The position numbers and the translations under genes were made by a program. A stretch of 64,000 nt of DNA from Xanthomonas indica. GTDB lineage: Bacteria; Pseudomonadota; Gammaproteobacteria; Xanthomonadales; Xanthomonadaceae. The DNA lies in contig NZ_CP131914.1 in the NCBI RefSeq assembly GCF_040529045.1, forward strand, positions 1,224,501 to 1,288,500, read 5' to 3'. The notes under the pieces are model-generated. The model worked only from the letters and a program-made list of their open reading frames with translations, ran no database searches and was not told the DNA's origin. Positions 1-64,000 of this stretch are shown here, piece by piece. Position 1 is the stretch's first letter; every line of letters starts with the position of its first letter.

Positions 1-1716
1 CCGGTGCCGACCGCGCTGGGCCACCGCCGCCTGGCCATCCTCGACCTGAGCGAGGCGGCGACGCAACCGATGCGCTGCCCCGAGACCGGCAACGTGGTGG
101 TGTTCAACGGCGAGATCTACAACTTCCTGGAGCTGCGCCGCGAGCTGGAAGCGCTCGGTCATCGCTTCCGCACCGACAGCGACACCGAGGTGCTGCTGCA
201 CGGCTGGCGCGCCTGGGGCGAAGACCTGTTCGCGCGCTGCAACGGCATGTGGGCGATCGTGCTGCTGGAGCAGGCGAGCGGCGACCTGATCTACTGCCGC
301 GACCGGCTCGGGGTGAAGCCGCTGTACCTGCATCACGACGGCCGGCAGCTGCTGCTGGCCAGCGAGATCCGCGCCATCGCCGCGGCGCTGGGCGGCTACC
401 CGCCGCCCAATCCCGGCGCGATCTTCGACTTCCTGATCGCCGGCCTGTCCGATCATCGCGGCGAGACGTTCTATACCGGCATCCGCGCGGTGCCGCCGGG
501 CTGGGTGTACCGCGTCTGCGCGGACGGGCACAGCCGCCGCCACCGCTACCATCGCTGGCCGTTGCCGGGCGAAGTGGCGCCGCTCGATGCCGGGGCGACG
601 CAGGCGTTGCTGGAGGACGCCACGCGGCTGCGGCTGCGTTCGGACGTGCCCACGGTGACGCTGCTGTCGGGCGGGCTGGACAGCGCGATCCTGACCCGGC
701 TCAGCCTGCGTGCCGCTGCGTTCCCGCGGACCTGCTTCGCCGGCGCCTACACCTACGGCTACCGCGATGCCGAGCAGGCGCGCTTCGACGAGGTCGCCTC
801 GGCATCGGCATTGATGGCCGAGTGGGGCGAGGCGGCGCGCCACCGCGTGCATCGCGCGCATGCGATCCCGGCGCAAGACGAGTTGCTGGAGTTGGTGCGC
901 GCGCAGGAGGAGCCGTTCTGCACCCCGTCGATCCTGGCCAGCTTCCGCATGTACCGGGCGATCCGCGACGCCGGCTACACGGTCGTGCTCAACGGCGAGG
1001 GCGCCGACGAATTGTTCGGCGGCTACGTCCGCCTGTACCTGGCGTTGAGCGCGCGCAGCGCGTTGCACGGCCTGCGCCTGCCGACCCTGGCGCGCCTGCT
1101 CGGCAGTGGCGCGGTGGATCCGCGCTTGCTGCTCAACCGCCTGGCCTGGGATCTGCCGGCAGGCACGCTCGGGGCGCTGCTGCGCCGGCAGCGGCCCAGC
1201 GTGGCCAGCATGTCGGCGGCGCTGTGGCACGAGCAGGCACCGCGTCTGGCCGTGCTGCAGGCCGATCGCCGCGGCGACGTGCAGGCGCGCCTGCGCGCCG
1301 ATGTGCTGACGACCAACCTGCCGATGATCCTGCGCATGACCGATCGCAACAGCATGCACTCGGGGGTGGAGGTGCGCGCGCCGTTCCTGGATTACCGCGT
1401 GGTGGAACGTGCGCTGGCCACCCCCGCGGACCAGCGCATGGGCGATTACCATGGCAAGGCGCTGCTGCGGCAGGCGTTTTCCGGCGTCCTGCCGCCGCGC
1501 CTGGTCGGCCAGCGCAAGAGCACCGGGTTCGGCCATGCCGAGCAGTTCCTGGTCGATCGCATGCCGCTGCAGCCGATCCTGGCGGACTTGCCGCCGGAGT
1601 TGGGTCAATTCCTCGACCTGGACGTGTTGCGCCGCCAGTGGCAGCGCGGCGAGGCGCACAGCACGCTGTGGTTCGCCGTGTCCGTGGCGCTGTGGTATCG
1701 GAGCATCTATGGCTAA
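1..1716 (+). CDS. asnB: Asparagine synthase (glutamine-hydrolysing), 5' end cut by window edge
   Basis: Cytosolic amidotransferase that would make asparagine, or amidate a sugar/peptide acid, from glutamine and ATP. The reading frame is open from base 1, so the start and the N-terminal catalytic Cys lie outside the window. Visible parts are the glutaminase domain (FNGEIYN, SDTEVLLHGW, DRLGVKPLY) and the ATP-pyrophosphatase loop LLSGGLDSAIL, followed by the synthase signatures NGEGADELFGGY and EVRAPFLDYRVVE. Its stop overlaps the start of the following methyltransferase by 8 bp, so it is translationally linked to the polysaccharide operon. AsnB homologues are common in exopolysaccharide loci, where they may amidate a sugar acid. 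That role is inference; primary asparagine synthesis is the alternative. Confidence 0.9.
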   Translation, partial: PVPTALGHRRLAILDLSEAATQPMRCPETGNVVVFNGEIYNFLELRRELEALGHRFRTDSDTEVLLHGWRAWGEDLFARCNGMWAIVLLEQASGDLIYCRDRLGVKPLYLHHDGRQLLLASEIRAIAAALGGYPPPNPGAIFDFLIAGLSDHRGETFYTGIRAVPPGWVYRVCADGHSRRHRYHRWPLPGEVAPLDAGATQALLEDATRLRLRSDVPTVTLLSGGLDSAILTRLSLRAAAFPRTCFAGAYTYGYRDAEQARFDEVASASALMAEWGEAARHRVHRAHAIPAQDELLELVRAQEEPFCTPSILASFRMYRAIRDAGYTVVLNGEGADELFGGYVRLYLALSARSALHGLRLPTLARLLGSGAVDPRLLLNRLAWDLPAGTLGALLRRQRPSVASMSAALWHEQAPRLAVLQADRRGDVQARLRADVLTTNLPMILRMTDRNSMHSGVEVRAPFLDYRVVERALATPADQRMGDYHGKALLRQAFSGVLPPRLVGQRKSTGFGHAEQFLVDRMPLQPILADLPPELGQFLDLDVLRRQWQRGEAHSTLWFAVSVALWYRSIYG

Positions 1717-2722
1717 GCTCGGACGTGCGCCGATGGAACTGGCGGCCGACGATGGCGCCTGCCGCTGTTGCGGCGCCACCACGCAGCAACGCGCGGTGTG
1801 GCCGGAGGTCTACGCCGGCACCGGTCAGGAATTGCGCCGCTGCGGCCATTGTGCGGTGGCCTATCTGGCACCGGACTTCACCGAGGAGGCGCTGGCGCGA
1901 TTCTACGCGCACGATTACCGCCGGCTGTTCCCGGCCGAATCGCCATGGCGCAGCGAAGCGCGCTTCTTCGCCTGGCGCGGCGACCAGCCGATCGCGCAGC
2001 GTCGGCTGCAGTGGATCGCGCCGCAGCTGGCAGCCGGCGCACGGCTGCTGGAAATGGGCTCGGGCTTCGGCGCCTTTCTCGGCGTCGCTGCGGCGGCGCG
2101 TCCGGATCTGGACCTGTGGGCGATCGAACCCGATCTCGACCACCGTGCGCGGCTGCTCGGCGACGCGCGCGTGACGTTCGTGGCGGACCTGCAGGCGGTG
2201 CCCGATGCCAGCGTCGACGCGGTGGTGGCGTTCCACGTGCTGGAGCATCTGCCCGATCCGCGTGGATTCCTGCAGACCCTGGTGCGGATCCTGACACCCG
2301 GCGGCCGCGCCTGGATCGAGGTGCCGGACGTGATGAGCGACTGGCGCTCGCGCAACTACGTGCAACCGGCGCATCTGAGCTATTTCTCCGGCGCGGTGCT
2401 GCAGCGGCTGGCGGTGAGCGCCGGGCTGCAGGTGGCGCAGTGCGGCGCGCATCCGGGCGGCGGCGTGCTGGCCGACAATCTGTGGATGGCGGTGCAGCGT
2501 CCTGCGCAGTCCTGCGCTCACCCCCTGGCGACCGCCAGCGCCGAAGAAGTGGGGCGGCTCGATGCGCGGCTGGACAGCGTGCGCTGGCGCCTGCGCGACC
2601 GCCTGCGGCGCGCCCTCAAGCGCGCGATCGTGCGCGTGTTCGGTCCTGGGTTGCCAGGCGAAGTGCAACGTTGGCGCGGGCGCGGCCAGGTGCGCGAGGC
2701 GGCGCGCGATGCGCTTCGCTGA
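1709..2722 (+). CDS. Class I SAM-dependent methyltransferase with N-terminal zinc-finger-like motif
   Basis: About 337 residues. The N-terminus has two Cys pairs (CRCCG and, about 30 residues on, RCGHC) that resemble the metal-binding head of sugar C-methyltransferases. The core has the SAM loop LLEMGSGFGAFLG, an acidic strand (AIEPD) and AFHVLEHLPDP, typical of Methyltransf_11/23-type enzymes. ATG 1709 overlaps the asparagine synthase stop and the gene's own end overlaps the next start (2709), so it is embedded in the polysaccharide operon. Probable role: methylating a sugar nucleotide or glycan residue in the cytosol. The acceptor cannot be told from sequence. The C-terminal Arg-rich segment (RLRDRLRRALKRA) is not a usual part of the domain and may contact membrane or partners. 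Confidence 0.8.
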   Translation: MAKLGRAPMELAADDGACRCCGATTQQRAVWPEVYAGTGQELRRCGHCAVAYLAPDFTEEALARFYAHDYRRLFPAESPWRSEARFFAWRGDQPIAQRRLQWIAPQLAAGARLLEMGSGFGAFLGVAAAARPDLDLWAIEPDLDHRARLLGDARVTFVADLQAVPDASVDAVVAFHVLEHLPDPRGFLQTLVRILTPGGRAWIEVPDVMSDWRSRNYVQPAHLSYFSGAVLQRLAVSAGLQVAQCGAHPGGGVLADNLWMAVQRPAQSCAHPLATASAEEVGRLDARLDSVRWRLRDRLRRALKRAIVRVFGPGLPGEVQRWRGRGQVREAARDALR

Positions 2723-3974
2723 GTTCCAGCAGGCGCTGCAGGCGCACTATGGCGAGGAAGCCGCGGCCGCGCGCCATGAACTCTATTTCCTCGCCCGGCG
2801 TGGGCGCGGGGCCTGGCTGCGGGGGTTCCTGGCAGCAGTGCGCGACGCGTGGCTGTGCTGGCGCCTGCCGCGCGCGCCGGCGCCGCTGGCCGCCTGGGTG
2901 GCGCTGGCGACGCTGCCCGGCGCCAACGGCTGGGGGGCGCTAAAGCCATGCGTCGCCGATCTGGCGCAGCGCGGCATCGCCTGCAGCGTGCTGATCCATC
3001 CGCGCCTGCGCGGCCGCGTCGCCGGCGATCCGCCCGCCCGTCCGGCAGCGGCCGCCTGGCGTCACGCCGCCGGCGCCTGGCGATTGCGGCGGGCCTCGGC
3101 GGGGGCGCCGCCGGTGTCGTCCTGGCTGGTGCGCTGCTGCGTGTTCCGGCAGCGTCTGTGGCGCGGGGCCTGGGCGCGCGCACTGGCCGCGCGGGGCGAG
3201 GCCACGCTGCTGCTGCACAACGACTTCGATCTGTACGCGGTCGCTGCGCAACAGGCGGCAGGCGCCGGCTGGCGCAGTGTCTGCGTGCAGCATGGCCTGC
3301 CCACCGACGAGTTCTTCCCGGTGCGCGCGCAGCGGCATCTGCTGTGGGGGCCGAGCAGCGCGCAGGTGTTCGCGCGGCATGGGGTGCCGCCGCAGGCCCT
3401 CGGCTATGGCCCGGCACTGCTACAGACCGATGCCACGGCCGGGCATGCTGCCGACGCGCCGCTGCCGGCGGCGCTGTACCTGGTGTCGCAGACGCACACG
3501 CCGATCTACGGCCGCCCGCTCGCGGCGGACTTCCTGTCGCTGGCGCAGGCGCTGGCGCAGCGGGACGCCCCCGTGCTGCAGATTCTGCTGCATCCGGAGG
3601 AGGCGCGCGGCGGCCATCCCTATGCCACTTCGGCGCTGGCGGCCCATTGCCGACCTCCGCCGCATGCGCTGCTTGACGCCGCCGCGGCGCCGGCAATCGT
3701 GGTCGGTTTCTGCTCCACCGCGTTGCTGCAGGCCGCCAGCCGCGGTCATTACGTCATCGGCCTGGCTTGGCCGGCGATGCACTCGCTGGATGCGTTGGCG
3801 GTCGGGCGCCCGCCAACGCAGGTGGACGATGCGGTGGCGCTGTGCGCGTTGATCGAGCGCTTGCGCACGGATCCGTCGGCGCGCCGGCAACAGCTTGCCC
3901 AGCAGACGCAATGGCTGCATCAGACCTTCGCCAGCGATCCGCACTGGCCGCAGCGCCTGGGAGCGATCGCGTGA
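2709..3974 (+). CDS. Putative GT-B-fold glycosyltransferase / surface-polysaccharide biosynthesis protein
   Basis: 421 residues with no obvious transmembrane span. The mid-region VCVQHGLPTDEFFPVRA, followed by LLWGPSSAQVFARHGV, resembles the 'HG' nucleotide-binding region of CDP-glycerol-phosphotransferase/KpsC-like and other GT-B surface-glycan enzymes. A late block (AIVVGFCSTALLQAASRGHYVIGLAWP) resembles the donor-sugar loop. It overlaps its upstream neighbour by 14 bp and its downstream neighbour by 4 bp (GTGA), so it is co-translated in the operon. Family assignment is by motif shape only; donor and acceptor are unknown. It could also be a non-catalytic capsule-assembly protein. Confidence 0.6.
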   Translation: MRFAEFQQALQAHYGEEAAAARHELYFLARRGRGAWLRGFLAAVRDAWLCWRLPRAPAPLAAWVALATLPGANGWGALKPCVADLAQRGIACSVLIHPRLRGRVAGDPPARPAAAAWRHAAGAWRLRRASAGAPPVSSWLVRCCVFRQRLWRGAWARALAARGEATLLLHNDFDLYAVAAQQAAGAGWRSVCVQHGLPTDEFFPVRAQRHLLWGPSSAQVFARHGVPPQALGYGPALLQTDATAGHAADAPLPAALYLVSQTHTPIYGRPLAADFLSLAQALAQRDAPVLQILLHPEEARGGHPYATSALAAHCRPPPHALLDAAAAPAIVVGFCSTALLQAASRGHYVIGLAWPAMHSLDALAVGRPPTQVDDAVALCALIERLRTDPSARRQQLAQQTQWLHQTFASDPHWPQRLGAIA

Positions 3975-5290
3975 GGCGGCTTGGAGTGGTGCTGCTGATC
4001 CTGTGGATCCATCTTGGCGATCTGCTGGTGGCCTGGCTGTACGGCGGCGGCGCGGTGCCGCAGGCGGCCTGGCTGCGGCCGCTGCGCGATGCCACGGTCC
4101 TGGCGCTTGCCGCGCTGTGCCTGCTGACCGCGCGCATGCCGCGGCCGATGCTGCTGTCGGTGCTGGCGTTCGGCGCCTTGGCGGCGCTCTACGCGCCGCT
4201 CGGCTATCTGCACGGATTGCCCGCCGGCATCGTGCTCGGATCGTTCGGCGTGGTGATGGTGCCGATGCTGCTCCTGCTGGCCGGCTACGGCGGCATGCCG
4301 CAGCCGCGCGACCTGCACGCCGCCACCCGCACCCTGGTCTGGCTGGGCGTGGCCAGTGCGCTGGTCGGCGCCTGGGATCTGGCCCATACCGATTTCTGGG
4401 TGCAGCAGGTGCGCCTGCCGGACTTCATGCAACAGGTCAAGGGCGTGCTGCCGCAGGACAGCGAGCCGGAGAGCGGCCTGCCCTGGAATTTCTTCGGCGG
4501 CGAACCGCTTGAACGCCGGGCCGGCGGCTTGCTTGCCGCGCCGTTGGCGCAGGGCCAGTTCCTGGTGACTGCGGCGCTGGCGGCGCTGGCGCTGTGGCAG
4601 CGCCGCTGGCCGTGGCGGGCGGCGCTGGCCTGTGTCGGCTTGTTCGTGGGGATCTGGATGTCCGGTACCCGCGGGGCGATGCTGGCCGGCATCGTCGCCG
4701 TGCTCGGCTATCTGCTGACCGGGCGCGGCCTGGTGCGCTCGGCGCCGGCGCGGATCGCGCTGGCCGGCGTCGTGCTGCTGGCCATCGTCGCGGCCTCCTA
4801 CGGCATCGTGGTGAATTCGATGCAGTTCCGCGACGGCTCCACCATCGGCCATTGGTCGGCGCTCGTGCGCAATCTGGCCGACCTGCATCAGGTCGCGCTG
4901 TTCGGCGGCGGCTTGGGGCGCCAGGGCGCCCTCGCCGCTCGCCAGGGGCTGACCGATCTCGGCGGCGGCGAAGGTGCCGTGTTCAGCATCGCCTACCAGA
5001 TGGGCGTGCCGGCGGCGCTGCTGTTCCTGGGCTTCATCGGCTGGTGCCTGCGCATCCTATGGCGTGCCTACCGGCAGGACGACGACCGCCTGGCACTGGC
5101 CACGTTCTGGTTGCTGTGCGGCATGACCACCACCCTGGTGTCCTCGGACAATGCCTTGACCGTGTCCGGCGCGGGCGGCTTCTGGTTGTTGCTCGGCGGC
5201 GTGCTGCGGCAGTGCCGGATGCGGGCGCGTCCGCTGCAGGCGCGCGGCACCGCGCGGCAGCCGCTGGCGGGCACGACGGCGGAGGCCTGA
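3971..5290 (+). CDS. Polytopic membrane protein, probable exopolysaccharide polymerase/ligase-like
   Basis: 439 residues, almost entirely hydrophobic helices (roughly ten to twelve), with a larger hydrophilic stretch around residues 140-190 (DFMQQVKGVLPQDSEPESG). GTG 3971 overlaps the previous stop. The layout fits Wzy/O-antigen ligase-type inner-membrane enzymes that join lipid-linked repeat units in the periplasm, and GTRGAMLAG and GGGLGRQG resemble their conserved loops. A second ligase-like protein is encoded 1.9 kb downstream. One may be the polymerase and the other a ligase or transferase. Which is which cannot be decided here. Confidence 0.65.
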   Translation: MRRLGVVLLILWIHLGDLLVAWLYGGGAVPQAAWLRPLRDATVLALAALCLLTARMPRPMLLSVLAFGALAALYAPLGYLHGLPAGIVLGSFGVVMVPMLLLLAGYGGMPQPRDLHAATRTLVWLGVASALVGAWDLAHTDFWVQQVRLPDFMQQVKGVLPQDSEPESGLPWNFFGGEPLERRAGGLLAAPLAQGQFLVTAALAALALWQRRWPWRAALACVGLFVGIWMSGTRGAMLAGIVAVLGYLLTGRGLVRSAPARIALAGVVLLAIVAASYGIVVNSMQFRDGSTIGHWSALVRNLADLHQVALFGGGLGRQGALAARQGLTDLGGGEGAVFSIAYQMGVPAALLFLGFIGWCLRILWRAYRQDDDRLALATFWLLCGMTTTLVSSDNALTVSGAGGFWLLLGGVLRQCRMRARPLQARGTARQPLAGTTAEA

Positions 5291-5293
5291 TCC

Positions 5294-6370
5294 ATGCGCA
5301 TCCTGCACGTGTACAAGGATTTCGCGCCGTACCACGGCGGCGGCGGTGTGGCCCGGCACATCCATGGCCTGGCCGTGCTGGCGGCGCAGGCCGGGCACGC
5401 GGTGCGGGTGGCGGCGCCGGCGGCGGAAGATCCGGGCCGGTCCGATTACACCGCGGTCCGCGTCGCCGCAACCGGGTTGTGGCCGCAGATCGGCTGGGCC
5501 GACGTCGTGCACGTACACGGTGCGCGCACGCCGATCGCGGCCCTGGCGGCGCTGCTGGCGGGCTGCCGCGGCAAGCGCGTGGCGTACACGCCGCACTGCT
5601 ACTACGACGATGCGCCCCGCCTGGGCAAGCGTCTGCGCAAACGCATCTGGGATGCGCTGGTGGAACGTGCGCTGCTGCGCCGTGCCGATCGCGTGGTGCT
5701 GCTGTCGGCCTACTGGCGCGACTACCTGCAGGCGCGGCGGATGTCGGCCACGCGCGCGCTGCTGCTGCCCAATGCGGTGCTGGCCGCCGAACTGCCGATT
5801 GCCTCGGTGGAGTCCCCGACGCTGGCGGGCGCGCCGGCCTTGCTCTCGGTCGGACGCCTGGATGCGGTGAAACGCCTGCACGATGCGATCGCGCTGCTGG
5901 CGCAGCCGGGGATGGAGGCGGCGGTGCTGCATCTGGTCGGGCGCGGACCCGATCGCGCCCGCCTGGAGGCCTGCGCACATGCGCAAGGCGTGGCCGCACG
6001 CGTGCGCTTCCATGGTTTCGTCGGCGATGCCGAGGTGGCGGCGATGGCCGCGTATGCCGACGCCTTCGTGCTGCCATCGGCGATGGAAGGCATGCCCACG
6101 GTGCTGATCGAAATGCTGCTGCTCGGTTGCCCGGTGCTGGCCAGCGATATCCCCGGCAACCGCGCGATCCTGCAGCCATTGGGACTGCAGGACGCGCTGT
6201 ATCCGCTGGGCGATGTCCCGGCGCTGGCCGCGCGCGTCGCCGCGCTGCGCCGGCAACGCATCGCGCCGCAGGTAGTGGACGCGGTGCGCGCCGGTTTCAC
6301 CTGGGAAGGCATCCGGCCGCAGGTGCTGGCCCTGTACGATGCGTTGATCTCCAAGGAGCCCGTCCCTTGA
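5294..6370 (+). CDS. Glycosyltransferase family 4
   Basis: 358 residues, GT-B fold. The N-terminus MRILHVYKDFAPYHGGGG is the usual GT4 acceptor-domain start. The donor domain has LLSVGRLDAVKRLHDAI, LVGRGPDR, VRFHGFVGDAEVAAM and the acidic motif EGMPTVLIEMLLLGCPV. It should transfer a sugar from a nucleotide donor to the lipid-linked glycan on the cytosolic face of the membrane. It starts 3 nt after the upstream stop, and its stop overlaps the TTG start of the WecG-type gene. Confidence 0.88.
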   Translation: MRILHVYKDFAPYHGGGGVARHIHGLAVLAAQAGHAVRVAAPAAEDPGRSDYTAVRVAATGLWPQIGWADVVHVHGARTPIAALAALLAGCRGKRVAYTPHCYYDDAPRLGKRLRKRIWDALVERALLRRADRVVLLSAYWRDYLQARRMSATRALLLPNAVLAAELPIASVESPTLAGAPALLSVGRLDAVKRLHDAIALLAQPGMEAAVLHLVGRGPDRARLEACAHAQGVAARVRFHGFVGDAEVAAMAAYADAFVLPSAMEGMPTVLIEMLLLGCPVLASDIPGNRAILQPLGLQDALYPLGDVPALAARVAALRRQRIAPQVVDAVRAGFTWEGIRPQVLALYDALISKEPVP

Positions 6371-7149
6371 ACCCCAGTACCCCGCGTCTGCGCTTCTTCG
6401 ATTGCCCATTGGATCTGCTCGCGCCTGCCGACCTGCTGCAACGGGCGCAGGCCGCGGCCGCCGGCGGTGCGCCCTTGCGGATCGAGGGCCTGAATGTGGC
6501 CAAGCTGATCGACGCGCGCGCGCAGGCGCCGTTGCGCGCGGCGCTGGACGAGGCCGAACTGGTGCACATCGACGGCAGTGGCATCAGCATCGGCCTGCGC
6601 TGGATGGGCGTGGAGCCGCCGCCGCGGCGCGCCGGCATCGACCTGATGCAGGACCTGTGCGCGCAGGCCGCGCAGTCCGGAGACGGCGTGTATCTGCTGG
6701 GCGCGCGGCCGGCGGTGGTGGCGGCCGCGGCCGAGCGCCTGCGTGCGGCCGCGCCGGGCCTGCAGATCGTCGGCGCCCGCGACGGCTATTTCGGCGAGGC
6801 CGAGGTGCCGCAGGTGGTCGCGGCGATTCGCGCCTCCGGTGCGCGTTACCTGTTCGTCGGCATCAGCTCGCCGAAGAAGGAACTGTTCCTGCAGCGGCAC
6901 TGGCCCGAACTGGGCGTGGCGGTGGCGATGGGCGTGGGCGGATCGTTCGACGTGTTGTCCGGCATGCTGCCGCGCGCGCCGCTGCTGATGCAGCGCTTCG
7001 GCATGGAATGGCTGTTCCGGCTGGCGCTGGAGCCGCGTCGCCTGGGCTGGCGCTATGTCCGCACCAACTTCCTGTACCTGTTGCTGCTGCTGCGTGCGCG
7101 GCTGAGCCGCCGCTACCGCGCGCGCGCGGCGGTCCGCGAACCGGCATGA
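6367..7149 (+). CDS. WecG/TagA/CpsF-family glycosyltransferase
   Basis: 260 residues, the usual size for this GT26 family, whose members include WecG (ManNAcA transferase), TagA and GumM. Diagnostic segments are GLNVAKLIDA, HIDGSGISIGLRWMG, GARPAVVAAAAERL, FVGISSPKKELFLQRHW and MGVGGSFDVLSGMLPRAP. TTG 6367 overlaps the previous stop and is preferred because the homologous part begins only a few residues later. Together with UDP-GlcNAc 2-epimerase on the facing operon, a ManNAc-type residue is possible in the repeat unit, while a GumM-like glucosyl transfer is the alternative (both inference). Cytosolic face of the inner membrane. Confidence 0.85.
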   Translation: MNPSTPRLRFFDCPLDLLAPADLLQRAQAAAAGGAPLRIEGLNVAKLIDARAQAPLRAALDEAELVHIDGSGISIGLRWMGVEPPPRRAGIDLMQDLCAQAAQSGDGVYLLGARPAVVAAAAERLRAAAPGLQIVGARDGYFGEAEVPQVVAAIRASGARYLFVGISSPKKELFLQRHWPELGVAVAMGVGGSFDVLSGMLPRAPLLMQRFGMEWLFRLALEPRRLGWRYVRTNFLYLLLLLRARLSRRYRARAAVREPA

Positions 7150-8453
7150 GCGCACCGGCGACGGGAGCGTCCGTTGCCGGCGCGCGCGCCGCGCAGCCGC
7201 TGGCGGTCGCGGTGTGCCTGGGCGTGTACCTGCTGTTCTGCCTGCAGCAGGTGGTGCTGACCGGCCGCTATTTCGGCGTGGGCCTGTCGCTGGGTTCGAT
7301 GGCGATCCGCGCCTTCGTGCTGGGCGTGGCGGTCTGGGCGGTGTGGCGGCATGGCGTGCCGGCGATCCTGCGCACGCCGTTGCTGGCGATCCTGGCCTGC
7401 CTGGCGGCGCTGGCCGCGTCGGTACTGGCATCGGACCATCCCACGCTGGCGTTCAAGTTCGCCGTGCGCTACGCCACCGCCCTGCTGGCGTTGTGGGCGA
7501 TGCTCAATCTCGCGCTTGCCTGCCCACGCTGGCCACGCGCGGCGACGCTGGCGGCGCTGATCGCGCTGTGGTGGAACCTGGCGCTGGGGCTGGCCGCGCG
7601 CCTGCACTGGCCGCCGGCGCTGCGCGTTTCGTTGTTCTTCCACGCCGAGGATAGTTTCAAGTACCTGCCGCGGATCTCCGGCATGTACGAACATCCGGCG
7701 TTGCTGGCGGCGAGCGCCGTCGTGGTGGCCGCGCTGGTCCTGCAGTTCTGGCGCAGTGGCGCGATGGGCCGCGTTGCGCTGGTCATGGCGCTGCTGGGCG
7801 CCGTGCTGGCGCTGGCGCTGACCGAGGTGCGCAACCCGCTGTTGCCGGTCGGCGCGCTGCTGCTGTGGTGGGCGTGGCCGCGCCGAGGCGCCCCGCGCCA
7901 ACGTCGCCGCGTGGCAGCGGTCGCCCTGGTGGGTTTGTCGGGGCTGGCTGGCTTCGTGTTGTGGCAGCGCTATGCGGACATGACCAGCGCGGTGCACGAA
8001 AGCACGCTCACCGCGGTGTCGCTGGGGCGCACCTACCTGTGGGCCGGCGCGTTCGAGGCCTGGCGCAGCCACCCGTGGTTCGGACTGGGTGCCGGCGTCT
8101 TCCAGTTCCTGGTGCCGGACTACACCGGCGGCCGCTTCGATCGCGGCGAACTGCATGCGCACAATGCGTTGCTGGCGGTGCTGTCGGAGACCGGGCTGTG
8201 CGGGCTGCTGGCGTGCCTGGGCCTGCTGTATGCGTTGTGGGCGCCGCTGCTGCGCAGTGCCGGCGCACGTGGCTGGGCGTTGACCTGGCTGCTGTTGCTG
8301 CTGGGGCTGGGCGTGTTCGACTTCTACCTGCCGTTCTATGCGTTCTCGCTGCACGCGGCGCTGGTGATGGCGGTCCTGTATGCCCGCTTGCCCGTGCCCA
8401 CCAGCACCGTGCAAGCATCGCTCATTGGCGCACCGCGATCCACGATTTGGTGA
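7146..8453 (+). CDS. O-antigen ligase / Wzy-type polymerase family membrane protein
   Basis: 435 residues with about ten to twelve hydrophobic helices. The large periplasmic loop and following helix carry the Wzy_C-type signature: GRTYLWAGAFEAWRSHPWFG, then GAGVFQF and ELHAHNALLAVLSETG. This is the conserved region of O-antigen ligases and related polymerases. ATG 7146 overlaps the upstream stop (ATGA). The 3' end overlaps the converging methyltransferase gene by 32 bp, so the two operons meet tail to tail with no spacer. Likely the periplasmic polymerisation or ligation step for the polysaccharide made by this locus. Confidence 0.8.
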   Translation: MSAPATGASVAGARAAQPLAVAVCLGVYLLFCLQQVVLTGRYFGVGLSLGSMAIRAFVLGVAVWAVWRHGVPAILRTPLLAILACLAALAASVLASDHPTLAFKFAVRYATALLALWAMLNLALACPRWPRAATLAALIALWWNLALGLAARLHWPPALRVSLFFHAEDSFKYLPRISGMYEHPALLAASAVVVAALVLQFWRSGAMGRVALVMALLGAVLALALTEVRNPLLPVGALLLWWAWPRRGAPRQRRRVAAVALVGLSGLAGFVLWQRYADMTSAVHESTLTAVSLGRTYLWAGAFEAWRSHPWFGLGAGVFQFLVPDYTGGRFDRGELHAHNALLAVLSETGLCGLLACLGLLYALWAPLLRSAGARGWALTWLLLLLGLGVFDFYLPFYAFSLHAALVMAVLYARLPVPTSTVQASLIGAPRSTIW

Positions 8454-9096
8454 GTCCGCACAGGCGCTCGCCGACCAGGGTGCTGTCCGGGAACAGGCGC
8501 GCCAGCTCGGTATGGGTCAGCAGGCGGATGTCCTCCACGAACGCGCGCGCCTGCGTCCGGGTCTGCGGCCGATCGATCCGGCCCAGCGGGATCCGGTACA
8601 GCAGTTCGGCCTGCCATGCGTAGGGGAGGAACTGGATGCCCGGCGCCAGATAATGCGGCTCGATCGGGAACCAGTAGTTCGGCGTCTGCACGTAGTGCCG
8701 CGGCGCCACGCGCCGGATCTCGTCGGCGAAGGCCTGCGTGCGTGCGCCATCGCCGACGTGCTCGATGACCGAATTGGAATGGGCGATGTCGAAGGCGTTG
8801 TCGGCGAAGTCCAGGGCGCAGCCATCCCCGTGGTGTTCGCGCAGGTACGGACGCGGTGCGTGGGTGTGGTTCGGGTCGAGGTTGACCACGGTGACGCTGC
8901 AACGGTGCTGGTCGAAGAACGCGTCCGGGACGTGGGCCCAGTAGCCGAGAGTGCCGCCGACGTCGATCACTCGGCACCCGCCCTGCCGGCGATGGCACTC
9001 GGACACCATCTGCATGAAGCGCTGCAGGCGCCGTGCGCGCAGGCGCGCGCTGAGCGAGCGTGGATCGTTGTAATCGGCCTGCGTGCGCAGTCCCAT
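8422..9096 (-). CDS. Class I SAM-dependent methyltransferase
   Basis: 224 residues. The SAM-binding loop is CRVIDVGGTLGYWAHV, followed by VVNLDPN and the late-strand region FDIAHSNSVIEHVGD. The C-terminal half (YVQTPNYWFPIEPHY) matches small glycan or lipid O-methyltransferases often found in polysaccharide loci. It is the last gene of the leftward operon, 11 nt after UDP-GlcNAc 2-epimerase. It probably methylates a sugar or lipid-linked intermediate; the acceptor is unknown. Confidence 0.78.
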   Translation of the reverse strand: MGLRTQADYNDPRSLSARLRARRLQRFMQMVSECHRRQGGCRVIDVGGTLGYWAHVPDAFFDQHRCSVTVVNLDPNHTHAPRPYLREHHGDGCALDFADNAFDIAHSNSVIEHVGDGARTQAFADEIRRVAPRHYVQTPNYWFPIEPHYLAPGIQFLPYAWQAELLYRIPLGRIDRPQTRTQARAFVEDIRLLTHTELARLFPDSTLVGERLCGLTKSWIAVRQ

Positions 9097-9107
9097 GGGC
9101 GTAGCGC

Positions 9108-10223
9108 TCAGGCGTGACGCACGCGCTGCGGCGCGGGTTGTTCGACCGCCGTGCCCAGCAGCGTGTCCAGGATGTCCCGGTAGGCATGGCCGTCGCCGAA
9201 CGGATTGCGCCAGGCCACCGTGCGCGCCAGCAGCGTGTCGGCCGCCGCACGCAGGCCGCGCATGTCCAGGCTCAACGGCAACTCCGCGCCGCCGACCTGC
9301 AGGGTCTCCGGGCGTTCGGTGTTGGTGCGCAGCACCAGGCACTTGCGCTGCAGGATGCAGGCTTCTTCCTGGATGCCGCCGCTGTCGGTCATGATCAGCG
9401 ACGCGCCCTGCTGCAGCGCCAGCATGTCCAGGTAGCCGACCGGCCCGATCGCGCGCAGACAGCGATGCCGCGCCGATGCGGCATTGCCCATGCTCGCCAG
9501 GCGCGGATGCATCGGGAAGATCAACGGCACGCCGGCGTCCTCGGAGATCGCGGCCACCGCCTGCATCAGCGCGGCGAAATGCTGCGGGTCGTCGGTGTTG
9601 GAGCGCCGGTGGCAGGTCAGCAGGTGGTAGCCGCCCTGCTGCAGGCCCAGCCGCTGCAGGATGTCCGAACACCGCAGCGCGGTGCGCGCGTGCGCCAGCG
9701 TCGCATCCGCCACGGTGTTGCCGGTGACCCGGATGTTCGCCGCCGCCAGGCCTTCCTCGCGCAGGATCTGCGCCTGCAGCGCGGTGGGGCAGAACAGGTA
9801 ATCGGACATGCGGTCGATCAGCACCCGGTTCACTTCTTCCGGCATGCTGTGGTCGCGGCTGCGCAATCCCGCCTCCACGTGCGCCACCGCGATGCCGCGC
9901 TTGTTGGCGGCCATGGCGCCGGCGAGCGCGCTGTTGGTGTCGCCCTGCACCACCACCACGTCCGGCTGGGTGTGTTCCAGTACCGGCTCGATGCCGCACA
10001 GCATGCGGCCGATCTGGGTGGCGTGCGGCGCCGAGCCGACCCCGAGGTTGTAGTGCGCGCGCGGCAGCTCCAGCTCGTCGAAGAAGATGCGGTCCATCGT
10101 CTCGGCATAGTGCTGGTTGGTATGCACGATCGAGAAGCGCAGGCCGTCGCGCACGCTGGCGGCGATCAGCGAGGCCAGTTTGATGATCTCCGGGCGGGTG
10201 CCGAGAACGTAGCTGATGTGCAT
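9108..10223 (-). CDS. wecB: UDP-N-acetylglucosamine 2-epimerase (non-hydrolysing)
   Basis: 371 residues, full family length. It begins MHISYVLGTRPEIIKLA and contains VVVVQGDTNSALAGAMAA, AHVEAGLRSRD, NVTGNTVAD-like VTGNTVADATL, LTCHRRSN and LIMTDSGGIQEEA. These are the conserved UDP- and substrate-binding segments of WecB enzymes. It interconverts UDP-GlcNAc and UDP-ManNAc in the cytosol, feeding a ManNAc-derived sugar to the locus. No UDP-ManNAc dehydrogenase (WecC) is present in the window, so the sugar may be used as ManNAc or oxidised by an enzyme encoded elsewhere. Confidence 0.92.
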   Translation of the reverse strand: MHISYVLGTRPEIIKLASLIAASVRDGLRFSIVHTNQHYAETMDRIFFDELELPRAHYNLGVGSAPHATQIGRMLCGIEPVLEHTQPDVVVVQGDTNSALAGAMAANKRGIAVAHVEAGLRSRDHSMPEEVNRVLIDRMSDYLFCPTALQAQILREEGLAAANIRVTGNTVADATLAHARTALRCSDILQRLGLQQGGYHLLTCHRRSNTDDPQHFAALMQAVAAISEDAGVPLIFPMHPRLASMGNAASARHRCLRAIGPVGYLDMLALQQGASLIMTDSGGIQEEACILQRKCLVLRTNTERPETLQVGGAELPLSLDMRGLRAAADTLLARTVAWRNPFGDGHAYRDILDTLLGTAVEQPAPQRVRHA

Positions 10224-10250
10224 GTGATTCGGACTCCCCAGGTCCAGCGG

Positions 10251-11657
10251 TCAATACGCGTCGCGATCGAACAGCACGATCGCGCCGGTCTGCGCGATGA
10301 TGCTCAGGTCCAGCCACAGCGACCAGTGCTGGATGTAGTACAGGTCGTAGTCGATGCGCTTGCGCATCTTCTCCACCGTATCGGTTTCGCCGCGCAGCCC
10401 GTTCACCTGCGCCCAGCCGGTGATGCCGGGCTTGACCCGGTGGCGTTGCAGATAGTTCGGCACCAGATCCTGGTACTGCGCGTTGTGTGCCAGCGCGTGC
10501 GGGCGCGGCCCGACGATGGACATGCGCCCCTGCAGCACGTTGAAGAACTGCGGCAGCTCGTCCAGGCTGGTGCGGCGCATGAAGGCGCCGAAGCGGGTCA
10601 CCCGCGGGTCGCCGCGGGGCGTCTGCGGCGCGGCATCGGCGCTGTCGTGCAGGCGCATGCTGCGGAACTTCCACAGTTCGAAGGGGCGTCCGTCCCAACC
10701 GTGCCGGATCTGCCGGAACAGCACCGGCCCCGGCCCGGACAGTTTGACGCCCAGCGCCAGCACCAGCAGCAACGGGCTGCTCAGCAGCAGGATCAGCGCG
10801 GCCAGCAGCTTGTCGGTGACGTTCTTGAGCCATTGCGCGGTGCGCGACAGCGGCCGCACCGACAGTTCCAGCAGCGGCATGCCCGCCACCTCGGCAATGC
10901 CGTGGTGGATCATGCCGAAGGCGAAGATGTCCGGCACCCAGCGCACGTCCACGCTGCTGGCATCGAGGCGGCGCATGCTCTCGCGGATCAGCGCCTCCTC
11001 GCGCATCGGCCAGGTCAGCCACACCTCGGCGATGCCGTGCAGATCCAGCCACTGCGGCAGGGCGGCGAGGTCGCCGCTGCGGATCGCCGCCGGCGACGGC
11101 ACCCACTGCAGCCCCGACCACGGTCCCTGGCAGATCCGCGCGCCGACCTGTTCGACCCGCTCCGGCGGCCCCAGCACCGCGATCCGGCGGGTGCCGACGC
11201 CATGCCGATGCAGCCAGCGCAGCAGCCGGTCCGCGGCCACGCGCACGCCGACCAGGCCGCCTGCGCCGATCACCGCCCAGTACAGGAACCACAAGCGCGA
11301 GAAGCTAGGGCCGGTCTTGCTCAAGAAGCTCAGCGACGCAAGCACCCCCAGGACCACGCCCCAGCCGAGCAGCAACCGGCCCAGCATCATCGTCGGCAGC
11401 GCCAGGCGCCAGCTGCGGTACAGCGCCAGTTGCGAGAACACCAGCAACGCCAGCGCGGCGCCGGCCAGCAGGGCGTACGGATAGCGCGGCGCATCGGGCA
11501 GGCTGGCCTGTCCCGCGCGCACGGCATAGGCCAGCAGCCCGCTGCCGACGATGACCGCGGCATCGGCCACCTTCAGCAGCGTCGCCGCCAGCGCCATCGC
11601 ATCGCCGACCATGCCCGATGTCACTGCCCGCGGCAGCGGCCTGCCCAGCAGCCTCAT
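10251..11657 (-). CDS. Initiating sugar-phosphate transferase, WcaJ/GumD family
   Basis: 468 residues. Four to five N-terminal hydrophobic helices are followed by a CoA-binding-like middle domain, and the C-terminal bacterial sugar transferase domain starts near residue 270 with a membrane hairpin (LLAALILLLSSPLLLVLALG). Diagnostic motifs are FELWKFRSM, RRTSLDELPQFFNVLQGRM, SIVGPRPH, and KPGITGWAQVNGLRGETDT. These polyisoprenyl-phosphate hexose-1-phosphate transferases load the first sugar on undecaprenyl phosphate at the inner membrane. The product is related to GumD/WcaJ/PssY-type enzymes. It is the committed step of this locus, in the leftward operon between GT4 genes and wecB. Confidence 0.9.
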   Translation of the reverse strand: MRLLGRPLPRAVTSGMVGDAMALAATLLKVADAAVIVGSGLLAYAVRAGQASLPDAPRYPYALLAGAALALLVFSQLALYRSWRLALPTMMLGRLLLGWGVVLGVLASLSFLSKTGPSFSRLWFLYWAVIGAGGLVGVRVAADRLLRWLHRHGVGTRRIAVLGPPERVEQVGARICQGPWSGLQWVPSPAAIRSGDLAALPQWLDLHGIAEVWLTWPMREEALIRESMRRLDASSVDVRWVPDIFAFGMIHHGIAEVAGMPLLELSVRPLSRTAQWLKNVTDKLLAALILLLSSPLLLVLALGVKLSGPGPVLFRQIRHGWDGRPFELWKFRSMRLHDSADAAPQTPRGDPRVTRFGAFMRRTSLDELPQFFNVLQGRMSIVGPRPHALAHNAQYQDLVPNYLQRHRVKPGITGWAQVNGLRGETDTVEKMRKRIDYDLYYIQHWSLWLDLSIIAQTGAIVLFDRDAY

Positions 11658-11718
11658 GCGTGTCTATCCCGCGCGCGAAGCGCCTGCAGTGCGTTGTTCC
11701 CGTGCGTCCCCGCGTCCC

Positions 11719-12861
11719 TCATCCCTGTTCCCCGTCTGCCGTCCCGCGCGCGCCGCAGACATCGCGGTACAGCGCCAGATAGGCGTCGACCATGCCATCG
11801 GCGGTGAACAACCGCCGGTATCGCGCTTCCGCGTGCCCCCCGTAGGCCGCGGCGATCTGTGGATGGTCCCACAGATAGCGCATCGCGTCGCGCAAGGCCA
11901 GCGGATCGCCCGGCGGCACCACCAGGCCGGTCTCGCCGGCGACGTTGACGAAACTGGTGCCGGTGCCGATCTCGCAGGAGATCATCGGCTTGGCGTGCAT
12001 CGCCGCTTCCAGCAAGGAGATCCCGAACGCTTCGGAGCGCAGATGCGAGGGGAACACCAGCGCCGCGCAGGCGGCGAGCAGCGCATGCTTGTCGGCTTCG
12101 TCCACGTGGCCGAGAAAGTGCACGTGGGACAGCCCCAGCGCCTGTGCCTGCGCGCGCAGGGCGGCCGCCTCCGGGCCGTCGCCCGCGATCGCGATCGGGA
12201 TCTGCAGGCCCTGCGCCGCCTGCAGCAGGACGCGCAGTCCCTTGTAGTAGCGCAGTACCCCCACGAACAACAGGAAGCGCGGGCCCAGCCGCGCGCGCCA
12301 GGCCTCCACCCGCTGCGCCGACGCTGCGTGTGCTGGCGCGTCATCCAGGCCGATGGGAATGACGCTGACCTTGGCGCGGTGCTCGGCCAGCACCGCGCTG
12401 CTGGCCAGGTAGTTCGGCGAGGTGGCGACGATGCGGCCGACGCTGCGCAGGAAGCGCCGCTGCAATGGCCGGTACAGGCGCAGCAACTGCCGTTGCCGCA
12501 CGATGTCCGAATGATAGGTGAGCACCGACGGGGTGCCCGCCGAGGCGGCGAAGTGCAGGACATCCATGAACGGCCACGGGAAGTGGTAATGGATCAGGTC
12601 GGCACGGCGCGCCAGTTGTGCGTAGCGCCGTACCAGGCCGAGCGAAACCGGCATGGACGCGACCTCGGCGATGCGCTGCAGCCGATGCAGCGTGTAGCCG
12701 GCATGGATCCGGGTGCCGGCCTGCGCAGCATCGCCGCACAGTGCCAGCACGTCGCAGTGCGCCCCGCGTGCCTGGGCGTGCTGCGCCAGCGTATGCACCA
12801 CCTGCTCGATCCCGCCGGTGGAGTCGGGCAGGGCGGTCTTGTAGACATGCAGAACGCGCAT
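11719..12861 (-). CDS. Glycosyltransferase family 4
   Basis: 380 residues. Start MRVLHVYKTALPDSTGGIEQ is typical of the GT4 N-domain. The donor domain has FLLFVGVLRYYKGLRVLL, IAGDGPEAAAL, VHFLGHVDEADKHALL and the EX7E region SEAFGISLLEAAMHAKPMI. Cytosolic-face sugar transfer in assembly of the repeat unit. It follows the other leftward GT4 gene by 19 nt. The last few codons (GARGTADGEQG) look like a non-conserved tail. Donor sugar unknown; mannosyl- or glucosyltransferases are the commonest activity of this branch. Confidence 0.88.
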   Translation of the reverse strand: MRVLHVYKTALPDSTGGIEQVVHTLAQHAQARGAHCDVLALCGDAAQAGTRIHAGYTLHRLQRIAEVASMPVSLGLVRRYAQLARRADLIHYHFPWPFMDVLHFAASAGTPSVLTYHSDIVRQRQLLRLYRPLQRRFLRSVGRIVATSPNYLASSAVLAEHRAKVSVIPIGLDDAPAHAASAQRVEAWRARLGPRFLLFVGVLRYYKGLRVLLQAAQGLQIPIAIAGDGPEAAALRAQAQALGLSHVHFLGHVDEADKHALLAACAALVFPSHLRSEAFGISLLEAAMHAKPMISCEIGTGTSFVNVAGETGLVVPPGDPLALRDAMRYLWDHPQIAAAYGGHAEARYRRLFTADGMVDAYLALYRDVCGARGTADGEQG

Positions 12862-12880
12862 CAGCCTCAGCGTCCGTGCT

Positions 12881-14023
12881 TCATGCGCGCATCGCGTCGC
12901 GATAGGCGTCGGCGGTGCGCGCGGCGCAGATGCGCCAATCGAATTCCGCAGCACGACGGCGCCCGGCTGCGCTGAGCGTCGTGCGCCACGCCGCATCGTC
13001 CAGGCCGCGCGCGAGCAAGCCGATCAGCGCATCGGTATCGCCGGGATCGAACAGCGCCGCTGCGTCGCCGGCGACCTCGGGCAGCGCCGCCGCATTGGAA
13101 CACAGCACCGCTGTGCCGCTGCCCATCGCTTCCAGTACCGGCAGGCCGAACCCCTCGTAGAGCGACGGGAACACGAACAGCCGTGCGCCGGCGACCAGCG
13201 CCGGCAGCCGCGTCTCCTCCACATAGCCCAGGTAACGCAGCCAGCCGTCGCGTTGCGCCTGCGCCATGCGCTGGTGCAGTGCCTCGCTGTGCCAGCCGGG
13301 ATGGCCGGCCACCACCAGCGGCCAGCGTGTGCGCAGCGCCGCCGGCAGCGCGGCATAGGCCTGCAGCAGCGTCTGCAGGTTCTTGCGTGGCTCGATCGTG
13401 CCCAGGAACAGCGTGTAGCCGTCGGCCTGCAGGCCCAGCGCCTGCAGCGGCGCCTGCAGTTCCTCCGCGCGGTGCGGGCGGAAGGCCGCATTGCCGGCCA
13501 GCGGAATGGCGCGGATGCGTGCCAGCGGCCAGTCGAATTGCGCGGCGATTTCCTGCCGCGAGAATTCCGAGACAGTCAGGATCAACTGTGCGCGGCGCAG
13601 CGACAGCGCGAGTTCCTTGCGCATGTAGCGCACCCGGTCGGCCCGATGGCACTCGGCCCAGCGATAGATCGAGACGTCGTGGAAGGTGGCGACGCAGGGG
13701 CCGTCGAACGCCGGCAGATAGTAGTTGCAGCCATGGAACAGGGCCGGCGCCTGGCCGCGCAGCGCGCGCGACCTGGCCGCGTTGTGCAGCCGCCGGTACA
13801 CGTCGACGGCCGGCCGGATGCCTGACAGCCGGTCGCGCAGCCACGGCACCAGCGTCGGCGCCGGGCCCGGTGCCGGCAGGTCCTGGCGCAGGTGCCGGCC
13901 ATGCAGGAAGCGCAGCGACGCGATCTGCGGCAGGGCCGCCAGCTGCGTGGCCAGTTCCTGTGTGTAGCGGCCGACGCCGGTCAGCGGATACCGGATCGAC
14001 TCCGTCGCCAGGATTACGTGCAT
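12881..14023 (-). CDS. Glycosyltransferase family 4, first gene of the leftward polysaccharide operon
   Basis: 380 residues. ATG 14023 gives MHVILATESIRYPLTGVGRYTQ, the expected start for this WbdA/mannosyltransferase-like branch; upstream in-frame extensions are low-complexity. The donor half has LFLGTIEPRKNLQTLLQAYA, LVVAGHPGW, RYLGYVEETRLPAL and FPSLYEGFGLPVLEAMGSG. It is preceded by a 370-bp gene-free stretch that should hold the promoter of the operon running to 8,422. The acceptor is probably the undecaprenyl-linked sugar made by the GumD-like enzyme two genes downstream. Confidence 0.88.
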   Translation of the reverse strand: MHVILATESIRYPLTGVGRYTQELATQLAALPQIASLRFLHGRHLRQDLPAPGPAPTLVPWLRDRLSGIRPAVDVYRRLHNAARSRALRGQAPALFHGCNYYLPAFDGPCVATFHDVSIYRWAECHRADRVRYMRKELALSLRRAQLILTVSEFSRQEIAAQFDWPLARIRAIPLAGNAAFRPHRAEELQAPLQALGLQADGYTLFLGTIEPRKNLQTLLQAYAALPAALRTRWPLVVAGHPGWHSEALHQRMAQAQRDGWLRYLGYVEETRLPALVAGARLFVFPSLYEGFGLPVLEAMGSGTAVLCSNAAALPEVAGDAAALFDPGDTDALIGLLARGLDDAAWRTTLSAAGRRRAAEFDWRICAARTADAYRDAMRA

Positions 14024-14400
14024 CGCAACAGCGGTCGCGCGCGACGCTCGGTGGGCCTGGCGGCGGGGCAGGGCGCGGCCGCCGGCGATGCATCGCGTCG
14101 GGCGAGGCTCGGCATGTCGCTGCATGGGAGGTGCTGTTGGCGCATCCTGGTTCCCCTGGTCGGACATAGAGTCTAGAACGAACCTGCGCTGCCCAGGCGC
14201 TGGGCGACCTTGGCGGGCGGCCAGCGCCGGCCTGGCACCTACGCGCTGCCGCTGCCGCCCGGCGGCCTGTGCTCCGAAGCTGCGGTGGCCGTGTCGAACC
14301 CCGCGCCGCTACTACCCTGGTCGCCGGGCCAGCAATGCGCCGGTGGCCGCAGCAGCGCCGAGAGTGATGGGTTAATCACCTTTGAATGCGCAGGAGGCAT
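14024..14400. other. Gene-free leader of the leftward polysaccharide operon
   Basis: No convincing gene: the short open frames have no conserved look and are GC-rich shadows. The stretch upstream of 14,023 should contain the promoter of the leftward operon. The only AT-leaning patch is around 14,161-14,180 (leftward strand reads TCTAGACTCTATGT), a weak candidate for a -10 region. No recognisable operator. Confidence 0.35.
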
Positions 14401-14744
14401 TCCCGCGGAGCTGCCGGATGACGTCTCGCGTCGCGGCTGACGTCGCTCCCACAAGAAGCGTTCCCGCAGGGCTGCCGGATGACGTCATGCGTCGCGGCTG
14501 AAGCCGCTCCTACAGAACGGCTCGCTGCGATCCGGCACTGGACAGCGTAGGAGCGGCTTCAGCCGCGACCTGGCCGCGAGGTCGACCGATGCGCCGCATC
14601 GCATCGCCGGATTCGCCCGCGCATGCGACTGTCCATCCGATCGCCGCTGTTGTGGGAGGGACTTCAGTCCCGACGCCTCTGCAACGGAGTTGCCGGATGG
14701 CGTCTCGCGTCGCGACTGAGGGCGCTCCCACAGGAGGCTGTCCC
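14401..14744. repeat. Palindromic REP-like repeat island 1
   Basis: Five copies or degenerate copies of a short palindrome whose core is GGAGCGGCTTCAGCCGC in either orientation: about 14,430-14,452, 14,491-14,514, 14,547-14,569 (perfect), 14,652-14,674 (GGGACTTCAGTCCC variant) and 14,709-14,731. Around three of them a longer unit of about 60 bp repeats (14,401-14,460; 14,461-14,520; 14,685-14,744), sharing CTGCCGGATG and CGTC-CGCGTCGCG. The hairpin stem GCGGCT/AGCCGC is kept by compensating changes in the ACT/AGT variants. This looks like a REP/BIME family such as those mobilised by RAYT transposases; no such transposase is in the window. Confidence 0.8.
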
Positions 14745-14804
14745 GCGATCCGGCACCACGCTGGTGCGACCGGTGTCGCGTCGTGCGCAACGACGCGCGC
14801 CACC

Positions 14805-16922
14805 TCAGTAATCCACGCCCACCGAGAACAGCAGCGTGCGCGGGTCGCCCAGGGCCACGGCGCGTTGCAGGCCGCCGGTGTAGTAGTCGCGGTCGAAGGC
14901 GTTCTTCAGGTTCAGCGCGTAGCGCCAATGGCCCTGGCGGTAGCCGAGGCCGGCATCGACCACCAGATAACCCGGGATGCGGTGGCCGTAGGCGGTCTTC
15001 TCGCCTTCGGCGCGCACGCCGCCGCTGACGCTCCAGCCGTCGGCCGCGCCGTGGGCGGCGTACTGCAGCCAGAGCGAACCGCTGTGCCGCGGCACGTTGT
15101 TCAGGCGGCTGCCGACGCTGCTCACGCGTTGGCCGCCGTCGTCGGTGACTACGGCATCGGTATAGGCGTAGCCGCCGAACAGGCTCAGCCCGCTGCCCAG
15201 GTCGGCGGCGGCGTTGAGCTCCAGGCCGCGGCTGCGTTGCTCGCCCACGGCGATGCTGTAGCCGTCGTTGAACGGATCGGTCTGCAGCACATTGCGTCGG
15301 CGCAGGTCGTACAGCGCCATGCTCAGGCTGGTGCTGCTGCTCACTTCCATCTTGACGCCCAGTTCCACCTGGCGCCCGCGTTCGGGGTCGAACTGCGCGC
15401 CCTGCGCGTCGGTGCCGACGTTGGGATAGAACGAGGTGGCCACGCTGACATACGGGCGCAGGCCGCCACCGGCGTCGAACATCAGCGCTGCCGAGCCTGT
15501 GGTCGCACTGTTGTCGTTGCGCGTGTCGGTGCCGGCCAGGTGGTCCTCGCTGCGGTTGCGGCTGCGGTCGTGGCGCAGGCCCAGCAGCAATTGCCAGTCG
15601 GGTGCGAACTGGATGCGGTCGCGCAGATACAGGCCGCCCGAGGTCACCACGCTGAGGTTGTCGCGGTTGGGCCGGGCCGGGCAGACCACGGCGCTGTCGT
15701 AGACCGGTGCATACACGTCCAGGGTGCCGACGCGGCAGGTCGACTGCACGTTCCATTCCCAGGTCTTGAACGCGTCCAGGCCGGCGGTGACCGTGTGCTG
15801 CCAGGTACCGGTGGCGAAGCCGCCCTGCAGGTAGGTGTCCTGGACCCAGGTACGGCCGTCGAACTGTTGCTGAGTGGCGGTGCGGCGCAGCGTGCGCAGA
15901 TCGGCGGCCAGGCCGTTGTTGGCGATCAGGAACCCATTCAAGCCGAAACTCTGCCAGCGTGCGGCGTGGTGCAGGGTCCAGCCGTTGTCGAAGCGGTGAT
16001 CGAGCACGTAGCCGATCCGGCTCTGGTGGCTGTGGTACGGCCGCTGCCCGGGTTCGCCGGTGAACAGCGCGCGGTCGATCCGGCCATTGCGGTTGGGCTC
16101 GGCGCTGCCTTCCCAGGGCAGGCCCTGCTGGCGGATGTAGTCGCGTTCCTGGTAGCTGGTCAGCAGCACGAAGTCGGTGCGCGGGCCCAGGTCCAGCGAC
16201 AGCGACGGGGCGATCCAGCGGCTGCGGAAATACACGTGGTCGGTGGGATCGTCGCTGTTCATCGCCAGCCCGTTGAGGCGCAGCGCCACCTTGCCGTCGG
16301 CCGACAGCGGCTGGTTGAGATCCACGCTGCCCTGGCGCAGGCCGTCGCTGCCCACGCTCAGGTCCACCCGCCGCATCGGCTCGGCGCCGGGGCGCTTGCT
16401 GATCAGGTTGACCAGGCCGCCCGGCAGCACCTGCCCGTACAGCAGCGAGGCCGGGCCCTTCAGCACCTCCACCTGCTGCACGCCGAACAGTTGCTCGGCC
16501 ACGCGGTTGCTGTCGGCGGTGCGCAGGCCGTCGACGAACAGCGCGTCGGAGGCAGTCTGGCCACGGATGATCAGGTCGTCCCAGCCGCGCCGGCCGTAGG
16601 TGTTGGCGACCACCCCGGAGACGTTGTGCAGGGCATCGGACAGGCTCAGCGCCTGCTGGCTGTCCAGCAGCGCGCGCGGCACCACGGTGATCGAGAACGG
16701 CGTCTGCGCCAGCAGCGCATCGGACTTGTCGGCCTGCACCGGCCCGGTGGCGCGGAAGCCGCGCTGCGCGTCGGCGCGCACCTGCACCGTGGGCAGGGCG
16801 GTCGCCTGCGCGGCATCGGCGCCGCTTTCGGCGTCCGCGGCGGTGTCGGCGGTGGTTGCGTGCGCAGGCAGGGACAGCGCCATGCCCAGCAGGCAGGCGC
16901 AGGACAGGGGGTGCAGTGTCAT
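14805..16922 (-). CDS. TonB-dependent siderophore receptor
   Basis: 705 residues. Signal peptide at the N-terminus (MTLHPLSCACLLGMALSLPAHA). A likely TonB box follows (LPTVQVRA, about residue 45), then the plug domain with PFSITVVPRALLDSQQA, NVSGVVANTYGRRGWD, FVDGLRT and VEVLKGPASLLYGQVLPGGLVN, which is characteristic of the FhuA/FpvA-type siderophore receptor family. The rest is a beta-barrel ending in the aromatic outer-membrane signal FSVGVDY. It would import a ferric siderophore across the outer membrane using TonB. A Fur-like box lies 27 nt upstream of the start, so iron-repressed expression is expected. No siderophore synthesis or ABC importer gene is adjacent; the ligand is unknown. 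Confidence 0.92.
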   Translation of the reverse strand: MTLHPLSCACLLGMALSLPAHATTADTAADAESGADAAQATALPTVQVRADAQRGFRATGPVQADKSDALLAQTPFSITVVPRALLDSQQALSLSDALHNVSGVVANTYGRRGWDDLIIRGQTASDALFVDGLRTADSNRVAEQLFGVQQVEVLKGPASLLYGQVLPGGLVNLISKRPGAEPMRRVDLSVGSDGLRQGSVDLNQPLSADGKVALRLNGLAMNSDDPTDHVYFRSRWIAPSLSLDLGPRTDFVLLTSYQERDYIRQQGLPWEGSAEPNRNGRIDRALFTGEPGQRPYHSHQSRIGYVLDHRFDNGWTLHHAARWQSFGLNGFLIANNGLAADLRTLRRTATQQQFDGRTWVQDTYLQGGFATGTWQHTVTAGLDAFKTWEWNVQSTCRVGTLDVYAPVYDSAVVCPARPNRDNLSVVTSGGLYLRDRIQFAPDWQLLLGLRHDRSRNRSEDHLAGTDTRNDNSATTGSAALMFDAGGGLRPYVSVATSFYPNVGTDAQGAQFDPERGRQVELGVKMEVSSSTSLSMALYDLRRRNVLQTDPFNDGYSIAVGEQRSRGLELNAAADLGSGLSLFGGYAYTDAVVTDDGGQRVSSVGSRLNNVPRHSGSLWLQYAAHGAADGWSVSGGVRAEGEKTAYGHRIPGYLVVDAGLGYRQGHWRYALNLKNAFDRDYYTGGLQRAVALGDPRTLLFSVGVDY

Positions 16923-16948
16923 CGAGACCGGGGGTGAAGGTTCTAATC

Positions 16949-16965
16949 GAGAATGATTATATTTC
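16949..16965 (-). promoter_or_regulatory. Candidate Fur box upstream of the TonB receptor
   Basis: Read on the receptor strand, the sequence AAATATAATCATTCTCG contains ATAATCATT, nine bases identical to the core of the Fur consensus GATAATGATAATCATTATC, and lies just upstream of the receptor start. It is a marked AT-rich patch in a GC-rich region. The match is partial on the left half. Confidence 0.55.
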
Positions 16966-17276
16966 GCGAAGCGCCGGTTGGGAATGCCCGTGGCCGCGAA
17001 CGCAGGTCGTCGCCGGCTGCACCGGGCGTCGCGGCGACACGGTCGTCGTTGGTGGGGTGGAGACGCTGCAGGCGGCCGGCATCGCGGCGATGCTGCACGC
17101 CAGTGCAGCTTGGCGCTCGGGCGCGCAGCGGGATGCGCAGCAGCGCGCGCCGCAGAGGCTTGGCCACTCGTGCGCGCGACGGCGACCGCATGGCGCGGTC
17201 GCGTTGGTTGCAGATCTTCGCCGCGCCATCGTGCAGATGGCGCGCGCGGCGTGCGTGGCGTGCGTGTGGCGCGGGC
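16966..17276. other. Gene-free spacer
   Basis: About 310 bases between the membrane-protein gene and the TonB receptor promoter. No gene, tRNA or clear terminator seen; open frames here are GC-rich and lack any family resemblance. Confidence 0.4.
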
Positions 17277-17894
17277 TCAGCCGGCGACGCGGAACACGCC
17301 GGGCTGGCCGCCGGGCGGGGTGCCTTCGAACTGGATCAGCGAGGCGACCAGTTCGGCATGCAGGCGGATGCGGCCCATCTCGCGCATGATCCGGATGTCC
17401 TCGTGGCGCAGTTCGCGGTTGGCCACCACTTCGCGCTTGTAGGCGAGGATCTCCGGGTACTTGCGTGCCATGTTCAGCGCGTCGGCCACGCACTCCACGG
17501 TGTCGGCATCGGCGGAGAGCGGTTCGCGGCTGTTGAACGCGGTGAGCCAGCGCTCGAAGCCGGCGGTGCGGTCGAACATGTTGGCGATGAACCAGATCAC
17601 GAACAGGATCGCCACCCACGAGGTGACCACGATGACGATGCGCGAGAAGGTCAGGTGGTAGTCGTGTTGCCACAGCTGCGCGGTGATCACGCCGAGCAGG
17701 ATCAGCGAGATGGCCTGCCAGCCGATGATCGAGGCCACCAGCCACTGCTGCTTGGCCTTGGCCAGCAATGCCACTTCGTCGCGGATCTGCGCCTCGCTCT
17801 TGTGCTGCCAGTGCGCGACCTGTTCGGGAAACGAGCGCTGGTGCAGCGCGTTGTCCTCGAGCAGCAATCCCAAGCCTTTGAACAATGCGAACAT
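17277..17894 (-). CDS. Uncharacterised membrane protein, two predicted TM helices
   Basis: 205 residues, family not recognised. ATG 17894 is supported by a strong AAGGAG ribosome site on the leftward strand about 9 nt upstream. The N-terminus has an amphipathic KGLGLLLED and a charged segment. There are two hydrophobic spans, about residues 50-70 (WLVASIIGWQAISLILLGVI) and 85-105 (IVIVVTSWVAILFVIWFIA), and then a cytosolic charged C-terminal half (NMARKYPEILAYKREVVANRELRHEDIRIMRE). It stands alone between the TonB receptor and the oxygenase gene. No function is proposed. Confidence 0.75.
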   Translation of the reverse strand: MFALFKGLGLLLEDNALHQRSFPEQVAHWQHKSEAQIRDEVALLAKAKQQWLVASIIGWQAISLILLGVITAQLWQHDYHLTFSRIVIVVTSWVAILFVIWFIANMFDRTAGFERWLTAFNSREPLSADADTVECVADALNMARKYPEILAYKREVVANRELRHEDIRIMREMGRIRLHAELVASLIQFEGTPPGGQPGVFRVAG

Positions 17895-18068
17895 GACGGG
17901 CTCCTTGCAGATGCGGTGACGGACGCGGAACGTCGGCGGGCGATCTTGAGGCAGCTTCTTTCTAGCACAGCGGCTGCAAAGTGCATGCTGCGGTCGCACA
18001 TGCGGCGCGGCCGCTGTGCGCCATACGCCATCGCACGGCGCTCGCGCCGTCTCCGCTAGCATCGGCGC

Positions 18069-18995
18069 ATGCCTTCGCTGCTGCGTACCCTCTCCGCTCC
18101 GGCCACCACCCAGATCCGTCGCTGGGTGCTGGGCGCGTTCCCGCGCGAGCGCGACGCCATCGACTACGACCAGCCGCTCGGCGACCTCGGTCTGTTCGGT
18201 CCGGACAGCGTCACCTGGCGCATCCATGCCGAGTTTCCCGGGATGCTGGCCGGCGGGCTGTGCGCGTTGCTGCTGCAGACCCTGCACCCGTTGGCGCTGG
18301 CCGGGGTCTACGACCATTCCAACTTCCGCGAGGATCTGGTCGGGCGCCTGCGCCGCACCACCCAGTTCGTCGCCGCCACCAGCTACGCGCCCACCGACGC
18401 GGCGCAGCGCCAGATCGCCTGGGTCCGCACGATCCATGCCCGCGTGCGCGGCCACACGCCGGACGGGCGCGCCTATGCCGCCGACGATCCGGCGCTGCTG
18501 ACCTGGGTGCACGTGACCGAGGCCTACGGCTTCCTGCAGGGGTATCGCCGCTACTGCCGCGCGGTCCCCGGCGCGATCGCCGACCGCTACTACGACGAAG
18601 GGCGGCGCGTCGCCGAGGCGCTGGGTGCACGCGAGGTCCCGGCCAGCGAGGCGGCGGTGCTGGCCTATTTCGACCGGCAGCGGCCGCAGTTGCGGGTGGA
18701 TGCGCGGTCGCGCGAGGTGCTGGCGGTGCTGGCCGGCCTGCGCCTGCCGGTGCCGGCCCCCGGACTGTCGCGCGAACTGTTCCTGGGCGCCGGTGCGGCG
18801 TTGTTGCCGCCGTGGGCCAGCGCCATGCTGCGGCAGGCGCGGCTGCAGCGCACCGGCCCGGCGGTACCGGCCTGGTTGCTGCAGCAGGTGGCGCCGCTGT
18901 TCCGCGTCGCGCTGCACGACGGCATCGCCGCGCGCGCCTGCCGCCGCGTCGGCCTGCCGACACGGCAGCTGGCACAGTGGCCCGCAGTGGACTGA
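18069..18995 (+). CDS. DUF2236 / MpaB-family oxygenase
   Basis: 308 residues. Features of the family (latex-clearing protein, MpaB, DUF2236) are the early segment MLAGGLCALLLQTLHPLALAGVYDHSNF, then RTTQFVAATSY, AWVRTIHARVRG and TWVHVTEAYGFLQGYRRY. The His residues in these segments would bind heme or metal (family knowledge). Such proteins oxidise isoprenoid or other hydrophobic substrates; the substrate here is unknown. ATG 18069 matches the start of homologues as remembered. Monocistronic, 102 bp before the c-di-GMP gene. Confidence 0.82.
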   Translation: MPSLLRTLSAPATTQIRRWVLGAFPRERDAIDYDQPLGDLGLFGPDSVTWRIHAEFPGMLAGGLCALLLQTLHPLALAGVYDHSNFREDLVGRLRRTTQFVAATSYAPTDAAQRQIAWVRTIHARVRGHTPDGRAYAADDPALLTWVHVTEAYGFLQGYRRYCRAVPGAIADRYYDEGRRVAEALGAREVPASEAAVLAYFDRQRPQLRVDARSREVLAVLAGLRLPVPAPGLSRELFLGAGAALLPPWASAMLRQARLQRTGPAVPAWLLQQVAPLFRVALHDGIAARACRRVGLPTRQLAQWPAVD

Positions 18996-19097
18996 ATGGT
19001 TTATCCGCATCGCTGAACGCAGCATCGCGTCACACGCGGTCAAGATCGCCGGTCCCAGGCCGCTGTAACCAGCACCTTCCGCCCGTTCCCACTCCCG

Positions 19098-22073
19098 ATG
19101 CTGCAGAAGCCGCTCGCCGACAGGAAGCGCGACCATCGCTTTCGGCACAGCCTGCGACGCGTCACGCGCGCGCCGCTGCGGGCGATCGCGACCTGGGGCC
19201 TGGTGCTGGCGGTGCTGTTGGCCATGGGGCTGGTGCTGGTGCTGGCGCAGGACCGCCACAACCGCCTGGCCGCGGCGCAGCGCCAGAGCCTGGCGCTGGC
19301 CACCGGCGCCGACCGGCTGCTGCAGCTGCAACTGGACAATCTCGGCCAGGCCCTGCATGGCGAAGGCCTGGGCGCGCAGGCATTGCTGGCGGAGACGCCG
19401 GTGCGTGCGCCCGACCTGATCGCCGCCTCGTTGCGCGGCCTGCTGGCGCGGCATCCGGAGCTGCACGACGTGGCCTTGCTGGATGCGCAGGGCCAACGCC
19501 GCTTCGGCGGCGCCGGCGATGCGCAACTGCGCGCCTGGCGGCAACGTGGGCGCTGCGGCGATCGGATCTGCGTGAGCCCGCCGCTGCGCCTGGCCGATGG
19601 CACGGCAGTGGTGCGGGTGGCCGTGCCCTGGGGAACGGACGGCTGGGTGGAGGCGCAATGGCGGGTGGCCGCGCTGCAGCGGATCGTGCAAGGCACCGAC
19701 AGCGGGCGCGACGGCATCGTCGCCCTGACCGACGCGCAGGGCAGGCTGCTGGCCGCCAGCCGCCTGCTTGCGGCCAGCCAGCCGCGGCTGCCGCTGGCAC
19801 TCGCGCAGCCGATGCCGCACGGCGGCGCGCTGGGGCTGCACCGCGATGTCTTCGACCGCACGCCGCGGATCCTGGCGCTGAGCGGTGGCGGCGCGTATCC
19901 CTTGCTGGCGGTGGCCGGCGTGGGGCTGCGCGAGACGTTGTCCGGCTGGTGGTGGTTCGCCGCGGCGGCGGCGCTGGTGTACGTGCTGTACCTGCTCGGC
20001 CTGGGCTATCTGCTCGGCAGCCTGCGCCGTGCCGAGCGGCGCCAGCGCCATCTGCTGCAGCGCCTGCGCCGCGGCGACGAGGACCTGCGCCTGGCGCACG
20101 GCATGGGCGGCATCGGCACATGGCGCATCGACATCGCCGAGCGCGTGCTGCGCCTGTCCGAGCCGACCGGGGCGATGTTCGGCCTGCAACGCATGCAGAT
20201 GCCCATCGAGGCGTTCCTGGAGCGGCTCCACGTCGAGGATCGCGCGCGAGTGGAGCAGTTGTACGAGGACGCCGCGCAAGGGCGCGCGGACTACAACACT
20301 GTCTACCGCATGCATCTGCCCGATGGACGCCTGCGCTGGCTGGCCGCGCGTGGCGCGCTGGTGCGTACCCGCACGGGCATGTGCATGACCGGCGCGGTGC
20401 AGGACGTCAGCGATCGCGTGGCGGCGCAGGCGCGTCTGCTCGATGCCGAGCGCCAGTTCCGGCTGGTGTTCGATCGCAATCCGCTGCCGTATTGGGTGTT
20501 CGCCGTGGACAGCCTGCGCTTCCTGGAAGTGAACCAGGCCGCAGTGCGCCAGTACGGCTACAGCCGCGAGGAATTCCTGACGATGGACCTGCGCGATCTG
20601 CGCCCGGCCGAGGATGCCGAGCGGTTGCTGCAGGACGTGCGCAAACCGCGGCAGGGGTTCGATGCGCCGAGCATGTGGACGCACCGGCGCAAGGACGGCA
20701 GCCTGCTGTCGGTGTGCATCCATAGCGCCGACCTGGAATTCGGCGGCGTGCCGGCGCGGCTGATCCTGGCCGAGGACGTCACCGAGCGCGTGGCCCACGA
20801 GCGCGAACTGGCCTATCTGGCGCGCCATGAGTTCAGCACCGGCCTGCTCAAGCCGCACGCCCTCGCCGACGCCTTGCGCGCCCAGCGCGGCGGCTACGCC
20901 ATCGCCTACGTGCAGGTGCGCGGGCTGGCCTTGATCGGCGACACCCTGGGCCGCGCCGTCGGCGACGCGGTGCGCAGCGCGGTGGCCGCGCGCATTCGCG
21001 CGCTCGGCGAGCGTTTCGGCCTGAGCGCGCACCAGCCGGCGCAGGACTTCGTGCTGGCGATCCTGGATCCGCAGGCCCTGCCGCAGGCCTTGCAGGCGCT
21101 GCAGGAGGCGCTGTATGCGCCGGTGCAGGGTGGCGAGTTCGCCCAGCAACTGCAGGCGCACATCGGCGTGGCGCTGTGTCCGGACGATGCCGCCGACGCC
21201 GACGAGGCCATCGGCAGCGCCGCGCAGGCCGCGCATGCGGCACAGGCCGAGGGCCGCAGCCTGGTGCGCTTCGACCGCGCCATGGCGGCACGCACCGGCG
21301 AACGCCTGCGCCTGGCCGGACGCCTCCAGCAGGCGATCGAGCGCCAGGAGTTCGAACTGCACTTCCAGCCGATCATGCACGCCGGCAGCGGTGCGCCGCG
21401 CGAGCTCGAGGCCCTGATCCGCTGGCCGCAGGCCGACGGCAGCTTCATTGCGCCGGATGCGTTCATCCAGTTGTGCGAGGACACCGGGCTGATCCTGCCG
21501 CTGGGGCGGTGGGTGCTGCGCGCGGCGGCGCGCGCGCGCCGCGCACTGGCCGACCACGGATGGCCGGACCTGCCGGTGGCGGTGAACGTGTCGGCGCTGC
21601 AGTTCTTCGATGGCGATCTGGTCGCCGACCTGGTGCAGGCCTGCACCGATGCCGGGCTGGCCGCCGACGGCCTGCAGCTGGAACTGACCGAGAGCAGCCT
21701 GATGCGGCAGCCGCAGCAGGCCGGCGACGTGCTGCGGCAACTGCGCGCGCTGGGCGTGCGCGTGGCCCTGGACGATGTCGGCACCGGGTTCTCCAGCATG
21801 GCGTATCTGCGCGACCTGCCGCTGGACACGCTGAAGATCGACCGCAGCTTCGTCGCCGAGGTGGACCGCGACCCGCGCAACGCCTCGATCTGCCAGGCGC
21901 TGCTGACCCTGGGGCATTGCCTGGGGCTGGACGTGGTCGCCGAGGGCGTGGAAACCGACGCGCAGTTGCGCTGGCTGCGCGCGCACGGCTGCGGCGGCGT
22001 GCAGGGTTATCTGCTGGGACGCCCGGCGCCGTTGCCGCAGGTGCTGCAGCGGCTCGGCGCGGTCACAGCATGA
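19098..22073 (+). CDS. Membrane PAS-PAS-(degenerate GGDEF)-EAL c-di-GMP phosphodiesterase
   Basis: 991 residues. TM1 at about residues 30-52, a periplasmic sensor region to about 275, and TM2 around 280-305. Two PAS-like domains follow (start near GIGTWRIDI and FRLVFDRNPLPYWVF). The GGDEF-like domain has lost its signature: where GGDEF should be the sequence reads QPAQDF. The C-terminal EAL domain keeps the catalytic set: EALIRW, NVSALQF, LTESSL, DDVGTGFSSM, KIDRSFV, EGVETDAQ and VQGYLLGRP. It should hydrolyse c-di-GMP to pGpG at the inner membrane in response to a periplasmic cue. Its 3' end overlaps the converging Rieske gene by 11 bp. A cyclase gene lies 1 kb away on the opposite strand. 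Confidence 0.9.
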   Translation: MLQKPLADRKRDHRFRHSLRRVTRAPLRAIATWGLVLAVLLAMGLVLVLAQDRHNRLAAAQRQSLALATGADRLLQLQLDNLGQALHGEGLGAQALLAETPVRAPDLIAASLRGLLARHPELHDVALLDAQGQRRFGGAGDAQLRAWRQRGRCGDRICVSPPLRLADGTAVVRVAVPWGTDGWVEAQWRVAALQRIVQGTDSGRDGIVALTDAQGRLLAASRLLAASQPRLPLALAQPMPHGGALGLHRDVFDRTPRILALSGGGAYPLLAVAGVGLRETLSGWWWFAAAAALVYVLYLLGLGYLLGSLRRAERRQRHLLQRLRRGDEDLRLAHGMGGIGTWRIDIAERVLRLSEPTGAMFGLQRMQMPIEAFLERLHVEDRARVEQLYEDAAQGRADYNTVYRMHLPDGRLRWLAARGALVRTRTGMCMTGAVQDVSDRVAAQARLLDAERQFRLVFDRNPLPYWVFAVDSLRFLEVNQAAVRQYGYSREEFLTMDLRDLRPAEDAERLLQDVRKPRQGFDAPSMWTHRRKDGSLLSVCIHSADLEFGGVPARLILAEDVTERVAHERELAYLARHEFSTGLLKPHALADALRAQRGGYAIAYVQVRGLALIGDTLGRAVGDAVRSAVAARIRALGERFGLSAHQPAQDFVLAILDPQALPQALQALQEALYAPVQGGEFAQQLQAHIGVALCPDDAADADEAIGSAAQAAHAAQAEGRSLVRFDRAMAARTGERLRLAGRLQQAIERQEFELHFQPIMHAGSGAPRELEALIRWPQADGSFIAPDAFIQLCEDTGLILPLGRWVLRAAARARRALADHGWPDLPVAVNVSALQFFDGDLVADLVQACTDAGLAADGLQLELTESSLMRQPQQAGDVLRQLRALGVRVALDDVGTGFSSMAYLRDLPLDTLKIDRSFVAEVDRDPRNASICQALLTLGHCLGLDVVAEGVETDAQLRWLRAHGCGGVQGYLLGRPAPLPQVLQRLGAVTA

Positions 22074-23076
22074 TCTCCACGTCGTGGCCGCTGCCCGGCG
22101 CCGGCAGCGCCTCGCCTGCCCAGTAGCGGCGCAGCGGTTCGCGCACCAGGTCCAGCGCGGTGGAGGCACCGCGCGCGCCCGGGTAGCGCTGCAGGTTGCG
22201 CGACTGCAGTGCGAGCATGCGCCGGTCCTGCTCGCCGACCCGGCGCAGCAGCGGCCACACCAACAGGCGCACCGCCCACGCCGGCGCCCAGCGTCCCTCC
22301 ACGTGCAGGCTGGCGAAGACCTCGGTGCTGCGCACGCCGAGCGGGGTGAAGTGCAGGCTGATCCGCACGCGGCCGCCGCGCGCATAGCGGTACTCGATCT
22401 GCGCGCTGCCAGGGGCGGCGAAATGCGCGCGTTCCAGCGTGCGCGGCGATTCGAACAAGCGGTACAGCCAGCCGCTCTGCGCCGCGGCGCCGCGGTAGTC
22501 CACGTGGAAGCCTTCCTCGGTGTGGCGCAGTTCGGCGCGCATGGCGGTGCGTGCGCCGCCGCGTCGCACCAGCCCCGGATGCAGCAGATGCGTGTGCAGC
22601 GGATCCAGGAAGTTCTCCAGCGCATCGACCACGTGCGCGTCCCAGCGCGTGCGCCACAGGAAGCGCCGCGCCGAGGGCTGCAGCGCCTGTACCAGGTGCG
22701 ACGGCGCGTCCGCGCCTTCCGGATCGGGACGCAGCCAGATCAGGCCGTCGTGCTCGCGCGCGGCGAAGGCGCGCACCCGCACGGCCGGCGGCGTCTGCCC
22801 GGGTGGCAGGCCGGGGATCTCGCGCAGGGCGCCGGTGTGGTCGAAGCGCCAGCCGTGATACGGGCAGGACAGGCCGTCGCCGGTGACGCAGCCGGCCGAC
22901 AGCGGCGCGTGCCGATGCGGGCAGCGGTCTTCCAGCGCCAGCAGGCGGCCGTCGGCGCAGCGCGCGATCGCCGCATGCCGGTCCATCACCGATACCGCCA
23001 GCGGTCGTCGTCGCAACGCCGTGGCGGGCGCGACGGCGAACCACTGCCGGTACAGGGACGGATGCCAGGTACTCAT
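22063..23076 (-). CDS. Rieske [2Fe-2S] oxygenase, aromatic-ring-hydroxylating alpha-subunit type
   Basis: 337 residues. The N-terminal Rieske cluster is CPHRHAPLSAGC...CPYHGW, the C-X-H...C-X2-H pattern. The catalytic domain has the mononuclear iron motif in ENFLDPLHTHLLHPG (H-X4-H). Such enzymes oxygenate aromatic, sterol or amine substrates with electrons from a separate reductase; none is adjacent. The gene is the last in the leftward run from 30,350 and lies 43 bp after the cyclase gene, so co-transcription is possible. The substrate is unknown. A link to the KASIII/ATP-grasp cluster is inference from position only. Confidence 0.85.
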   Translation of the reverse strand: MSTWHPSLYRQWFAVAPATALRRRPLAVSVMDRHAAIARCADGRLLALEDRCPHRHAPLSAGCVTGDGLSCPYHGWRFDHTGALREIPGLPPGQTPPAVRVRAFAAREHDGLIWLRPDPEGADAPSHLVQALQPSARRFLWRTRWDAHVVDALENFLDPLHTHLLHPGLVRRGGARTAMRAELRHTEEGFHVDYRGAAAQSGWLYRLFESPRTLERAHFAAPGSAQIEYRYARGGRVRISLHFTPLGVRSTEVFASLHVEGRWAPAWAVRLLVWPLLRRVGEQDRRMLALQSRNLQRYPGARGASTALDLVREPLRRYWAGEALPAPGSGHDVEIML

Positions 23077-23119
23077 GCCGCGCGCGGCGCCGCGATCGTG
23101 TGTGGTCCGCGGCAGGCGA

Positions 23120-24307
23120 TCATGCGATGGCGGTGCCGGCGATCCGGTTGCGGCCGGCGCGCTTGGCCGCGTACAGCGACTGGTCCGCCGCCAGCACCAG
23201 GGCCTGCCAGGACGCCTGCGCGCCTGGCGACAGGCAATAGCCGATGCTCACCGTGCACGCCAGCGGCGCCTCCTGCGCGGCGCCGATCTGTTGCTGTTCG
23301 ATGCGTCGCCGTAGGCGCTCGGCGAGATCGCGCACGCCCGCCTCGTCGGCCTGCGGAACCAGCACCATGAACTCCTCCCCGCCGATGCGCGCCAGCAGGT
23401 CGGGCAGGCGGATCTGCTGCGTCAGCGTCTGCGCGATGGCGACCAGCACCTGGTCGCCGACGGCATGGCCGAAGCGGTCGTTGATTGCCTTGAAATGATC
23501 CACGTCGATCATCAGCACCGCGATCGACGCGTGCCGGCGCGCGGCATCGAGCGTCGCCGCCTCGCCGCGCTCCCACATCACCCGGCGGTTGGTCACGCCG
23601 GTGAGCGGATCCTGCGAGGCGTGTCGGGTCAGCTCCGCGTTCATTTCGCGGGTCAGCATCCAGAGGAAGCCCGGGGTGATGCTGGCGGTCAGCACGATGC
23701 GCGAGAGCAGGCCGAAGTTGGTGGTCGGGTCGTAGCTGGTGTCGACGTCCGGATGGAAGGCCCACCAGGCCACCCGCAACCCCACCATGCCAGCCCACAG
23801 GAAATGGAAGACCGCGGTGAAGCGCGCTGCCGCGCGCACCGTGCTGTCGGCATGGCGCCACAGCACCACCGCCGTGGCCACGGTCAGCATGCCGCGCACC
23901 AGGCCGCCGAAGATCACCATGATCCGGTGATCGAGGCCGGTGTAGTGCAGGCTGTAGAGTTCCAGTGCGCACAGCAGCGCGACCGGTACCAGCAACGTCC
24001 ATTGCAGCAGCGGGCGCTGCAGGTAGGCATTCACCGCCACGAGCGTCAGGATGGTGGCCACGTCGAGGGTGACGTTGCCGGCGGGCGCGACCCAGGTCGC
24101 CATGTAGTGCCAGGCCGGCGCCAGCAGGGTGCCGAAGCCCAGGGCGAACACGCCGTAGCTCAGCGCCAGCAGCAACAGGCTGCGCGCATGCCGTTCCTTG
24201 CGGCCGGTGACGTACAGGGCCAGGAACATCGCCGAGGACACCGCCGCGAGCAACGCATTGACGATCAGCAGGGTGCCGGCATGGGCCAGATGCGCAATCC
24301 ATTCCAC
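23120..24307 (-). CDS. Diguanylate cyclase with 7-TM sensory head
   Basis: 395 residues from GTG 24307 (MEWIAHLAHAGTLL), chosen because the first hydrophobic helix begins right after; a TTG at 24388 would add a Cys-rich, unlike segment. Seven hydrophobic helices span residues 1-225. The GGDEF domain then has DHFKAINDRFGHAVGDQVL and ARIGGEEFMVLVP, with an intact inhibitory I-site RLPD five residues before GGEEF, so product-inhibited c-di-GMP synthesis is expected. Inner membrane. An AT-rich stretch with TATACT (24,354-24,359) and an inverted repeat precede it, suggesting its own promoter between it and the biosynthetic operon. Confidence 0.9.
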   Translation of the reverse strand: MEWIAHLAHAGTLLIVNALLAAVSSAMFLALYVTGRKERHARSLLLLALSYGVFALGFGTLLAPAWHYMATWVAPAGNVTLDVATILTLVAVNAYLQRPLLQWTLLVPVALLCALELYSLHYTGLDHRIMVIFGGLVRGMLTVATAVVLWRHADSTVRAAARFTAVFHFLWAGMVGLRVAWWAFHPDVDTSYDPTTNFGLLSRIVLTASITPGFLWMLTREMNAELTRHASQDPLTGVTNRRVMWERGEAATLDAARRHASIAVLMIDVDHFKAINDRFGHAVGDQVLVAIAQTLTQQIRLPDLLARIGGEEFMVLVPQADEAGVRDLAERLRRRIEQQQIGAAQEAPLACTVSIGYCLSPGAQASWQALVLAADQSLYAAKRAGRNRIAGTAIA

Positions 24308-24384
24308 AGATGTCCCGGGCCGCAGCGGCGATGGGGTGTTGCAGGTGCAGCAAAGTATAAGGCAGCGGGTGCGCCCGGCATTCG

Positions 24385-24431
24385 GCAAAACACGCGCGTT
24401 TTGCGCTGAAAACGGTTACGGAATGCAAAAC
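24385..24431. promoter_or_regulatory. GCAAAAC inverted repeat with an extra copy, upstream of the cyclase
   Basis: GCAAAAC (24,385-24,391) and GTTTTGC (24,398-24,404) form a 7-bp dyad with a 6-nt spacer. A further GCAAAACGCGC copy lies at 24,425-24,435. The patch is AT-richer than its surroundings and sits just upstream of the cyclase TATACT-like element on the leftward strand, but also 3' of the preceding gene. It could be an operator for the cyclase or part of a terminator. No family of regulator is recognised. Confidence 0.4.
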
Positions 24432-24448
24432 GCGCGGCGCGGCGCCGC

Positions 24449-25564
24449 TCACAGCCGATACCGGCGCATCAGTGGCACGCCGACGCGCCGGGTCAGCGCG
24501 CCGAGCGCGGCGATCGGCTGGCGTCGCCGCAACGGCAGGTGCCGCGCATCGACCGCGCTGTACTCGATGACCGGCACGCCGCCGCGCTGGCGCTTGAAGC
24601 TGGCCGCGCCGGCGCTCTGGTTGAGGCGCTGGCCGTACCGTCGCGCATGGTCGATGCCGCAGGCGGTGAGGGTCCGGTACAGCGCCAGCCGCTGCGGCAG
24701 GCGCAGGTCGTAGCCGACGATCGGCGCGGTGACGGTGCCGCCGATGCCGAACAGGCCGGTGATGCACACCAGTTGCCCGGTGGCGTCGCGGAAGCCATCG
24801 AAGCGCAGCAGCCCGGCGCGGTGCCAGGCGCGCAGGAAGCCGGCGTGGTAGGCCGGATTGCAACGCGAATATTTTTCCAGATACAGCTGCGCATACAGCG
24901 CGGCGATGCGCGGGTAATCGGCCTCGCCGATGGCCTCGTTGCCGCAGCGCTGCAGGTCGCGGCGGTCGACGAGCTTGAGGTCGCGGGCCAGGTCGCGATG
25001 GCGCAGCAGCTGCGGCCAGTCTTCGTACAGGTAGACCTGGCGGCTGGCGATCAGGGTGAAGCCCTCGGCCTGCAGCGCGTGCAGCCACTGCGGCGTGTCC
25101 ACCGCGTTGAGCGAGCGGAACCACAGCGCGTGGTCGGGCCAGCGCGAGCGTGCGGCGTCCAGCAGCGTGCGCAGGCCGCTCGGCGGCAGCGGCGGATAGA
25201 GGTTGGTGGACAGCAGCCAGTTGTTGAGGGTGACCGCGCGGTCGATGCGCGCCCAGTCCAGCCACGCGCCGATGCCGCCGCACAGCCCGCGCACCGGTGC
25301 GGCCAGCGCGCCCGGCAGCAGCCGCGCGGCTTCCTCGGCGGCGTAGTCGGCATACGTGGTGCGCGGCGAGCAGACCCAGGCATTGCCCGGGTGGCGCTCG
25401 CCGACCGTCACCGGCAGCGCCAGTGCGCCGGCGCGCAGCACTTCGATGCGTGCATGCGCATTGTCGGCCAACTGCTGCGCCTCGCCGCCGGCATGCAGTG
25501 CGGCGAAACGCTGCAGCTGCGCGGCGTAATCGGCCGCCGCGGCCTCGGCATCGGCGCCGGTCAT
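24449..25564 (-). CDS. FemAB/GNAT-like acyl- or aminoacyl-transferase (putative)
   Basis: 371 residues, soluble. The C-terminal half looks like a GNAT/FemAB fold: RIAALYAQLYLEKYSRCNP, GLLRFDGFRDATGQLVCIT, and near the end LNQSAGAASFKRQRGGVPV, reminiscent of the late lysine-containing FKR.RG motif of FemAB-like transferases. The N-terminal half (ERHPGNAWVCSPRTTYADYA) is not recognised. Start ATG 25564 overlaps the stop of the ATP-grasp gene (ATGA), so the two proteins are translationally coupled. It is the last gene of the KASIII operon. Likely role: transferring an acyl or aminoacyl group to the cluster product (inference). Confidence 0.6.
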   Translation of the reverse strand: MTGADAEAAAADYAAQLQRFAALHAGGEAQQLADNAHARIEVLRAGALALPVTVGERHPGNAWVCSPRTTYADYAAEEAARLLPGALAAPVRGLCGGIGAWLDWARIDRAVTLNNWLLSTNLYPPLPPSGLRTLLDAARSRWPDHALWFRSLNAVDTPQWLHALQAEGFTLIASRQVYLYEDWPQLLRHRDLARDLKLVDRRDLQRCGNEAIGEADYPRIAALYAQLYLEKYSRCNPAYHAGFLRAWHRAGLLRFDGFRDATGQLVCITGLFGIGGTVTAPIVGYDLRLPQRLALYRTLTACGIDHARRYGQRLNQSAGAASFKRQRGGVPVIEYSAVDARHLPLRRRQPIAALGALTRRVGVPLMRRYRL

Positions 25565-26745
25565 GGCGGCGGCAGCGCCTCGCCGTCCCATTCGGTGTCG
25601 CGGGTGGCGGCCTCGCGGACGCTGCAGCGCTGCGCCAGCGCCAGCCGCGCATGGCTGCCCAGGTCGCACAGCGTGCCGGCCAGCGGCCAGCGGTCGCCGC
25701 GCGGCGCCAGCACGTCCTCGGCGCGCGCGTAGTCCTGACGCCACTGCCGCAGGCGGCCATGGCCCAGCGCCGCGGGCAGCGCCACGCCCAGCATCAGCAT
25801 GCCCAGCATCGCCGCGCGGTCGTCGGCCGGGCGCAGCGGCGCCGCCGTCGGACCCGCGTCGCCGCACAGCACGCCCACCAGCGGGTCGGCTGCGGCGAAC
25901 AGGTGCAGGCCGCTGGTCGCGCGCGGATTGCATTCGATCACGCTGCAGCGCCCTTCCGACGACACCATCCAGTCGAAGGAGATCTGCCCGGTGAAGCGCA
26001 GCGCCTGTACCAGTTGCGCGGTGAAGCGCTCGATCTGCGGATCCGGCGCCGCGTCGAAGTAATAGCTGGAACTGCGCCGCAGCCGATAGCGCGGGCGGTA
26101 CACCACATGCGCCAGCAACGCGCCGTCGCGCGCCAGCGCGTACGAGCAGCGCTCCTCGCCCGCACAGTAGCGCTGCGCGACCCAGTCGCCCTGCGCGGGC
26201 AGCGGCGCGGCATCGGTGGGTACACCGTCCGGGTACAGCCGCACATGCACGCCGAAGCGCGAGAACTCCGGCTTGAGCACCAGCGGTTCGGAACCGGCCC
26301 ACTCGCGTGCCTGCGCCAGGTTGCGCACGCGCACGCCGGCAGGCACCTCCACGTCGTCGCTGCCGAGCCCGCGCGCCAGTTCCATGAAGTGGTACTTGCT
26401 GTGCAGCGTGCGCAACGTGTTGAAGTCGTGCAGCGGCAGGTGCAGCTGCGCCGGCAGCGCGCTGCGGTAGCGGGCCAGGTAGAACACCTCTTCGCAGGTC
26501 GGCACCAGCACGTCGATGCGCTCGCGCGCGAGCAGGGCATTGAGGTCGGCCAGCCAGGCGCGCGGCGCATCGCGTGCCGGCGCCACACGGTGATGCGCGG
26601 CCACCGCGCGTGACCAGCCGGAAATGCGGCTGGCGACGCTGTCGGCCAGGTGCACCCGCCAACCCTGCGCGGCGAAACGGCGCGCCAGGTCCAGCGCGAC
26701 CGGCGCGCGCGCGCCGGTGATCAGCACGCCGGGCGCCTCAGCCAT
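25561..26745 (-). CDS. ATP-grasp carboxylate ligase-type protein
   Basis: 394 residues. An N-terminal Rossmann-like pre-ATP-grasp domain (VLITGARAPVALDLARRFAAQG) and the segment VLVPTCEEVFYLA come first. ATP-binding elements follow: EPLVLKPEFSRFG, GDWVAQRYCAGEERCSYA, and the metal-binding IECNPRATSGLHLF (E-x-N-P-R). ATP-grasp enzymes join a carboxylate, via an acyl-phosphate, to an amine or thiol. The start overlaps the metallo-hydrolase gene by 8 bp and the end overlaps the FemAB-like gene by 4 bp. In context it may amidate the acid made by the KASIII/reductase pair (inference). Substrates unknown. Confidence 0.82.
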   Translation of the reverse strand: MAEAPGVLITGARAPVALDLARRFAAQGWRVHLADSVASRISGWSRAVAAHHRVAPARDAPRAWLADLNALLARERIDVLVPTCEEVFYLARYRSALPAQLHLPLHDFNTLRTLHSKYHFMELARGLGSDDVEVPAGVRVRNLAQAREWAGSEPLVLKPEFSRFGVHVRLYPDGVPTDAAPLPAQGDWVAQRYCAGEERCSYALARDGALLAHVVYRPRYRLRRSSSYYFDAAPDPQIERFTAQLVQALRFTGQISFDWMVSSEGRCSVIECNPRATSGLHLFAAADPLVGVLCGDAGPTAAPLRPADDRAAMLGMLMLGVALPAALGHGRLRQWRQDYARAEDVLAPRGDRWPLAGTLCDLGSHARLALAQRCSVREAATRDTEWDGEALPPP

Positions 26746-27586
26746 GCCTGTGCGCCGCCTGCGCTGGCCGCCATTGCCGGCAATGCGAGGGCACCAGCCG
26801 CAACCCCGGCTCGGCCTGGCGCAGCGCATGCAGTCGCGCCAGGGTGTCGCGGTACACGCGATGCTCGCCGAGCAGGCGGGTGACCAGCGCCGGCGGCGGC
26901 GTGCCGTCGGCGAGCGCGGCGCTGGACCAGGCCGCATCGGCGATCAGGAACACCGGGCCCTGCGCGTCCTCGAACCACAGGCCGTAGTGGCCGGGCGCAT
27001 GCCCGGGCAGCGGTACCAGCAGCACGCTGCCGTCGCCGAACAGGTCGCGCGGTGGGCCGAAGTCGCGCAGCGCGGCGGGCGTTGCGGCCGCGGGCAGCGC
27101 TTCGATCCAGTGCATGCGCGGGCGCGCGCCATGCAGCAGCGCCGGCAGGAAGCCTTCGCGCAGTGCGGCCAGGCGGCCGCGGCGCTGCAGGTCGTCCCAG
27201 GCCTGTCGTGCGCAGGCCAGGCGTGCCTGCGGGAAATCGGCGACACCGCCGACGTGGTCGCCGTGGAAGTGCGACAGCACGATCCAGCCGATGCGGTCCG
27301 GATCCACGCCGTCGCGTGCGAGTTGCTCGCGCAGCGATTGCCCGGGCGCCAGCTGCACCGGGGTCAGCCAGCGGTACAGGCGCTCGGGAAAGCGCGCGGT
27401 GGCGTCGAAGAAGTGGCGCGCGTAGCCGGTGTCGAACAGCAGGTCGCCGTGCTGCGGATGCTGCAGCAGGGCCGCCAGCGCCGGGAACGGACACGGCGCC
27501 AGCGGCGCGCCGCGGCGCGTGGCGCGTTCGGGGTGCGTGCAGTGGCCGGCTTCGTACAGCCGCCAGCGCAGCCGGGGCGCGCTCAT
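26738..27586 (-). CDS. Metallo-beta-lactamase-fold hydrolase (lactonase/thioesterase-like)
   Basis: 282 residues. It has the zinc-binding signature SHFHGDHVGG (HxHxDH), then PLPGHAPGHYGLWF, the bridging-acid region LIADAAWS, and a late VPSHC histidine. Together these give a complete dinuclear metal site as in AiiA-type lactonases and related esterases. No signal peptide, so cytosolic. The start overlaps the reductase stop (ATGA) and its end overlaps the ATP-grasp start. Within the operon it could hydrolyse a thioester or lactone intermediate. A quorum-quenching role is possible but has no support in the context. Confidence 0.85.
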   Translation of the reverse strand: MSAPRLRWRLYEAGHCTHPERATRRGAPLAPCPFPALAALLQHPQHGDLLFDTGYARHFFDATARFPERLYRWLTPVQLAPGQSLREQLARDGVDPDRIGWIVLSHFHGDHVGGVADFPQARLACARQAWDDLQRRGRLAALREGFLPALLHGARPRMHWIEALPAAATPAALRDFGPPRDLFGDGSVLLVPLPGHAPGHYGLWFEDAQGPVFLIADAAWSSAALADGTPPPALVTRLLGEHRVYRDTLARLHALRQAEPGLRLVPSHCRQWRPAQAAHRHG

Positions 27587-28560
27587 GACTGCCCCAGCGC
27601 GGCCAGCCCGGCCTCGGTCGACAGCACCGGCGCATAGCCGAGTTCGCGGCGCGCGCGGCCGATGTCCAGCGTCTGCGAATAGCCGAGCACGCCGATGCCG
27701 TAGCGGCTGAGCCGCGGCTCGGGCTGGCCGCGTCGGCGCAGCGCGATCTGTTCGCCGAGCGTGGCCAGGGCCAGCGCCGGCCCGCGCGGTACCGGCAGCA
27801 GCCGCACGCGCAGGCGCAGCACCGCGAACAGTTCGGTCACCAGGTCGCGCACGGCGATCGGTGTGCCGTTGCTGATGTTGTAGGCGCGGCCGTCGCCGAT
27901 GTGCTCGGCACGCAGCGCGGCCAGCGCCGCGGCCACCGCATTCTCCACGCAGCACACGTCGATCATCGCGCGGCCGCCGTTGACCAGCGGGAACCAGCCG
28001 CGCTGCGCCACCGCCAGCAGCCGCGGCACGATCGCGTTGTCGCCATGGCCGAACACCGCGCGCGGGCGCAGCACCACCGCCGGCAGCCCGGCCGCCGCCG
28101 CCGCGCGCACCTTCTCCTCGGCTTCCCACTTGGTCTGCGGGTAGCCGCCGATCCAGCGCGCCGGCGGGGTGAAGTCTTCGGTGATCTGGTATTGATCGTT
28201 GAAGCGGAAGTAGATGCTCGGCGAACTGAAGTGCACGAAGCGGCGCACACGCGCAGCCAGCGCGGCGTCGAGCAAACGCTCGGTGGCGACCACGTTGGCC
28301 AGGCGGAAGGTCTCGGCGCTGGCCCACGGCGCCGACAGCGCGGCGCAGTGGATCACCGCATCGCAGCCGTGCAGCAGTGGCGCCAACGCGTCGTGGCAGA
28401 GGTCGGCGCGCTGCACCTCGATGCGCGGATCGTTGGCGAAGGCCGCCAGCTTGGCGGCGTCGCGGCCGCTGGCGCGCACCGGCACGCCGGCCTCGGCCAG
28501 TGCGCGCACGATGTAGGCGCCGATAAACCCGGACGCGCCGGTGACCAGGACGCGGGCCAT
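27583..28560 (-). CDS. NAD(P)-dependent epimerase/3beta-HSD-like reductase (OleD-like)
   Basis: 325 residues, extended short-chain dehydrogenase. Nucleotide-binding GASGFIGAYIVRAL, then DAVIHCAALSAPWA, HFSSPSIYF and the catalytic YPQTK (YxxxK). The 3beta-HSD-like features and the pairing with a KASIII-type synthase resemble OleA/OleD, where OleD reduces a 2-alkyl-3-ketoacid to the 3-hydroxyacid (established for Xanthomonas/Stenotrophomonas olefin synthesis). OleB and OleC are not present here, so a different end product is likely. ATG 28560 follows the KASIII stop by one base. Confidence 0.8.
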   Translation of the reverse strand: MARVLVTGASGFIGAYIVRALAEAGVPVRASGRDAAKLAAFANDPRIEVQRADLCHDALAPLLHGCDAVIHCAALSAPWASAETFRLANVVATERLLDAALAARVRRFVHFSSPSIYFRFNDQYQITEDFTPPARWIGGYPQTKWEAEEKVRAAAAAGLPAVVLRPRAVFGHGDNAIVPRLLAVAQRGWFPLVNGGRAMIDVCCVENAVAAALAALRAEHIGDGRAYNISNGTPIAVRDLVTELFAVLRLRVRLLPVPRGPALALATLGEQIALRRRGQPEPRLSRYGIGVLGYSQTLDIGRARRELGYAPVLSTEAGLAALGQS

Positions 28561-28561
28561 G

Positions 28562-29578
28562 TCAGTAGCGCAACACCGCGCCGCCGAACGCCAGCCCGGC
28601 GCCGGAGCCGACCAGGCCGATCAGGTCGCCGCGGACGATGCGGCCGCTGGCGATCGCCTGGTGCAACGCGCCGGGAATCGACGCGGCCATCTGGTTGCCG
28701 CGGTGGCCGATCACCTCGATCAGCGCATCCGGCGCCAGCCCCAGCGCCACGCGCAGATGGCGCAGCGCCTTGGCGCTGGCCTGGTGCGGCACGATCCGCC
28801 GCAACTGCGCCAGCTCGACCCCGGCCTGCGCCAGCAGCCGCTGCAGGAAGCCGGGCAGCTTCGCCGCGGCCAGGCGGTAGGTGGCGCGGCCGTTCATTTC
28901 GAACTGCGAACCGGCGCGCAGCGCCTCGACGCCGTGATCCAGGCGCAGGCGGGTGCCGCCGGCGCGCACGCGGCAGTGGTCGATGCCTTCGGAGTAGGTT
29001 TCCAGGCGCGCGGTCAGCAACTGCGAACCGCTGTCGCCGGTGTCGGCGCCGAGCACCACCGCCGCGGCGCCATCGCCGAACAGCGGCGCGGTGTCCGCAT
29101 CGTCCGGGTTGAGGCCGACGCTGGCGATCTCGCTGGAGACGATCAGCACGCGGCGATAGCGGCCGGCGGCGATCGCGCCCGCGGCCAGGTCGAGCGCGGC
29201 GATGAAGCTCAGGCAGGTGGCGTTGATGTCGAAGGCCGGGATGCCGCTGCCCTGCAGGCCCAGCCGCGCGTGCAGCAGCGCCGCGCTGCACGGGATCGCC
29301 TGTTCCATCAGGCTGCAGGCGCTGATCACGCAATCGACCTCGTGTGCCTGCAACTGCGCCGCCTCCAGCGCCGCGCGCGCGGCGCGCTCGCCCATCAAGG
29401 TGGCCGGCTCGTCGGCGCCCGCATAGTGCCGCGTGGCCACCCCGGTGTGCCGCAGGGTCCAGCCGGCGGGCTTGCCCCAGCGCCGGTCGAAGGTCTCCGC
29501 CGGCACTTGCTGCGCGGGCAGGTACTCGCCCGTGCCGAGGAGACGCAGCGCAATGGGCCTGCTGGTGTCGACGCTCAT
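28562..29578 (-). CDS. 3-oxoacyl-ACP synthase III-like (KASIII/OleA-type) condensing enzyme
   Basis: 338 residues, normal thiolase-fold length. The catalytic triad is visible: Cys122 in DINATCLSFIAAL, His265 in VPHQAS and Asn295 in GHRGNQMAAS. Also FGDGAAAVVLG and the C-terminal GLVGSGAGLAFGGAVLRY. It would catalyse Claisen condensation of acyl-CoA or acyl-ACP in the cytosol. ATG 29578 gives MSVDTSRPIALRLLGTGEYLP, a standard KASIII start. First enzyme of a five-gene overlapping run. It is not the housekeeping fabH, which normally sits with plsX/fabD (family knowledge), and no acyl carrier protein gene is adjacent. Confidence 0.87.
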   Translation of the reverse strand: MSVDTSRPIALRLLGTGEYLPAQQVPAETFDRRWGKPAGWTLRHTGVATRHYAGADEPATLMGERAARAALEAAQLQAHEVDCVISACSLMEQAIPCSAALLHARLGLQGSGIPAFDINATCLSFIAALDLAAGAIAAGRYRRVLIVSSEIASVGLNPDDADTAPLFGDGAAAVVLGADTGDSGSQLLTARLETYSEGIDHCRVRAGGTRLRLDHGVEALRAGSQFEMNGRATYRLAAAKLPGFLQRLLAQAGVELAQLRRIVPHQASAKALRHLRVALGLAPDALIEVIGHRGNQMAASIPGALHQAIASGRIVRGDLIGLVGSGAGLAFGGAVLRY

Positions 29579-29648
29579 CCGTAAAGCTCGCACAAGGGGC
29601 GCGCAGCGTACTGCCAGCACGTCGGCGCCGGCAACCGCAGCGACGCGC

Positions 29649-30350
29649 TCAGCGCCCGCGGCGCTGCCCGTACCAGAAGCCGAGCGCGTCGCGCGAGCGC
29701 AGCATGCCGCGGCCGCGGCGCAGCAACTGCAGCAACAGCCCCAGGTGCTCGCGCTTGCTGAAGCTGCGCAGCTTGCGGTCGGAGGTGTGCACCGGCTCGC
29801 GCAGGATCACGAAGCGTCCCTGCCGCGCCAGCGCGCGGCTCAGGGCGACGTCCTCGCCGGCGTAGTAGCGCTCGTCGAAGCCGCCGGCGGCGACGAAGGC
29901 GCTGCGCGTGCAGAACAGGAAGCAGCCGGGGGCGATGCCGGTGCAGCGGAACAGCCAGCCGAACAGCGCCTGGGCCAGGCGTTCGTGCCAGGCGATGTCG
30001 CCGAGCAGGCGCACCTGCGCGCCGCCGCCGACCGCGCCGGTGCCCAGCGCCCGCAGCGCCGCGGCCAGCAGTGGCGTATTGACCCGGGTGTCGGCATCGA
30101 CGAACAGCAGATGGCGGCCGCGGCTGGCGGCGGCGCCGGCATTGCGCACGGCGGCGATATGCCGCAGTTCCACTTCCAGCACCTGCGCGCCGTGCCGGCG
30201 CGCGATCTCGGCGGTGGCGTCGCTGCAGGCATCGGCCACCACCAGCGTCTCGCAGTCCAGCCGCAGCGCCTGGGCGGCGACGTGCAGCGAGGCCAGCGTG
30301 TCGCCGATCAGGGCGGCTTCGTCGTGCGCGGGGACGATGAAGGAGATCAC
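29649..30350 (-). CDS. Glycosyltransferase family 2
   Basis: 233 residues, GT-A fold. GTG 30350 gives MISFIVPAHDEAALIGDTL, the canonical GT2 opening; upstream in-frame sequence is Pro/Arg-rich and unlikely coding. Further motifs are LVVADACSDAT, LLFVDADTRV (the metal-binding DxD) and GGFDERYYAGEDVALSRAL. No transmembrane segments. It lies 70 bp upstream of the KASIII gene on the same strand and may be the first gene of that operon, adding a sugar to the lipid-like product, or may be independent. Confidence 0.82.
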   Translation of the reverse strand: MISFIVPAHDEAALIGDTLASLHVAAQALRLDCETLVVADACSDATAEIARRHGAQVLEVELRHIAAVRNAGAAASRGRHLLFVDADTRVNTPLLAAALRALGTGAVGGGAQVRLLGDIAWHERLAQALFGWLFRCTGIAPGCFLFCTRSAFVAAGGFDERYYAGEDVALSRALARQGRFVILREPVHTSDRKLRSFSKREHLGLLLQLLRRGRGMLRSRDALGFWYGQRRGR

Positions 30351-30414
30351 CCGCGCATCATGCGGGGCCGGCGCGGCGCGGGCAATCGACCCGCGCCGCG
30401 GCCGGGGACGCGGT

Positions 30415-31410
<996 letters not shown>

Positions 31411-31424
31411 GGAACTGCTCCTGA

Positions 31425-31452
31425 GGGGGAGGGGGAGGGGGAGGGGGAGGGA
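31425..31452. repeat. (GGGGGA)4 hexanucleotide tract in the aldo/keto reductase leader
   Basis: Four perfect GGGGGA hexamers followed by GGGA, preceded by CTGA, 15-42 nt upstream of the reductase start on the opposite (C-rich transcript) strand and upstream of its SD. Length changes would shift promoter-to-SD spacing without altering a protein. The G-rich strand also has the pattern for a G-quadruplex. Confidence 0.8.
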
Positions 31453-31476
31453 AAGCGTGGCCGGTGTCCGGTTCGC

Positions 31477-31896
31477 TCAGGGTGAGGGCGCGTCCAGCAC
31501 CTCGCGCGCGATGGCGAGCGCGTTGAGCGCGGTGGGGAAGCCGACGTAGGCGTACAACTGGTCGAGCACCGCGAAGATCTCTGCACGGCTGGCGCCCGCC
31601 GCCTGCGCGGCGCGCAGATGCAGGCGCAACTGCGGTGCGGCGTGGCCGAGGCTGGCCAGCACCGCCACCGTGACCAGTTCGCGGGTCCGCAGGTCCAGCG
31701 CGCCGTCGGCGCGATAGATCTCGCCGAAGGCGATGGCGGCGCCGCGGCCGCTCAGCGCGGTGTCCGCGTCGTCGGCCAGGGCGCGGATCGCTGCACCCTG
31801 CTGCGGGCCCATCAGTGCGGCGATCTGCGCGATGCCGGCCGCTTCGGCCTCGGCCAGGGTCATGCTGCTCGGCAGTGTGGTCGTGGTGGGTGCCAT
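31477..31896 (-). CDS. Carboxymuconolactone decarboxylase (CMD)-family protein
   Basis: 139 residues, all-helical CMD fold. GRGAAIAFGEIYRADGALDLRTRELVTVAVLASLGHAAPQLRLHLRAA resembles the CMD core in order; quoted pieces are RTRELVTVAVLASLGHA and LRLHLRAAQAAGAS. The AhpD-type CxxC is absent, so thiol peroxidase activity is unlikely and a gamma-CMD-like or unknown role fits better. It sits between two aldo/keto reductase genes on the same strand (37 and 66 bp gaps), suggesting one transcript for oxidation/reduction of small carbonyl or lactone compounds. Confidence 0.8.
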   Translation of the reverse strand: MAPTTTTLPSSMTLAEAEAAGIAQIAALMGPQQGAAIRALADDADTALSGRGAAIAFGEIYRADGALDLRTRELVTVAVLASLGHAAPQLRLHLRAAQAAGASRAEIFAVLDQLYAYVGFPTALNALAIAREVLDAPSP

Positions 31897-31933
31897 GCAA
31901 CGCTCCTCGTGTGCGAAGGGACGGTCGCCGCGC

Positions 31934-33001
31934 TCAGCGCGGCTGGATGCGGGTGCCGCCGCTCAGCAGCGCCTGCGGATTCGGCGAGGCCAGGAAGTCG
32001 TGCGGGAAGCCCAGTTCGATCGCGCTGGCGGCGTCCAGCCGCTGCAGCGCCTCGGTGTCCAGGTGCAGGGACAGCGCGCCCAGGTTGTCCTGCAGTTGCG
32101 CCACGCTGCGTGCGCCGACGATCGGCATCGCCCCGCGCGCCAGCAACCACGCCAGCGCCACCTGGGCCGGCGAGCGCTGCAGGTCCGCGGCCAGCGCCAC
32201 CACCGCCTCGGCCACCGCCAGCGCGTGCTCATTGAAGGTCCGTTGCGAATGCGCGACCTCGGCGCGGCCCACGCCATCGACCTGCGCGCCGCCGGAGGCG
32301 GCCGCGCGCACCCGCGCCAGGTCGGCGGCGCCGTACTTGCCGGTGAGCACGCCCATCGCCAGCGGCGACCAGGCCAGCACCGACATGCCCAGCGCCTCGG
32401 CCATCGGCACCAGTTCGCGCTCGACCGTGCGCTGCGCCAGCGAGTACTCGATCTGCAGGGCGACGAACGGCGTCCAGCCGCGCAGGTCGGCCAGGGTCTG
32501 CATGCGCGCCACCTGCCAGGCGGGGGTGTCGGAGATGCCGGCGTAGAGGATCTTGCCGGCACGCACCAGGTCGTCGAAACCGCGCATGACCTCGTCGATG
32601 CCGGTGGTGCCGTCCCAGGCGTGCAGGTACAGCAGGTCCAGGTAGTCGGTGCCCAGCCGCGCCAGGCTGGCGTCGACCGAGCGCAGCAGCGCCTTGCGGT
32701 GGTTGCCGCCGCCGTTGGGGTCGCCGGGGAAGGGATTGAGCGCGAACTTGCTGGCGATCACCAGGCGGTCGCGGCGGCCGGCGACGAAGCGGCCGAGCAG
32801 GGTCTCGGCGCTGCCGTTGGTGTAGATGTTGGCGGTATCGAGGAAGTTGCCGCCGGCATCGACGTACAGGTCGAACAGGCGGCGCGCTTCGGCCTCGTCC
32901 GCGCCCCAGCCCCAGTCGGCGCCGAAGGTCATGGTGCCCAGGCACAGCGGGCTGACGCGCAGGCCGGAGCGGCCGAGCAGGCGGTAGTGATCAAGGGCCA
33001 T
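31934..33001 (-). CDS. Aldo/keto reductase
   Basis: 355 residues. Start MALDHYRLLGRSGLRVSPLCLG; ATG 33001. The catalytic tetrad is in FLDTANIYTNGSAE (Asp, Tyr), VIASKFALNP (Lys) and LYLHAWD (His), with the late cofactor region PIVGARSVAQLQDN. NADPH-dependent cytosolic reductase. Divergent from a LysR gene 146 bp away, the usual arrangement for a LysR-controlled target, so it and the following CMD and reductase genes are likely regulated by that LysR protein (inference). Confidence 0.92.
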   Translation of the reverse strand: MALDHYRLLGRSGLRVSPLCLGTMTFGADWGWGADEAEARRLFDLYVDAGGNFLDTANIYTNGSAETLLGRFVAGRRDRLVIASKFALNPFPGDPNGGGNHRKALLRSVDASLARLGTDYLDLLYLHAWDGTTGIDEVMRGFDDLVRAGKILYAGISDTPAWQVARMQTLADLRGWTPFVALQIEYSLAQRTVERELVPMAEALGMSVLAWSPLAMGVLTGKYGAADLARVRAAASGGAQVDGVGRAEVAHSQRTFNEHALAVAEAVVALAADLQRSPAQVALAWLLARGAMPIVGARSVAQLQDNLGALSLHLDTEALQRLDAASAIELGFPHDFLASPNPQALLSGGTRIQPR

Positions 33002-33147
33002 CGCAGCGGTCTCCAGTGAGGGGTGCGGGCACTGTAGGCGCCGTGTCGCCATGGATAAATCCGGGTAATCCGCATGTGCCTTGAAGGTGTGCTAAACAAT
33101 GGAGGGCGCACCCCGCGCGTCCGTCCTGCCGCTGCCGCCCGTTCCCC

Positions 33148-34059
33148 ATGCACCGTCCACCGCCGCTGTCCGCCGTCGTCGCCTTCGTCCGCGTCGCCCA
33201 CCACGGCAGCTTCACCCGCGCCGCCGCCGAACTGGGCGTCTCGCCCTCGGCCTTGTCGCAGACGCTGCGCGCGCTGGAGGCGCAACTGGGCGCGCGCCTG
33301 CTCAACCGCACCACCCGCCGGGTCGGCCTGAGCGAGCACGGCGAGCGTTTCCTGCAGCGGGTGGCGCCGGGCCTGGCGCAGATCGATGTGGCCTTCGCCG
33401 ACCTGGATTTCCTGCGCGACCGCCCGGCCGGCACGCTGCGCATCAACCTGCCGCTGGTGGCCGCCGAGCAGCTGGTGTGCCCGCAGCTGCCGGCGTTCCT
33501 GGCGCGCTATCCGGAGGTCAGCGTGGAGCTGTATTCGGACCGGACCCTGGCCGACATCGTCGCCGGCGGCTTCGACGCCGGTATCCGCCTGGGCGAGAGC
33601 CTGGCGCGCGACATGATCGCGGTGCCGCTGGGGCCGCCGCAGCGGCAGACGGTGGTGGCCGCGCCGGCATATTTCGCCGCGCATGGGACGCCGCGCACGC
33701 CGGCCGAGCTGGCCGAGCACGACTGCATCCGCTGGCGGCGCACCGACGGCCGCCTGCAGGCCTGGGAATTCACCCGCGACGGCCACGATTTCCTGGTCGA
33801 GGTCACCGGGCGGCTGGTGGTCAACGACACCGCGGTCGGCCTGGACGCCGCGCGCCGCGGTCTGGGGCTGGGCCAGGCGTTCGAGTGGCAGGTCGCCGCC
33901 GACGTCGCCGCCGGCCGCCTGCAGCGGGTGCTGGACGACTGGCATGCGCCGTTCGCCGGCTGGCACATCTACTACCCGGCGCGCGAGCACCTGCCGCCGA
34001 AGCTGCGCGTGTTCATCGATCACCTGCGCGCGGCGCATGCGACGGGCGGCACGGCGTAG
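33148..34059 (+). CDS. LysR-family transcriptional regulator
   Basis: 303 residues. N-terminal winged helix: AVVAFVRVAHHGSFTRAAAE, then LGVSPSALSQTLRALEAQLG and LLNRTTRRVGLSEHGERFL. The C-terminal effector domain (GTLRINLPLVAAEQLV, IRLGESLARDMIAV) follows. Divergent from the aldo/keto reductase at 33,001. The 146-bp intergenic region holds AT-rich sequence near 33,051-33,071 (ATGGATAAATCCGGGTAATC) where a T-N11-A LysR site could lie. The likely inducer is an electrophile or quinone (inference). Confidence 0.9.
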   Translation: MHRPPPLSAVVAFVRVAHHGSFTRAAAELGVSPSALSQTLRALEAQLGARLLNRTTRRVGLSEHGERFLQRVAPGLAQIDVAFADLDFLRDRPAGTLRINLPLVAAEQLVCPQLPAFLARYPEVSVELYSDRTLADIVAGGFDAGIRLGESLARDMIAVPLGPPQRQTVVAAPAYFAAHGTPRTPAELAEHDCIRWRRTDGRLQAWEFTRDGHDFLVEVTGRLVVNDTAVGLDAARRGLGLGQAFEWQVAADVAAGRLQRVLDDWHAPFAGWHIYYPAREHLPPKLRVFIDHLRAAHATGGTA

Positions 34060-34204
34060 ATCGCCGGTGCTGGCTCGGGGCCGGCGGTTGCGAAAAGTGG
34101 GAGGGGGCGAGAACAGGCGGCGGTGCTGCAGCCGCGATTAGCTCGTGCTGCGGAAGCGCCCGACCGGCTAGGCCGGGCGCCGAAGGGGGCATCGTGTCGC
34201 CCCG

Positions 34205-34252
34205 TGCACCGCGGCGATCGCGGTGCAGGGTGCCGCCCGGCGCGGGCGGCAC
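34205..34252. terminator. Two adjacent hairpins between converging genes
   Basis: Hairpin 1: TGCACCGCG (34,205-34,213) pairs with CGCGGTGCA (34,219-34,227), 9 bp, 5-nt loop. Hairpin 2: GTGCCGCCC (34,230-34,238) pairs with GGGCGGCAC (34,244-34,252), 9 bp, 5-nt loop. They sit between the converging LysR and flavodoxin genes and probably act as bidirectional terminators. No T-tract follows, as is common in very GC-rich genomes. Confidence 0.65.
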
Positions 34253-34261
34253 CGAAGCGGC

Positions 34262-34831
34262 TCAGCCCTTGAGCTTGGCCGCGAACTCGGCCACGCGCTT
34301 GCCGAGCAGGCGCGCGGTCTCCAGGTCGCCGCTGCGCGGCGCCTCGTCCGGCGAGGCGTCGGACGGCGAGATCGCCAGCGCGCCGCCGGAGCCGGCGGTC
34401 CAGTTCACGTCGTTGGGGCCGTGCGCCTTGGTGTTGGACGGCAGCAGGCCGGTGCCGACCCAGATCTGGCCGTGCTGCTGGGCCAGGGTCCAGAAGTATT
34501 CGATGGTGGCGAACTTGTCGCCGTTGACCGAGGCCGAGTTGGTGAAGCCGGCGGCGATCTTGTCCTTCCAGGCCTGCGCGAACCAGGGCTTGGAGCTGGC
34601 GTCGGCGAACTTCTTGAACTGCCAGGCGGGGCCGCCCATGTAGGTCGGGCTGCCGTAGATGATGGCGTCGGCCTGGCCGATGGCCTCCCAGGCGCCGTCG
34701 GGCAGGTTGCCGTCCTGGTCGATGCGGTACAGCGTGGCCTCGCCGACGCTGGCGGCGCCGGCGTGCACGGCCTCGGCCTGCTTGACGGTGTGGCCGTAGC
34801 CGCTGAAGTAGACGATCACGATCTTGCTCAT
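34262..34831 (-). CDS. Flavodoxin-family NAD(P)H:quinone oxidoreductase-like (WrbA-like)
   Basis: 189 residues. The FMN-phosphate loop is VIVYFSGYGHTVKQAEAVHAG. The second flavin loop includes YGSPTYMGGPAWQFKKFAD, and KIAAGFTNSASVNGDK matches the WrbA-like third loop. Two-electron reduction of quinones in the cytosol is the family function, which fits neighbours handling reactive carbonyls and catechols. It is oriented toward LysR 1, and LysR 2 lies 112 bp upstream on the same strand. Confidence 0.85.
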   Translation of the reverse strand: MSKIVIVYFSGYGHTVKQAEAVHAGAASVGEATLYRIDQDGNLPDGAWEAIGQADAIIYGSPTYMGGPAWQFKKFADASSKPWFAQAWKDKIAAGFTNSASVNGDKFATIEYFWTLAQQHGQIWVGTGLLPSNTKAHGPNDVNWTAGSGGALAISPSDASPDEAPRSGDLETARLLGKRVAEFAAKLKG

Positions 34832-34943
34832 AGGCGGACTCCTGAAGGGTGAGGGGGAAAGCGCGGGCATTGTGCGCACGCCCTGCCGCCCGGATCAGCG
34901 CCACCGGCGGGATGTTGTGTCCGACCGCGCGCCGCGGTTCGGT

Positions 34944-35849
34944 TCAGTCTTCGGCCGGGGAGCGCATGCTGCGGTCGATGCCGACCTCGACCAGGTAGTC
35001 GATGAAGCTGCGCACCTTCGGCGCCAGGTGGCTGCGGCTGGCGTACACCGCATAGACACCGATCGGGCCGACCTCGTGCTCGGGCAGCACCCGCACCAGG
35101 CGGCCATCTTCCAGTGCCGCCTCGGCCATGAAGTCCGGCTGCATGGTAATGCCCATGCCGGCGATGGCCGCCTCGCGCAGCACGTCGCCGCAATTGGCGC
35201 GCAGGGTGCCGGCCACCCGCACCTGGGTCGCGCCCTCGGGGCCGTGCAGGGTCAGGTCGTCCTGCACGTAGCTGTAGCTGAGGAAGGCGTGGCCGGCCAG
35301 GTCGGCCGCCAGCTGCGGCGTGCCGGCGCGCGCCAGGTAGGCCGGTGCCGCGCACAGGAAGGCCTGCACTTCGCCGAGCTTGCGCGCGATCAAGGTCGGC
35401 GCCACCTGCCGGGTGATGCGGATCGCCAGGTCGTAGCCTTCCTCGACGATGTCCACCAGGCGGTCGGACAGGGTCAGGTCCAGTGCCACCTGCGGATAGC
35501 GCGCGCTGTAGCCGGCCAGGCGCGGCCCGAGCCGGGCGATGCTGAAACTGAAGGGGGCGTTGATCCGCAGCGTGCCGGAGGGCGTCAACGCCTGCTCGCC
35601 GACCGCCGCCTCCATGTCGTCGAACTCGGCCAGCAACAACTGGCAGCGCTGGTAGTAGGCGGCGCCGACGCTGCTCGGGCTGACCCGGCGGGTGGTGCGG
35701 TTGAGCAGGCGCGAGCCCAGGCGCTGTTCCAGCCACGCCACCTGGCGGGTGACGCTGGCCGTGGACATGCCCAGCGCCTCGGCGGCGGCATTGAAGCCGT
35801 TGCGGTCGACCACGGCGACGAACACCCGCATCGCATCAAGCGTATCCAT
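34944..35849 (-). CDS. LysR-family transcriptional regulator (second)
   Basis: 301 residues. Winged-helix domain: MDTLDAMRVFVAVVDRNGFN, then ALGMSTASVTRQVAWLEQRLG, LLNRTTRRVSPSSVG. The effector domain (GTLRINAPFSFSIARLG, LAIRITRQVAPTLIARKLG) resembles the CrgA/QseD-like subgroup. It is divergent from DoxX, with an AT-rich 109-bp intergenic region, and probably regulates the DoxX-dioxygenase pair and possibly the downstream quinone reductase (inference). Confidence 0.9.
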   Translation of the reverse strand: MDTLDAMRVFVAVVDRNGFNAAAEALGMSTASVTRQVAWLEQRLGSRLLNRTTRRVSPSSVGAAYYQRCQLLLAEFDDMEAAVGEQALTPSGTLRINAPFSFSIARLGPRLAGYSARYPQVALDLTLSDRLVDIVEEGYDLAIRITRQVAPTLIARKLGEVQAFLCAAPAYLARAGTPQLAADLAGHAFLSYSYVQDDLTLHGPEGATQVRVAGTLRANCGDVLREAAIAGMGITMQPDFMAEAALEDGRLVRVLPEHEVGPIGVYAVYASRSHLAPKVRSFIDYLVEVGIDRSMRSPAED

Positions 35850-35874
35850 TGTTGCGGATCCCGAAATGAATTCT

Positions 35875-35896
35875 CGAAATAACGATAATTTATTCG
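35875..35896. promoter_or_regulatory. AT-rich imperfect dyad between LysR and DoxX
   Basis: CGAAATAACGATAATTTATT followed by CG forms an imperfect inverted repeat (CGAAATAA/TTATTCG). A further CGAAAT copy lies about 12 bp to the left (35,862). It is one of the most AT-rich stretches in the region and lies between divergent genes, so it is a likely LysR operator and overlapping promoter. Confidence 0.45.
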
Positions 35897-35958
35897 TGGC
35901 GGCGACGGGAATAGCCTGTACAGCGTTCCCCATTCCCTGCCCCGTCGTGAGGTCTCCC

Positions 35959-36360
35959 ATGTCCGCTCCCGTCTCCCGCCTGGCGCCCTACGGTGCCACC
36001 CTGCTGCGCCTGGCCCTGGGCGCGCTGTTCCTGGTGCATGCACTGACCAAGCTGCTGGTGTTCACCCCGGCCGGCACCGCCGCCTACTTCGTGTCGCTCG
36101 GGTTGCCCGGCGCGCTGGGCTATGTGGCGATGGCGCTGGAGTTCACCCTCGCCGCGGCCTTGCTGCTTGGCGTGTACGCGCGCTGGGTGGGACTGCTCGG
36201 CATCCCGCTGCTGCTCGGCACCATCGTCAGCGTGCACGGCGCCAACGGCTTCGGCTTCGCCAATCCCGGCGGCGGCTGGGAGTACCCGGCGTTCTGGGCG
36301 CTGGCGCTGGCGGTGCTGTTCCTGATCGGCGACGGCCGCTTCGTGTTGCGCACGCGCTGA
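35959..36360 (+). CDS. DoxX-family membrane protein
   Basis: 133 residues with four hydrophobic helices: LRLALGALFLVHALTKLLV; LGYVAMALEFTLAAALLLGV; VGLLGIPLLLGTIVSVHG; WALALAVLFLIGDGRF. The conserved DoxX features are the early RLALGALFLVHALTK and PGGGWEYPAFWALALA. Inner-membrane protein; DoxX relatives act in thiol/quinone redox homeostasis or as oxidase subunits. It precedes the extradiol dioxygenase gene by 34 bp, so they form a two-gene operon divergent from LysR. Confidence 0.88.
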   Translation: MSAPVSRLAPYGATLLRLALGALFLVHALTKLLVFTPAGTAAYFVSLGLPGALGYVAMALEFTLAAALLLGVYARWVGLLGIPLLLGTIVSVHGANGFGFANPGGGWEYPAFWALALAVLFLIGDGRFVLRTR

Positions 36361-36394
36361 GCGTGGTGTTTCCTGTCCCTTCCGGAGACCTGTC

Positions 36395-37201
36395 ATGTCC
36401 CGTCTGCCCTCCCTGTACATCTCGCACGGTTCGCCGATGACCGCGCTGCAGCCCGGCCTGGTCGGCACGCGCCTGGCCGAACTGGCGAAGACGCTGCCGC
36501 GGCCGCGCGCCATCGTGCTGGCCTCGGCGCACTGGCTGGGCCGGCGGCCGCTGGTCGGTGCCGCCACGCAGCCGCCGACCATCCACGACTTCGGCGGCTT
36601 CCCGCAGGCGCTGTATGCGATGCAGTACCCGGCGCCGGGCGCGCCGGCGCTGGCCCACCAGGTCGCCGAGCTGCTGGCGCAGGCCGGGCTGGCGCCGGTG
36701 CTGGACGAGCGCCGCGGGCTGGACCACGGCGTGTGGGTGCCGCTGTCGCTGCTGTACCCGCAGGCCGACATCCCGGTGGTGCCGCTGTCGATCCAGCCGG
36801 AACTGGGGCCGGAGCACCATCTGGCGCTGGGCCGCGCGCTGGCGCCGCTGCGCGAGGACGGCGTGCTGGTGATCGGCTCGGGCAGCATCACCCACAACCT
36901 GCACGACTTCGGCCGCTACGCCGAGGGCAAGGAAGTGCCCTACGTGCGTCCGTTCATCGAGTGGACCGAGCAGGCGTTGCGCCGCGACGACGTGCCGGCG
37001 ATGCTCGACTACCGGCGGCAGGCGCCGTTCGCCGCGCGTGCGCATCCCACCGACGAGCACTGGTTGCCGATCTACGTGGCGATGGGCGCGGCGGGGACGG
37101 ACGGGTTAGGCGCGCAGCGCATCGACGCCGGGATCGACGCCGGCCTGCTGGCGATGGACATCTATCGCTTCGATGGCGCCGCGGCACGCGCAGCGGCCTG
37201 A
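36395..37201 (+). CDS. 4,5-DOPA/extradiol ring-cleavage dioxygenase (DODA/LigB type)
   Basis: 268 residues. Start MSRLPSLYISHGSPMTALQPG with the first metal His. Further metal/catalytic residues are in ASAHWLG, TIHDFGGFPQALYAM, LDHGVWVPLSLLYP and SGSITHNLHDF. This is the YgiD/DODA arrangement, which opens catechol rings such as DOPA using a divalent metal and O2. SD GGAG lies 10-13 nt upstream. It fits the block's theme of quinone/catechol handling. A hairpin lies 52 bp after the stop. Confidence 0.9.
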   Translation: MSRLPSLYISHGSPMTALQPGLVGTRLAELAKTLPRPRAIVLASAHWLGRRPLVGAATQPPTIHDFGGFPQALYAMQYPAPGAPALAHQVAELLAQAGLAPVLDERRGLDHGVWVPLSLLYPQADIPVVPLSIQPELGPEHHLALGRALAPLREDGVLVIGSGSITHNLHDFGRYAEGKEVPYVRPFIEWTEQALRRDDVPAMLDYRRQAPFAARAHPTDEHWLPIYVAMGAAGTDGLGAQRIDAGIDAGLLAMDIYRFDGAAARAAA

Positions 37202-37252
37202 ACGCCGGCGCGTCGACCTGAGCGATTCATGGCGGTGAAGGCCGCAGCGCAT

Positions 37253-37277
37253 CCGCGTCTCACCGTTTGAGACGCGG
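37253..37277. terminator. Hairpin between the dioxygenase and radical-SAM genes
   Basis: CCGCGTCTCA (37,253-37,262) and TGAGACGCGG (37,268-37,277) form a perfect 10-bp stem with a 5-nt loop. It ends 18 bp before the GTG of the radical-SAM gene. Likely the terminator of the DoxX-dioxygenase operon; its closeness to the next start means it could also affect that gene's leader. Confidence 0.65.
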
Positions 37278-37295
37278 ACCCGGCATCGTCGGCCG

Positions 37296-38540
37296 GTGAA
37301 TACCCTCGAAAAACTCGCCGTGCTCGCCGACGCGGCCAAGTACGACGCCTCCTGCGCTTCCAGCGGTGCCGACAAGCGCCATTCGCTGCGCAGCGGCGGC
37401 ATCGGCAGCACCGAGGGCATGGGCATCTGCCATTCGTACACGCCCGACGGGCGTTGCGTGTCGCTGCTGAAGATCCTGCTGACCAACTTCTGTGTGTTCG
37501 ACTGCGCGTACTGCGTCAACCGCGTGTCCAGCAACGTGCGCCGCGCGCGCTTCACCCCGGCCGAAGTGGTCAAGCTGACCCTGGATTTCTACAAGCGCAA
37601 CTACATCGAAGGGTTGTTCCTCTCCAGCGGCATCATCCGCAACAGTGACTACACCATGGAGCAACTGGTCGAGGTGGCGCGGCAGTTGCGCGAGGAGCAT
37701 CGCTTCGCCGGCTACATCCATCTCAAGACCATTCCCGATGCGGCGCCGGAACTGCTCGCCGCCGCCGGCCGCTACGCCGACCGGCTCAGCATCAACGTGG
37801 AGTTGCCGACCGAAGGCGGCCTGGCGCAACTGGCGCCGGAGAAGAACGTCGGCGGCATCCGTGCGGCGATGGGCGAGTTGCGCTGGCGCATCGAGGAGAG
37901 CAAGGAGGCGCGCAAGGCCGAGACGCGGGTACGCGCCAAGCCGCCGCGCTTCGCCCCGGCCGGGCAGAGCACGCAGATGATCGTCGGTGCCGATGGCGCC
38001 GACGACCGCGCGATCCTGCACACCAGCCACAATCTCTACGGCAACTATCGCCTGCGCCGGGTCTACTACTCCGCGTTCAGTCCGATTCCCGACGCCTCCA
38101 GCAAGCTGCCGCTGCTGGCGCCGCCGCTGCAGCGCGAGCACCGCCTGTACCAGGCCGACTGGCTGCTGCGGTTCTACGATTTCTCGGTGGAGGAGATCGC
38201 CCCGCCCGCGGCCAGCGGCATGCTCGATCTGGACGTGGACCCCAAGCTGGCCTGGGCGCTGCGCAACCCCGAGCGGTTCCCGGTAGATCTCAACACCGCC
38301 GCGCGCGAACTGCTGCTGCGCGTGCCGGGGCTGGGCACGCGCAACGTCGAGCGGCTGCTGCTGGCGCGGCGGCACGCGCGGCTGCGGGTCGAGGACCTGG
38401 CGCGGCTGCGGGTGCCGCTGAAGAAGCTGCTGCCGTTCGTCAGCGTGCTCGATCACCATCCGCGGCAGCGGCTGGACGATCCGCAACGGCTGCGCGCGCA
38501 ACTGGCGCCGGCGCCGCGGCAGGGTGGCCTGTTTGATTGA
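37296..38540 (+). CDS. Putative DNA modification/repair radical SAM protein
   Basis: 414 residues from GTG 37296. The radical-SAM cluster is CVFDCAYC (Cys66-x3-Cys70-x2-Cys73) after KILLTNF. N-terminal segments KYDASCASSGADKRHSLRSG and GICHSYTPDGRCVSLLK are typical of this family (TIGR03916). Near the C-terminus VPGLGTRNVERLLLARR is a helix-hairpin-helix DNA-binding motif. The family nearly always neighbours a DUF4130-UdgX gene, as here (overlap or close spacing). The chemistry is unknown; a role in repair or modification of DNA is inferred from the HhH motif and the partner. Confidence 0.9.
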   Translation: MNTLEKLAVLADAAKYDASCASSGADKRHSLRSGGIGSTEGMGICHSYTPDGRCVSLLKILLTNFCVFDCAYCVNRVSSNVRRARFTPAEVVKLTLDFYKRNYIEGLFLSSGIIRNSDYTMEQLVEVARQLREEHRFAGYIHLKTIPDAAPELLAAAGRYADRLSINVELPTEGGLAQLAPEKNVGGIRAAMGELRWRIEESKEARKAETRVRAKPPRFAPAGQSTQMIVGADGADDRAILHTSHNLYGNYRLRRVYYSAFSPIPDASSKLPLLAPPLQREHRLYQADWLLRFYDFSVEEIAPPAASGMLDLDVDPKLAWALRNPERFPVDLNTAARELLLRVPGLGTRNVERLLLARRHARLRVEDLARLRVPLKKLLPFVSVLDHHPRQRLDDPQRLRAQLAPAPRQGGLFD

Positions 38541-38596
38541 CGCGATGGGCGCGGCCTGTTGCGTTTCAGGCGCAGGAGCGATGCGCGGGGCGTGCC

Positions 38597-40039
38597 GTGT
38601 TTCAGGCTGAGGTGCTGCCGCCGTGGAGCCTGGAGGCGTGGCGGGCCGTGGCGCGGGCGGCATGGTGTGCGCAGGTGGCGCCGGAGACGCTGGCCTGGGA
38701 TGGCGATGCGCAGGGCGGCCTGCTCGCCGGCACCGACGTCGCGGCGCTGCCTGCGCAGGTGCCGCCGCCGCGGGTGTCGGCCGAGTTCCTGGCGCTGGCC
38801 GGCGCGGTGCTGTGCCATCGCGATCCGCAGCGGCATGCGCTGCTGTACCGCCTGCTGTGGCGCATCGCCGGCGGCGAGCGCGCGCTGCTGCAGCGGGTCA
38901 CCGATGCCGACGTGCACCGCGCGCAGCAATGGGCGCAGGCGGTGCGCCGCGACAGCCACAAGATGAAGGCGTTCGTGCGCTTCCGTGAGGTGCCGGGCGA
39001 GCAGGAGGCCTACATCGCCTGGTTCGAGCCGGAGCACCACATCGTCGATCGCGTGGCACCGTTCTTCGCACGCCGTTTTGCCGGCATGCGCTGGGCGATC
39101 CTCACCCCGTACCGCAGTGTGCGCTGGGATGGCGAGACGCTGCAGTTCGGCGCCGGCGCGCAGCGCGCCGATGCGCCGGCCGACGATGCGCAGGACACGC
39201 TGTGGCGCACCTACTACGCCAACATCTTCAATCCGGCGCGGCTCAACCCGACGATGATGCGCCAGGAGATGCCGCAGAAATACTGGAAGCATCTGCCGGA
39301 GGCGCAGCTGCTGCCCACGCTGATCCGCGACGCCGGGCAGCGCGTGCGCGAGATGGCCGAGCGCGCGCCGGAGCCGGTGCGTCGGCGCATTCCCGCGCCG
39401 CCCCCGGCGCCGGCGGTGGCCGCCGACGACAGCCTCGAGGCGCTGCGCGCGGCGGCGCGCGACTGCCGCCGCTGTCCGCTGTGGCAGCCGGCCACCCAGA
39501 CCGTGTTCGGCGAGGGACCGCAGGATGCCGCGGTGATGGTGGTCGGCGAGCAGCCCGGCGACGAGGAGGACCTGAGTGGGCGTCCCTTCGTCGGCCCGGC
39601 CGGACGCCTGTTCGACCGCGCGTTGCAGGAACTGGGGGTCGAACGTGCCGGCATGTACGTCACCAACGCGGTCAAGCATTTCCGCTTCGAGCAACGCGGC
39701 AAGGCGCGGCTGCACCGCAATCCCGAGCGTGCCCATGTCGAGGCCTGCCGGATGTGGCTGGCCGGTGAACTGGCGCGGGTGCGCCCCCGCATCGTGCTGT
39801 GCCTGGGCGCGACCGCGGCGCGCGCGGTGCTGGGGAACGGGTTTGCGCTGATGGCCCAGCGTGGGCAGTGGCAGGCGCTGGACGACGGCACGCGTGCCCT
39901 GGCCACCGTGCATCCGTCGTGGGTGCTGCGCCAGCGCGGCGGCGAAGCGGGAGAGGCCGCCTATCAAGGCTTCGTGCGCGACTTGCGCATGTTGGCGGAG
40001 CAGGTGCCGATGCTGCACGGAGACAGTGCCGACGACTGA
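38597..40039 (+). CDS. udgX: DUF4130-UdgX fusion: uracil-DNA glycosylase-like cross-linking protein
   Basis: 480 residues from GTG 38597 (MFQAEVLPPWSLEAWRAV), chosen because homologues begin just before the ...W.A.AR motif; a TTG at 38537 overlapping the previous stop is the alternative. Residues 1-265 are the DUF4130 domain (WRIAGGERALLQRVTDADV, MKAFVRFREVP, PYRSVRWDG, PQKYWKHLPEA). Residues 285-470 are the family-4-like UDG domain: CRRCPLW (Fe-S Cys), VVGEQPGDEEDLSGRPFVGP, VTNAVKHFRFE and TVHPSWVLR. The UdgX-specific loop reads KARLHRN, keeping the His (residue 373, codon 39,713-39,715) that forms a covalent bond with uracil-DNA in characterised UdgX. Confidence 0.9.
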   Translation: MFQAEVLPPWSLEAWRAVARAAWCAQVAPETLAWDGDAQGGLLAGTDVAALPAQVPPPRVSAEFLALAGAVLCHRDPQRHALLYRLLWRIAGGERALLQRVTDADVHRAQQWAQAVRRDSHKMKAFVRFREVPGEQEAYIAWFEPEHHIVDRVAPFFARRFAGMRWAILTPYRSVRWDGETLQFGAGAQRADAPADDAQDTLWRTYYANIFNPARLNPTMMRQEMPQKYWKHLPEAQLLPTLIRDAGQRVREMAERAPEPVRRRIPAPPPAPAVAADDSLEALRAAARDCRRCPLWQPATQTVFGEGPQDAAVMVVGEQPGDEEDLSGRPFVGPAGRLFDRALQELGVERAGMYVTNAVKHFRFEQRGKARLHRNPERAHVEACRMWLAGELARVRPRIVLCLGATAARAVLGNGFALMAQRGQWQALDDGTRALATVHPSWVLRQRGGEAGEAAYQGFVRDLRMLAEQVPMLHGDSADD

Positions 40040-40107
40040 CGGCCTGCGCACGCGGCGGTCGTCGCAGTCGGGCGTGCTGCCGTCGTCGAGCGCAGGGAGG
40101 CGCAAAA

Positions 40108-40131
40108 CGGGGACGGCCGCAGCCGTCCCCG
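40108..40131 (-). terminator. Terminator between udgX and the fasciclin gene
   Basis: CGGGGACGGC (40,108-40,117) pairs with GCCGTCCCCG (40,122-40,131): a 10-bp stem with a CGCA loop. On the leftward strand it is followed by TTTT, so it is a good intrinsic terminator for the fasciclin gene and may also stop rightward transcription from udgX. Confidence 0.75.
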
Positions 40132-40156
40132 CGATGCCAATGCACCCCCGATGTGC

Positions 40157-40747
40157 TTACGGCATCAAAACCTTGTCCACCACATGGATCACGCCATTGC
40201 GCTGCATCACGTCGGCGGTGGTGACGTGCGCGGTATTGCCCTTGCTGTCGGTGAGGGTGACCTTGCCGCCGCGGGTCTTAGCGATCAGCGTTTCGCCCTG
40301 CACCGTGGTCAGCTTGGCGCTGCCGCCGCCGGCCTTGATCTGCGCCAGCAGCGCCGCCGCATCGAGCTTGCCCGGGACCACGTGGTAGGTCAGCACCTGG
40401 GTCAGCTTTTCCTTGTTCTCCGGCTTGAGCAGCGTGTCGACCGTGCCGGCCGGCAGGGCGGCGAAGGCGGCATTGGTCGGCGCGAACACGGTGAACGGGC
40501 CGGCGCCCTTCAGCGTGTCCACCAGGCCGGCGGCCTTGACCGCGGCGACCAGGGTGGTGTGCTCCTTGGAGTTGACCGCGTTGTCGACGATGTCCTTGGT
40601 CGCATACATCGGCGCGCCGCCAACCATCGGATTCGGCTTGGCCTCGCTCATCGCTGCGTGGTCGTGCATCGCGGCCTGGCCGGTGTCGGCCATGGCGGGC
40701 AGGGAGACGAGGCCGGCGAGGGCCAGGGCCAGCAAATGGAGTTTCAT
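40157..40747 (-). CDS. Secreted fasciclin (FAS1)-domain protein
   Basis: 196 residues. Signal peptide MKLHLLALALAGLVSLPAMA. A single FAS1 domain runs from about residue 60: TTLVAAVKAAGLVDTLKGAGPFTVFAPTNAAFAALP is the H1 region (pieces AAGLVDTLKGAGPFTVFAPT), then VLTYHVVPGKLDAA and the H2-like NGVIHVVDKVLMP. The region before the domain is His/Met-rich (AAMHDHAAMSEAKPNPM), which could bind copper. Periplasmic or secreted; FAS1 domains mediate adhesion and surface contacts. SD AAGGAG lies upstream of ATG 40747. Confidence 0.9.
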   Translation of the reverse strand: MKLHLLALALAGLVSLPAMADTGQAAMHDHAAMSEAKPNPMVGGAPMYATKDIVDNAVNSKEHTTLVAAVKAAGLVDTLKGAGPFTVFAPTNAAFAALPAGTVDTLLKPENKEKLTQVLTYHVVPGKLDAAALLAQIKAGGGSAKLTTVQGETLIAKTRGGKVTLTDSKGNTAHVTTADVMQRNGVIHVVDKVLMP

Positions 40748-41119
40748 GGGCTTGCTCCTTGAAAGGGATGCGCGGCCAGTCGACCGTGCACATCTCTCTA
40801 CGCGCGCTGCGCCGGTGCGGTTGCATCACGCGGTCCAGATAATGATGAACGAGCGTTCCCAATGTCGTCGCGCTCGCTGCAATACGCCAGATGGGAAGAG
40901 TAGGGCGGGTACTGGCCGCAAATCAGGTTTTGCCCGGCATCTCTTGCTTCGCCGTCGGCCGATTCTGTGGGTGCATGGCCCTTCGCCAATCACGGTCCGG
41001 TCCTGTCGATCAACTGGAAGCCGCCGGTGTTGCCAGCGGAACGCGATCGGCATCTGCCGTCGACCGGGATGCAGGGACATGCCAATCAACCGCACGATCA
41101 CATGCAAAGAGAGGATGGC
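40748..41119. other. Spacer with a possible coding remnant
   Basis: 372 bases without a firm gene. From GTG 40967 an open frame runs in phase into the next gene and reads NHGPVLSINWKPPVLPAERD, with mostly G/C third positions and a protein-like composition. This may be an N-terminal extension of the orphan gene or the tail of a lost gene. The first 200 bases hold the fasciclin promoter and nothing else recognised. Confidence 0.35.
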
Positions 41120-41593
41120 ATGAAGTACTACCACTACGGCCCTGTGTCGATTCTGAGCAAGGTAAAGCGACTGGGCGGCAGCAAGGGATGGGAGTTCATC
41201 GAAAGCGCACAGGATCAGTCGGAAGGAAAGCCGAAAGCGTGCTACGTCACACGCCTTTCGCCGGAGCAACTTGCCGACAACAGTAGCCCGGTAGCACGGG
41301 TGCTGGGCCTGAAGGCGACGCCGGGCGATCGCTGGCTGTGCTTTGAGATGGACTTGCCCGATGCCTGGGAGGAAAAAGGGGCTGCCGTGCTGATCACGCC
41401 CATCAAGGGGGACAGAGGCAAACAGGGAATCGCCCTGTTTCTGACCAAGCAAAAGGACTACGACGCGAGTCTCGATAACGACGTGGATGCACGTAGCGAC
41501 TACATCTACATCAATCGCGCGTATTGCACGCAAATATGGACCATTAGCACCGCCACGGGAAAAGACAAGGTGTTCGAACCCTACACGCCGTAG
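41120..41593 (+). CDS. Orphan hypothetical protein of lower GC content
   Basis: 157 residues, no family recognised, no signal peptide or TM segment. ATG 41120 (MKYYHYGPVSILSKVKRLGG) is preceded by GAGGA; ATG 41102 and GTG 40967 are in-frame alternatives. Composition is balanced and charged (KGDRGKQGIALFLTKQKDYD), with aromatic residues and few Ala, unlike its neighbours. The DNA is visibly less GC-rich at third positions than flanking genes, suggesting recent acquisition. It stands alone between the fasciclin gene and the antiporter. It could be an immunity or phage-derived protein, but nothing shows that. Confidence 0.65.
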   Translation: MKYYHYGPVSILSKVKRLGGSKGWEFIESAQDQSEGKPKACYVTRLSPEQLADNSSPVARVLGLKATPGDRWLCFEMDLPDAWEEKGAAVLITPIKGDRGKQGIALFLTKQKDYDASLDNDVDARSDYIYINRAYCTQIWTISTATGKDKVFEPYTP

Positions 41594-41967
41594 TCGATCC
41601 GGTTACGTGCCTGCCGCGTGGCATGCTCGGGGCATGGTGCGTTCGTGCGCTCCCTTGGCGAATTGCAGGGAGCGACGCGTTGCCGTTCCACACCTGTCGA
41701 GTCAGGAACATGGGCGGATCAAGCGTCGCGCGACGCAGTGCAGCCAGCGGACAACGCCGGCCGCGCCGTCATCCATCGGTGACGCACCGGGGCGTCCAGA
41801 TCCGGCTTGATGGACGCCGCTGGGTCCAGGGCGAGCGCTGCCCATCTTGCCCCCCAGTTGTGGGCCAGCCGTCCGGGCGGCAACGGTGCGACATCAGCGG
41901 CCGGCTGCGCCGTGCCACTGGACATCGCCGCCGCGGTGCGCTTTGCTTGCAGGCTCCCCCATTCATG
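41594..41967. other. Gene-free spacer before the antiporter
   Basis: About 370 bases without a convincing gene; open frames are GC-rich shadows. It presumably holds the antiporter promoter. GC rises from the orphan gene toward the antiporter. No repeat or operator recognised apart from the hairpin listed separately. Confidence 0.35.
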
Positions 41968-41993
41968 GGCGGCGCCGCCGGCGTGGCGCCGCC
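41968..41993 (+). promoter_or_regulatory. Stable hairpin in the antiporter 5' leader
   Basis: GGCGGCGCC (41,968-41,976) pairs with GGCGCCGCC (41,985-41,993), 9 bp of G-C pairs with an 8-nt loop, ending 12 nt before ATG 42006. In the transcript it would abut or occlude the ribosome site, so it may limit translation or act as a structured control element; a leftover terminator is the alternative. Confidence 0.4.
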
Positions 41994-42005
41994 GTCCGGA
42001 CGAGC

Positions 42006-43643
42006 ATGCATTCGATCGAAGTGGTCTTGGCGATGTTGCTGGCGGTGGTGGCCAGTGGCTACCTCGTGCGTGTCCTGCCGTTCTCGCTGCCGTTGCCGCT
42101 GGTGCAGATCGGCCTGGGCGCGATCATCGCCGGCGTGTTCAAGAAGGGCTATGCGCTGGAGCCGGAGCTGTTCTTCCTGCTGTTCCTGCCGCCGCTGCTG
42201 TTCCTGGACGGCTGGCGCATCCCCAAGCAGGGCCTGTTCCGTGACAAGGGCGTGATCCTGGAGCTGGCGTTGGGCCTGGTGGTGTTCACGGTGATCGGCG
42301 CCGGCTTCCTGATCCACTGGATGATCCCGACCATGCCGCTGGCGGTGGCGTTCGCGTTGGCCGCAGTGGTGTCGCCCACCGATCCGATCGCGGTGTCCTC
42401 GATCGCGGCGCGCGCGCCGATCCCCAAGCGGCTGATGCACATCCTGGAAGGCGAGTCGCTGCTCAACGACGCCTCCGGCCTGGTCTGCTTCCAGTTCGCG
42501 GTGGCCGCGGCGATCACCGGCGCGTTCTCGCTGGCCGACGCCTCGCTGACCTTCCTGTGGGTGGCGCTGGTCGGCGTGGCCGCCGGCATCGCGGTGGTGG
42601 TCGGCACTAGCCTGGCGCAGCGCTGGGTGTGGCGCCAGGTCGGCGAGGAGCCGGGCGCGGCGATCCTGGTCAACCTGTTGCTGCCGTTCGCGGCCTACCT
42701 GCTGGCCGAGGCGATCAACGCCTCGGGCATCCTCGCCGCGGTCGCCGCCGGCATCGCCATGAGCTACGTGGAACTGAGCGGCCGCGCCCCGGGCAGCATG
42801 CGCGTGCAGCGCTCGGCGGTGTGGGACATGGTGCAGTTCACCCTCAACGGCATCATGTTCGTGCTGCTCGGCGAGCAGTTGCCGGGCATCGTGCAGGGCG
42901 CCATGCACAACATGGACGAAGCCGGGCACCTGGACCCGTGGTGGCTGCTCGGCTACGCGCTGGCCATCTACGTCGGCCTGCTGCTGCTGCGCTTCCTGTG
43001 GGTGTGGCTGTCGCTGCGCTGGACCCTGCTCAAGGCGCGCCGTCGCGGCGAAGACCGGCAAAGCCCGCCGTGGCGGATCGTGGTGGCCACCTCGCTGGCC
43101 GGCGTGCGCGGCGCGATCACCCTGGCCGGCGTGCTGACCCTGCCGCTGGCCCTGCCCAATGGCGCCGCGTTCCCGGCGCGCGACCTGGCGATCTTCCTGG
43201 CCAGCGCGGTGATCGTCACCTCGCTGCTGGTCGCCAGCATCGCGCTGCCGCGCCTGCTGCGCGGCCTGGAGCTACCGGAAGAGCCGAGCGACCGGCTGGA
43301 GGAAGACCTGGCCCGGCGCGAGTCCTCGCGTGCGGCATTGGCCGCGGTGGAGAAGCTGCGCCAGCGGCTGGTGCAGGACAGCGAGCACGCCGACCTGTAC
43401 AACGAGGCGGCCAACCGGGTCAGCGCGCTGTACCAGCGCCATCTCGACCACGGCGATGCGATGGAGAGCGACCCGGAGGAGGCGCGGCGCCTGGACAATG
43501 TGCTGCGCCAACTGCGCAACGCCGGCCTGCAGGCCGAGCGCCAGGAACTGTTCAAGCTGACCCGCCAGCGCAAGATCTCCGACGAGATCGCGCGCCGGCT
43601 GATCCGCAATCTGGATCTGCTGGAGGCGCGGCGCAAGAGTTGA
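42006..43643 (+). CDS. Na+/H+ antiporter, CPA1 (NhaP) family
   Basis: 545 residues. About 12 hydrophobic helices to residue 425, then a charged coiled cytosolic tail (EEDLARRESSRAALAAVEKL, NVLRQLRNAGLQAERQELF). CPA1 hallmarks are FLLFLPPLLFLDGWR, the ion-site VSPTDPIAVSSIAARAPIP and LEGESLLNDASGLVCFQFA, plus the later ASLAGVRGAITLA-like TSLAGVRGAITLAGVLTLP. Exchanges Na+ or K+ for H+ at the inner membrane for pH and salt balance. The long C-terminal tail is typical of bacterial YjcE-like members and may be regulatory. Monocistronic. Confidence 0.92.
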   Translation: MHSIEVVLAMLLAVVASGYLVRVLPFSLPLPLVQIGLGAIIAGVFKKGYALEPELFFLLFLPPLLFLDGWRIPKQGLFRDKGVILELALGLVVFTVIGAGFLIHWMIPTMPLAVAFALAAVVSPTDPIAVSSIAARAPIPKRLMHILEGESLLNDASGLVCFQFAVAAAITGAFSLADASLTFLWVALVGVAAGIAVVVGTSLAQRWVWRQVGEEPGAAILVNLLLPFAAYLLAEAINASGILAAVAAGIAMSYVELSGRAPGSMRVQRSAVWDMVQFTLNGIMFVLLGEQLPGIVQGAMHNMDEAGHLDPWWLLGYALAIYVGLLLLRFLWVWLSLRWTLLKARRRGEDRQSPPWRIVVATSLAGVRGAITLAGVLTLPLALPNGAAFPARDLAIFLASAVIVTSLLVASIALPRLLRGLELPEEPSDRLEEDLARRESSRAALAAVEKLRQRLVQDSEHADLYNEAANRVSALYQRHLDHGDAMESDPEEARRLDNVLRQLRNAGLQAERQELFKLTRQRKISDEIARRLIRNLDLLEARRKS

Positions 43644-43648
43644 GGGCT

Positions 43649-43676
43649 GGGAATGGGGAATCGGGAATGGGGATTC
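43649..43676. repeat. GGGAATG/GGGAATC heptamer repeat
   Basis: Four near-identical heptamers in tandem (GGGAATG GGGAATC GGGAATG GGGATTC) just after the antiporter stop. Such GGGAATC-type strings are frequent 3' of genes in xanthomonad genomes (recollection, not checked). No coding or terminator function is evident. Confidence 0.7.
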
Positions 43677-43821
43677 GTGGAAGCGGGTTCCTGGCGCCGT
43701 TGCGGATTTTTCGCGGTGCCGGTGCCGGCTCGCGCCGGTTCACGGTTCTTCGCCCTCTGTACGTCATCGGCGCACGGTGGCCTGCGCCGCGGGTAGCAGG
43801 GCGCACGGCTAGCGCCCCGCG

Positions 43822-44301
43822 CTAGGCATCCTCGACCAGCGGCGGCAGCCGCCTGGGCACCGGCATGGATTTCACGATTGCGGTGTTGGTTTCGGCACGT
43901 TCGCTGACTTTCGCCAGGATGCTGTCCAGATGCTGGATGGTGCGCAGGTACAGCCGGCAGATGAAGCAGTCTTCGCCGGTCACCTTGTCGCATTCGACGA
44001 CTTCCGGGATGCGCTGCAGCAGTTCCTCCACCAGGTGCAACTGCCCCGGCAGCGGCTTCACCCGCACGATCGCCTGCAAGGTGTAGCCGAGCGTGCGTGG
44101 GTCGAGCTCGACCGTGAACCCGGCGATCACGCCCTGGTGCTGCAACCGCCGCACGCGGTCGGCGGTGGCCGGCGCCGACAGGCCGATCTGCCGGGCCAGT
44201 TCGCTGATTGCCACGCGCGCGTCCTGCGCCAGCGCGCCGAGGATGGCGCGGTCGATCGCGTCGAGTGTGGCAACGATGGGTACGGAAAGGCGATTTTGCA
44301 T
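43822..44301 (-). CDS. Lrp/AsnC-family transcriptional regulator
   Basis: 159 residues. N-terminal HTH: LDAIDRAILGALAQDARVAI, then SELARQIGLSAPATADRVRRLQHQGVI (read in pieces). The C-terminal RAM ligand domain has VRVKPLPGQL, VVECDKVTGEDCFICRLYL and the Gly/Asp pattern of amino-acid-binding members. ATG 44301 is chosen over an upstream TTG because the first residues MQNRLSVP precede the HTH directly. It is divergent from an EamA transporter with a palindrome between them, so it probably controls that exporter in response to an amino acid (inference). Confidence 0.9.
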   Translation of the reverse strand: MQNRLSVPIVATLDAIDRAILGALAQDARVAISELARQIGLSAPATADRVRRLQHQGVIAGFTVELDPRTLGYTLQAIVRVKPLPGQLHLVEELLQRIPEVVECDKVTGEDCFICRLYLRTIQHLDSILAKVSERAETNTAIVKSMPVPRRLPPLVEDA

Positions 44302-44336
44302 AAATGGATTAATTTCTGAGGTGATGTTGCTGGATG

Positions 44337-44350
44337 GCCTAATTTTAGGC
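44337..44350. promoter_or_regulatory. Palindrome GCCTAATTTTAGGC between regulator and transporter
   Basis: Perfect 6-bp arms GCCTAA/TTAGGC around TT, inside an AT-rich 111-bp divergent intergenic region that also holds GGATTAATTTCTGAGG 18 bp to its left. A good candidate operator for the adjacent Lrp/AsnC protein, whose family binds AT-centred imperfect palindromes. Confidence 0.5.
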
Positions 44351-44412
44351 ATGTCTTCGCGAAGTCGTGGTTCCTACAATGGCTGCCATCCGACACAGTG
44401 AAAGGAACCGGG

Positions 44413-45342
44413 ATGGCGTCCAGCGAGATCCGCCGTGGTGCGGCCGAGATGGTCGTGGCCATGCTCATGTCCGGCACGATCGGCTGGCTGGTCGTGTCGT
44501 CGCGGCAATCGCCGGTCAACGTGGTGTTCTTCCGCTGCCTGTTCGGCGCCGCCACCCTGCTCATCGTCTGCGCGGCGCTGGGCCTGTTGCGACGCAAGGC
44601 GTTTTCGCCGCGGATGCTGGCGCTTGTGCTGCTCGGCGGCGTCGCGATCGTGGGCAACTGGCTGCTGCTGTTCGCCGCCTACGGCCGCGCCTCGATTTCG
44701 ATGGCCACCGCCGTCTACAACACGCAGCCGTTCATGCTGGTCGGGCTGGGCGCGATCGTGTTCCGCGAGCGCATCACCGCCTCGACCGTGGCGTGGCTGG
44801 CGGTGGCCTTCGTCGGCCTGGTGGGCGTGGTGCGCATCGCGCCGGCAGTGCTCGCGGTGCCGGGCGAGTACCTGCAGGGCGTCGCGCTGGCGCTGGGCGC
44901 GGCGTTTCTGTACGCGGTGTCGTCGATCGTCACCAAGCACCTGAAAGGCACGCCGCCGCACCTGCTGGCGCTGCTGCAACTCGGCATCGGCATCGTGTTG
45001 CTGGCGCCGTTCGCGCACTTCGATGCCTTGCCGCCCCGCCCCGGCCAGTGGCTGGATCTGGTGGTGCTCGGCGTGGTCAACACCGGGGCGATGTACGTGC
45101 TGCTGTACGGCGCCATCCAGAAACTGCCCACGGCGATGATCGGGGCGCTGTCGTTCATCTATCCGGTGGTGGCGATCGCGGTCGATCGCATCGCCTTCGG
45201 GCAGTCGCTGGCGTGGACGCAGGTGCTCGGGGCGCTGCTGATCCTGCTGGCGGCGGCCGGGGTCAACTTCGGCTGGCGCGTGCTGCCGTGGCCGCGCCCC
45301 GCGCGGCCGACCATCGGCGACGTCGACACCGGACAACGCTAG
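44413..45342 (+). CDS. EamA/DMT-family transporter
   Basis: 309 residues. Ten hydrophobic helices arranged as two EamA repeats (first about residues 10-140, second about 150-285). Recognisable pieces are [48 protein letters not shown] and, in repeat two, AALFIYPV-like [20 protein letters not shown]. Inner-membrane export of metabolites or amino acids. ATG 44413 has AAAGGA 7 nt upstream. Divergent from an Lrp/AsnC regulator, the usual arrangement for amino-acid exporters. Confidence 0.88.
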
Positions 45343-45430
45343 CCGGCGTTCGCCACCGCCATAACCGCGGCGCTGCCCTGCGTTTGCGGGCACTGCTGGC
45401 GCACTGTCCCGTATCCGGGAGAGTGCTTCC

Positions 45431-45462
45431 GCCGGATCAGGATTTATCCATCACGATCCGGC
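45431..45462. promoter_or_regulatory. Inverted repeat GCCGGATC...GATCCGGC upstream of the ABC exporter
   Basis: Perfect 8-bp arms (45,431-45,438 and 45,455-45,462) with a 16-nt spacer, 50 bp before the ABC gene. The spacing of 24 bp between arm starts (about two turns) suits a dimeric regulator. It is followed by CTTCTACCCTGGGG, which could be a -10 region. A terminator for the EamA gene is less likely given the long spacer. Confidence 0.45.
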
Positions 45463-45512
45463 TTCTACCCTGGGGGCCGTTTCCGCGCCCGCCGCGCGTC
45501 CAGGGAGTTCCC

Positions 45513-46456
<944 letters not shown>

Positions 46457-46460
<4 letters not shown>

Positions 46461-47218
46461 ACCTGCACGCGATCGCCGCGATCTACCGTTTCGAGATGGC
46501 GCGCACTTTCCGTACGCTGACCCAGTCCATCGCCTCGCCGGTGCTGTCGACCTCGTTGTACTTCGTGGTGTTCGGCGCGGCGATCGGCTCGCGCATGGGC
46601 GCCATCGACGGCATCAGCTACGGCGCCTACATCATCCCGGGGCTGGTGATGCTGTCGCTGCTCAGCGAAAGCATCTCCAACGCCTCCTTCGGCATCTACA
46701 TGCCGCGCTGGGCCGGCACCATCTACGAGGTGCTGTCGGCGCCGGTGGCGTGGTGGGAGGTGGTGATCGGCTACGTCGGCGCGGCAGCGAGCAAGTCGGT
46801 GCTGCTGGGCCTGCTGATCCTGCTCACGGCGCGCGCCTTCGTGCCGTACGAGATCGCCCATCCGCTGTGGATGTTCGGCTTCCTGGTGCTGACCGCGCTG
46901 ACCTTCAGCCTGTTCGGTTTCATCATCGGCGTGTGGGCCGACGGCTTCGAGAAGCTGCAGGTGATCCCGTTGATGGTGATCACGCCGCTGACCTTCCTCG
47001 GCGGCAGCTTCTACTCGATCAACATGCTGCCGCCGCTGTGGCAGAAGATCAGCCTGTTCAACCCGGTGGTGTACCTGGTCAGCGGCTTCCGCTGGGCGTT
47101 CTACGGCAAGGCCGACGTGCACATCGCGGTCAGCGTGGGCATGACCCTGGGATTCCTGGCGCTGTGCCTGGGCGTGATCTGGGCGATCTTCCGCAGCGGC
47201 TACCGGCTCAAGCCCTGA
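46457..47218 (+). CDS. ABC-2 type transporter permease (YadH-like)
   Basis: 253 residues with six hydrophobic helices. It starts [29 protein letters not shown] and contains [38 protein letters not shown] and the ABC-2 signature [21 protein letters not shown], near [13 protein letters not shown]. Partner of the preceding ATPase in the inner membrane. A strong hairpin lies 48 bp after the stop. Confidence 0.92.
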
Positions 47219-47266
47219 GGCGGTCGGTCGCCGAGGGCCGCGAGGTGCGGCCGGGCACCGCGATGT

Positions 47267-47291
47267 GCCGGCAGGCGCCGTGCCTGCCGGC
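47267..47291. terminator. Bidirectional terminator hairpin
   Basis: GCCGGCAGGC (47,267-47,276) pairs with GCCTGCCGGC (47,282-47,291), a 10-bp stem with a 5-nt loop, between the converging ABC permease and DUF3297 genes. Confidence 0.7.
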
Positions 47292-47299
47292 GATCGCGC

Positions 47300-47542
47300 T
47301 TACTTGGCGTCGAGCCAGAAGGCTTCGACCTGGCCCTTGACCTTCATGGTCATGGGATTGCCGCGGCGGTCGCGCGCCTTGCCGACCTGCACGCGGATCC
47401 AGCCTTCGCTGATCGAGTACTCCTCGACGTTGTCGCGCTCCACGCCGTTGAAGCGGATGCCGACGCCGCGCGACAGCGTCTCGGCATCGTGGAACGGGCT
47501 CTGCGGGCTGACCGCCAGGCGGTCGGGGGGCGTGTCGGACAT
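47300..47542 (-). CDS. DUF3297 small protein
   Basis: 80 residues. The whole chain matches the DUF3297 pattern: PPDRLAVSPQSPFHDAETLS, RGVGIRFNGVERDNVEEY, SEGWIRVQVGKARDRRGNPM, and KVKGQVEAFW near the end. Cytosolic, function unknown. Start ATG 47542. Divergent from the DUF6630 gene with 146 bp between. Confidence 0.88.
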   Translation of the reverse strand: MSDTPPDRLAVSPQSPFHDAETLSRGVGIRFNGVERDNVEEYSISEGWIRVQVGKARDRRGNPMTMKVKGQVEAFWLDAK

Positions 47543-47688
47543 CGTGGTGGCTTCGCGTGGCGGCGGACAGCGCCGTCTTCCGGGCTGCGAAGGATAAACG
47601 CCCGCGGCGCCGTTGCCGAGTTCCGCGCTTCCGTCGTCGCGCCGGGCGCGGCACACTGGCGCTCCCCCGTGATGCCCGATGCGCCGCC

Positions 47689-48228
47689 ATGCCCGACAAC
47701 AGCGCCGACTACGACGATCCCGACGACCTGTTCGACGACGACGACGATCCGGACACCCAGCAGGGCCTGATCTGGAACCTGCTGCTGCTGATCAACCCCG
47801 GCGACGAGGAGAGCGCGCTGCGGCAGTTCGACGCCTACCGCGAGGCCGCCGGCGAAGTCGAGCGCGAGGACGCGGACTGGCTGTGGACGCTGAAGGACGC
47901 GATCGACTGGCGGGCGGGCTTCTACGTCGACGGCCACGACCGCGAGGCGCTGATCGGTGCGATCGACGAACTGGCCGCGCGCTGGAACCTGCGCATCGAC
48001 TGGGGCGGCGACATCGACGATGCCGACTTCCTAGAGGACCACGACAGCGCCTCGCTGCTGGCGGTGGCCTACGACCGCCTGCGCGAGCACGGCTACAGCA
48101 TCTGGTGCTGGGACGCCGGCAGCGAGATCCGCGCCGGCTGGATGGCGCTCAGCCGCGACGACCAGGACATGCAGCGCCTGGCGGCGATCCTCGGCATCGA
48201 CCTGCGCCCGGGCAGCGATCCGTTCTAG
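47689..48228 (+). CDS. DUF6630-family acidic protein
   Basis: 179 residues, strongly acidic. It opens with an Asp run (DDPDDLFDDDDDPDTQQG), then LIWNLLLLINPGDEESALRQ, WLWTLKDAIDWRAGFYVD, IDELAARWNLRIDWG and WMALSRDDQDMQRLAAILG. Cytosolic; no catalytic motif recognised. The family is common in Xanthomonadaceae (recollection). Function unknown. Confidence 0.78.
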   Translation: MPDNSADYDDPDDLFDDDDDPDTQQGLIWNLLLLINPGDEESALRQFDAYREAAGEVEREDADWLWTLKDAIDWRAGFYVDGHDREALIGAIDELAARWNLRIDWGGDIDDADFLEDHDSASLLAVAYDRLREHGYSIWCWDAGSEIRAGWMALSRDDQDMQRLAAILGIDLRPGSDPF

Positions 48229-48289
48229 GCATCTCTCGCTGCGCATCGGTGATTGGTGTTGCAGCCTTGCATGTCAGGCACCGCAGCGT

Positions 48290-48540
48290 CCTGTGGGCGC
48301 GATTTCAGTGGCGATGCGTGCAGTGTTTGGATGTTCTGGCGCCGGATGCAGTCGGGACTCAAGTCCCTCGCACAGTGCACCCAGCAGCTTGCCGCCAGCG
48401 CCCTGTAGGAGCGGCTTCAGCCGCGACGAACGAAGTCGTGATCGCACCGCCCATGGTGAATGTTGGGGCTGAAGCCCCCCTGCAGTGCGCCAGAACGTAT
48501 CCACAGCTCCCTGTGGGAGCGACTTCAGTCGCGACGCGCA
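48290..48540. repeat. Palindromic REP-like repeat island 2
   Basis: Within a 395-bp gene-free stretch. A perfect GTAGGAGCGGCTTCAGCCGC copy at 48,405-48,427 (extending to GAC) and an ACT/AGT variant at 48,513-48,535. Inverted GTCGGGACTCAAGTCCC lies at 48,351-48,372, with degenerate copies near 48,292-48,315 and 48,462-48,479. Same family as the islands at 14.4 and 62.3 kb. Nothing else is seen here. Confidence 0.8.
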
Positions 48541-48623
48541 GAGCCGTCAGACGTAGCCGTGCCGGCCGCTGCCGGAAGCGCTGGCCCAGTGCACCCGCAC
48601 GCCCGCGCCGCCGCCATCACGCT

Positions 48624-48908
48624 TCAATCGGCCTCGCCGCGCGCCTGCGCACGCGCATTGCGGATCAGCGCCTTCAGCAGCTCGCGGTCGCTGTGCCGCG
48701 AGACCGGCACCGCGCCCAGGCGGATCGCTTCGTCGCGCAGGGCGGCCGGCACGTCGTAGTGCGCGCCGCTGAGCTTGTTCTGGAAGGCGCGGCGGGGAAT
48801 GCCCAGCCGCGCCGCCATGGCGTGCAGTTCGTCCAGCGTGTCGGCGAGCAGGTGGCCCCAGCGCTGGCCGCGCCAGGGATGCACCGCATCGTCGATGTAG
48901 ACCGCCAT
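48624..48908 (-). CDS. DUF4031-family protein
   Basis: 94 residues. MAVYIDDAVHPWRGQRWGHL, LADTLDELHAMAARLGIPRR, FQNKLSGAHYDVPAALRDEA and IRLGAVPVSRHSDRELLKAL follow the DUF4031 pattern throughout, with conserved Asp, Trp and His residues. Cytosolic, unknown function. The upstream gene ends 9 bp before its start, so the two are co-transcribed. Confidence 0.85.
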   Translation of the reverse strand: MAVYIDDAVHPWRGQRWGHLLADTLDELHAMAARLGIPRRAFQNKLSGAHYDVPAALRDEAIRLGAVPVSRHSDRELLKALIRNARAQARGEAD

Positions 48909-48917
48909 CGGGTCCGG

Positions 48918-49442
48918 TCAGGCCGGCTTGTGCGTGCCGTCGGCGTCCGCCGCGGTGTCAGGCGCCGCGCTGCTGTCGGCCTGCGCCGGCGCGGCATCGC
49001 CGGTCTCCGTCGCGTCGTCCGCGTCGGTCTCGTCCTCGGCCGCATCCTCTGTCGCGCCATCGCCTGCGGCGAACTCGGCGACCAGCGCGTCCAGGTACTC
49101 GGCCGGGGTCTGGCCGGCCTCGGCCGCCAGCGCGTCGATCATCTGCTGCAGCTGCGTCGAGTATTCGAGGGTGATGGTGTTGCCTTCCTGTTCCTGCAGG
49201 TTGGCCAGGTGCTTGAGCATCGCCAGCATCGGCACCGGATTGTCGGCATTGCCCATGGTCTGGCCGCCGACCGCCAGCAGCCACTGGCGGCCCTGCAGGC
49301 CGATCGCGGCCAGCACGCGGCCGCTCTGGTCCTGCAGCACGGCGTGGTTGGCGATGGGCTGCTCGCGGCCCAGGCGGGCGAAGGGGCGCGACGGCTGCTG
49401 CTTCTTGCGCTTGTCGCGCTTGGCTTTGGATTGCTTGGACAC
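48918..49442 (-). CDS. Hypothetical cytosolic protein with acidic Ala-rich tail
   Basis: 174 residues from GTG 49442 (MSKQSKAKRDKRKKQQPSRP). A highly basic N-terminus is followed by a compact region (HAVLQDQSGRVLAAIGLQGR, QWLLAVGGQTMGNADNPVPM, TLEYSTQLQQMIDALAAEAG) and a low-complexity Asp/Ala/Thr tail from about residue 128. No family recognised. It may associate with nucleic acid or ribosomes through the basic end (inference). Its stop is 9 bp from the DUF4031 start. Confidence 0.7.
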   Translation of the reverse strand: MSKQSKAKRDKRKKQQPSRPFARLGREQPIANHAVLQDQSGRVLAAIGLQGRQWLLAVGGQTMGNADNPVPMLAMLKHLANLQEQEGNTITLEYSTQLQQMIDALAAEAGQTPAEYLDALVAEFAAGDGATEDAAEDETDADDATETGDAAPAQADSSAAPDTAADADGTHKPA

Positions 49443-49506
49443 GGCGGTCTCGTTGGCGAAGTGGCGGCCATTGTAAGCGCCGCGCCGTGTGCGGTCCCGC
49501 CGGGCC

Positions 49507-49549
49507 ATCGCGGCGCGGCCGCCGGCGCCGCGGCGGGCGCCGCCGCGAT
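49507..49549 (-). terminator. Possible terminator after motB
   Basis: ATCGCGGCG (49,507-49,515) pairs with CGCCGCGAT (49,541-49,549), 9 bp, with a 25-nt GC-rich loop that can fold further. It lies at the motB stop on the leftward strand. Confidence 0.4.
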
Positions 49550-50745
49550 CAGCGTGCGCTGGCCGCCTCGGTCCCGCCGCTGCCGGCGGCGGCCGTCACC
49601 GGTGCCCCGCCGTTGATGCTGCGCAAGGCGTCGCGTGCGGCGGCGGCCGCCGCCTCCGGCGAGGTCGTGCGCGGTTCGGCGATCTGCACCGAGGCCTTGG
49701 CCGGCGTCGCCGCCGGCGCTGCTGCCGACGCAGCGCCGGTGCTGGCAGCAGGTGCGGCGGCGGGCGCTGTCTTGCCGGCGGCCGGCGCCGCGGCCGCCTC
49801 CGTCGCCGCCGCGCTGAGGTCCGGCACCTTGGTGTCGGCGTCGGGCTGCACGGTGCCCAGGGCGACGCTATGGTCGCCATCGGCCGTGGCCGCGTCCTCG
49901 GCATCCTTGGTCATCACCACGATGCTGATGCGGCGGTTGATCGGATTGTTCGGCACCTGCTTGTCGAACAGCACCGACGAGGACAGCCCGACCACGCGCG
50001 AGACCTTGTCCTCGCCCATGCCGCCGGCGACCAGTTCGCGGCGCGCGGCGTTGGCGCGGTCCGCGCTCAGCTCCCAGTTGCTGTAGCCGTTCTTGGTGCT
50101 GTACTGGGTGACGTCGGTGTGGCCGGTGATGCTGATGTGGTTGGGCACCTGGTTGATGAAGCCGGACAGCTCATGGAGGATGCCGCGGGTGTAGGGCTTG
50201 AGCACCGCACTGCCGAGGTCGAACATCGGCCGGTTCTCCTTGTCCACGATCTGGATGCGCAGGCCGTCCGGGGTCAGGTCCAGTAGCAACTGGTCCTTGA
50301 ACGGCTCCAGCGCCTGGCTTTTGTCGATGGCTTCCTTCAGCTCCTGCATCAGCGTCTCCAGGCGCTCCTTTTCCTTCTCGCGCTGGCTGCTCTTGCTGTC
50401 GTCGCCCTTCAGGCTCTTGCTGCCGAACGGATCCTTGTTGTTGCCGCGCTGCATCTCGCCGGCGCCGCCGAGCTTGATCATCGAGGTGCTGGCGCCGCCG
50501 GGGCCGGCCATGCCGGGGCTCGGCGCCGGGCTCTTGCCGGCCAGCGGGCTGGGGTTGCGGAAGTACTCGGCGATCGCCGCGCGCTGTTCCTTGGTGGTGG
50601 CCGCGACCAGCCACAGCACCAGGAAGAACGCCATCATCGCGGTCACGAAGTCGGCATAGGCCACCTTCCACGCGCCGCCGTGGTGGCCGCCGCCCTGGAC
50701 CTTCTTGACCCGGCGGATGACGACGGTGGGCTTGGTCTCGGCCAT
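49549..50745 (-). CDS. motB: Flagellar motor protein MotB
   Basis: 398 residues. One TM helix (about residues 28-50: VAYADFVTAMMAFFLVLWLV) with the proton-carrying Asp32, and the MotB plug region. The OmpA-like peptidoglycan-binding domain (SGFINQVPNHISITGHTDVT, WELSADRANAARRELVAGGM, NNPINRRISIVVM) runs to about residue 280. The last 110 residues are an Ala/Pro-rich extension not needed for the fold. It anchors the stator to the cell wall and couples proton flow to rotation. It begins 7 nt after the motA stop. Confidence 0.95.
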   Translation of the reverse strand: MAETKPTVVIRRVKKVQGGGHHGGAWKVAYADFVTAMMAFFLVLWLVAATTKEQRAAIAEYFRNPSPLAGKSPAPSPGMAGPGGASTSMIKLGGAGEMQRGNNKDPFGSKSLKGDDSKSSQREKEKERLETLMQELKEAIDKSQALEPFKDQLLLDLTPDGLRIQIVDKENRPMFDLGSAVLKPYTRGILHELSGFINQVPNHISITGHTDVTQYSTKNGYSNWELSADRANAARRELVAGGMGEDKVSRVVGLSSSVLFDKQVPNNPINRRISIVVMTKDAEDAATADGDHSVALGTVQPDADTKVPDLSAAATEAAAAPAAGKTAPAAAPAASTGAASAAAPAATPAKASVQIAEPRTTSPEAAAAAARDALRSINGGAPVTAAAGSGGTEAASAR

Positions 50746-50752
50746 GACTGCG

Positions 50753-51607
50753 TTACTTGATCGTCTTCAGATGCGTTTCGAAGTCGGCGAAGCTCGGCCG
50801 TACGTCGGTCGGCAGGGTCTTGCGCGCGAACTCGAGGGCGATCTTCGGGTTGTAGCCGCGCAGGCAGGCCAGCAGCGCGGTCTTCACCGATTCGAAGATG
50901 CGGCTGTCCTGCTCGGCGCGCGCTTCCATCGCCGCCGACAGCGGCGCGACGAAGCCGTAGGCCAGCAGGATGCCGAGGAAGGTACCGACCAGCGCCGCGC
51001 CGACGTGGTGGCCGATTTCCTCGATCGGGCCGCCGATCGAGCCCATGGTGATGACGATGCCCAGCACCGCGGCGACGATGCCGAAGCCGGGCAGGCCGTC
51101 GGAGACCTTGCTCAGCGCATGCGCCGGCGCCATCGCTTCGTGGTGGTGCTTCTCCAGTTCCAGTTCCAGCAACGGTTCCAGTTCGTGCGGCTCGATGTTG
51201 CTGCCGATCATCAGGCGCAGGCAGTCGGTGATGAAGTCGAGCAGGTGGTGGTCGGCCAGCACCTTGGGGTAGTTGCCGAAGATCGCGCTGTCGGCCGGAC
51301 GCTCGACGTGGTCTTCCAAAGCCATGAAGCCGTCGCGGCGCGCCTTGTTCAGCAGTTCGTAGATCAGAGTCAGGGTGCTGCGGTAGTCGTCGGCCTTGTA
51401 CTGCGGGCCCTTGAACACGCCCAGCACGCCGCCGATGGTGGCCTTGACGATCTTGCCCGGGGTGCTGACCAGGAACGCGCCCAGCGCCGCGCCACCGATG
51501 ATCATCAGCTCGTAGGGCTGCCACAGTGCGCCAAGTTTGCCGTGCGACAGCACGTAGCCGCCGACCACGCTGATGATGACGACGATGAAGCCAACGATGA
51601 TGAGCAT
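50753..51607 (-). CDS. motA: Flagellar motor stator protein MotA
   Basis: 284 residues with four TM helices: MLIIVGFIVVIISVVGGYVL; PYELMIIGGAALGAFLVSTP; FGIVAAVLGIVITMGSIGG; LVGTFLGILLAYGFVAPLS. The cytosolic loop has the charged segments that contact FliG (family knowledge), and PGFGIVAAVLGIVITMG carries the conserved Pro. Partner of MotB; first gene of the pair. A sigma-28-like element lies about 40 bp upstream of the start. Confidence 0.96.
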   Translation of the reverse strand: MLIIVGFIVVIISVVGGYVLSHGKLGALWQPYELMIIGGAALGAFLVSTPGKIVKATIGGVLGVFKGPQYKADDYRSTLTLIYELLNKARRDGFMALEDHVERPADSAIFGNYPKVLADHHLLDFITDCLRLMIGSNIEPHELEPLLELELEKHHHEAMAPAHALSKVSDGLPGFGIVAAVLGIVITMGSIGGPIEEIGHHVGAALVGTFLGILLAYGFVAPLSAAMEARAEQDSRIFESVKTALLACLRGYNPKIALEFARKTLPTDVRPSFADFETHLKTIK

Positions 51608-51645
51608 GGCGGAGCAGCCTGCGGGCCGGAACGGGGACGCTCTAG

Positions 51646-51672
51646 ATGTCGGCCCCGCGGCGCCATTCTGAA
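51646..51672 (-). promoter_or_regulatory. Weak sigma-28 (FliA)-like promoter for motAB
   Basis: On the leftward strand, TTCAGAAT, an 11-bp spacer and GCCGACAT resemble the flagellar consensus TAAAGTTT-N11-GCCGATAA (4/8 and 6/8 matches, correct spacing). It lies 39 bp upstream of the motA ATG. Confidence 0.35.
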
Positions 51673-51721
51673 GGTGTGAACCGTGCCGGGTTTTTGGCGG
51701 CGCAGGCGGCGGACCGGGTGC

Positions 51722-52123
51722 TCAGCCGGTCATGCCGCTGTCGTGGCGGACGCATTTGAGCGTCTCGCCCAGGCCCGCCAGGGTCAACGTGGCCTGGTCC
51801 GGCTGCGACTGCCAGAAGGTATTGCCCAGCGCGTCGGCGTAGCGCGCGCCGGTGGCGGCGCCGGCGTCGGTGCGCTGCGTGTCCAGGCGCGTCCCGCGTA
51901 CCTGCAGGGCCAGGCGCTCGCGCGCCGGATCGGCCGCCGCCTGCACCAGTTCCTCGCCGCAGCGCCACTGCATGGGCAGGGCATCGGCCTGCAGGCCGGG
52001 GGCGGCGGTGGGCGACGGCGTGGCCGCTGCGGGCGCGGCCTGTGCCGGCGCCGGGGCGGGACTGCGCTGGCAGGCGCTCACGGCGAGCGGCAGGAGCAGA
52101 AGGGGAAGCAACGGGGTTCGCAT
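51722..52123 (-). CDS. Lipoprotein with MliC (C-type lysozyme inhibitor)-like domain
   Basis: 133 residues. Lipobox LAVSAC after a hydrophobic leader (MRTPLLPLLLLPLAVSAC), then an Ala/Pro-rich linker. The compact C-terminal domain has the MliC spacing: MQWRCGEELV, TGARYADALGNTFWQS, QATLTLAGLGETLKC. Two Cys could form the conserved disulfide. Probably outer-membrane anchored and blocking host C-type lysozyme. It lies 38 bp after msrB on the same strand. Confidence 0.8.
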   Translation of the reverse strand: MRTPLLPLLLLPLAVSACQRSPAPAPAQAAPAAATPSPTAAPGLQADALPMQWRCGEELVQAAADPARERLALQVRGTRLDTQRTDAGAATGARYADALGNTFWQSQPDQATLTLAGLGETLKCVRHDSGMTG

Positions 52124-52161
52124 ACCGGTGGTCTCCCTGTGGCGGCGCGTCCGCGCCGGAA

Positions 52162-52626
52162 TCAGGCCGGTTCGGTCTCGCCGCCGCCGCGGTGCAGCGG
52201 GTTGGGCAGCGCCTGGCCTTGTTCGGTGAACTGCAGCGAGACCGAATTCAGGCAGTGGCGCTCGCCGCTCGGCGGCGGGCCGTCCGGGAACACGTGACCG
52301 AGATGGCTGTCGCAGCGGGCGCAGACGATCTCGGTGCGGATCATGCCGTAGCTGGTGTCGCGCAGCTCGCGCACGTGGTCGGGGTGGTAGGGCGCGAAGA
52401 AGCTCGGCCAGCCGGTGCCGGAATCGAACTTGGCGCTGGAGCGGAACAGCGGCAGTCCGCACAGCCGGCAGGTGTAGACGCCTTCCAGCTTGTTGTCCAG
52501 GAACACCCCGCAGAACGGCGCTTCGGTGCCGTGCTGCAGCAGCACCCGGCGTTCCTCCGCGTTCAGTCCGCCGATCAGCTGCTCGCGCTCGGCAGCAGTG
52601 GGAGGCGTGAGGTCGAATCGGCTCAT
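52162..52626 (-). CDS. msrB: Peptide-methionine (R)-S-oxide reductase
   Basis: 154 residues. Zinc-binding CxxC pairs (YTCRLCGLPLF and CARCDSHLGH), the active-site strand FDSGTGWPSFFAP and catalytic Cys in RHCLNSVSLQF. Repairs oxidised methionine with thioredoxin. Cytosolic; no signal peptide. ATG 52626 gives MSRFDLTPPTAAEREQL. Followed by the lysozyme-inhibitor lipoprotein gene. Confidence 0.96.
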   Translation of the reverse strand: MSRFDLTPPTAAEREQLIGGLNAEERRVLLQHGTEAPFCGVFLDNKLEGVYTCRLCGLPLFRSSAKFDSGTGWPSFFAPYHPDHVRELRDTSYGMIRTEIVCARCDSHLGHVFPDGPPPSGERHCLNSVSLQFTEQGQALPNPLHRGGGETEPA

Positions 52627-52764
52627 GGCGGGGCCCGGGCTGGAAGAAGGGGAAAACAACATGAGGGCTGTACGGGGCGGATCAAGCGCGCCGGGGCCGC
52701 GTCGACGCGGCGCGGTCGATGCGCTAGCGTGAACGCCTCTTCCCGGCGCGTCGACGGAGCCATC

Positions 52765-53208
52765 GTGAATCGCTTGCTGCCCTGCGTTGCCATCGCCCTG
52801 CTCGTGCCGGCGCTCGCCGTCGCGCAGGCGCTTCAACCGGTGCCCGGCGCACCGGCCAGCAATCGCGACGCCAATACCCTGCAGTCCGCGCCGCCGCCAC
52901 CGCCATCGATGGCCAGCCGTCTCGACGAGCGCCCGCCGGCGTCGGCCTCCGCTCCCAAGGCGACGCCAGTCCCCTCCAACCTGGACGACCGGCCGCAGGG
53001 GCAGGCCAAGCGCAAGCGCGTGGCCAGCCCGGCGGTGCCGGCCGCAGTCGCCGATCCGGCCGCGCGCCGCCCGGTGCGCCTCTACGACCGCAGCGGCCAG
53101 GTGATTCCCGGGGCGATGCAGGTCGGGCCGAACCGCGCGCTGGACACGCGCACCGGCCGTTACTACGACACCGTGCCCAGCGGCGACGGCGTGCGCATCC
53201 AGGACTGA
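52765..53208 (+). CDS. Hypothetical secreted Pro/Ala-rich protein
   Basis: 147 residues from GTG 52765 with a cleavable signal (MNRLLPCVAIALLVPALAVAQA). A Pro/Arg/Ala-rich disordered region follows (APPPPPSMASRLDERPPASA, NLDDRPQGQAKRKRV), then a small C-terminal motif region (RPVRLYDRSGQVIPGAMQVG, ALDTRTGRYYDTVPSGDGVR). Periplasmic or secreted. The C-terminal block resembles short repeats in other xanthomonad secreted proteins (impression only). Function unknown. Confidence 0.65.
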   Translation: MNRLLPCVAIALLVPALAVAQALQPVPGAPASNRDANTLQSAPPPPPSMASRLDERPPASASAPKATPVPSNLDDRPQGQAKRKRVASPAVPAAVADPAARRPVRLYDRSGQVIPGAMQVGPNRALDTRTGRYYDTVPSGDGVRIQD

Positions 53209-53330
53209 GGCGCGTGCAGCTGGGCGACGAACGCGCGGCGAACGCCGCGTGGCCGCCATCCTCACAAATCGGTTTCTAGACTGGCGGACCGGCCGCGATG
53301 TGCGCGGCGCCATGTTCGCCAGGAGAACCG

Positions 53331-53711
53331 ATGAGCAAGCTTCCCGACAACACCCTGATCGTCGTCGCCGACCGCACCAGCGCACGCCTGTTCCGGGTCA
53401 ACCTGGCGGGCGAGACCGCGCTGCTGGAGCAGACCGAAGTGCTGAACCCGACGCCGATCGAAGGCGTGGAGGACGGCGACCGGCCGATGACCATGGATGA
53501 GGCCGGGTTCGTGCGCCAGGTGGCCGAGCGCCTGTACCAGGACGCCCTGCGCGGCGATGTCGAACACCTGATGCTGGTTGCCGACCCGCACACGCTGGGG
53601 CAGTTGCGGCCGCTGCTGCACAAGGAGGTCCAGAAGCGGGTGGTGGCCGAACTGGCCAAGAACCACGCCAATTCCTCGCGCGACGACCTGGAGAAGCTGC
53701 TGGTCTCCTGA
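53331..53711 (+). CDS. Host attachment protein family (Host_attach)
   Basis: 126 residues. TLIVVADRTSARLFRVNLAG at the N-terminus and MDEAGFVRQVAERLYQDALR, LMLVADPHTLGQLRPLLHKE, VVAELAKNHANSSRDDLEKL match the family, whose founding member was linked to Agrobacterium attachment. The fold resembles eRF1-like domains. Cytosolic, no signal. ATG 53331 has AGGAGAA upstream. Function in this organism is unknown; the family name should not be read as proven attachment. Confidence 0.85.
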   Translation: MSKLPDNTLIVVADRTSARLFRVNLAGETALLEQTEVLNPTPIEGVEDGDRPMTMDEAGFVRQVAERLYQDALRGDVEHLMLVADPHTLGQLRPLLHKEVQKRVVAELAKNHANSSRDDLEKLLVS

Positions 53712-53725
53712 CCTGCACACCGCGC

Positions 53726-53762
53726 GAAACGCTCAGTCGGCGATCGGCAGGCTGAGCGTTTC
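53726..53762. terminator. Bidirectional terminator overlapping the lrp stop
   Basis: GAAACGCTCAG (53,726-53,736) pairs perfectly with CTGAGCGTTTC (53,752-53,762), 11 bp with a 15-nt loop. It spans the last ten codons of the leftward lrp gene and lies 15 bp after the rightward host-attachment stop, so coding sequence doubles as terminator. Confidence 0.7.
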
Positions 53763-54212
53763 CTTCACTTCTTCCATCACGATGTAGCTCTTGGATTCGC
53801 GCACGTGCGGCAGGGTCAGCAGGGTGCTGCCCAGCAGCTTGCGGTAGGACGCCATCTCGCTGATGCGGGCCTTGAGCAGGTAGTCGAAGTCGCCCGAGAC
53901 CAGGTGGCACTCGAGCACGTTGGGCAGCTTCAGCGCGGCGCGGCGGAATTCCTCGAAGATGTCGCCGGACTTGTAGGCCAGGCTGATCTCCACGAACACC
54001 AGCAGGCTGGCCTTGAGGTAGTGCGGGTCCAGCCGCGCGTAGTAGCCGGTGATGGCGCCGTCGCGTTCCAGCCGGCGCACCCGCTCGGTGCACGGGGTGG
54101 TCGACAGGCCGACGCGCTCGCCCAGTTCGGTGAAGGAGATGCGCCCTTCCTGCTGCAGGATGCGCAGGATCTTGCGGTCGATCTTGTCCAGTTCGCGGAG
54201 GCGTGTGGCCAT
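53733..54212 (-). CDS. lrp: Lrp-type leucine-responsive regulator
   Basis: 159 residues, full length. HTH: LDKIDRKILRILQQEGRISF, then ELGERVGLSTTPCTERVRRL. RAM domain: VFVEISLAYKSGDIFEEF, VLECHLVSGDFDYLLKARI. Very close to BkdR/Lrp-type proteins. Divergent from dadA with 136 bp between, and Lrp control of dadAX in response to alanine or leucine is well known in Pseudomonas and Escherichia. Its 3' end lies inside a perfect terminator stem. Confidence 0.93.
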   Translation of the reverse strand: MATRLRELDKIDRKILRILQQEGRISFTELGERVGLSTTPCTERVRRLERDGAITGYYARLDPHYLKASLLVFVEISLAYKSGDIFEEFRRAALKLPNVLECHLVSGDFDYLLKARISEMASYRKLLGSTLLTLPHVRESKSYIVMEEVKETLSLPIAD

Positions 54213-54253
54213 GCGGGCGGGTCTCAGGGGTTTGGCCTGCCAGGTCGGTAGAA

Positions 54254-54324
54254 ATCAGGGGAAAATCCTGGGTTGCGCTGCCTATACTGCACCGAACTTC
54301 TGCCCTGGCGCCATCCAGCCAGGG
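54254..54324 (+). promoter_or_regulatory. dadA promoter region with Lrp-like dyad and leader hairpin
   Basis: ATCAGGGGAAAATCCTGG (54,254-54,271) is a short AT-centred dyad (CAGG/CCTG), an Lrp-site candidate. TATACT at 54,283-54,288 is a good -10. CCCTGGC (54,303-54,309) and GCCAGGG (54,318-54,324) form a 7-bp hairpin in the leader, 24 nt before the dadA ATG. SD GGAG lies between. Confidence 0.5.
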
Positions 54325-54348
54325 AATTGATCCGAACGGAGTAGGCGC

Positions 54349-55656
54349 ATGCGGGTTCTGGTTCTCGGCAGCGGTGTGATCGGCACGGCCACGGCGTGGT
54401 ATCTGGCCCGCAACGGCTGCGAGGTGACGGTGGTCGACCGCCAGCCGGCGGCCGGGCTGGAGACCAGCTACGCCAATGCCGGGCAGGTCTCGCCCGGCTA
54501 CGCGTCGCCGTGGGCGGCGCCCGGGGTGCCGCTGAAGGCGCTGAAATGGCTGTTCCAGCGCCACGCGCCGCTGGCGATCACGCCGACCGCGGACCTGCAG
54601 CAGTACCTGTGGCTGGCGCAGATGCTGCGCAACTGCACCGCCGAGCGCTATGCGATCAACAAGGCGCGGATGGTGCGCCTGTCCGAGTACAGCCGCGACT
54701 GCCTGGACCAGCTGCGTGCCGAGACCGGCATTGCCTACGAAGGCCGCCAGCTCGGCACCACCCAGTTGTTCCGTACCCAGCAGCAACTGGACGGCGCGGC
54801 CAAGGACATCGAGGTGCTGCGCGAGTACGGCGTGCCCTACGAACTGCTGGACCGCGCCGGCATCGCCCGGGTCGAGCCGGCCCTGGCCAGCGCGCCGGCG
54901 ACCCTGGTCGGCGCGCTGCGCCTGCCCAACGACCAGACCGGCGACTGTCGCCTGTTCACCCAGCGCCTGGCGGCGATGGCCGCCGCGGCCGGCGTGCAGT
55001 TCCGCCAGGGCGAGACCATCGAAGCCCTGCAGGTCGACGGCGACCGCATCGACGGCGTGCGCATCGGCGGCCGGCTGGAGCGCGCCGACCGCTACGTGGT
55101 CGCGCTGGGCAGCTATTCGCCGGGCCTGCTGGCGCCGCTGGGCATCCGCCTGCCGGTGTACCCGCTGAAGGGCTATTCGCTGACCCTGCCGATCCGCGAC
55201 GCGGCGCTGGCGCCGACCTCCACCATCCTCGACGAGAGCTACAAGGTGGCGATCACCCGCTTCGACGCGCGCATCCGCGTCGGCGGCATGGCCGAACTGG
55301 CCGGCTTCGACCTGTCGCGGCCGGCGCGGCGCCGCGCCACCCTGGAGAAGGTGGTCAACGACCTGTACCCGCGCGGCGGCGACCTGGCTGCGGCCGAGTT
55401 CTGGACCGGGCTGCGCCCGGCCACCCCGGACGGCACGCCGGTGGTCGGCGCCACCGGCTACCGCAACCTGTTCCTCAACACCGGCCACGGCACCCTGGGC
55501 TGGACCATGGCCTGCGGTTCGGGTCGCTACCTGGCCGACCTGATGGTCTCGCGGCAGCCGCAGATCAGCGGCGAGGGCCTGGACATCTTCCGTTATTCCC
55601 GCGGTTCCGCCGCGTCCGTTGCCGAGGCCGTCGCGTGCGCCCAGCCCGTGCATTGA
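54349..55656 (+). CDS. dadA: D-amino acid dehydrogenase small subunit
   Basis: 435 residues. FAD-binding [20 protein letters not shown] at the N-terminus, then [37 protein letters not shown] and, near the end, [18 protein letters not shown] with [17 protein letters not shown]. These are diagnostic of DadA. Membrane-associated flavoprotein that oxidises D-alanine to pyruvate and ammonia, passing electrons to quinones. ATG 54349. Its last 22 bases overlap the alanine racemase gene, so both are made together. Confidence 0.96.
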
Positions 55657-56708
55657 TCGACCTCGACGCGCTGCGCCACAACTACCGTCTGGCCCGCCGG
55701 CTGAGCGGCGGCAAGGCGCTGGCGGTGGTCAAGGCCGATGCCTACGGGCACGGCGCGGTGGCCTGCGCGCGCGCGCTGGACGGCGAGGCCGACGGCTTCG
55801 CGGTGGCCTGCATCGAGGAGGCGCTGGAGTTGCGCCAGGCCGGCATCGCCGCGCCGATCCTGTTGCTGGAAGGCATCTTCGACGCCGAGGAACTGCCGCT
55901 GGTCGCCGAACACCGGCTGTGGTGCGCGGTGGCCTCGCCCTGGCAGGTGGAGGCGATCGCCGCCTTCGCCGCGCCGCAGCCGCTGTGCCTGTGGCTGAAG
56001 CTGGACAGCGGCATGCACCGGCTGGGCCTGGCGCCGGACGAATTCCGCGCCGCGCATGCGCGGCTGAGCGCGCTGCCACAGGTCGAGCGGCTGGTGCTGA
56101 TGAGCCACTTCGCCCGTGCCGACGAACTGGACAGCGCGCGCACGCGCGAGCAGGTGGAGGTATTCCGCCAGGCCACCGCCGGCCTGGTCGGCGAGACCAG
56201 CCTGTGCAACTCGCCGGCGCTGCTCGGCTGGCCGGAGTTGCGCAACGACTGGGGACGGCCGGGGCTGATGCTGTACGGCGCCGACCCCTTCGCCGCGGCG
56301 GCCGCGCTGCCCGGCGAACTGCGTCCGGTGATGACCCTGCAGTCCAGGATCATCTCCGTGCGCGACATCGCACCGGGCGAGCCGGTCGGCTACGGCGCGC
56401 GCTTCGTCGCGGCGCGGCCGACCCGGGTCGGCGTGGTGGCGATCGGCTATGCCGACGGCTATCCGCAGTTCGCGCCCAACGGCACGCCGGTGCTGATCGA
56501 CGGCGCCCCTGGCGAGCTGATCGGGCGCGTGTCGATGGACATGCTGACCGTGGACCTGACCGAGCGCCCGCAGGCCGGGCTCGGCAGCGAGGTGCAGTTG
56601 TGGGGCGCGCAGCCGCGCATCGATGCGCTGGCCGGGCGCTGCGCGTCCAGCGCCTACCGGCTGCTGTGCGGCCTCAAGCGCGCGCCGCGGGTCTACCTCG
56701 GCGCCTGA
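55635..56708 (+). CDS. dadX: Alanine racemase (catabolic, DadX type)
   Basis: 357 residues from GTG 55635 ([20 protein letters not shown]), inside the end of dadA. PLP lysine in [18 protein letters not shown]; the other catalytic Tyr in [30 protein letters not shown] late. Interconverts L- and D-alanine in the cytosol, feeding DadA. A biosynthetic Alr may exist elsewhere; overlap with dadA points to the catabolic isozyme. Followed by a 10-bp terminator stem. Confidence 0.94.
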
Positions 56709-56719
56709 GCCCTGCCTGA

Positions 56720-56744
56720 CGGCGCCGGCGCGCTGCCGGCGCCG
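56720..56744. terminator. Bidirectional terminator hairpin
   Basis: CGGCGCCGGC (56,720-56,729) pairs with GCCGGCGCCG (56,735-56,744), 10 bp with a 5-nt loop, between the converging racemase and DUF3016 genes. Confidence 0.7.
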
Positions 56745-56754
56745 CGCGTGCGGC

Positions 56755-57324
56755 TCAGCGTTCGGCGACCGCGCTGTCCTTGCGGAATTGGCGGCGCAGC
56801 CAGTCGTCGAGCATGCGCTTTTCGTAGCGCAGCGGATCGGTGCTCAGGCCGACCGAGCTGTTGTACAGATAGCTCGGGTCCATCAGCTTCGGCTGGCCCT
56901 GCGCCAGCACCTGGCCATCGGCGCCGTACAGGGTGAAGTCGAGGCTGATCCGCGGCGGGTACAGGTCGCGCATCACCCGCACGTCGTTCCAGTTCGGACC
57001 GTGCCAGGGCTCGTAGTCGCCGGCGCGCTTGATGTCGGTCAGGGTGATGTCCAGGCGTTGGCCGGGCTGCAGTTGCTTGGCGGCCTGCTTCTGCAGGTAG
57101 GCGGCCAGGTCCTGCACCCAGTCGCCGCGTTCGGCTTCCCAGCGGTTGCGGCTCTGCCGCAGTTCGCTGAAGGTGGCCGGATCGGCCCAACTGACCTGGA
57201 CCGGGCCGTCGCTGGCGAGGCTGCGCGGGGCCTGCGGGTCGGTGACGTTGCGGATCTCGGCGGAGGCGCCGCCCGCCCACAGGCAGGCAGCAGCCAGCGC
57301 CGTCCAGGCATAGCGGATCTTCAT
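56755..57324 (-). CDS. DUF3016 periplasmic protein
   Basis: 189 residues. Signal peptide MKIRYAWTALAAACLWAGGASA. DUF3016 pattern: VQVSWADPATFSELRQSRNR, WVQDLAAYLQKQAAKQLQPG, LDITLTDIKRAGDYEPWHGP, RVMRDLYPPRISLDFTLYGA and MLDDWLRRQFRKD. Periplasmic, function unknown. ATG 57324 is preceded by GGAGAT. Confidence 0.88.
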   Translation of the reverse strand: MKIRYAWTALAAACLWAGGASAEIRNVTDPQAPRSLASDGPVQVSWADPATFSELRQSRNRWEAERGDWVQDLAAYLQKQAAKQLQPGQRLDITLTDIKRAGDYEPWHGPNWNDVRVMRDLYPPRISLDFTLYGADGQVLAQGQPKLMDPSYLYNSSVGLSTDPLRYEKRMLDDWLRRQFRKDSAVAER

Positions 57325-57516
57325 GGCGGATCTCCAGGAGGCGTACGCCCAGTGTGTGCCTGTGCCGGCGCGCCCGCAATCGCGGCGAGGCGCGCGGCGG
57401 CGAGCGTTGGCCGCCGATTCATCCGCTGCGGCATGACGGACGGCTCACATCGCCTCGCCGCCTGCTTCACGGTGCGCGCGCGAGGATGGAGGCCACTCGA
57501 GTGACGCGGGGATTGC

Positions 57517-57987
57517 ATGAAGACGCCGTTGTTCCACCAGGCCCACACTGGCAGCGATGTGCGCCTGCAGTTCATCGACTGGGCCAAGCGCCACGGGCAC
57601 AGCCCGGCCAGCGGCGCGGCCGCCTTCGTCGAGCACCAGGCGAACCTGGACGATGCGGCGCGGCAGTTGCGCCTGAACCCGGGCGACGACGTGCGCCAGC
57701 TGTTGCGGCGTTACCTGGTCTCGCTCGGCGAGGCGCGGGACGTGGCCGTGCAGTTCCCGCCCAGCTATCACTACCGCAGCCCGCAGGGGCAAAGCTTCCG
57801 CTACACGCTGACGCTGGTGCTGGCCGAGCACGGCGTGGAGTGGAAGGCGCGGGTGTGGACGGGCCTGGAATACCTCGGCCTGATCGTCGGCCGTGGTGCC
57901 GGCCCGCGCGCCAACTACACGCGATTGGCGCGGATGGCGGTAGAACATGAGCTCGCCAGCGACGCGCCGCGGTTCACGCTCGGCTGA
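57517..57987 (+). CDS. Hypothetical cytosolic protein
   Basis: 156 residues, family not recognised. Start MKTPLFHQAHTGSDVRLQFI. Helical N-half (FIDWAKRHGHSPASGAAAFV, LRLNPGDDVRQLLRRYLVSL) and a beta-rich C-half (VQFPPSYHYRSPQGQSFRYT, LTLVLAEHGVEWKARVWTGL). No signal peptide, TM segment or catalytic motif. It lies 19 bp before the small membrane-protein gene on the same strand, so they may be co-expressed. Confidence 0.6.
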   Translation: MKTPLFHQAHTGSDVRLQFIDWAKRHGHSPASGAAAFVEHQANLDDAARQLRLNPGDDVRQLLRRYLVSLGEARDVAVQFPPSYHYRSPQGQSFRYTLTLVLAEHGVEWKARVWTGLEYLGLIVGRGAGPRANYTRLARMAVEHELASDAPRFTLG

Positions 57988-58006
57988 GCAATTCAGGAAC
58001 GTTGTC

Positions 58007-58255
58007 ATGTCCGTCGTCAGTGCGCCCGAGCGCCCCGTGGTCCCCGAGGAATGCCGCCGGCAATGCCGGCAGCTGGGGGCGGCACGCGTGCAGCAGTTGC
58101 TGGAGGCCTCGCCGCCGCCACCGTGGCGCGAGGAAGCCGAGCGCTGGCTGGAAGAGCAGGCCTTGCGCAGCGCGCGCCTGACGCAGTGGATGGTCCTGGC
58201 CGGCATCGGCCTGTCGCTGCTGGGCATCGTGTTGGTAGTCGCTTTCTTCTGGTAA
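58007..58255 (+). CDS. Small single-pass membrane protein
   Basis: 82 residues. Soluble charged N-part (PEECRRQCRQLGAARVQQLL, EEAERWLEEQALRSARLTQW) and one C-terminal TM helix (MVLAGIGLSLLGIVLVVAFFW) ending at the last residue, a tail-anchored layout. Family not recognised. It follows the preceding hypothetical gene closely. Confidence 0.6.
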   Translation: MSVVSAPERPVVPEECRRQCRQLGAARVQQLLEASPPPPWREEAERWLEEQALRSARLTQWMVLAGIGLSLLGIVLVVAFFW

Positions 58256-58420
58256 GCCAGGTCGGCGCAGGCGGGAGCGGACGCCGCGGCTTGACGGCAG
58301 CGGAGTGGCTTAACAAGATGGGGGTTCCGCCTTGCCGTCCCTAACGCGCGGTTGTTGCGCCGCGGATGTCGGGCGCCGACTTCATCCGTTGCCGTAGGCC
58401 GCTTTCAGAGCTACTCCGTC

Positions 58421-60421
58421 ATGCATGCAAGCCCAGACTCCTCCTCGTCTTCGTTCGCGCAGGCGACGGACCTGCAGTACCGCGAAATCTTCGACAAGAT
58501 CGATTCCGGCTTCTGCGTGATCCAGATGCTGTTCGAGGGCGAGCGCGCGGTCGATTACGTGTTCCTGCAGGTCAATCCGGCCTTCGAGCGCGAAACTGGC
58601 CTGCGCGACGTGGTGGGTCGGCGCATGCGCGACATCTCGCCCACCCACGAGGAGCACTGGTTCCAGCGCTACGGCGAGGTGGCGCTGAGCGGCCGTTCGG
58701 CCAAGTTCGAGAACTTCGCCACCGCGCTGGATCGCTGGTGGGCGGTGGATTCGTTCCGCGTCGGCGCGCCGGAACTGCGCCAGGTCGCGGTGCAGTTCCT
58801 CGACATCACCGAGCGCAAGCGGATGGAGCGCGACCTTGCCGAAAGCGAGGCGCGCTTCAGCGCACTGGCCGAGGGCCTGCCGATGCCGGTATGGGTGCTC
58901 GACGCCCAGGGCGAACTGCGCTTCACCAACACCGCCTATGCCGAGTTCTTCGGCATCGATCTGGACGCCGACGGGGCGCGCCCGGGCTGGGGCGACGTGC
59001 TGCATCCGGAGGACGTGGGCGTGTTCGCCTACGAACTGCGCAGCGCGCTGCACGACCAGCGCAACCTGCGCGCCCTGGTGCGCGCGCGCCGCCACGATGG
59101 CGAATGGCGCTGGTTGGAAATGACCGCGATGCCGCGCTATTCCGCCGAGGGCCAGTTCATCGGCCTGGCTGGCAGCAGCCCGGACGTCACCGAGCGCCGC
59201 GACATCGAACTGGCGCGCGAGCAACTGCTGGAATCCGAGCGCAGCGCGCGCAACGCCGCCGAGAGCATGGCGCGGCTGAAGGACGAGTTCCTGGCGACGC
59301 TGTCGCACGAACTGCGCACGCCGCTGACCACCATTCTCGGCTGGAGCGATCTGCTGCTGCAGCGGCTGCCGCCGGGCGACCCGAGCAGCAAGGGCCTGTC
59401 GGTGATCGCCAGCAGCGCGCGCGCGCAGCAACGGCTGATCTCGGACATGCTCGATCTCAGCAGCATGCTGCTGGGCAAGGTGCAACTGGAAGTGGAGGCG
59501 CTGGACCTGGCCGAGCAGGTGCGCGAGGCGATGCGTGCGCAGGAACCGGTGGCCGAAGGCAAGGACCAGGCGCTGACCCTGCAGGCGCCCTCGCAGCCGT
59601 GCATGGTGCTGGGCGACGCCACGCGCCTGCAGCAGGTGTTCTGGAACCTGTTGTCCAACGCGATCAAGTTCACGCCCGCGCACGGGCGCATCGCCCTGGC
59701 GATCGACCTCGAGGACGATGGCGAGCACGTCAGCGTGGCGGTGCGCGATTCCGGCGACGGCATTCCGCCGGAATTCCTGCCGCACCTGTTCGGCCGCTTC
59801 CGCCAGGCCGACAGCACCACCACGCGCCTGCACGGCGGCCTGGGCCTGGGCCTGGCGATCGTGCAGCAACTGGTGGAGATGCACGGCGGGCAGATCAGCG
59901 CGGCCAGCGAAGGCCGTGGCTGCGGCTCGGTGTTCACCGTGCGCCTGCCGCTGCACCGCGACGCGCCGGGCTCGCGCCCGCTGCGCGAAGTGCGCGCGTT
60001 CGCGATGGCCGAGCAGGTGGTCGAGGCGTATTCGCTCAAGGGCGTGCGCCTGCTGGCGGTGGAGGATCAGCCGGACATGCTCGACTACCTGCGGCGCCTG
60101 CTCGAGGAGCAGGGCGCCGAGGTGGTCGCGGTGGGCTCGGCCAGCGAGGCGCTGGAGGTGCTCGACGGCGGCGGCCATGCCGCGATCGACGTGATGGTCA
60201 CCGACATCGGCATGCCGGGCATGGACGGCTATGGCCTGATCCGCACCGTGCGCGAGAACATGGGCCTGGGCGCGGACGACCTGCCGGCGGTGGCGGTGAC
60301 CGCGCTGGCGCGCGCCGACGACCGCCAGCGCGCGCTGCAGTCCGGCTTCCAGGAGCACCTGGCCAAGCCCTACAGCGTGGCGCAACTGGTCTCGGCGGTA
60401 CGCTTCGCGCGGCAGCGCTAG
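58421..60421 (+). CDS. Soluble PAS-containing hybrid sensor histidine kinase
   Basis: 666 residues, no TM helix. PAS 1 about residues 20-140 (EIFDKIDSGFCVIQMLFEGE), PAS 2 about 145-275 with PAC (WRWLEMTAMPRYSAEGQFIG). The DHp His is in DEFLATLSHELRTPL (about residue 299). Catalytic ATPase boxes: WNLLSNAIKFTP (N), RDSGDGIPPEF (G1), GGLGLGLAIVQQLVEMHGG (G2). A C-terminal receiver domain (residues 540-660) has phospho-acceptor Asp in DVMVTDIGMPGMDGYG and Lys in HLAKPYS. Cytosolic signal integrator; output partner not adjacent. An HPt protein must take over the phosphate elsewhere. Confidence 0.93.
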   Translation: MHASPDSSSSSFAQATDLQYREIFDKIDSGFCVIQMLFEGERAVDYVFLQVNPAFERETGLRDVVGRRMRDISPTHEEHWFQRYGEVALSGRSAKFENFATALDRWWAVDSFRVGAPELRQVAVQFLDITERKRMERDLAESEARFSALAEGLPMPVWVLDAQGELRFTNTAYAEFFGIDLDADGARPGWGDVLHPEDVGVFAYELRSALHDQRNLRALVRARRHDGEWRWLEMTAMPRYSAEGQFIGLAGSSPDVTERRDIELAREQLLESERSARNAAESMARLKDEFLATLSHELRTPLTTILGWSDLLLQRLPPGDPSSKGLSVIASSARAQQRLISDMLDLSSMLLGKVQLEVEALDLAEQVREAMRAQEPVAEGKDQALTLQAPSQPCMVLGDATRLQQVFWNLLSNAIKFTPAHGRIALAIDLEDDGEHVSVAVRDSGDGIPPEFLPHLFGRFRQADSTTTRLHGGLGLGLAIVQQLVEMHGGQISAASEGRGCGSVFTVRLPLHRDAPGSRPLREVRAFAMAEQVVEAYSLKGVRLLAVEDQPDMLDYLRRLLEEQGAEVVAVGSASEALEVLDGGGHAAIDVMVTDIGMPGMDGYGLIRTVRENMGLGADDLPAVAVTALARADDRQRALQSGFQEHLAKPYSVAQLVSAVRFARQR

Positions 60422-60514
60422 GGCGCGCCCGCCGAGCCGCCGCGGCAGGTGCGGCTCGAACACGCCCGGTGCTCTTGTCCGTCGGCTCACGCTGGTGGCG
60501 TTAGGCTGCGACGG

Positions 60515-60525
60515 CCCCCCCCCCC
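60515..60525. repeat. Homopolymeric C11 tract in the DUF3247 leader
   Basis: Eleven consecutive C immediately upstream of the GGAG ribosome site (60,526-60,529) of the DUF3247 gene. Long G/C runs are slippage-prone and here would change promoter-to-SD spacing. Confidence 0.85.
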
Positions 60526-60536
60526 GGAGTCCGCCG

Positions 60537-60857
60537 ATGACCCAGTATGCCGAGCGTGTCCACACCGACCAGGCGCAGATCCAGGCGCTGGAAGCGTTGA
60601 TCCTGCAACTGCCCGGCCAGTCGCATGTGCGCATCGAATTGACCGACGGTAGCGTGTGCTTTGGCACCGTGTCGGTTCGCCCCAGCATTCAGCAGTTCCG
60701 CGATGCGGACGGCAACGAAGGCAGCAATGCGCAGGTGCGTATCGACGACCTCGACGACCCGGCCCAGCACCGTTACCTGTGGCTGGACCAGATCCGCAGC
60801 GTGCGCCAGCTGCCGGCGCGGCCCTGGGACATCGATCCGCGCGGCGACGCATCTTGA
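60537..60857 (+). CDS. DUF3247 small protein
   Basis: 106 residues. [60 protein letters not shown] and [18 protein letters not shown] follow DUF3247, a small beta-rich domain with an Sm-like look. Cytosolic; function unknown. GGAG 8-11 nt upstream of ATG 60537, right after a C11 run. Confidence 0.88.
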
Positions 60858-60931
60858 CGCATCTTTCACTTTTTCCGGGCCATGGCTGGGCATCATCGGG
60901 CTTCCCCCGTGTTCCCGGATATCCAAGACGC

Positions 60932-62266
60932 ATGGCCATGTCTTCGCCGATTCGTGCCCGTTGGGTGTTGTGTGCGCTCAGCGCCGCCCTGCTCGCCGCC
61001 TGCGGCGACACCGCCAAGCACCCCATCGAGGACGGCATGGGACCGGATCCGGTGCTGCCCGATCCGGTCAAGCGCATGATCCCCACGGTCAAGATCGCCG
61101 AGGTCAAGCGCTGGGCCGATGGCGCCGCGCCGGTGCCCGCGGCCGACCTGGCGGTACAGGCCTTCGCCCGTGATCTCGACCACCCGCGCTGGCTGTACGT
61201 GCTGCCCAACGGCGACGTGCTGGTCGCCGAGACCGCCGAGCCGCCGGCGCCGGAAAAGGAAAGCAGCGGCCTGCGCGACAAGATCCAGGGCGCGATGATG
61301 TCCAAGGCCGGCGCCAGCGTGCCCAGCGCCAACCGCATCACCCTGCTGCGCGATGCCGACGGCGACGGCGTCGCCGAGGTGCGTACCCAGTTTCTCAAGG
61401 GCCTGTATTCGCCATTCGGCATGGCCCTGGTCGGCGACCGCCTGTACGTGGCCAACGCCGACGCCCTGGTCAGTTTCCCGTACAAGGACGGCGATACGCA
61501 GATCACCGCCGCGCCCAGCTTCGTCGCCAACCTGCCCGGCGGCATCAACCACCACTGGACCAAGAGCCTGCTGGCCAGCCGCGACGGCAAGAAGCTGTAT
61601 GTGGGCGTCGGCTCCAACAGCAACGTCGCCGAGAACGGCATGGAGCAGGAGCTCAACCGCGCCGCGATCCTCGAGGTGGACGCGGCCAGCGGCGCCACCC
61701 GCGTGTTCGCCAGTGGCCTGCGCAATCCGGTCGGCCTGGCCTGGCAGCCGGGCACCGACACGCTGTGGACCGTGGTCAACGAACGCGACGAACTCGGCAG
61801 CGACCTGGTGCCCGATTACCTGACCTCGGTGCGCGAGGGCGGCTTCTACGGCTGGCCGTACAGCTATTTCGGCCAGCACGTGGACGAGCGCGTGCAGCCG
61901 CAGAATGCGGAGATGGTGGCCAGCGCGATCAAGCCCGACTATGCGCTGGGCGCGCACACCGCCTCGCTGGGCCTGGCCTTCTACGAGGGCGCGCTGTTGC
62001 CGCCGACCTACCGCGGCGGTGCCTTCATCGGCCAGCACGGCTCCTGGAACCGCGATCCGCCGTCCGGCTACAAGGTGATCTATGTGCCCTTCGCCAACGG
62101 CAAGCCCAGCGGCAAGCCGCAGGACGTGCTGACCGGCTTCCTCGACGCCGAGGGCCGCGCGCAGGGCCGCCCGGTCGGCGTGGCGGTGGACAAGCCTGGC
62201 GCGCTGCTGGTCGCCGACGACGTCGGCAACGTGGTGTGGCGGGTGACGCCGAAGCCGGGCAAGTGA
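60932..62266 (+). CDS. Lipoprotein PQQ-dependent sugar dehydrogenase family (sorbosone dehydrogenase-like)
   Basis: 444 residues. Lipobox [11 protein letters not shown] in the leader. Beta-propeller of the GSDH/sorbosone dehydrogenase family: [113 protein letters not shown]. Would oxidise an aldose or sorbosone-like sugar with PQQ, attached to a membrane facing the periplasm. PQQ genes are not nearby. ATG 60932 or 60938 are both possible starts. Confidence 0.87.
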
Positions 62267-62309
62267 GCGGCAGCGGGCATGACGCCCGCTGCGCCATTTC
62301 GCACCGATC

Positions 62310-62690
62310 GTAGCGGCGTCTTGGTCGCGACGAGGTCTAGCTGATGAAAACTGGTCGCGGCTGAAGCCGCTCCTACAGAAGACCGGGTCGAGGTGGCGCG
62401 TCCCAGGGTCCATGATCCCGCATCGCGTCTCTCGCTGCAGGCGCAGCGGTGTCCTGCGGGATGCACCCGGCGTAGGAGCGGCTTCAGCCGCGACGGTTGC
62501 ACGCAAATGCCGTCGCGGCCGACGCCGCTACGCACTGGACTTGTTCGGCGCTTCTGCCGTCGAAATCGCGCCGATGCCGGCGCGCGATCACACAGCCTGT
62601 CATGGCCGTCGCAGGAACGGCTTCAGCCGCGACCTGGGCATTCCTGGGGAGGGGCCCGGCCGCGGCTGAAGCCGCTCCTGCGTATCGCGT
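62310..62690. repeat. Palindromic REP-like repeat island 3
   Basis: In a 450-bp gene-free stretch. Good copies at 62,354-62,376 (inverted), 62,472-62,494 (direct, perfect), 62,611-62,633 (GCAGGAACGGCTTCAGCCGC form) and 62,660-62,681 (inverted). A degenerate GTCGCGGCCGACGCCGCTAC lies near 62,512. Direct and inverted copies alternate with spacers of about 25-140 bp. No gene is seen here. Confidence 0.82.
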
Positions 62691-62717
62691 CTGGGTGTAC
62701 TGGGTTACTGCCCGGTA

Positions 62718-62981
62718 TCAGTGCTCCACCGGTGCCGGCTCCACGCCGAAACGGCGGGCGTAGCCGCGTTCGTTGAACACGCGCTCCACTTCGGTATCGC
62801 CCAGTTCCGGGGCCGCGTAGACGGCGTAGACCACACTGCCGTCGTCGCGTGCGCCGCGCTGGTGCAGGCGGTAGCGCGGACGTCCGGTGCCGGTGTTCTC
62901 CGGGTAGTGCAACGGCGGCTGGCTGCCATCCAGGTCCACTTCGCTGTTGTCGACGACGCCGCCGATGAACACTGCGCGCAT
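62718..62981 (-). CDS. Hypothetical small cytosolic protein
   Basis: 87 residues. MRAVFIGGVVDNSEVDLDGS, PLHYPENTGTGRPRYRLHQR and GSVVYAVYAAPELGDTEVER read as a compact soluble protein with codon use like the host. ATG 62981 has GGAG upstream on the leftward strand. Family not recognised. Divergent from rsmC (143 bp apart). Confidence 0.7.
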   Translation of the reverse strand: MRAVFIGGVVDNSEVDLDGSQPPLHYPENTGTGRPRYRLHQRGARDDGSVVYAVYAAPELGDTEVERVFNERGYARRFGVEPAPVEH

Positions 62982-63124
62982 GCTGCCTCTCCGGTCATTG
63001 GGTGCCTTGCAGCCTAGGCGCGGCGATGTTGCCGAAACATCAATGATGCGTTGGATTCGCGCAAAACCGGGCTCGCCGCCCGCTGCCGGTAGAATGCGCG
63101 TCCCTGTTCCGAAGACAACGCCCG

Positions 63125-64000
63125 ATGCCGGCCGCGCAAGACGCCCCTCTCGAGACCCTGTTCCTGCCGTTCGCCCAGGGCGTGCTGCGCTGGCCTGCCG
63201 GCAAGGTGCTGTTCCTGCGCGCCCGTGACGGCTGGGCGCTGCGCCAGCACGCGCAGCCGCCGCACCTGGTCTGCGAGCAGGATTACCGACCGTTCGCCAG
63301 TGCGCTGCAGCAAGGTGGCTGGACCGTACGCGCCGAGCAGGACGGCGATGCCGATGCCGGCGGCTATGCGCTGGTGCTGGTGCTGCCGCCGCGCCAGCGC
63401 GAGGAAGCGCGGGCGTTGCTGGCGCGTGCCGTGGCGCTGGCCGCGCCGGGCGGTGTGGTGGTGGCCTGCCAGGCCAATAACGAGGGTGCACGTTCCGGCG
63501 AGGACGACCTGCAGCACCTGGCCGGCCTCGGCGGCAAGCTGACCAAGCACCACTGCCGGGTGTACTGGACCGCGCCGTTGCAGGGCGGCCACGACGCCGC
63601 GCTGCAGCAGCGCTGGGCGAGGCTGGATGCGGTGCGGCCGATCCTGGACGGGCGCTTCCGCAGTCGCCCCGGCGTGTTCGCCTGGGACCGCATCGACCCG
63701 GCCTCGGCGCTGCTGGCCGAGCATCTGCCCGCCGACCTGCGCGGCCGTGCCGCCGATCTCGGCGCCGGCTACGGCTATCTGTCGGCGGAGTTGCTGGCGC
63801 GCTGTCCGCAGTTGACCGCGCTGGACCTGTTCGAGGCCGACGCGCGCGCGCTGGCATTGTCGCGTGCCAACCTGGCGCAGGCGCCGGCCGGGGTGGCGCT
63901 GGGCTTCCACTGGCACGATGTGACCACCGGATTGCCCGGGCAGTACGACGTCATCGTCAGCAACCCGCCGTTCCATGCGCCGGGGCGGATGGAACGGCCG
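63125..64000 (+). CDS. rsmC: 16S rRNA (guanine-1207-N2)-methyltransferase RsmC, 3' end cut by window edge
   Basis: 292 residues visible; the frame is open to the last base and the true end lies beyond it. The N-terminal half is the inactive methyltransferase-like domain (LLARAVALAAPGGVVVACQA, GGKLTKHHCRVYWTAP). The C-terminal catalytic domain has FAWDRIDPASALLAEHLPAD, SAM loop AADLGAGYGYLSAELL and the base-methylation motif SNPPFH. Modifies G1207 in the 30S subunit. RsmC normally ends about 40-50 residues later. RsmC is favoured over RsmD/RlmG by the duplicated domain, but RlmG remains possible. Confidence 0.85.
   Translation, partial: MPAAQDAPLETLFLPFAQGVLRWPAGKVLFLRARDGWALRQHAQPPHLVCEQDYRPFASALQQGGWTVRAEQDGDADAGGYALVLVLPPRQREEARALLARAVALAAPGGVVVACQANNEGARSGEDDLQHLAGLGGKLTKHHCRVYWTAPLQGGHDAALQQRWARLDAVRPILDGRFRSRPGVFAWDRIDPASALLAEHLPADLRGRAADLGAGYGYLSAELLARCPQLTALDLFEADARALALSRANLAQAPAGVALGFHWHDVTTGLPGQYDVIVSNPPFHAPGRMERP

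Follow-up and report, generated by a model that had tools for sequence, protein, structure and literature searches.

What do the five tightly packed genes at 24449–29578 of this stretch of DNA make, and do they form a pathway of their own? The stretch, here called the window, comprises 64,000 nucleotides of Xanthomonas indica (contig NZ_CP131914.1, positions 1,224,501 to 1,288,500). Our preferred reading, to which we give a probability of roughly 0.5, is that these genes and a nearby Rieske oxygenase gene, judged by their sequences, would be the Xanthomonas version of a modular, widespread pathway to a small lipid or lipid-like metabolite.

Membership and conservation of the operon

An earlier note, made from the sequence alone, described five packed minus-strand genes, here E-D-C-B-A, and added a neighbouring GT2 glycosyltransferase gene. 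The open reading frames and all junctions of the five were confirmed as written: ATGA junctions at 25561–25564 (A/B) and 27583–27586 (C/D), an 8-base overlap at 26738–26745 (B/C) and a one-base gap at 28561 (D/E). The features are as follows.

E: 28562..29578, minus strand; KASIII ketosynthase, FabH/CorB-type; first gene of the operon, with ATG at 29578 (an alternative GTG at 29620 gives a longer product)
D: 27583..28560, minus strand; extended SDR, OleD-like 3-oxoacyl reductase (NCBIfam OleD 185.6 bits; YxxxK)
C: 26738..27586, minus strand; metallo-beta-lactamase-fold hydrolase, lactonase/thioesterase-like, AttM-like (Pfam Lactamase_B 52.7 bits; NCBIfam AttM 66.4 bits)
B: 25561..26745, minus strand; ATP-grasp ligase (NCBIfam PRK06849 311.3 bits; ECNPR)
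A: 24449..25564, minus strand; double-GNAT transferase of predicted FemX/MprF fold, in no Pfam or NCBIfam family
R: 22063..23076, minus strand, outside 24449..30350; Rieske oxygenase, probable sixth member (Pfam Rieske 74.6 bits, VanA_C 38.7)
F: 29649..30470 (ended at 30350 in the earlier note), minus strand; GT2 glycosyltransferase, not a member of the system (TIGR04283 102.1 bits, cut-off 182)

Two peptide patterns yielded 276 confirmed related loci, of which the 80 ranked best by similarity were used for counting; some of these lie on short contigs, and fractions of the 80 hold for loci that carry A and not for bacteria in general. All five genes occur together in 57 of the 80, far beyond the Xanthomonadaceae and in six phyla, and in 76 the core genes found (E, D, C, B, A and X, an adenylate-forming enzyme of family TIGR02304) lie on one strand. 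The five-gene arrangement is not due to chance, and the view of E-D-C-B-A as one biosynthetic unit stands. Clusters sharing core genes come from six bacterial phyla or more, and the family is apparently unstudied; among the open-access papers listed by our searches we found neither a product nor this gene order assigned, in agreement with the earlier note.

The GT2 gene lies next to the operon in the window and in five loci of the same genus (L020–L024). It has this place in none of the 12 other same-family stretches, five of which hold the full E-D-C-B-A, and was rejected as a member; an aldo/keto reductase found beside same-genus operons only was rejected likewise. Two genes had been missed. 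R is present in 46 of the best 80 loci, in 43 of them no more than 200 bases after A, and its homologues carry CxH/CxxH and DxxHxxxxH in 46 of 46 cases (loose patterns). In the window, as in several same-genus relatives, a GGDEF gene (23120–24310) separates R from A; R is probably the sixth member of the system here. X is present in 51 of the best 80 loci. The window holds E-D-C in order, with B and A, as does the TIGR02304-containing E-D-C-X cluster family, but lacks X.

Among 198 genomes of the same family, 16 have both A and B and four have one without the other (Fisher p 1e-19, ancestry ignored). A relative of C was found in 17 of 17 genomes with B as against 27 of the 181 others, so C alone is unspecific. 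Where a locus holds only B-A-R, E-D-C(-X) lies elsewhere in five of six genomes; one B-A-R genome (L048) showed no core E, only a FabH-level match of 152 bits.

The core enzymes

E carries the triad Cys122, His265 and Asn295 correctly assigned by the earlier note, given the ATG start at 29578. Loose patterns found the Cys in 63 of 63, the His in 63 of 63 and the Asn pattern in 62 of 63 near-full-length E homologues from the best 80 of the 276 loci; a stop codon lies inside one E match (L091). E scores 358.9 bits against NCBIfam PRK07204, under the cut-off of 402, and its nearest solved structures are CorB (4yuc, 190.8 bits) and 4v2p (188.2 bits), which is labelled only ‘ketosynthase’ and which we take to be MxnB. 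With these interchain ketosynthases of the corallopyronin and myxopyronin pathways E also shares the active-site motif NA(S/T)CLSF. The setting differs: no PKS or ACP genes were noticed in the window operon, and D would reduce the keto group that pyrone closure needs.

The earlier note had instead likened the E step to that of OleA, which raises the question of whether the operon could be an olefin or beta-lactone pathway of the OleABCD kind, with E as OleA, D as OleD, X as an OleC-like enzyme and C replacing OleB. In both systems a KASIII and an OleD-like SDR share an operon, joined in the relatives by an adenylate-forming enzyme; OleD is the best NCBIfam model for D, and C resembles lactonases. 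D nevertheless falls far short of the OleD cut-off (580 bits), X belongs to TIGR02304 and not to OleC, the tailoring genes here are of amino-acid type, and neither OleB nor OleC, as already noted from the sequence, is among the window operon genes in Pfam and NCBIfam scans. E scores ∼53 bits against the 3row group, labelled only as an ACP synthase III and presumably OleA, versus 191 bits against CorB. The window genome already has a separate OleA-like gene (L128) with Glu at the catalytic position; alignment with it places Ile95 of E at that position, where nine further operon E proteins have Ile or Leu. According to PMC4578411, the catalytic glutamate is Glu117 in OleA, with Glu105 its equivalent in PpyS, and CorB and MxnB have V94 at this position; the Glu of ‘MEQAIP’ in E aligns three residues away from it. 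Because Ile95 replaces the catalytic Glu, an OleA-type step is disfavoured, the hydrophobic residue being a further likeness to CorB and MxnB, and we regard an OleABCD-like pathway as very improbable.

The motifs reported for D, C and B are all present, B having ExNPR as ECNPR. In the best 80 of the 276 loci they are kept in 60 of 60 (YxxxK in D), 58 of 58 (HxHxDH in C) and 79 of 79 (ExNPR in B) near-full-length matches, counts obtained with looser patterns, to which the 100% is partly due; a stricter YxxxK pattern gave 24 of 60, an under-count. Counts from alignment columns are stricter than those from loose patterns: the metal-ligand residues H106, H108, D110, H111, H196, D217 and H268 of C are invariant in 18 of 18 rows, and K158 and E271-C-N-P-R275 of B in 26 of 26, one row with a stop codon in its range having been removed from the B alignment beforehand. 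One C match (L065) also contains a stop codon. In the window, B, C, D and E each score under the curated cut-off of the best-matching NCBIfam model, so that the chemistry proposed in this report is drawn entirely from distant homology.

The closest relatives of C are AHL lactonases, which would suit a catabolic or defensive gene set, for example one that recycles foreign acyl lactones (quorum quenching) instead of making anything. C is, however, far under the AttM cut-off of 390, and condensing ketosynthases, ATP-grasp ligases and adenylating enzymes are of anabolic type; a catabolic role is highly improbable.

Activation in the family is more probably the task of X than of the ATP-grasp enzyme B that the earlier note proposed. 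Among 398 Pseudomonadota genomes TIGR02304 had 14 matches, of which all nine scoring at least 154 bits adjoin D and C and all five scoring under 94 bits do not. X is nevertheless absent from the window genome, which has no TIGR02304 match, and none above the cut-off was found in the 14 Xanthomonadaceae genomes among 20 searched, the genome of L044 giving a weak match of 58.9 bits. With X missing, the pathway in the window may have changed or decayed in part.

Among the three solved structures related to X, two are phenylacetate-CoA ligases, which would fit a family that made an aryl-polyketide or alkylquinolone-like signal: X would activate an aromatic acid (PaaK family), E would add malonyl like PqsD, C would act as a thioesterase like PqsE, and B, A and R would decorate the product. 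PqsA, PqsD and PqsE are an ANL enzyme, a KASIII and a metallo-beta-lactamase-type thioesterase that make the alkylquinolone precursor, a division of labour that the X, E and C trio resembles in kind, and a LuxI/LuxR-like pair lies ∼2.1 kb upstream of E in one relative (L143). Against this, E is much weaker against the PQS enzyme 3h76 (91 bits) than against CorB (191 bits), and we know of no counterpart of the OleD-like reductase in the PQS pathway. The tailoring genes differ too, the desaturase and sterol-desaturase-type genes of the Escherichia coli version pointing to lipids, and the window genome lacks the very enzyme that would activate the aromatic acid. An alkylquinolone-like product thus seems unlikely.

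The ATP-grasp and double-GNAT enzymes

The GNAT/FemAB fold suggested for the A product is supported by an AlphaFold model (pLDDT 96.6) whose nearest folds are Sbb17, FemX and MprF: A is predicted to consist of two GNAT domains in FemX topology. With FemX/MprF-type transferases it shares this overall fold and an invariant Lys in the C-terminal GNAT domain, but not sequence. Homology to MprF was rejected at that level (hhalign probability 0.2 against three MprF domains), and no Pfam family, FemAB and LPG_synthase_C included, matched A at E ≤ 0.1. No Pfam or NCBIfam model matched among the family members scanned, a PDB sequence search with an A profile gave only weak, unrelated-looking matches, and no FemAB (PF02388) proteins were found in six relatives’ genomes. 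Since only the fold is shared with MprF, the donor could be aminoacyl or acyl. Double-GNAT aminoacyl-tRNA-dependent transferases include DhpH-C, PacB and VlmA (PMC12945691).

A is rare overall: a class-level search of 369 genomes gave three matches, including the window itself and one of 41 bits. It stands alone in five Paenibacillus loci (∼9 kb covered on each side), and one A match (L045) contains a stop codon.

The earlier note had B activate the acid and hand it to a FemAB-like enzyme for N-acylation, with GT2 adding a sugar. The predicted FemX double-GNAT fold of A and the co-occurrence of A with B agree with this scheme; the confinement of the adjoining GT2 to same-genus operons does not, and direct ligation is the usual mode of ATP-grasp enzymes. 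Three genomes have B but no A, and A is found without an adjoining B, so B need not feed A. In one relative (CP041205.1), moreover, a BtaA-like DUF3419 protein replaces B beside A. Because of this replacement and the genomes with B but not A, B more likely acts as an independent ligase, and we consider the earlier scheme improbable as a whole. An amide-linked lipid remains plausible as the product, while its glycosylation is unsupported.

Proposed pathway and exchangeable modules

As read from the sequences, the family probably builds a fatty hydroxy-acid that is then modified, in most cases by an amino acid. E would join an acyl thioester to a nucleophile, either malonyl or beta-keto, giving a beta-ketoacyl thioester by FabH/CorB-type rather than OleA-type chemistry, D would reduce this to a 3-hydroxyacyl thioester, and C would release or trim the product by hydrolysis of a thioester (or lactone). 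In most relatives X would convert a carboxylic acid to acyl-AMP/CoA; in the window genome, which has no X, general metabolism would have to supply the acyl thioesters. B would couple the hydroxy acid, via an acyl phosphate, to an amine of amino-acid type, A would then transfer an acyl or aminoacyl group to the amine so introduced or to the hydroxyl, and R would hydroxylate the product.

A broader proposal, which we put forward tentatively and at somewhat less than even odds, is that E-D-C-X is the chassis for bacterial lipids, or signals resembling lipids, of a class not described before, spread over at least six phyla, with exchangeable head-group modules (ATP-grasp, FemX-like and Rieske; DUF3419 and FemX-like; sulfotransferase; PAP2, hydroxylase and desaturase), and that a substantial share of E. 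coli makes such a metabolite. If so, identifying the product would reveal a further class of lipid or signal in well-studied bacteria, explain the double-GNAT family A and give a function to TIGR02304, now named only ‘F390 synthetase-related protein’. The exchange of modules predicts one core chain with different head groups according to host.

Several exchanges are seen in the genes, all named here by family. E-D-C-X stands with a sulfotransferase on two Rhodobacterales plasmids and with a BtaA-like DUF3419 protein in Rhizobium; a DUF3419 protein also precedes distant A relatives in L035 and L036. The head-group plus N-acyl logic is that of the BtaA betaine-lipid and Ols ornithine-lipid pathways, the former matched by DUF3419 in the place of B beside A and before the distant A relatives, the latter by a sterol-desaturase-type protein of L143 that resembles OlsE (65.4 bits, cut-off 475). 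Unlike the Ols pathway, the window operon and its surroundings have no OlsA/OlsB-type gene that we noticed, and we know of no counterpart of the E-D-C-X core in either pathway.

In E. coli the E-D-C-X core is present in 671 of 5,426 complete genomes (∼12%, about one in eight), with narI and purU as its neighbours on either side in both records that were inspected, and is accompanied by PAP2, sterol desaturase and acyl-CoA desaturase genes. The same set occurs in three of four genomes of one family with a high-scoring X (L143–L145, not L146). Among 104 loci searched it was also found in L151 and, divergently arranged, in L179, L064 having a weak sterol-desaturase match only.

Composition of the operon and its proteins

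Rereading of the sequence confirmed the five ORFs, overlaps and motifs described in the earlier note, in the order E-D-C-B-A. The five core genes of its set stand; two further genes had been missed: R, a Rieske oxygenase, and X, a TIGR02304 adenylate-forming enzyme.

Genes of the operon and its flank (window coordinates)
28562-29578, minus strand: E, KASIII ketosynthase
27583-28560, minus strand: D, OleD-like SDR
26738-27586, minus strand: C, metallo-hydrolase
25561-26745, minus strand: B, ATP-grasp ligase
24449-25564, minus strand: A, double-GNAT FemX-like transferase
23120-24310: GGDEF diguanylate cyclase gene, separating A from R
22063-23076: R, Rieske oxygenase (Pfam Rieske 74.6 bits, VanA_C 38.7 bits)

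The ATG at 29578 is best read as the start of E, and the triad numbering Cys122/His265/Asn295 fits it. The glycosyltransferase GT2 (29649-30470), previously counted as a member, adjoins E-D-C-B-A, together with an aldo/keto reductase gene, only in five same-genus stretches among 17 viewed. The window and several Xanthomonas relatives have the GGDEF gene between A and R; L024 and the X. chitinilytica locus (L043) do not.

The solved sequences nearest to E are 4yuc (CorB; 190.8 bits) and 4v2p (188.2 bits), which we take to be MxnB, as compared with ∼157 bits for FabH-type sequences and ∼53 bits for the 3row group, presumably OleA. In a KASIII tree of 76 rows, for which the tool output carries long-branch caveats, the operon E proteins and CorB formed a group separate (97/98) from the FabH-like, OleA-like and third paralogues of this genome. 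According to PMC4578411, Glu117 of OleA and Glu105 of PpyS act as the base; E has Ile95 at this position, and nine further aligned operon E proteins have Ile or Leu. This residue test and the gene content speak against an Ole pathway.

D is OleD-like, with a score far under the OleD equivalog cut-off; C is lactonase-like in sequence and has all metal ligands. B is an ATP-grasp protein whose solved relatives are weak (AMdnB, 27.4 bits; carbamoyl-phosphate synthase). Protein A matched no family in Pfam or NCBIfam. A confident predicted model bears out the GNAT/FemAB fold suggested for it, the best structural matches being Sbb17, FemX and MprF; their lead is modest, since other tandem GNATs gave Z of 12 to 14. 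Lys324 of A, invariant in 42/42, may be the counterpart of FemX Lys305 (PMC12945691). The closest solved relatives of R include NdmA, dicamba demethylase and SxtT/SxtDIOX.

Conservation, gene order and partners

Among 198 same-family genomes, matches were found to A in 19, to B in 17 and to C (E value <= 1e-15) in 44. A and B occurred together in 16 genomes and disagreed in four, and a C relative occurred in 17/17 B-bearing genomes versus 27/181 others; p-values for both comparisons ignore shared ancestry. The full E-D-C-B-A was present in 10 of the 17 larger stretches from this family.

An alignment of A, scanned against named genomes, yielded 276 relatives; the 80 best were retained. These loci carry E (64/80), D (61), C (62), B (75), X (51), R (46) and an SDR, 'S' (27). 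All five core genes occur together in 57/80, in agreement with the co-conservation expected of them, and these 57 span Pseudomonadota, Bacillota, Acidobacteriota (L077), Verrucomicrobiota (L080, L089), Planctomycetota (L098) and a sixth phylum, Eremiobacterota (L096; Vulcanimicrobiota in the tree data). Pseudomonadota typically show the order E-D-C-(X)-B-A-R, Paenibacillaceae E-B-D-C-X-A-S. R lies within 200 bases of A in 43 of the 46 R-bearing loci.

X sits between C and B or A, and passed the TIGR02304 cut-off of 251.9 in all three members scanned (475, 456 and 413 bits). The window genome has no TIGR02304 match, and X exceeded the cut-off in 0/14 Xanthomonadaceae genomes searched. In Xanthomonas the starter acids may already be thioesters, B may have taken over activation, or the pathway may have changed.

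In Brevibacillus reuszeri and uncultured Brevibacillus (L092, L093, L094) the operon appears eroded: no D match was found, C is in short pieces only, and in L092 a stop codon lies inside the B range. A divergent gene, helix-turn-helix regulator-like by eye, adjoins E in 10/80 loci, including L064 (2785-3558); none was seen beside E in the window.

The core apart from A

A TIGR02304 search across 398 genomes of Pseudomonadota found 14 matches, spread over 13 of them. D and C relatives adjoin 9/9 matches of at least 154 bits and 0/5 below 94 bits; as some of these loci lack A, a core E-D-C-X exists without it. Four genomes of one family have this arrangement; three of them carry, beside the core, genes related to the PAP2, sterol-desaturase and desaturase genes of E. 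coli, and the fourth does not. Two Rhodobacterales plasmids have E-D-C-X with a divergent sulfotransferase and TetR, again without A, and three genomes have it with B and R only. A Rhizobium plasmid has a DUF3419 gene ahead of A.

In E. coli, E-D-C-X is accompanied by PAP2 phosphatase, sterol-desaturase family and acyl-CoA desaturase genes, without A (L151 6200-13081; NZ_CP016497.1 1473450-1480331, L157). At a coverage of at least 80%, this seven-gene set is present in 671 of 5,426 complete E. coli genomes; both records viewed gene by gene have it between narI and purU.

Six genomes with a B-A-R-only locus were searched for E; the search for X took in these six, two E-B-A-R genomes and further ones. 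Five of the six carry the core elsewhere, as E-D-C in three Lysobacter and E-D-C-X in Herbaspirillum and Cupriavidus; neither was found elsewhere in the L048 genome. Both E-B-A-R genomes carry D-C-X elsewhere. These unlinked partners are the best evidence that B-A-R would act on something made by the core. The E-D-C-X of Herbaspirillum matches the E. coli version, next to which the PAP2/desaturase set is divergently oriented here, so B-A-R in this genome may serve this core or another one.

In L035 (4624-7045) and L036 (721-3150), DUF3419/BtaA-like genes with strong scores (340.6 and 322.4 bits) stand immediately before distant relatives of A (28-31% identity). In L143 (1745-3113), from one of the four same-family genomes above, a LuxI/LuxR-like pair, scoring well below the model cut-offs, lies ∼2.1 kb upstream of E-D-C-X and desaturases; density control of this version is a guess. 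On the very large Pseudomonas Leaf58 plasmid pBASL58 (L155), annotation places scattered genes of E, D, C and X type among hypothetical ones; on pMPPla107 (L152), also very large, X is alone within the stretch viewed.

Proposed product

Judged by their genes, all variants would condense, reduce and hydrolyse, and most would also activate, while the variable part would modify hydroxyls, amines or chains. The simplest explanation of this division is a 3-hydroxyacyl product whose head group is exchangeable. In the window, E, D and C would produce a 3-hydroxy acid and release it, B would couple it to an amine-bearing partner, A would add an acyl or aminoacyl group, and R would hydroxylate. A PQS-like pathway is a less likely reading of the cluster, which we rate as kin of FabH-like lipid or polyketide clusters. 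Searches of the open-access literature by gene, model and product names found no paper on it, consistent with the earlier view that no such pathway is characterized, and there is a real chance that a new lipid class lies behind it.

In Shewanella (L083, L099, L118; ∼12500-14750), two more A-like genes follow R. Interspersed with these and following them in L083, Pfam identifies a beta-lactamase-like serine hydrolase and an MFS transporter. With three A copies per locus, these versions may make repeated additions to the product.
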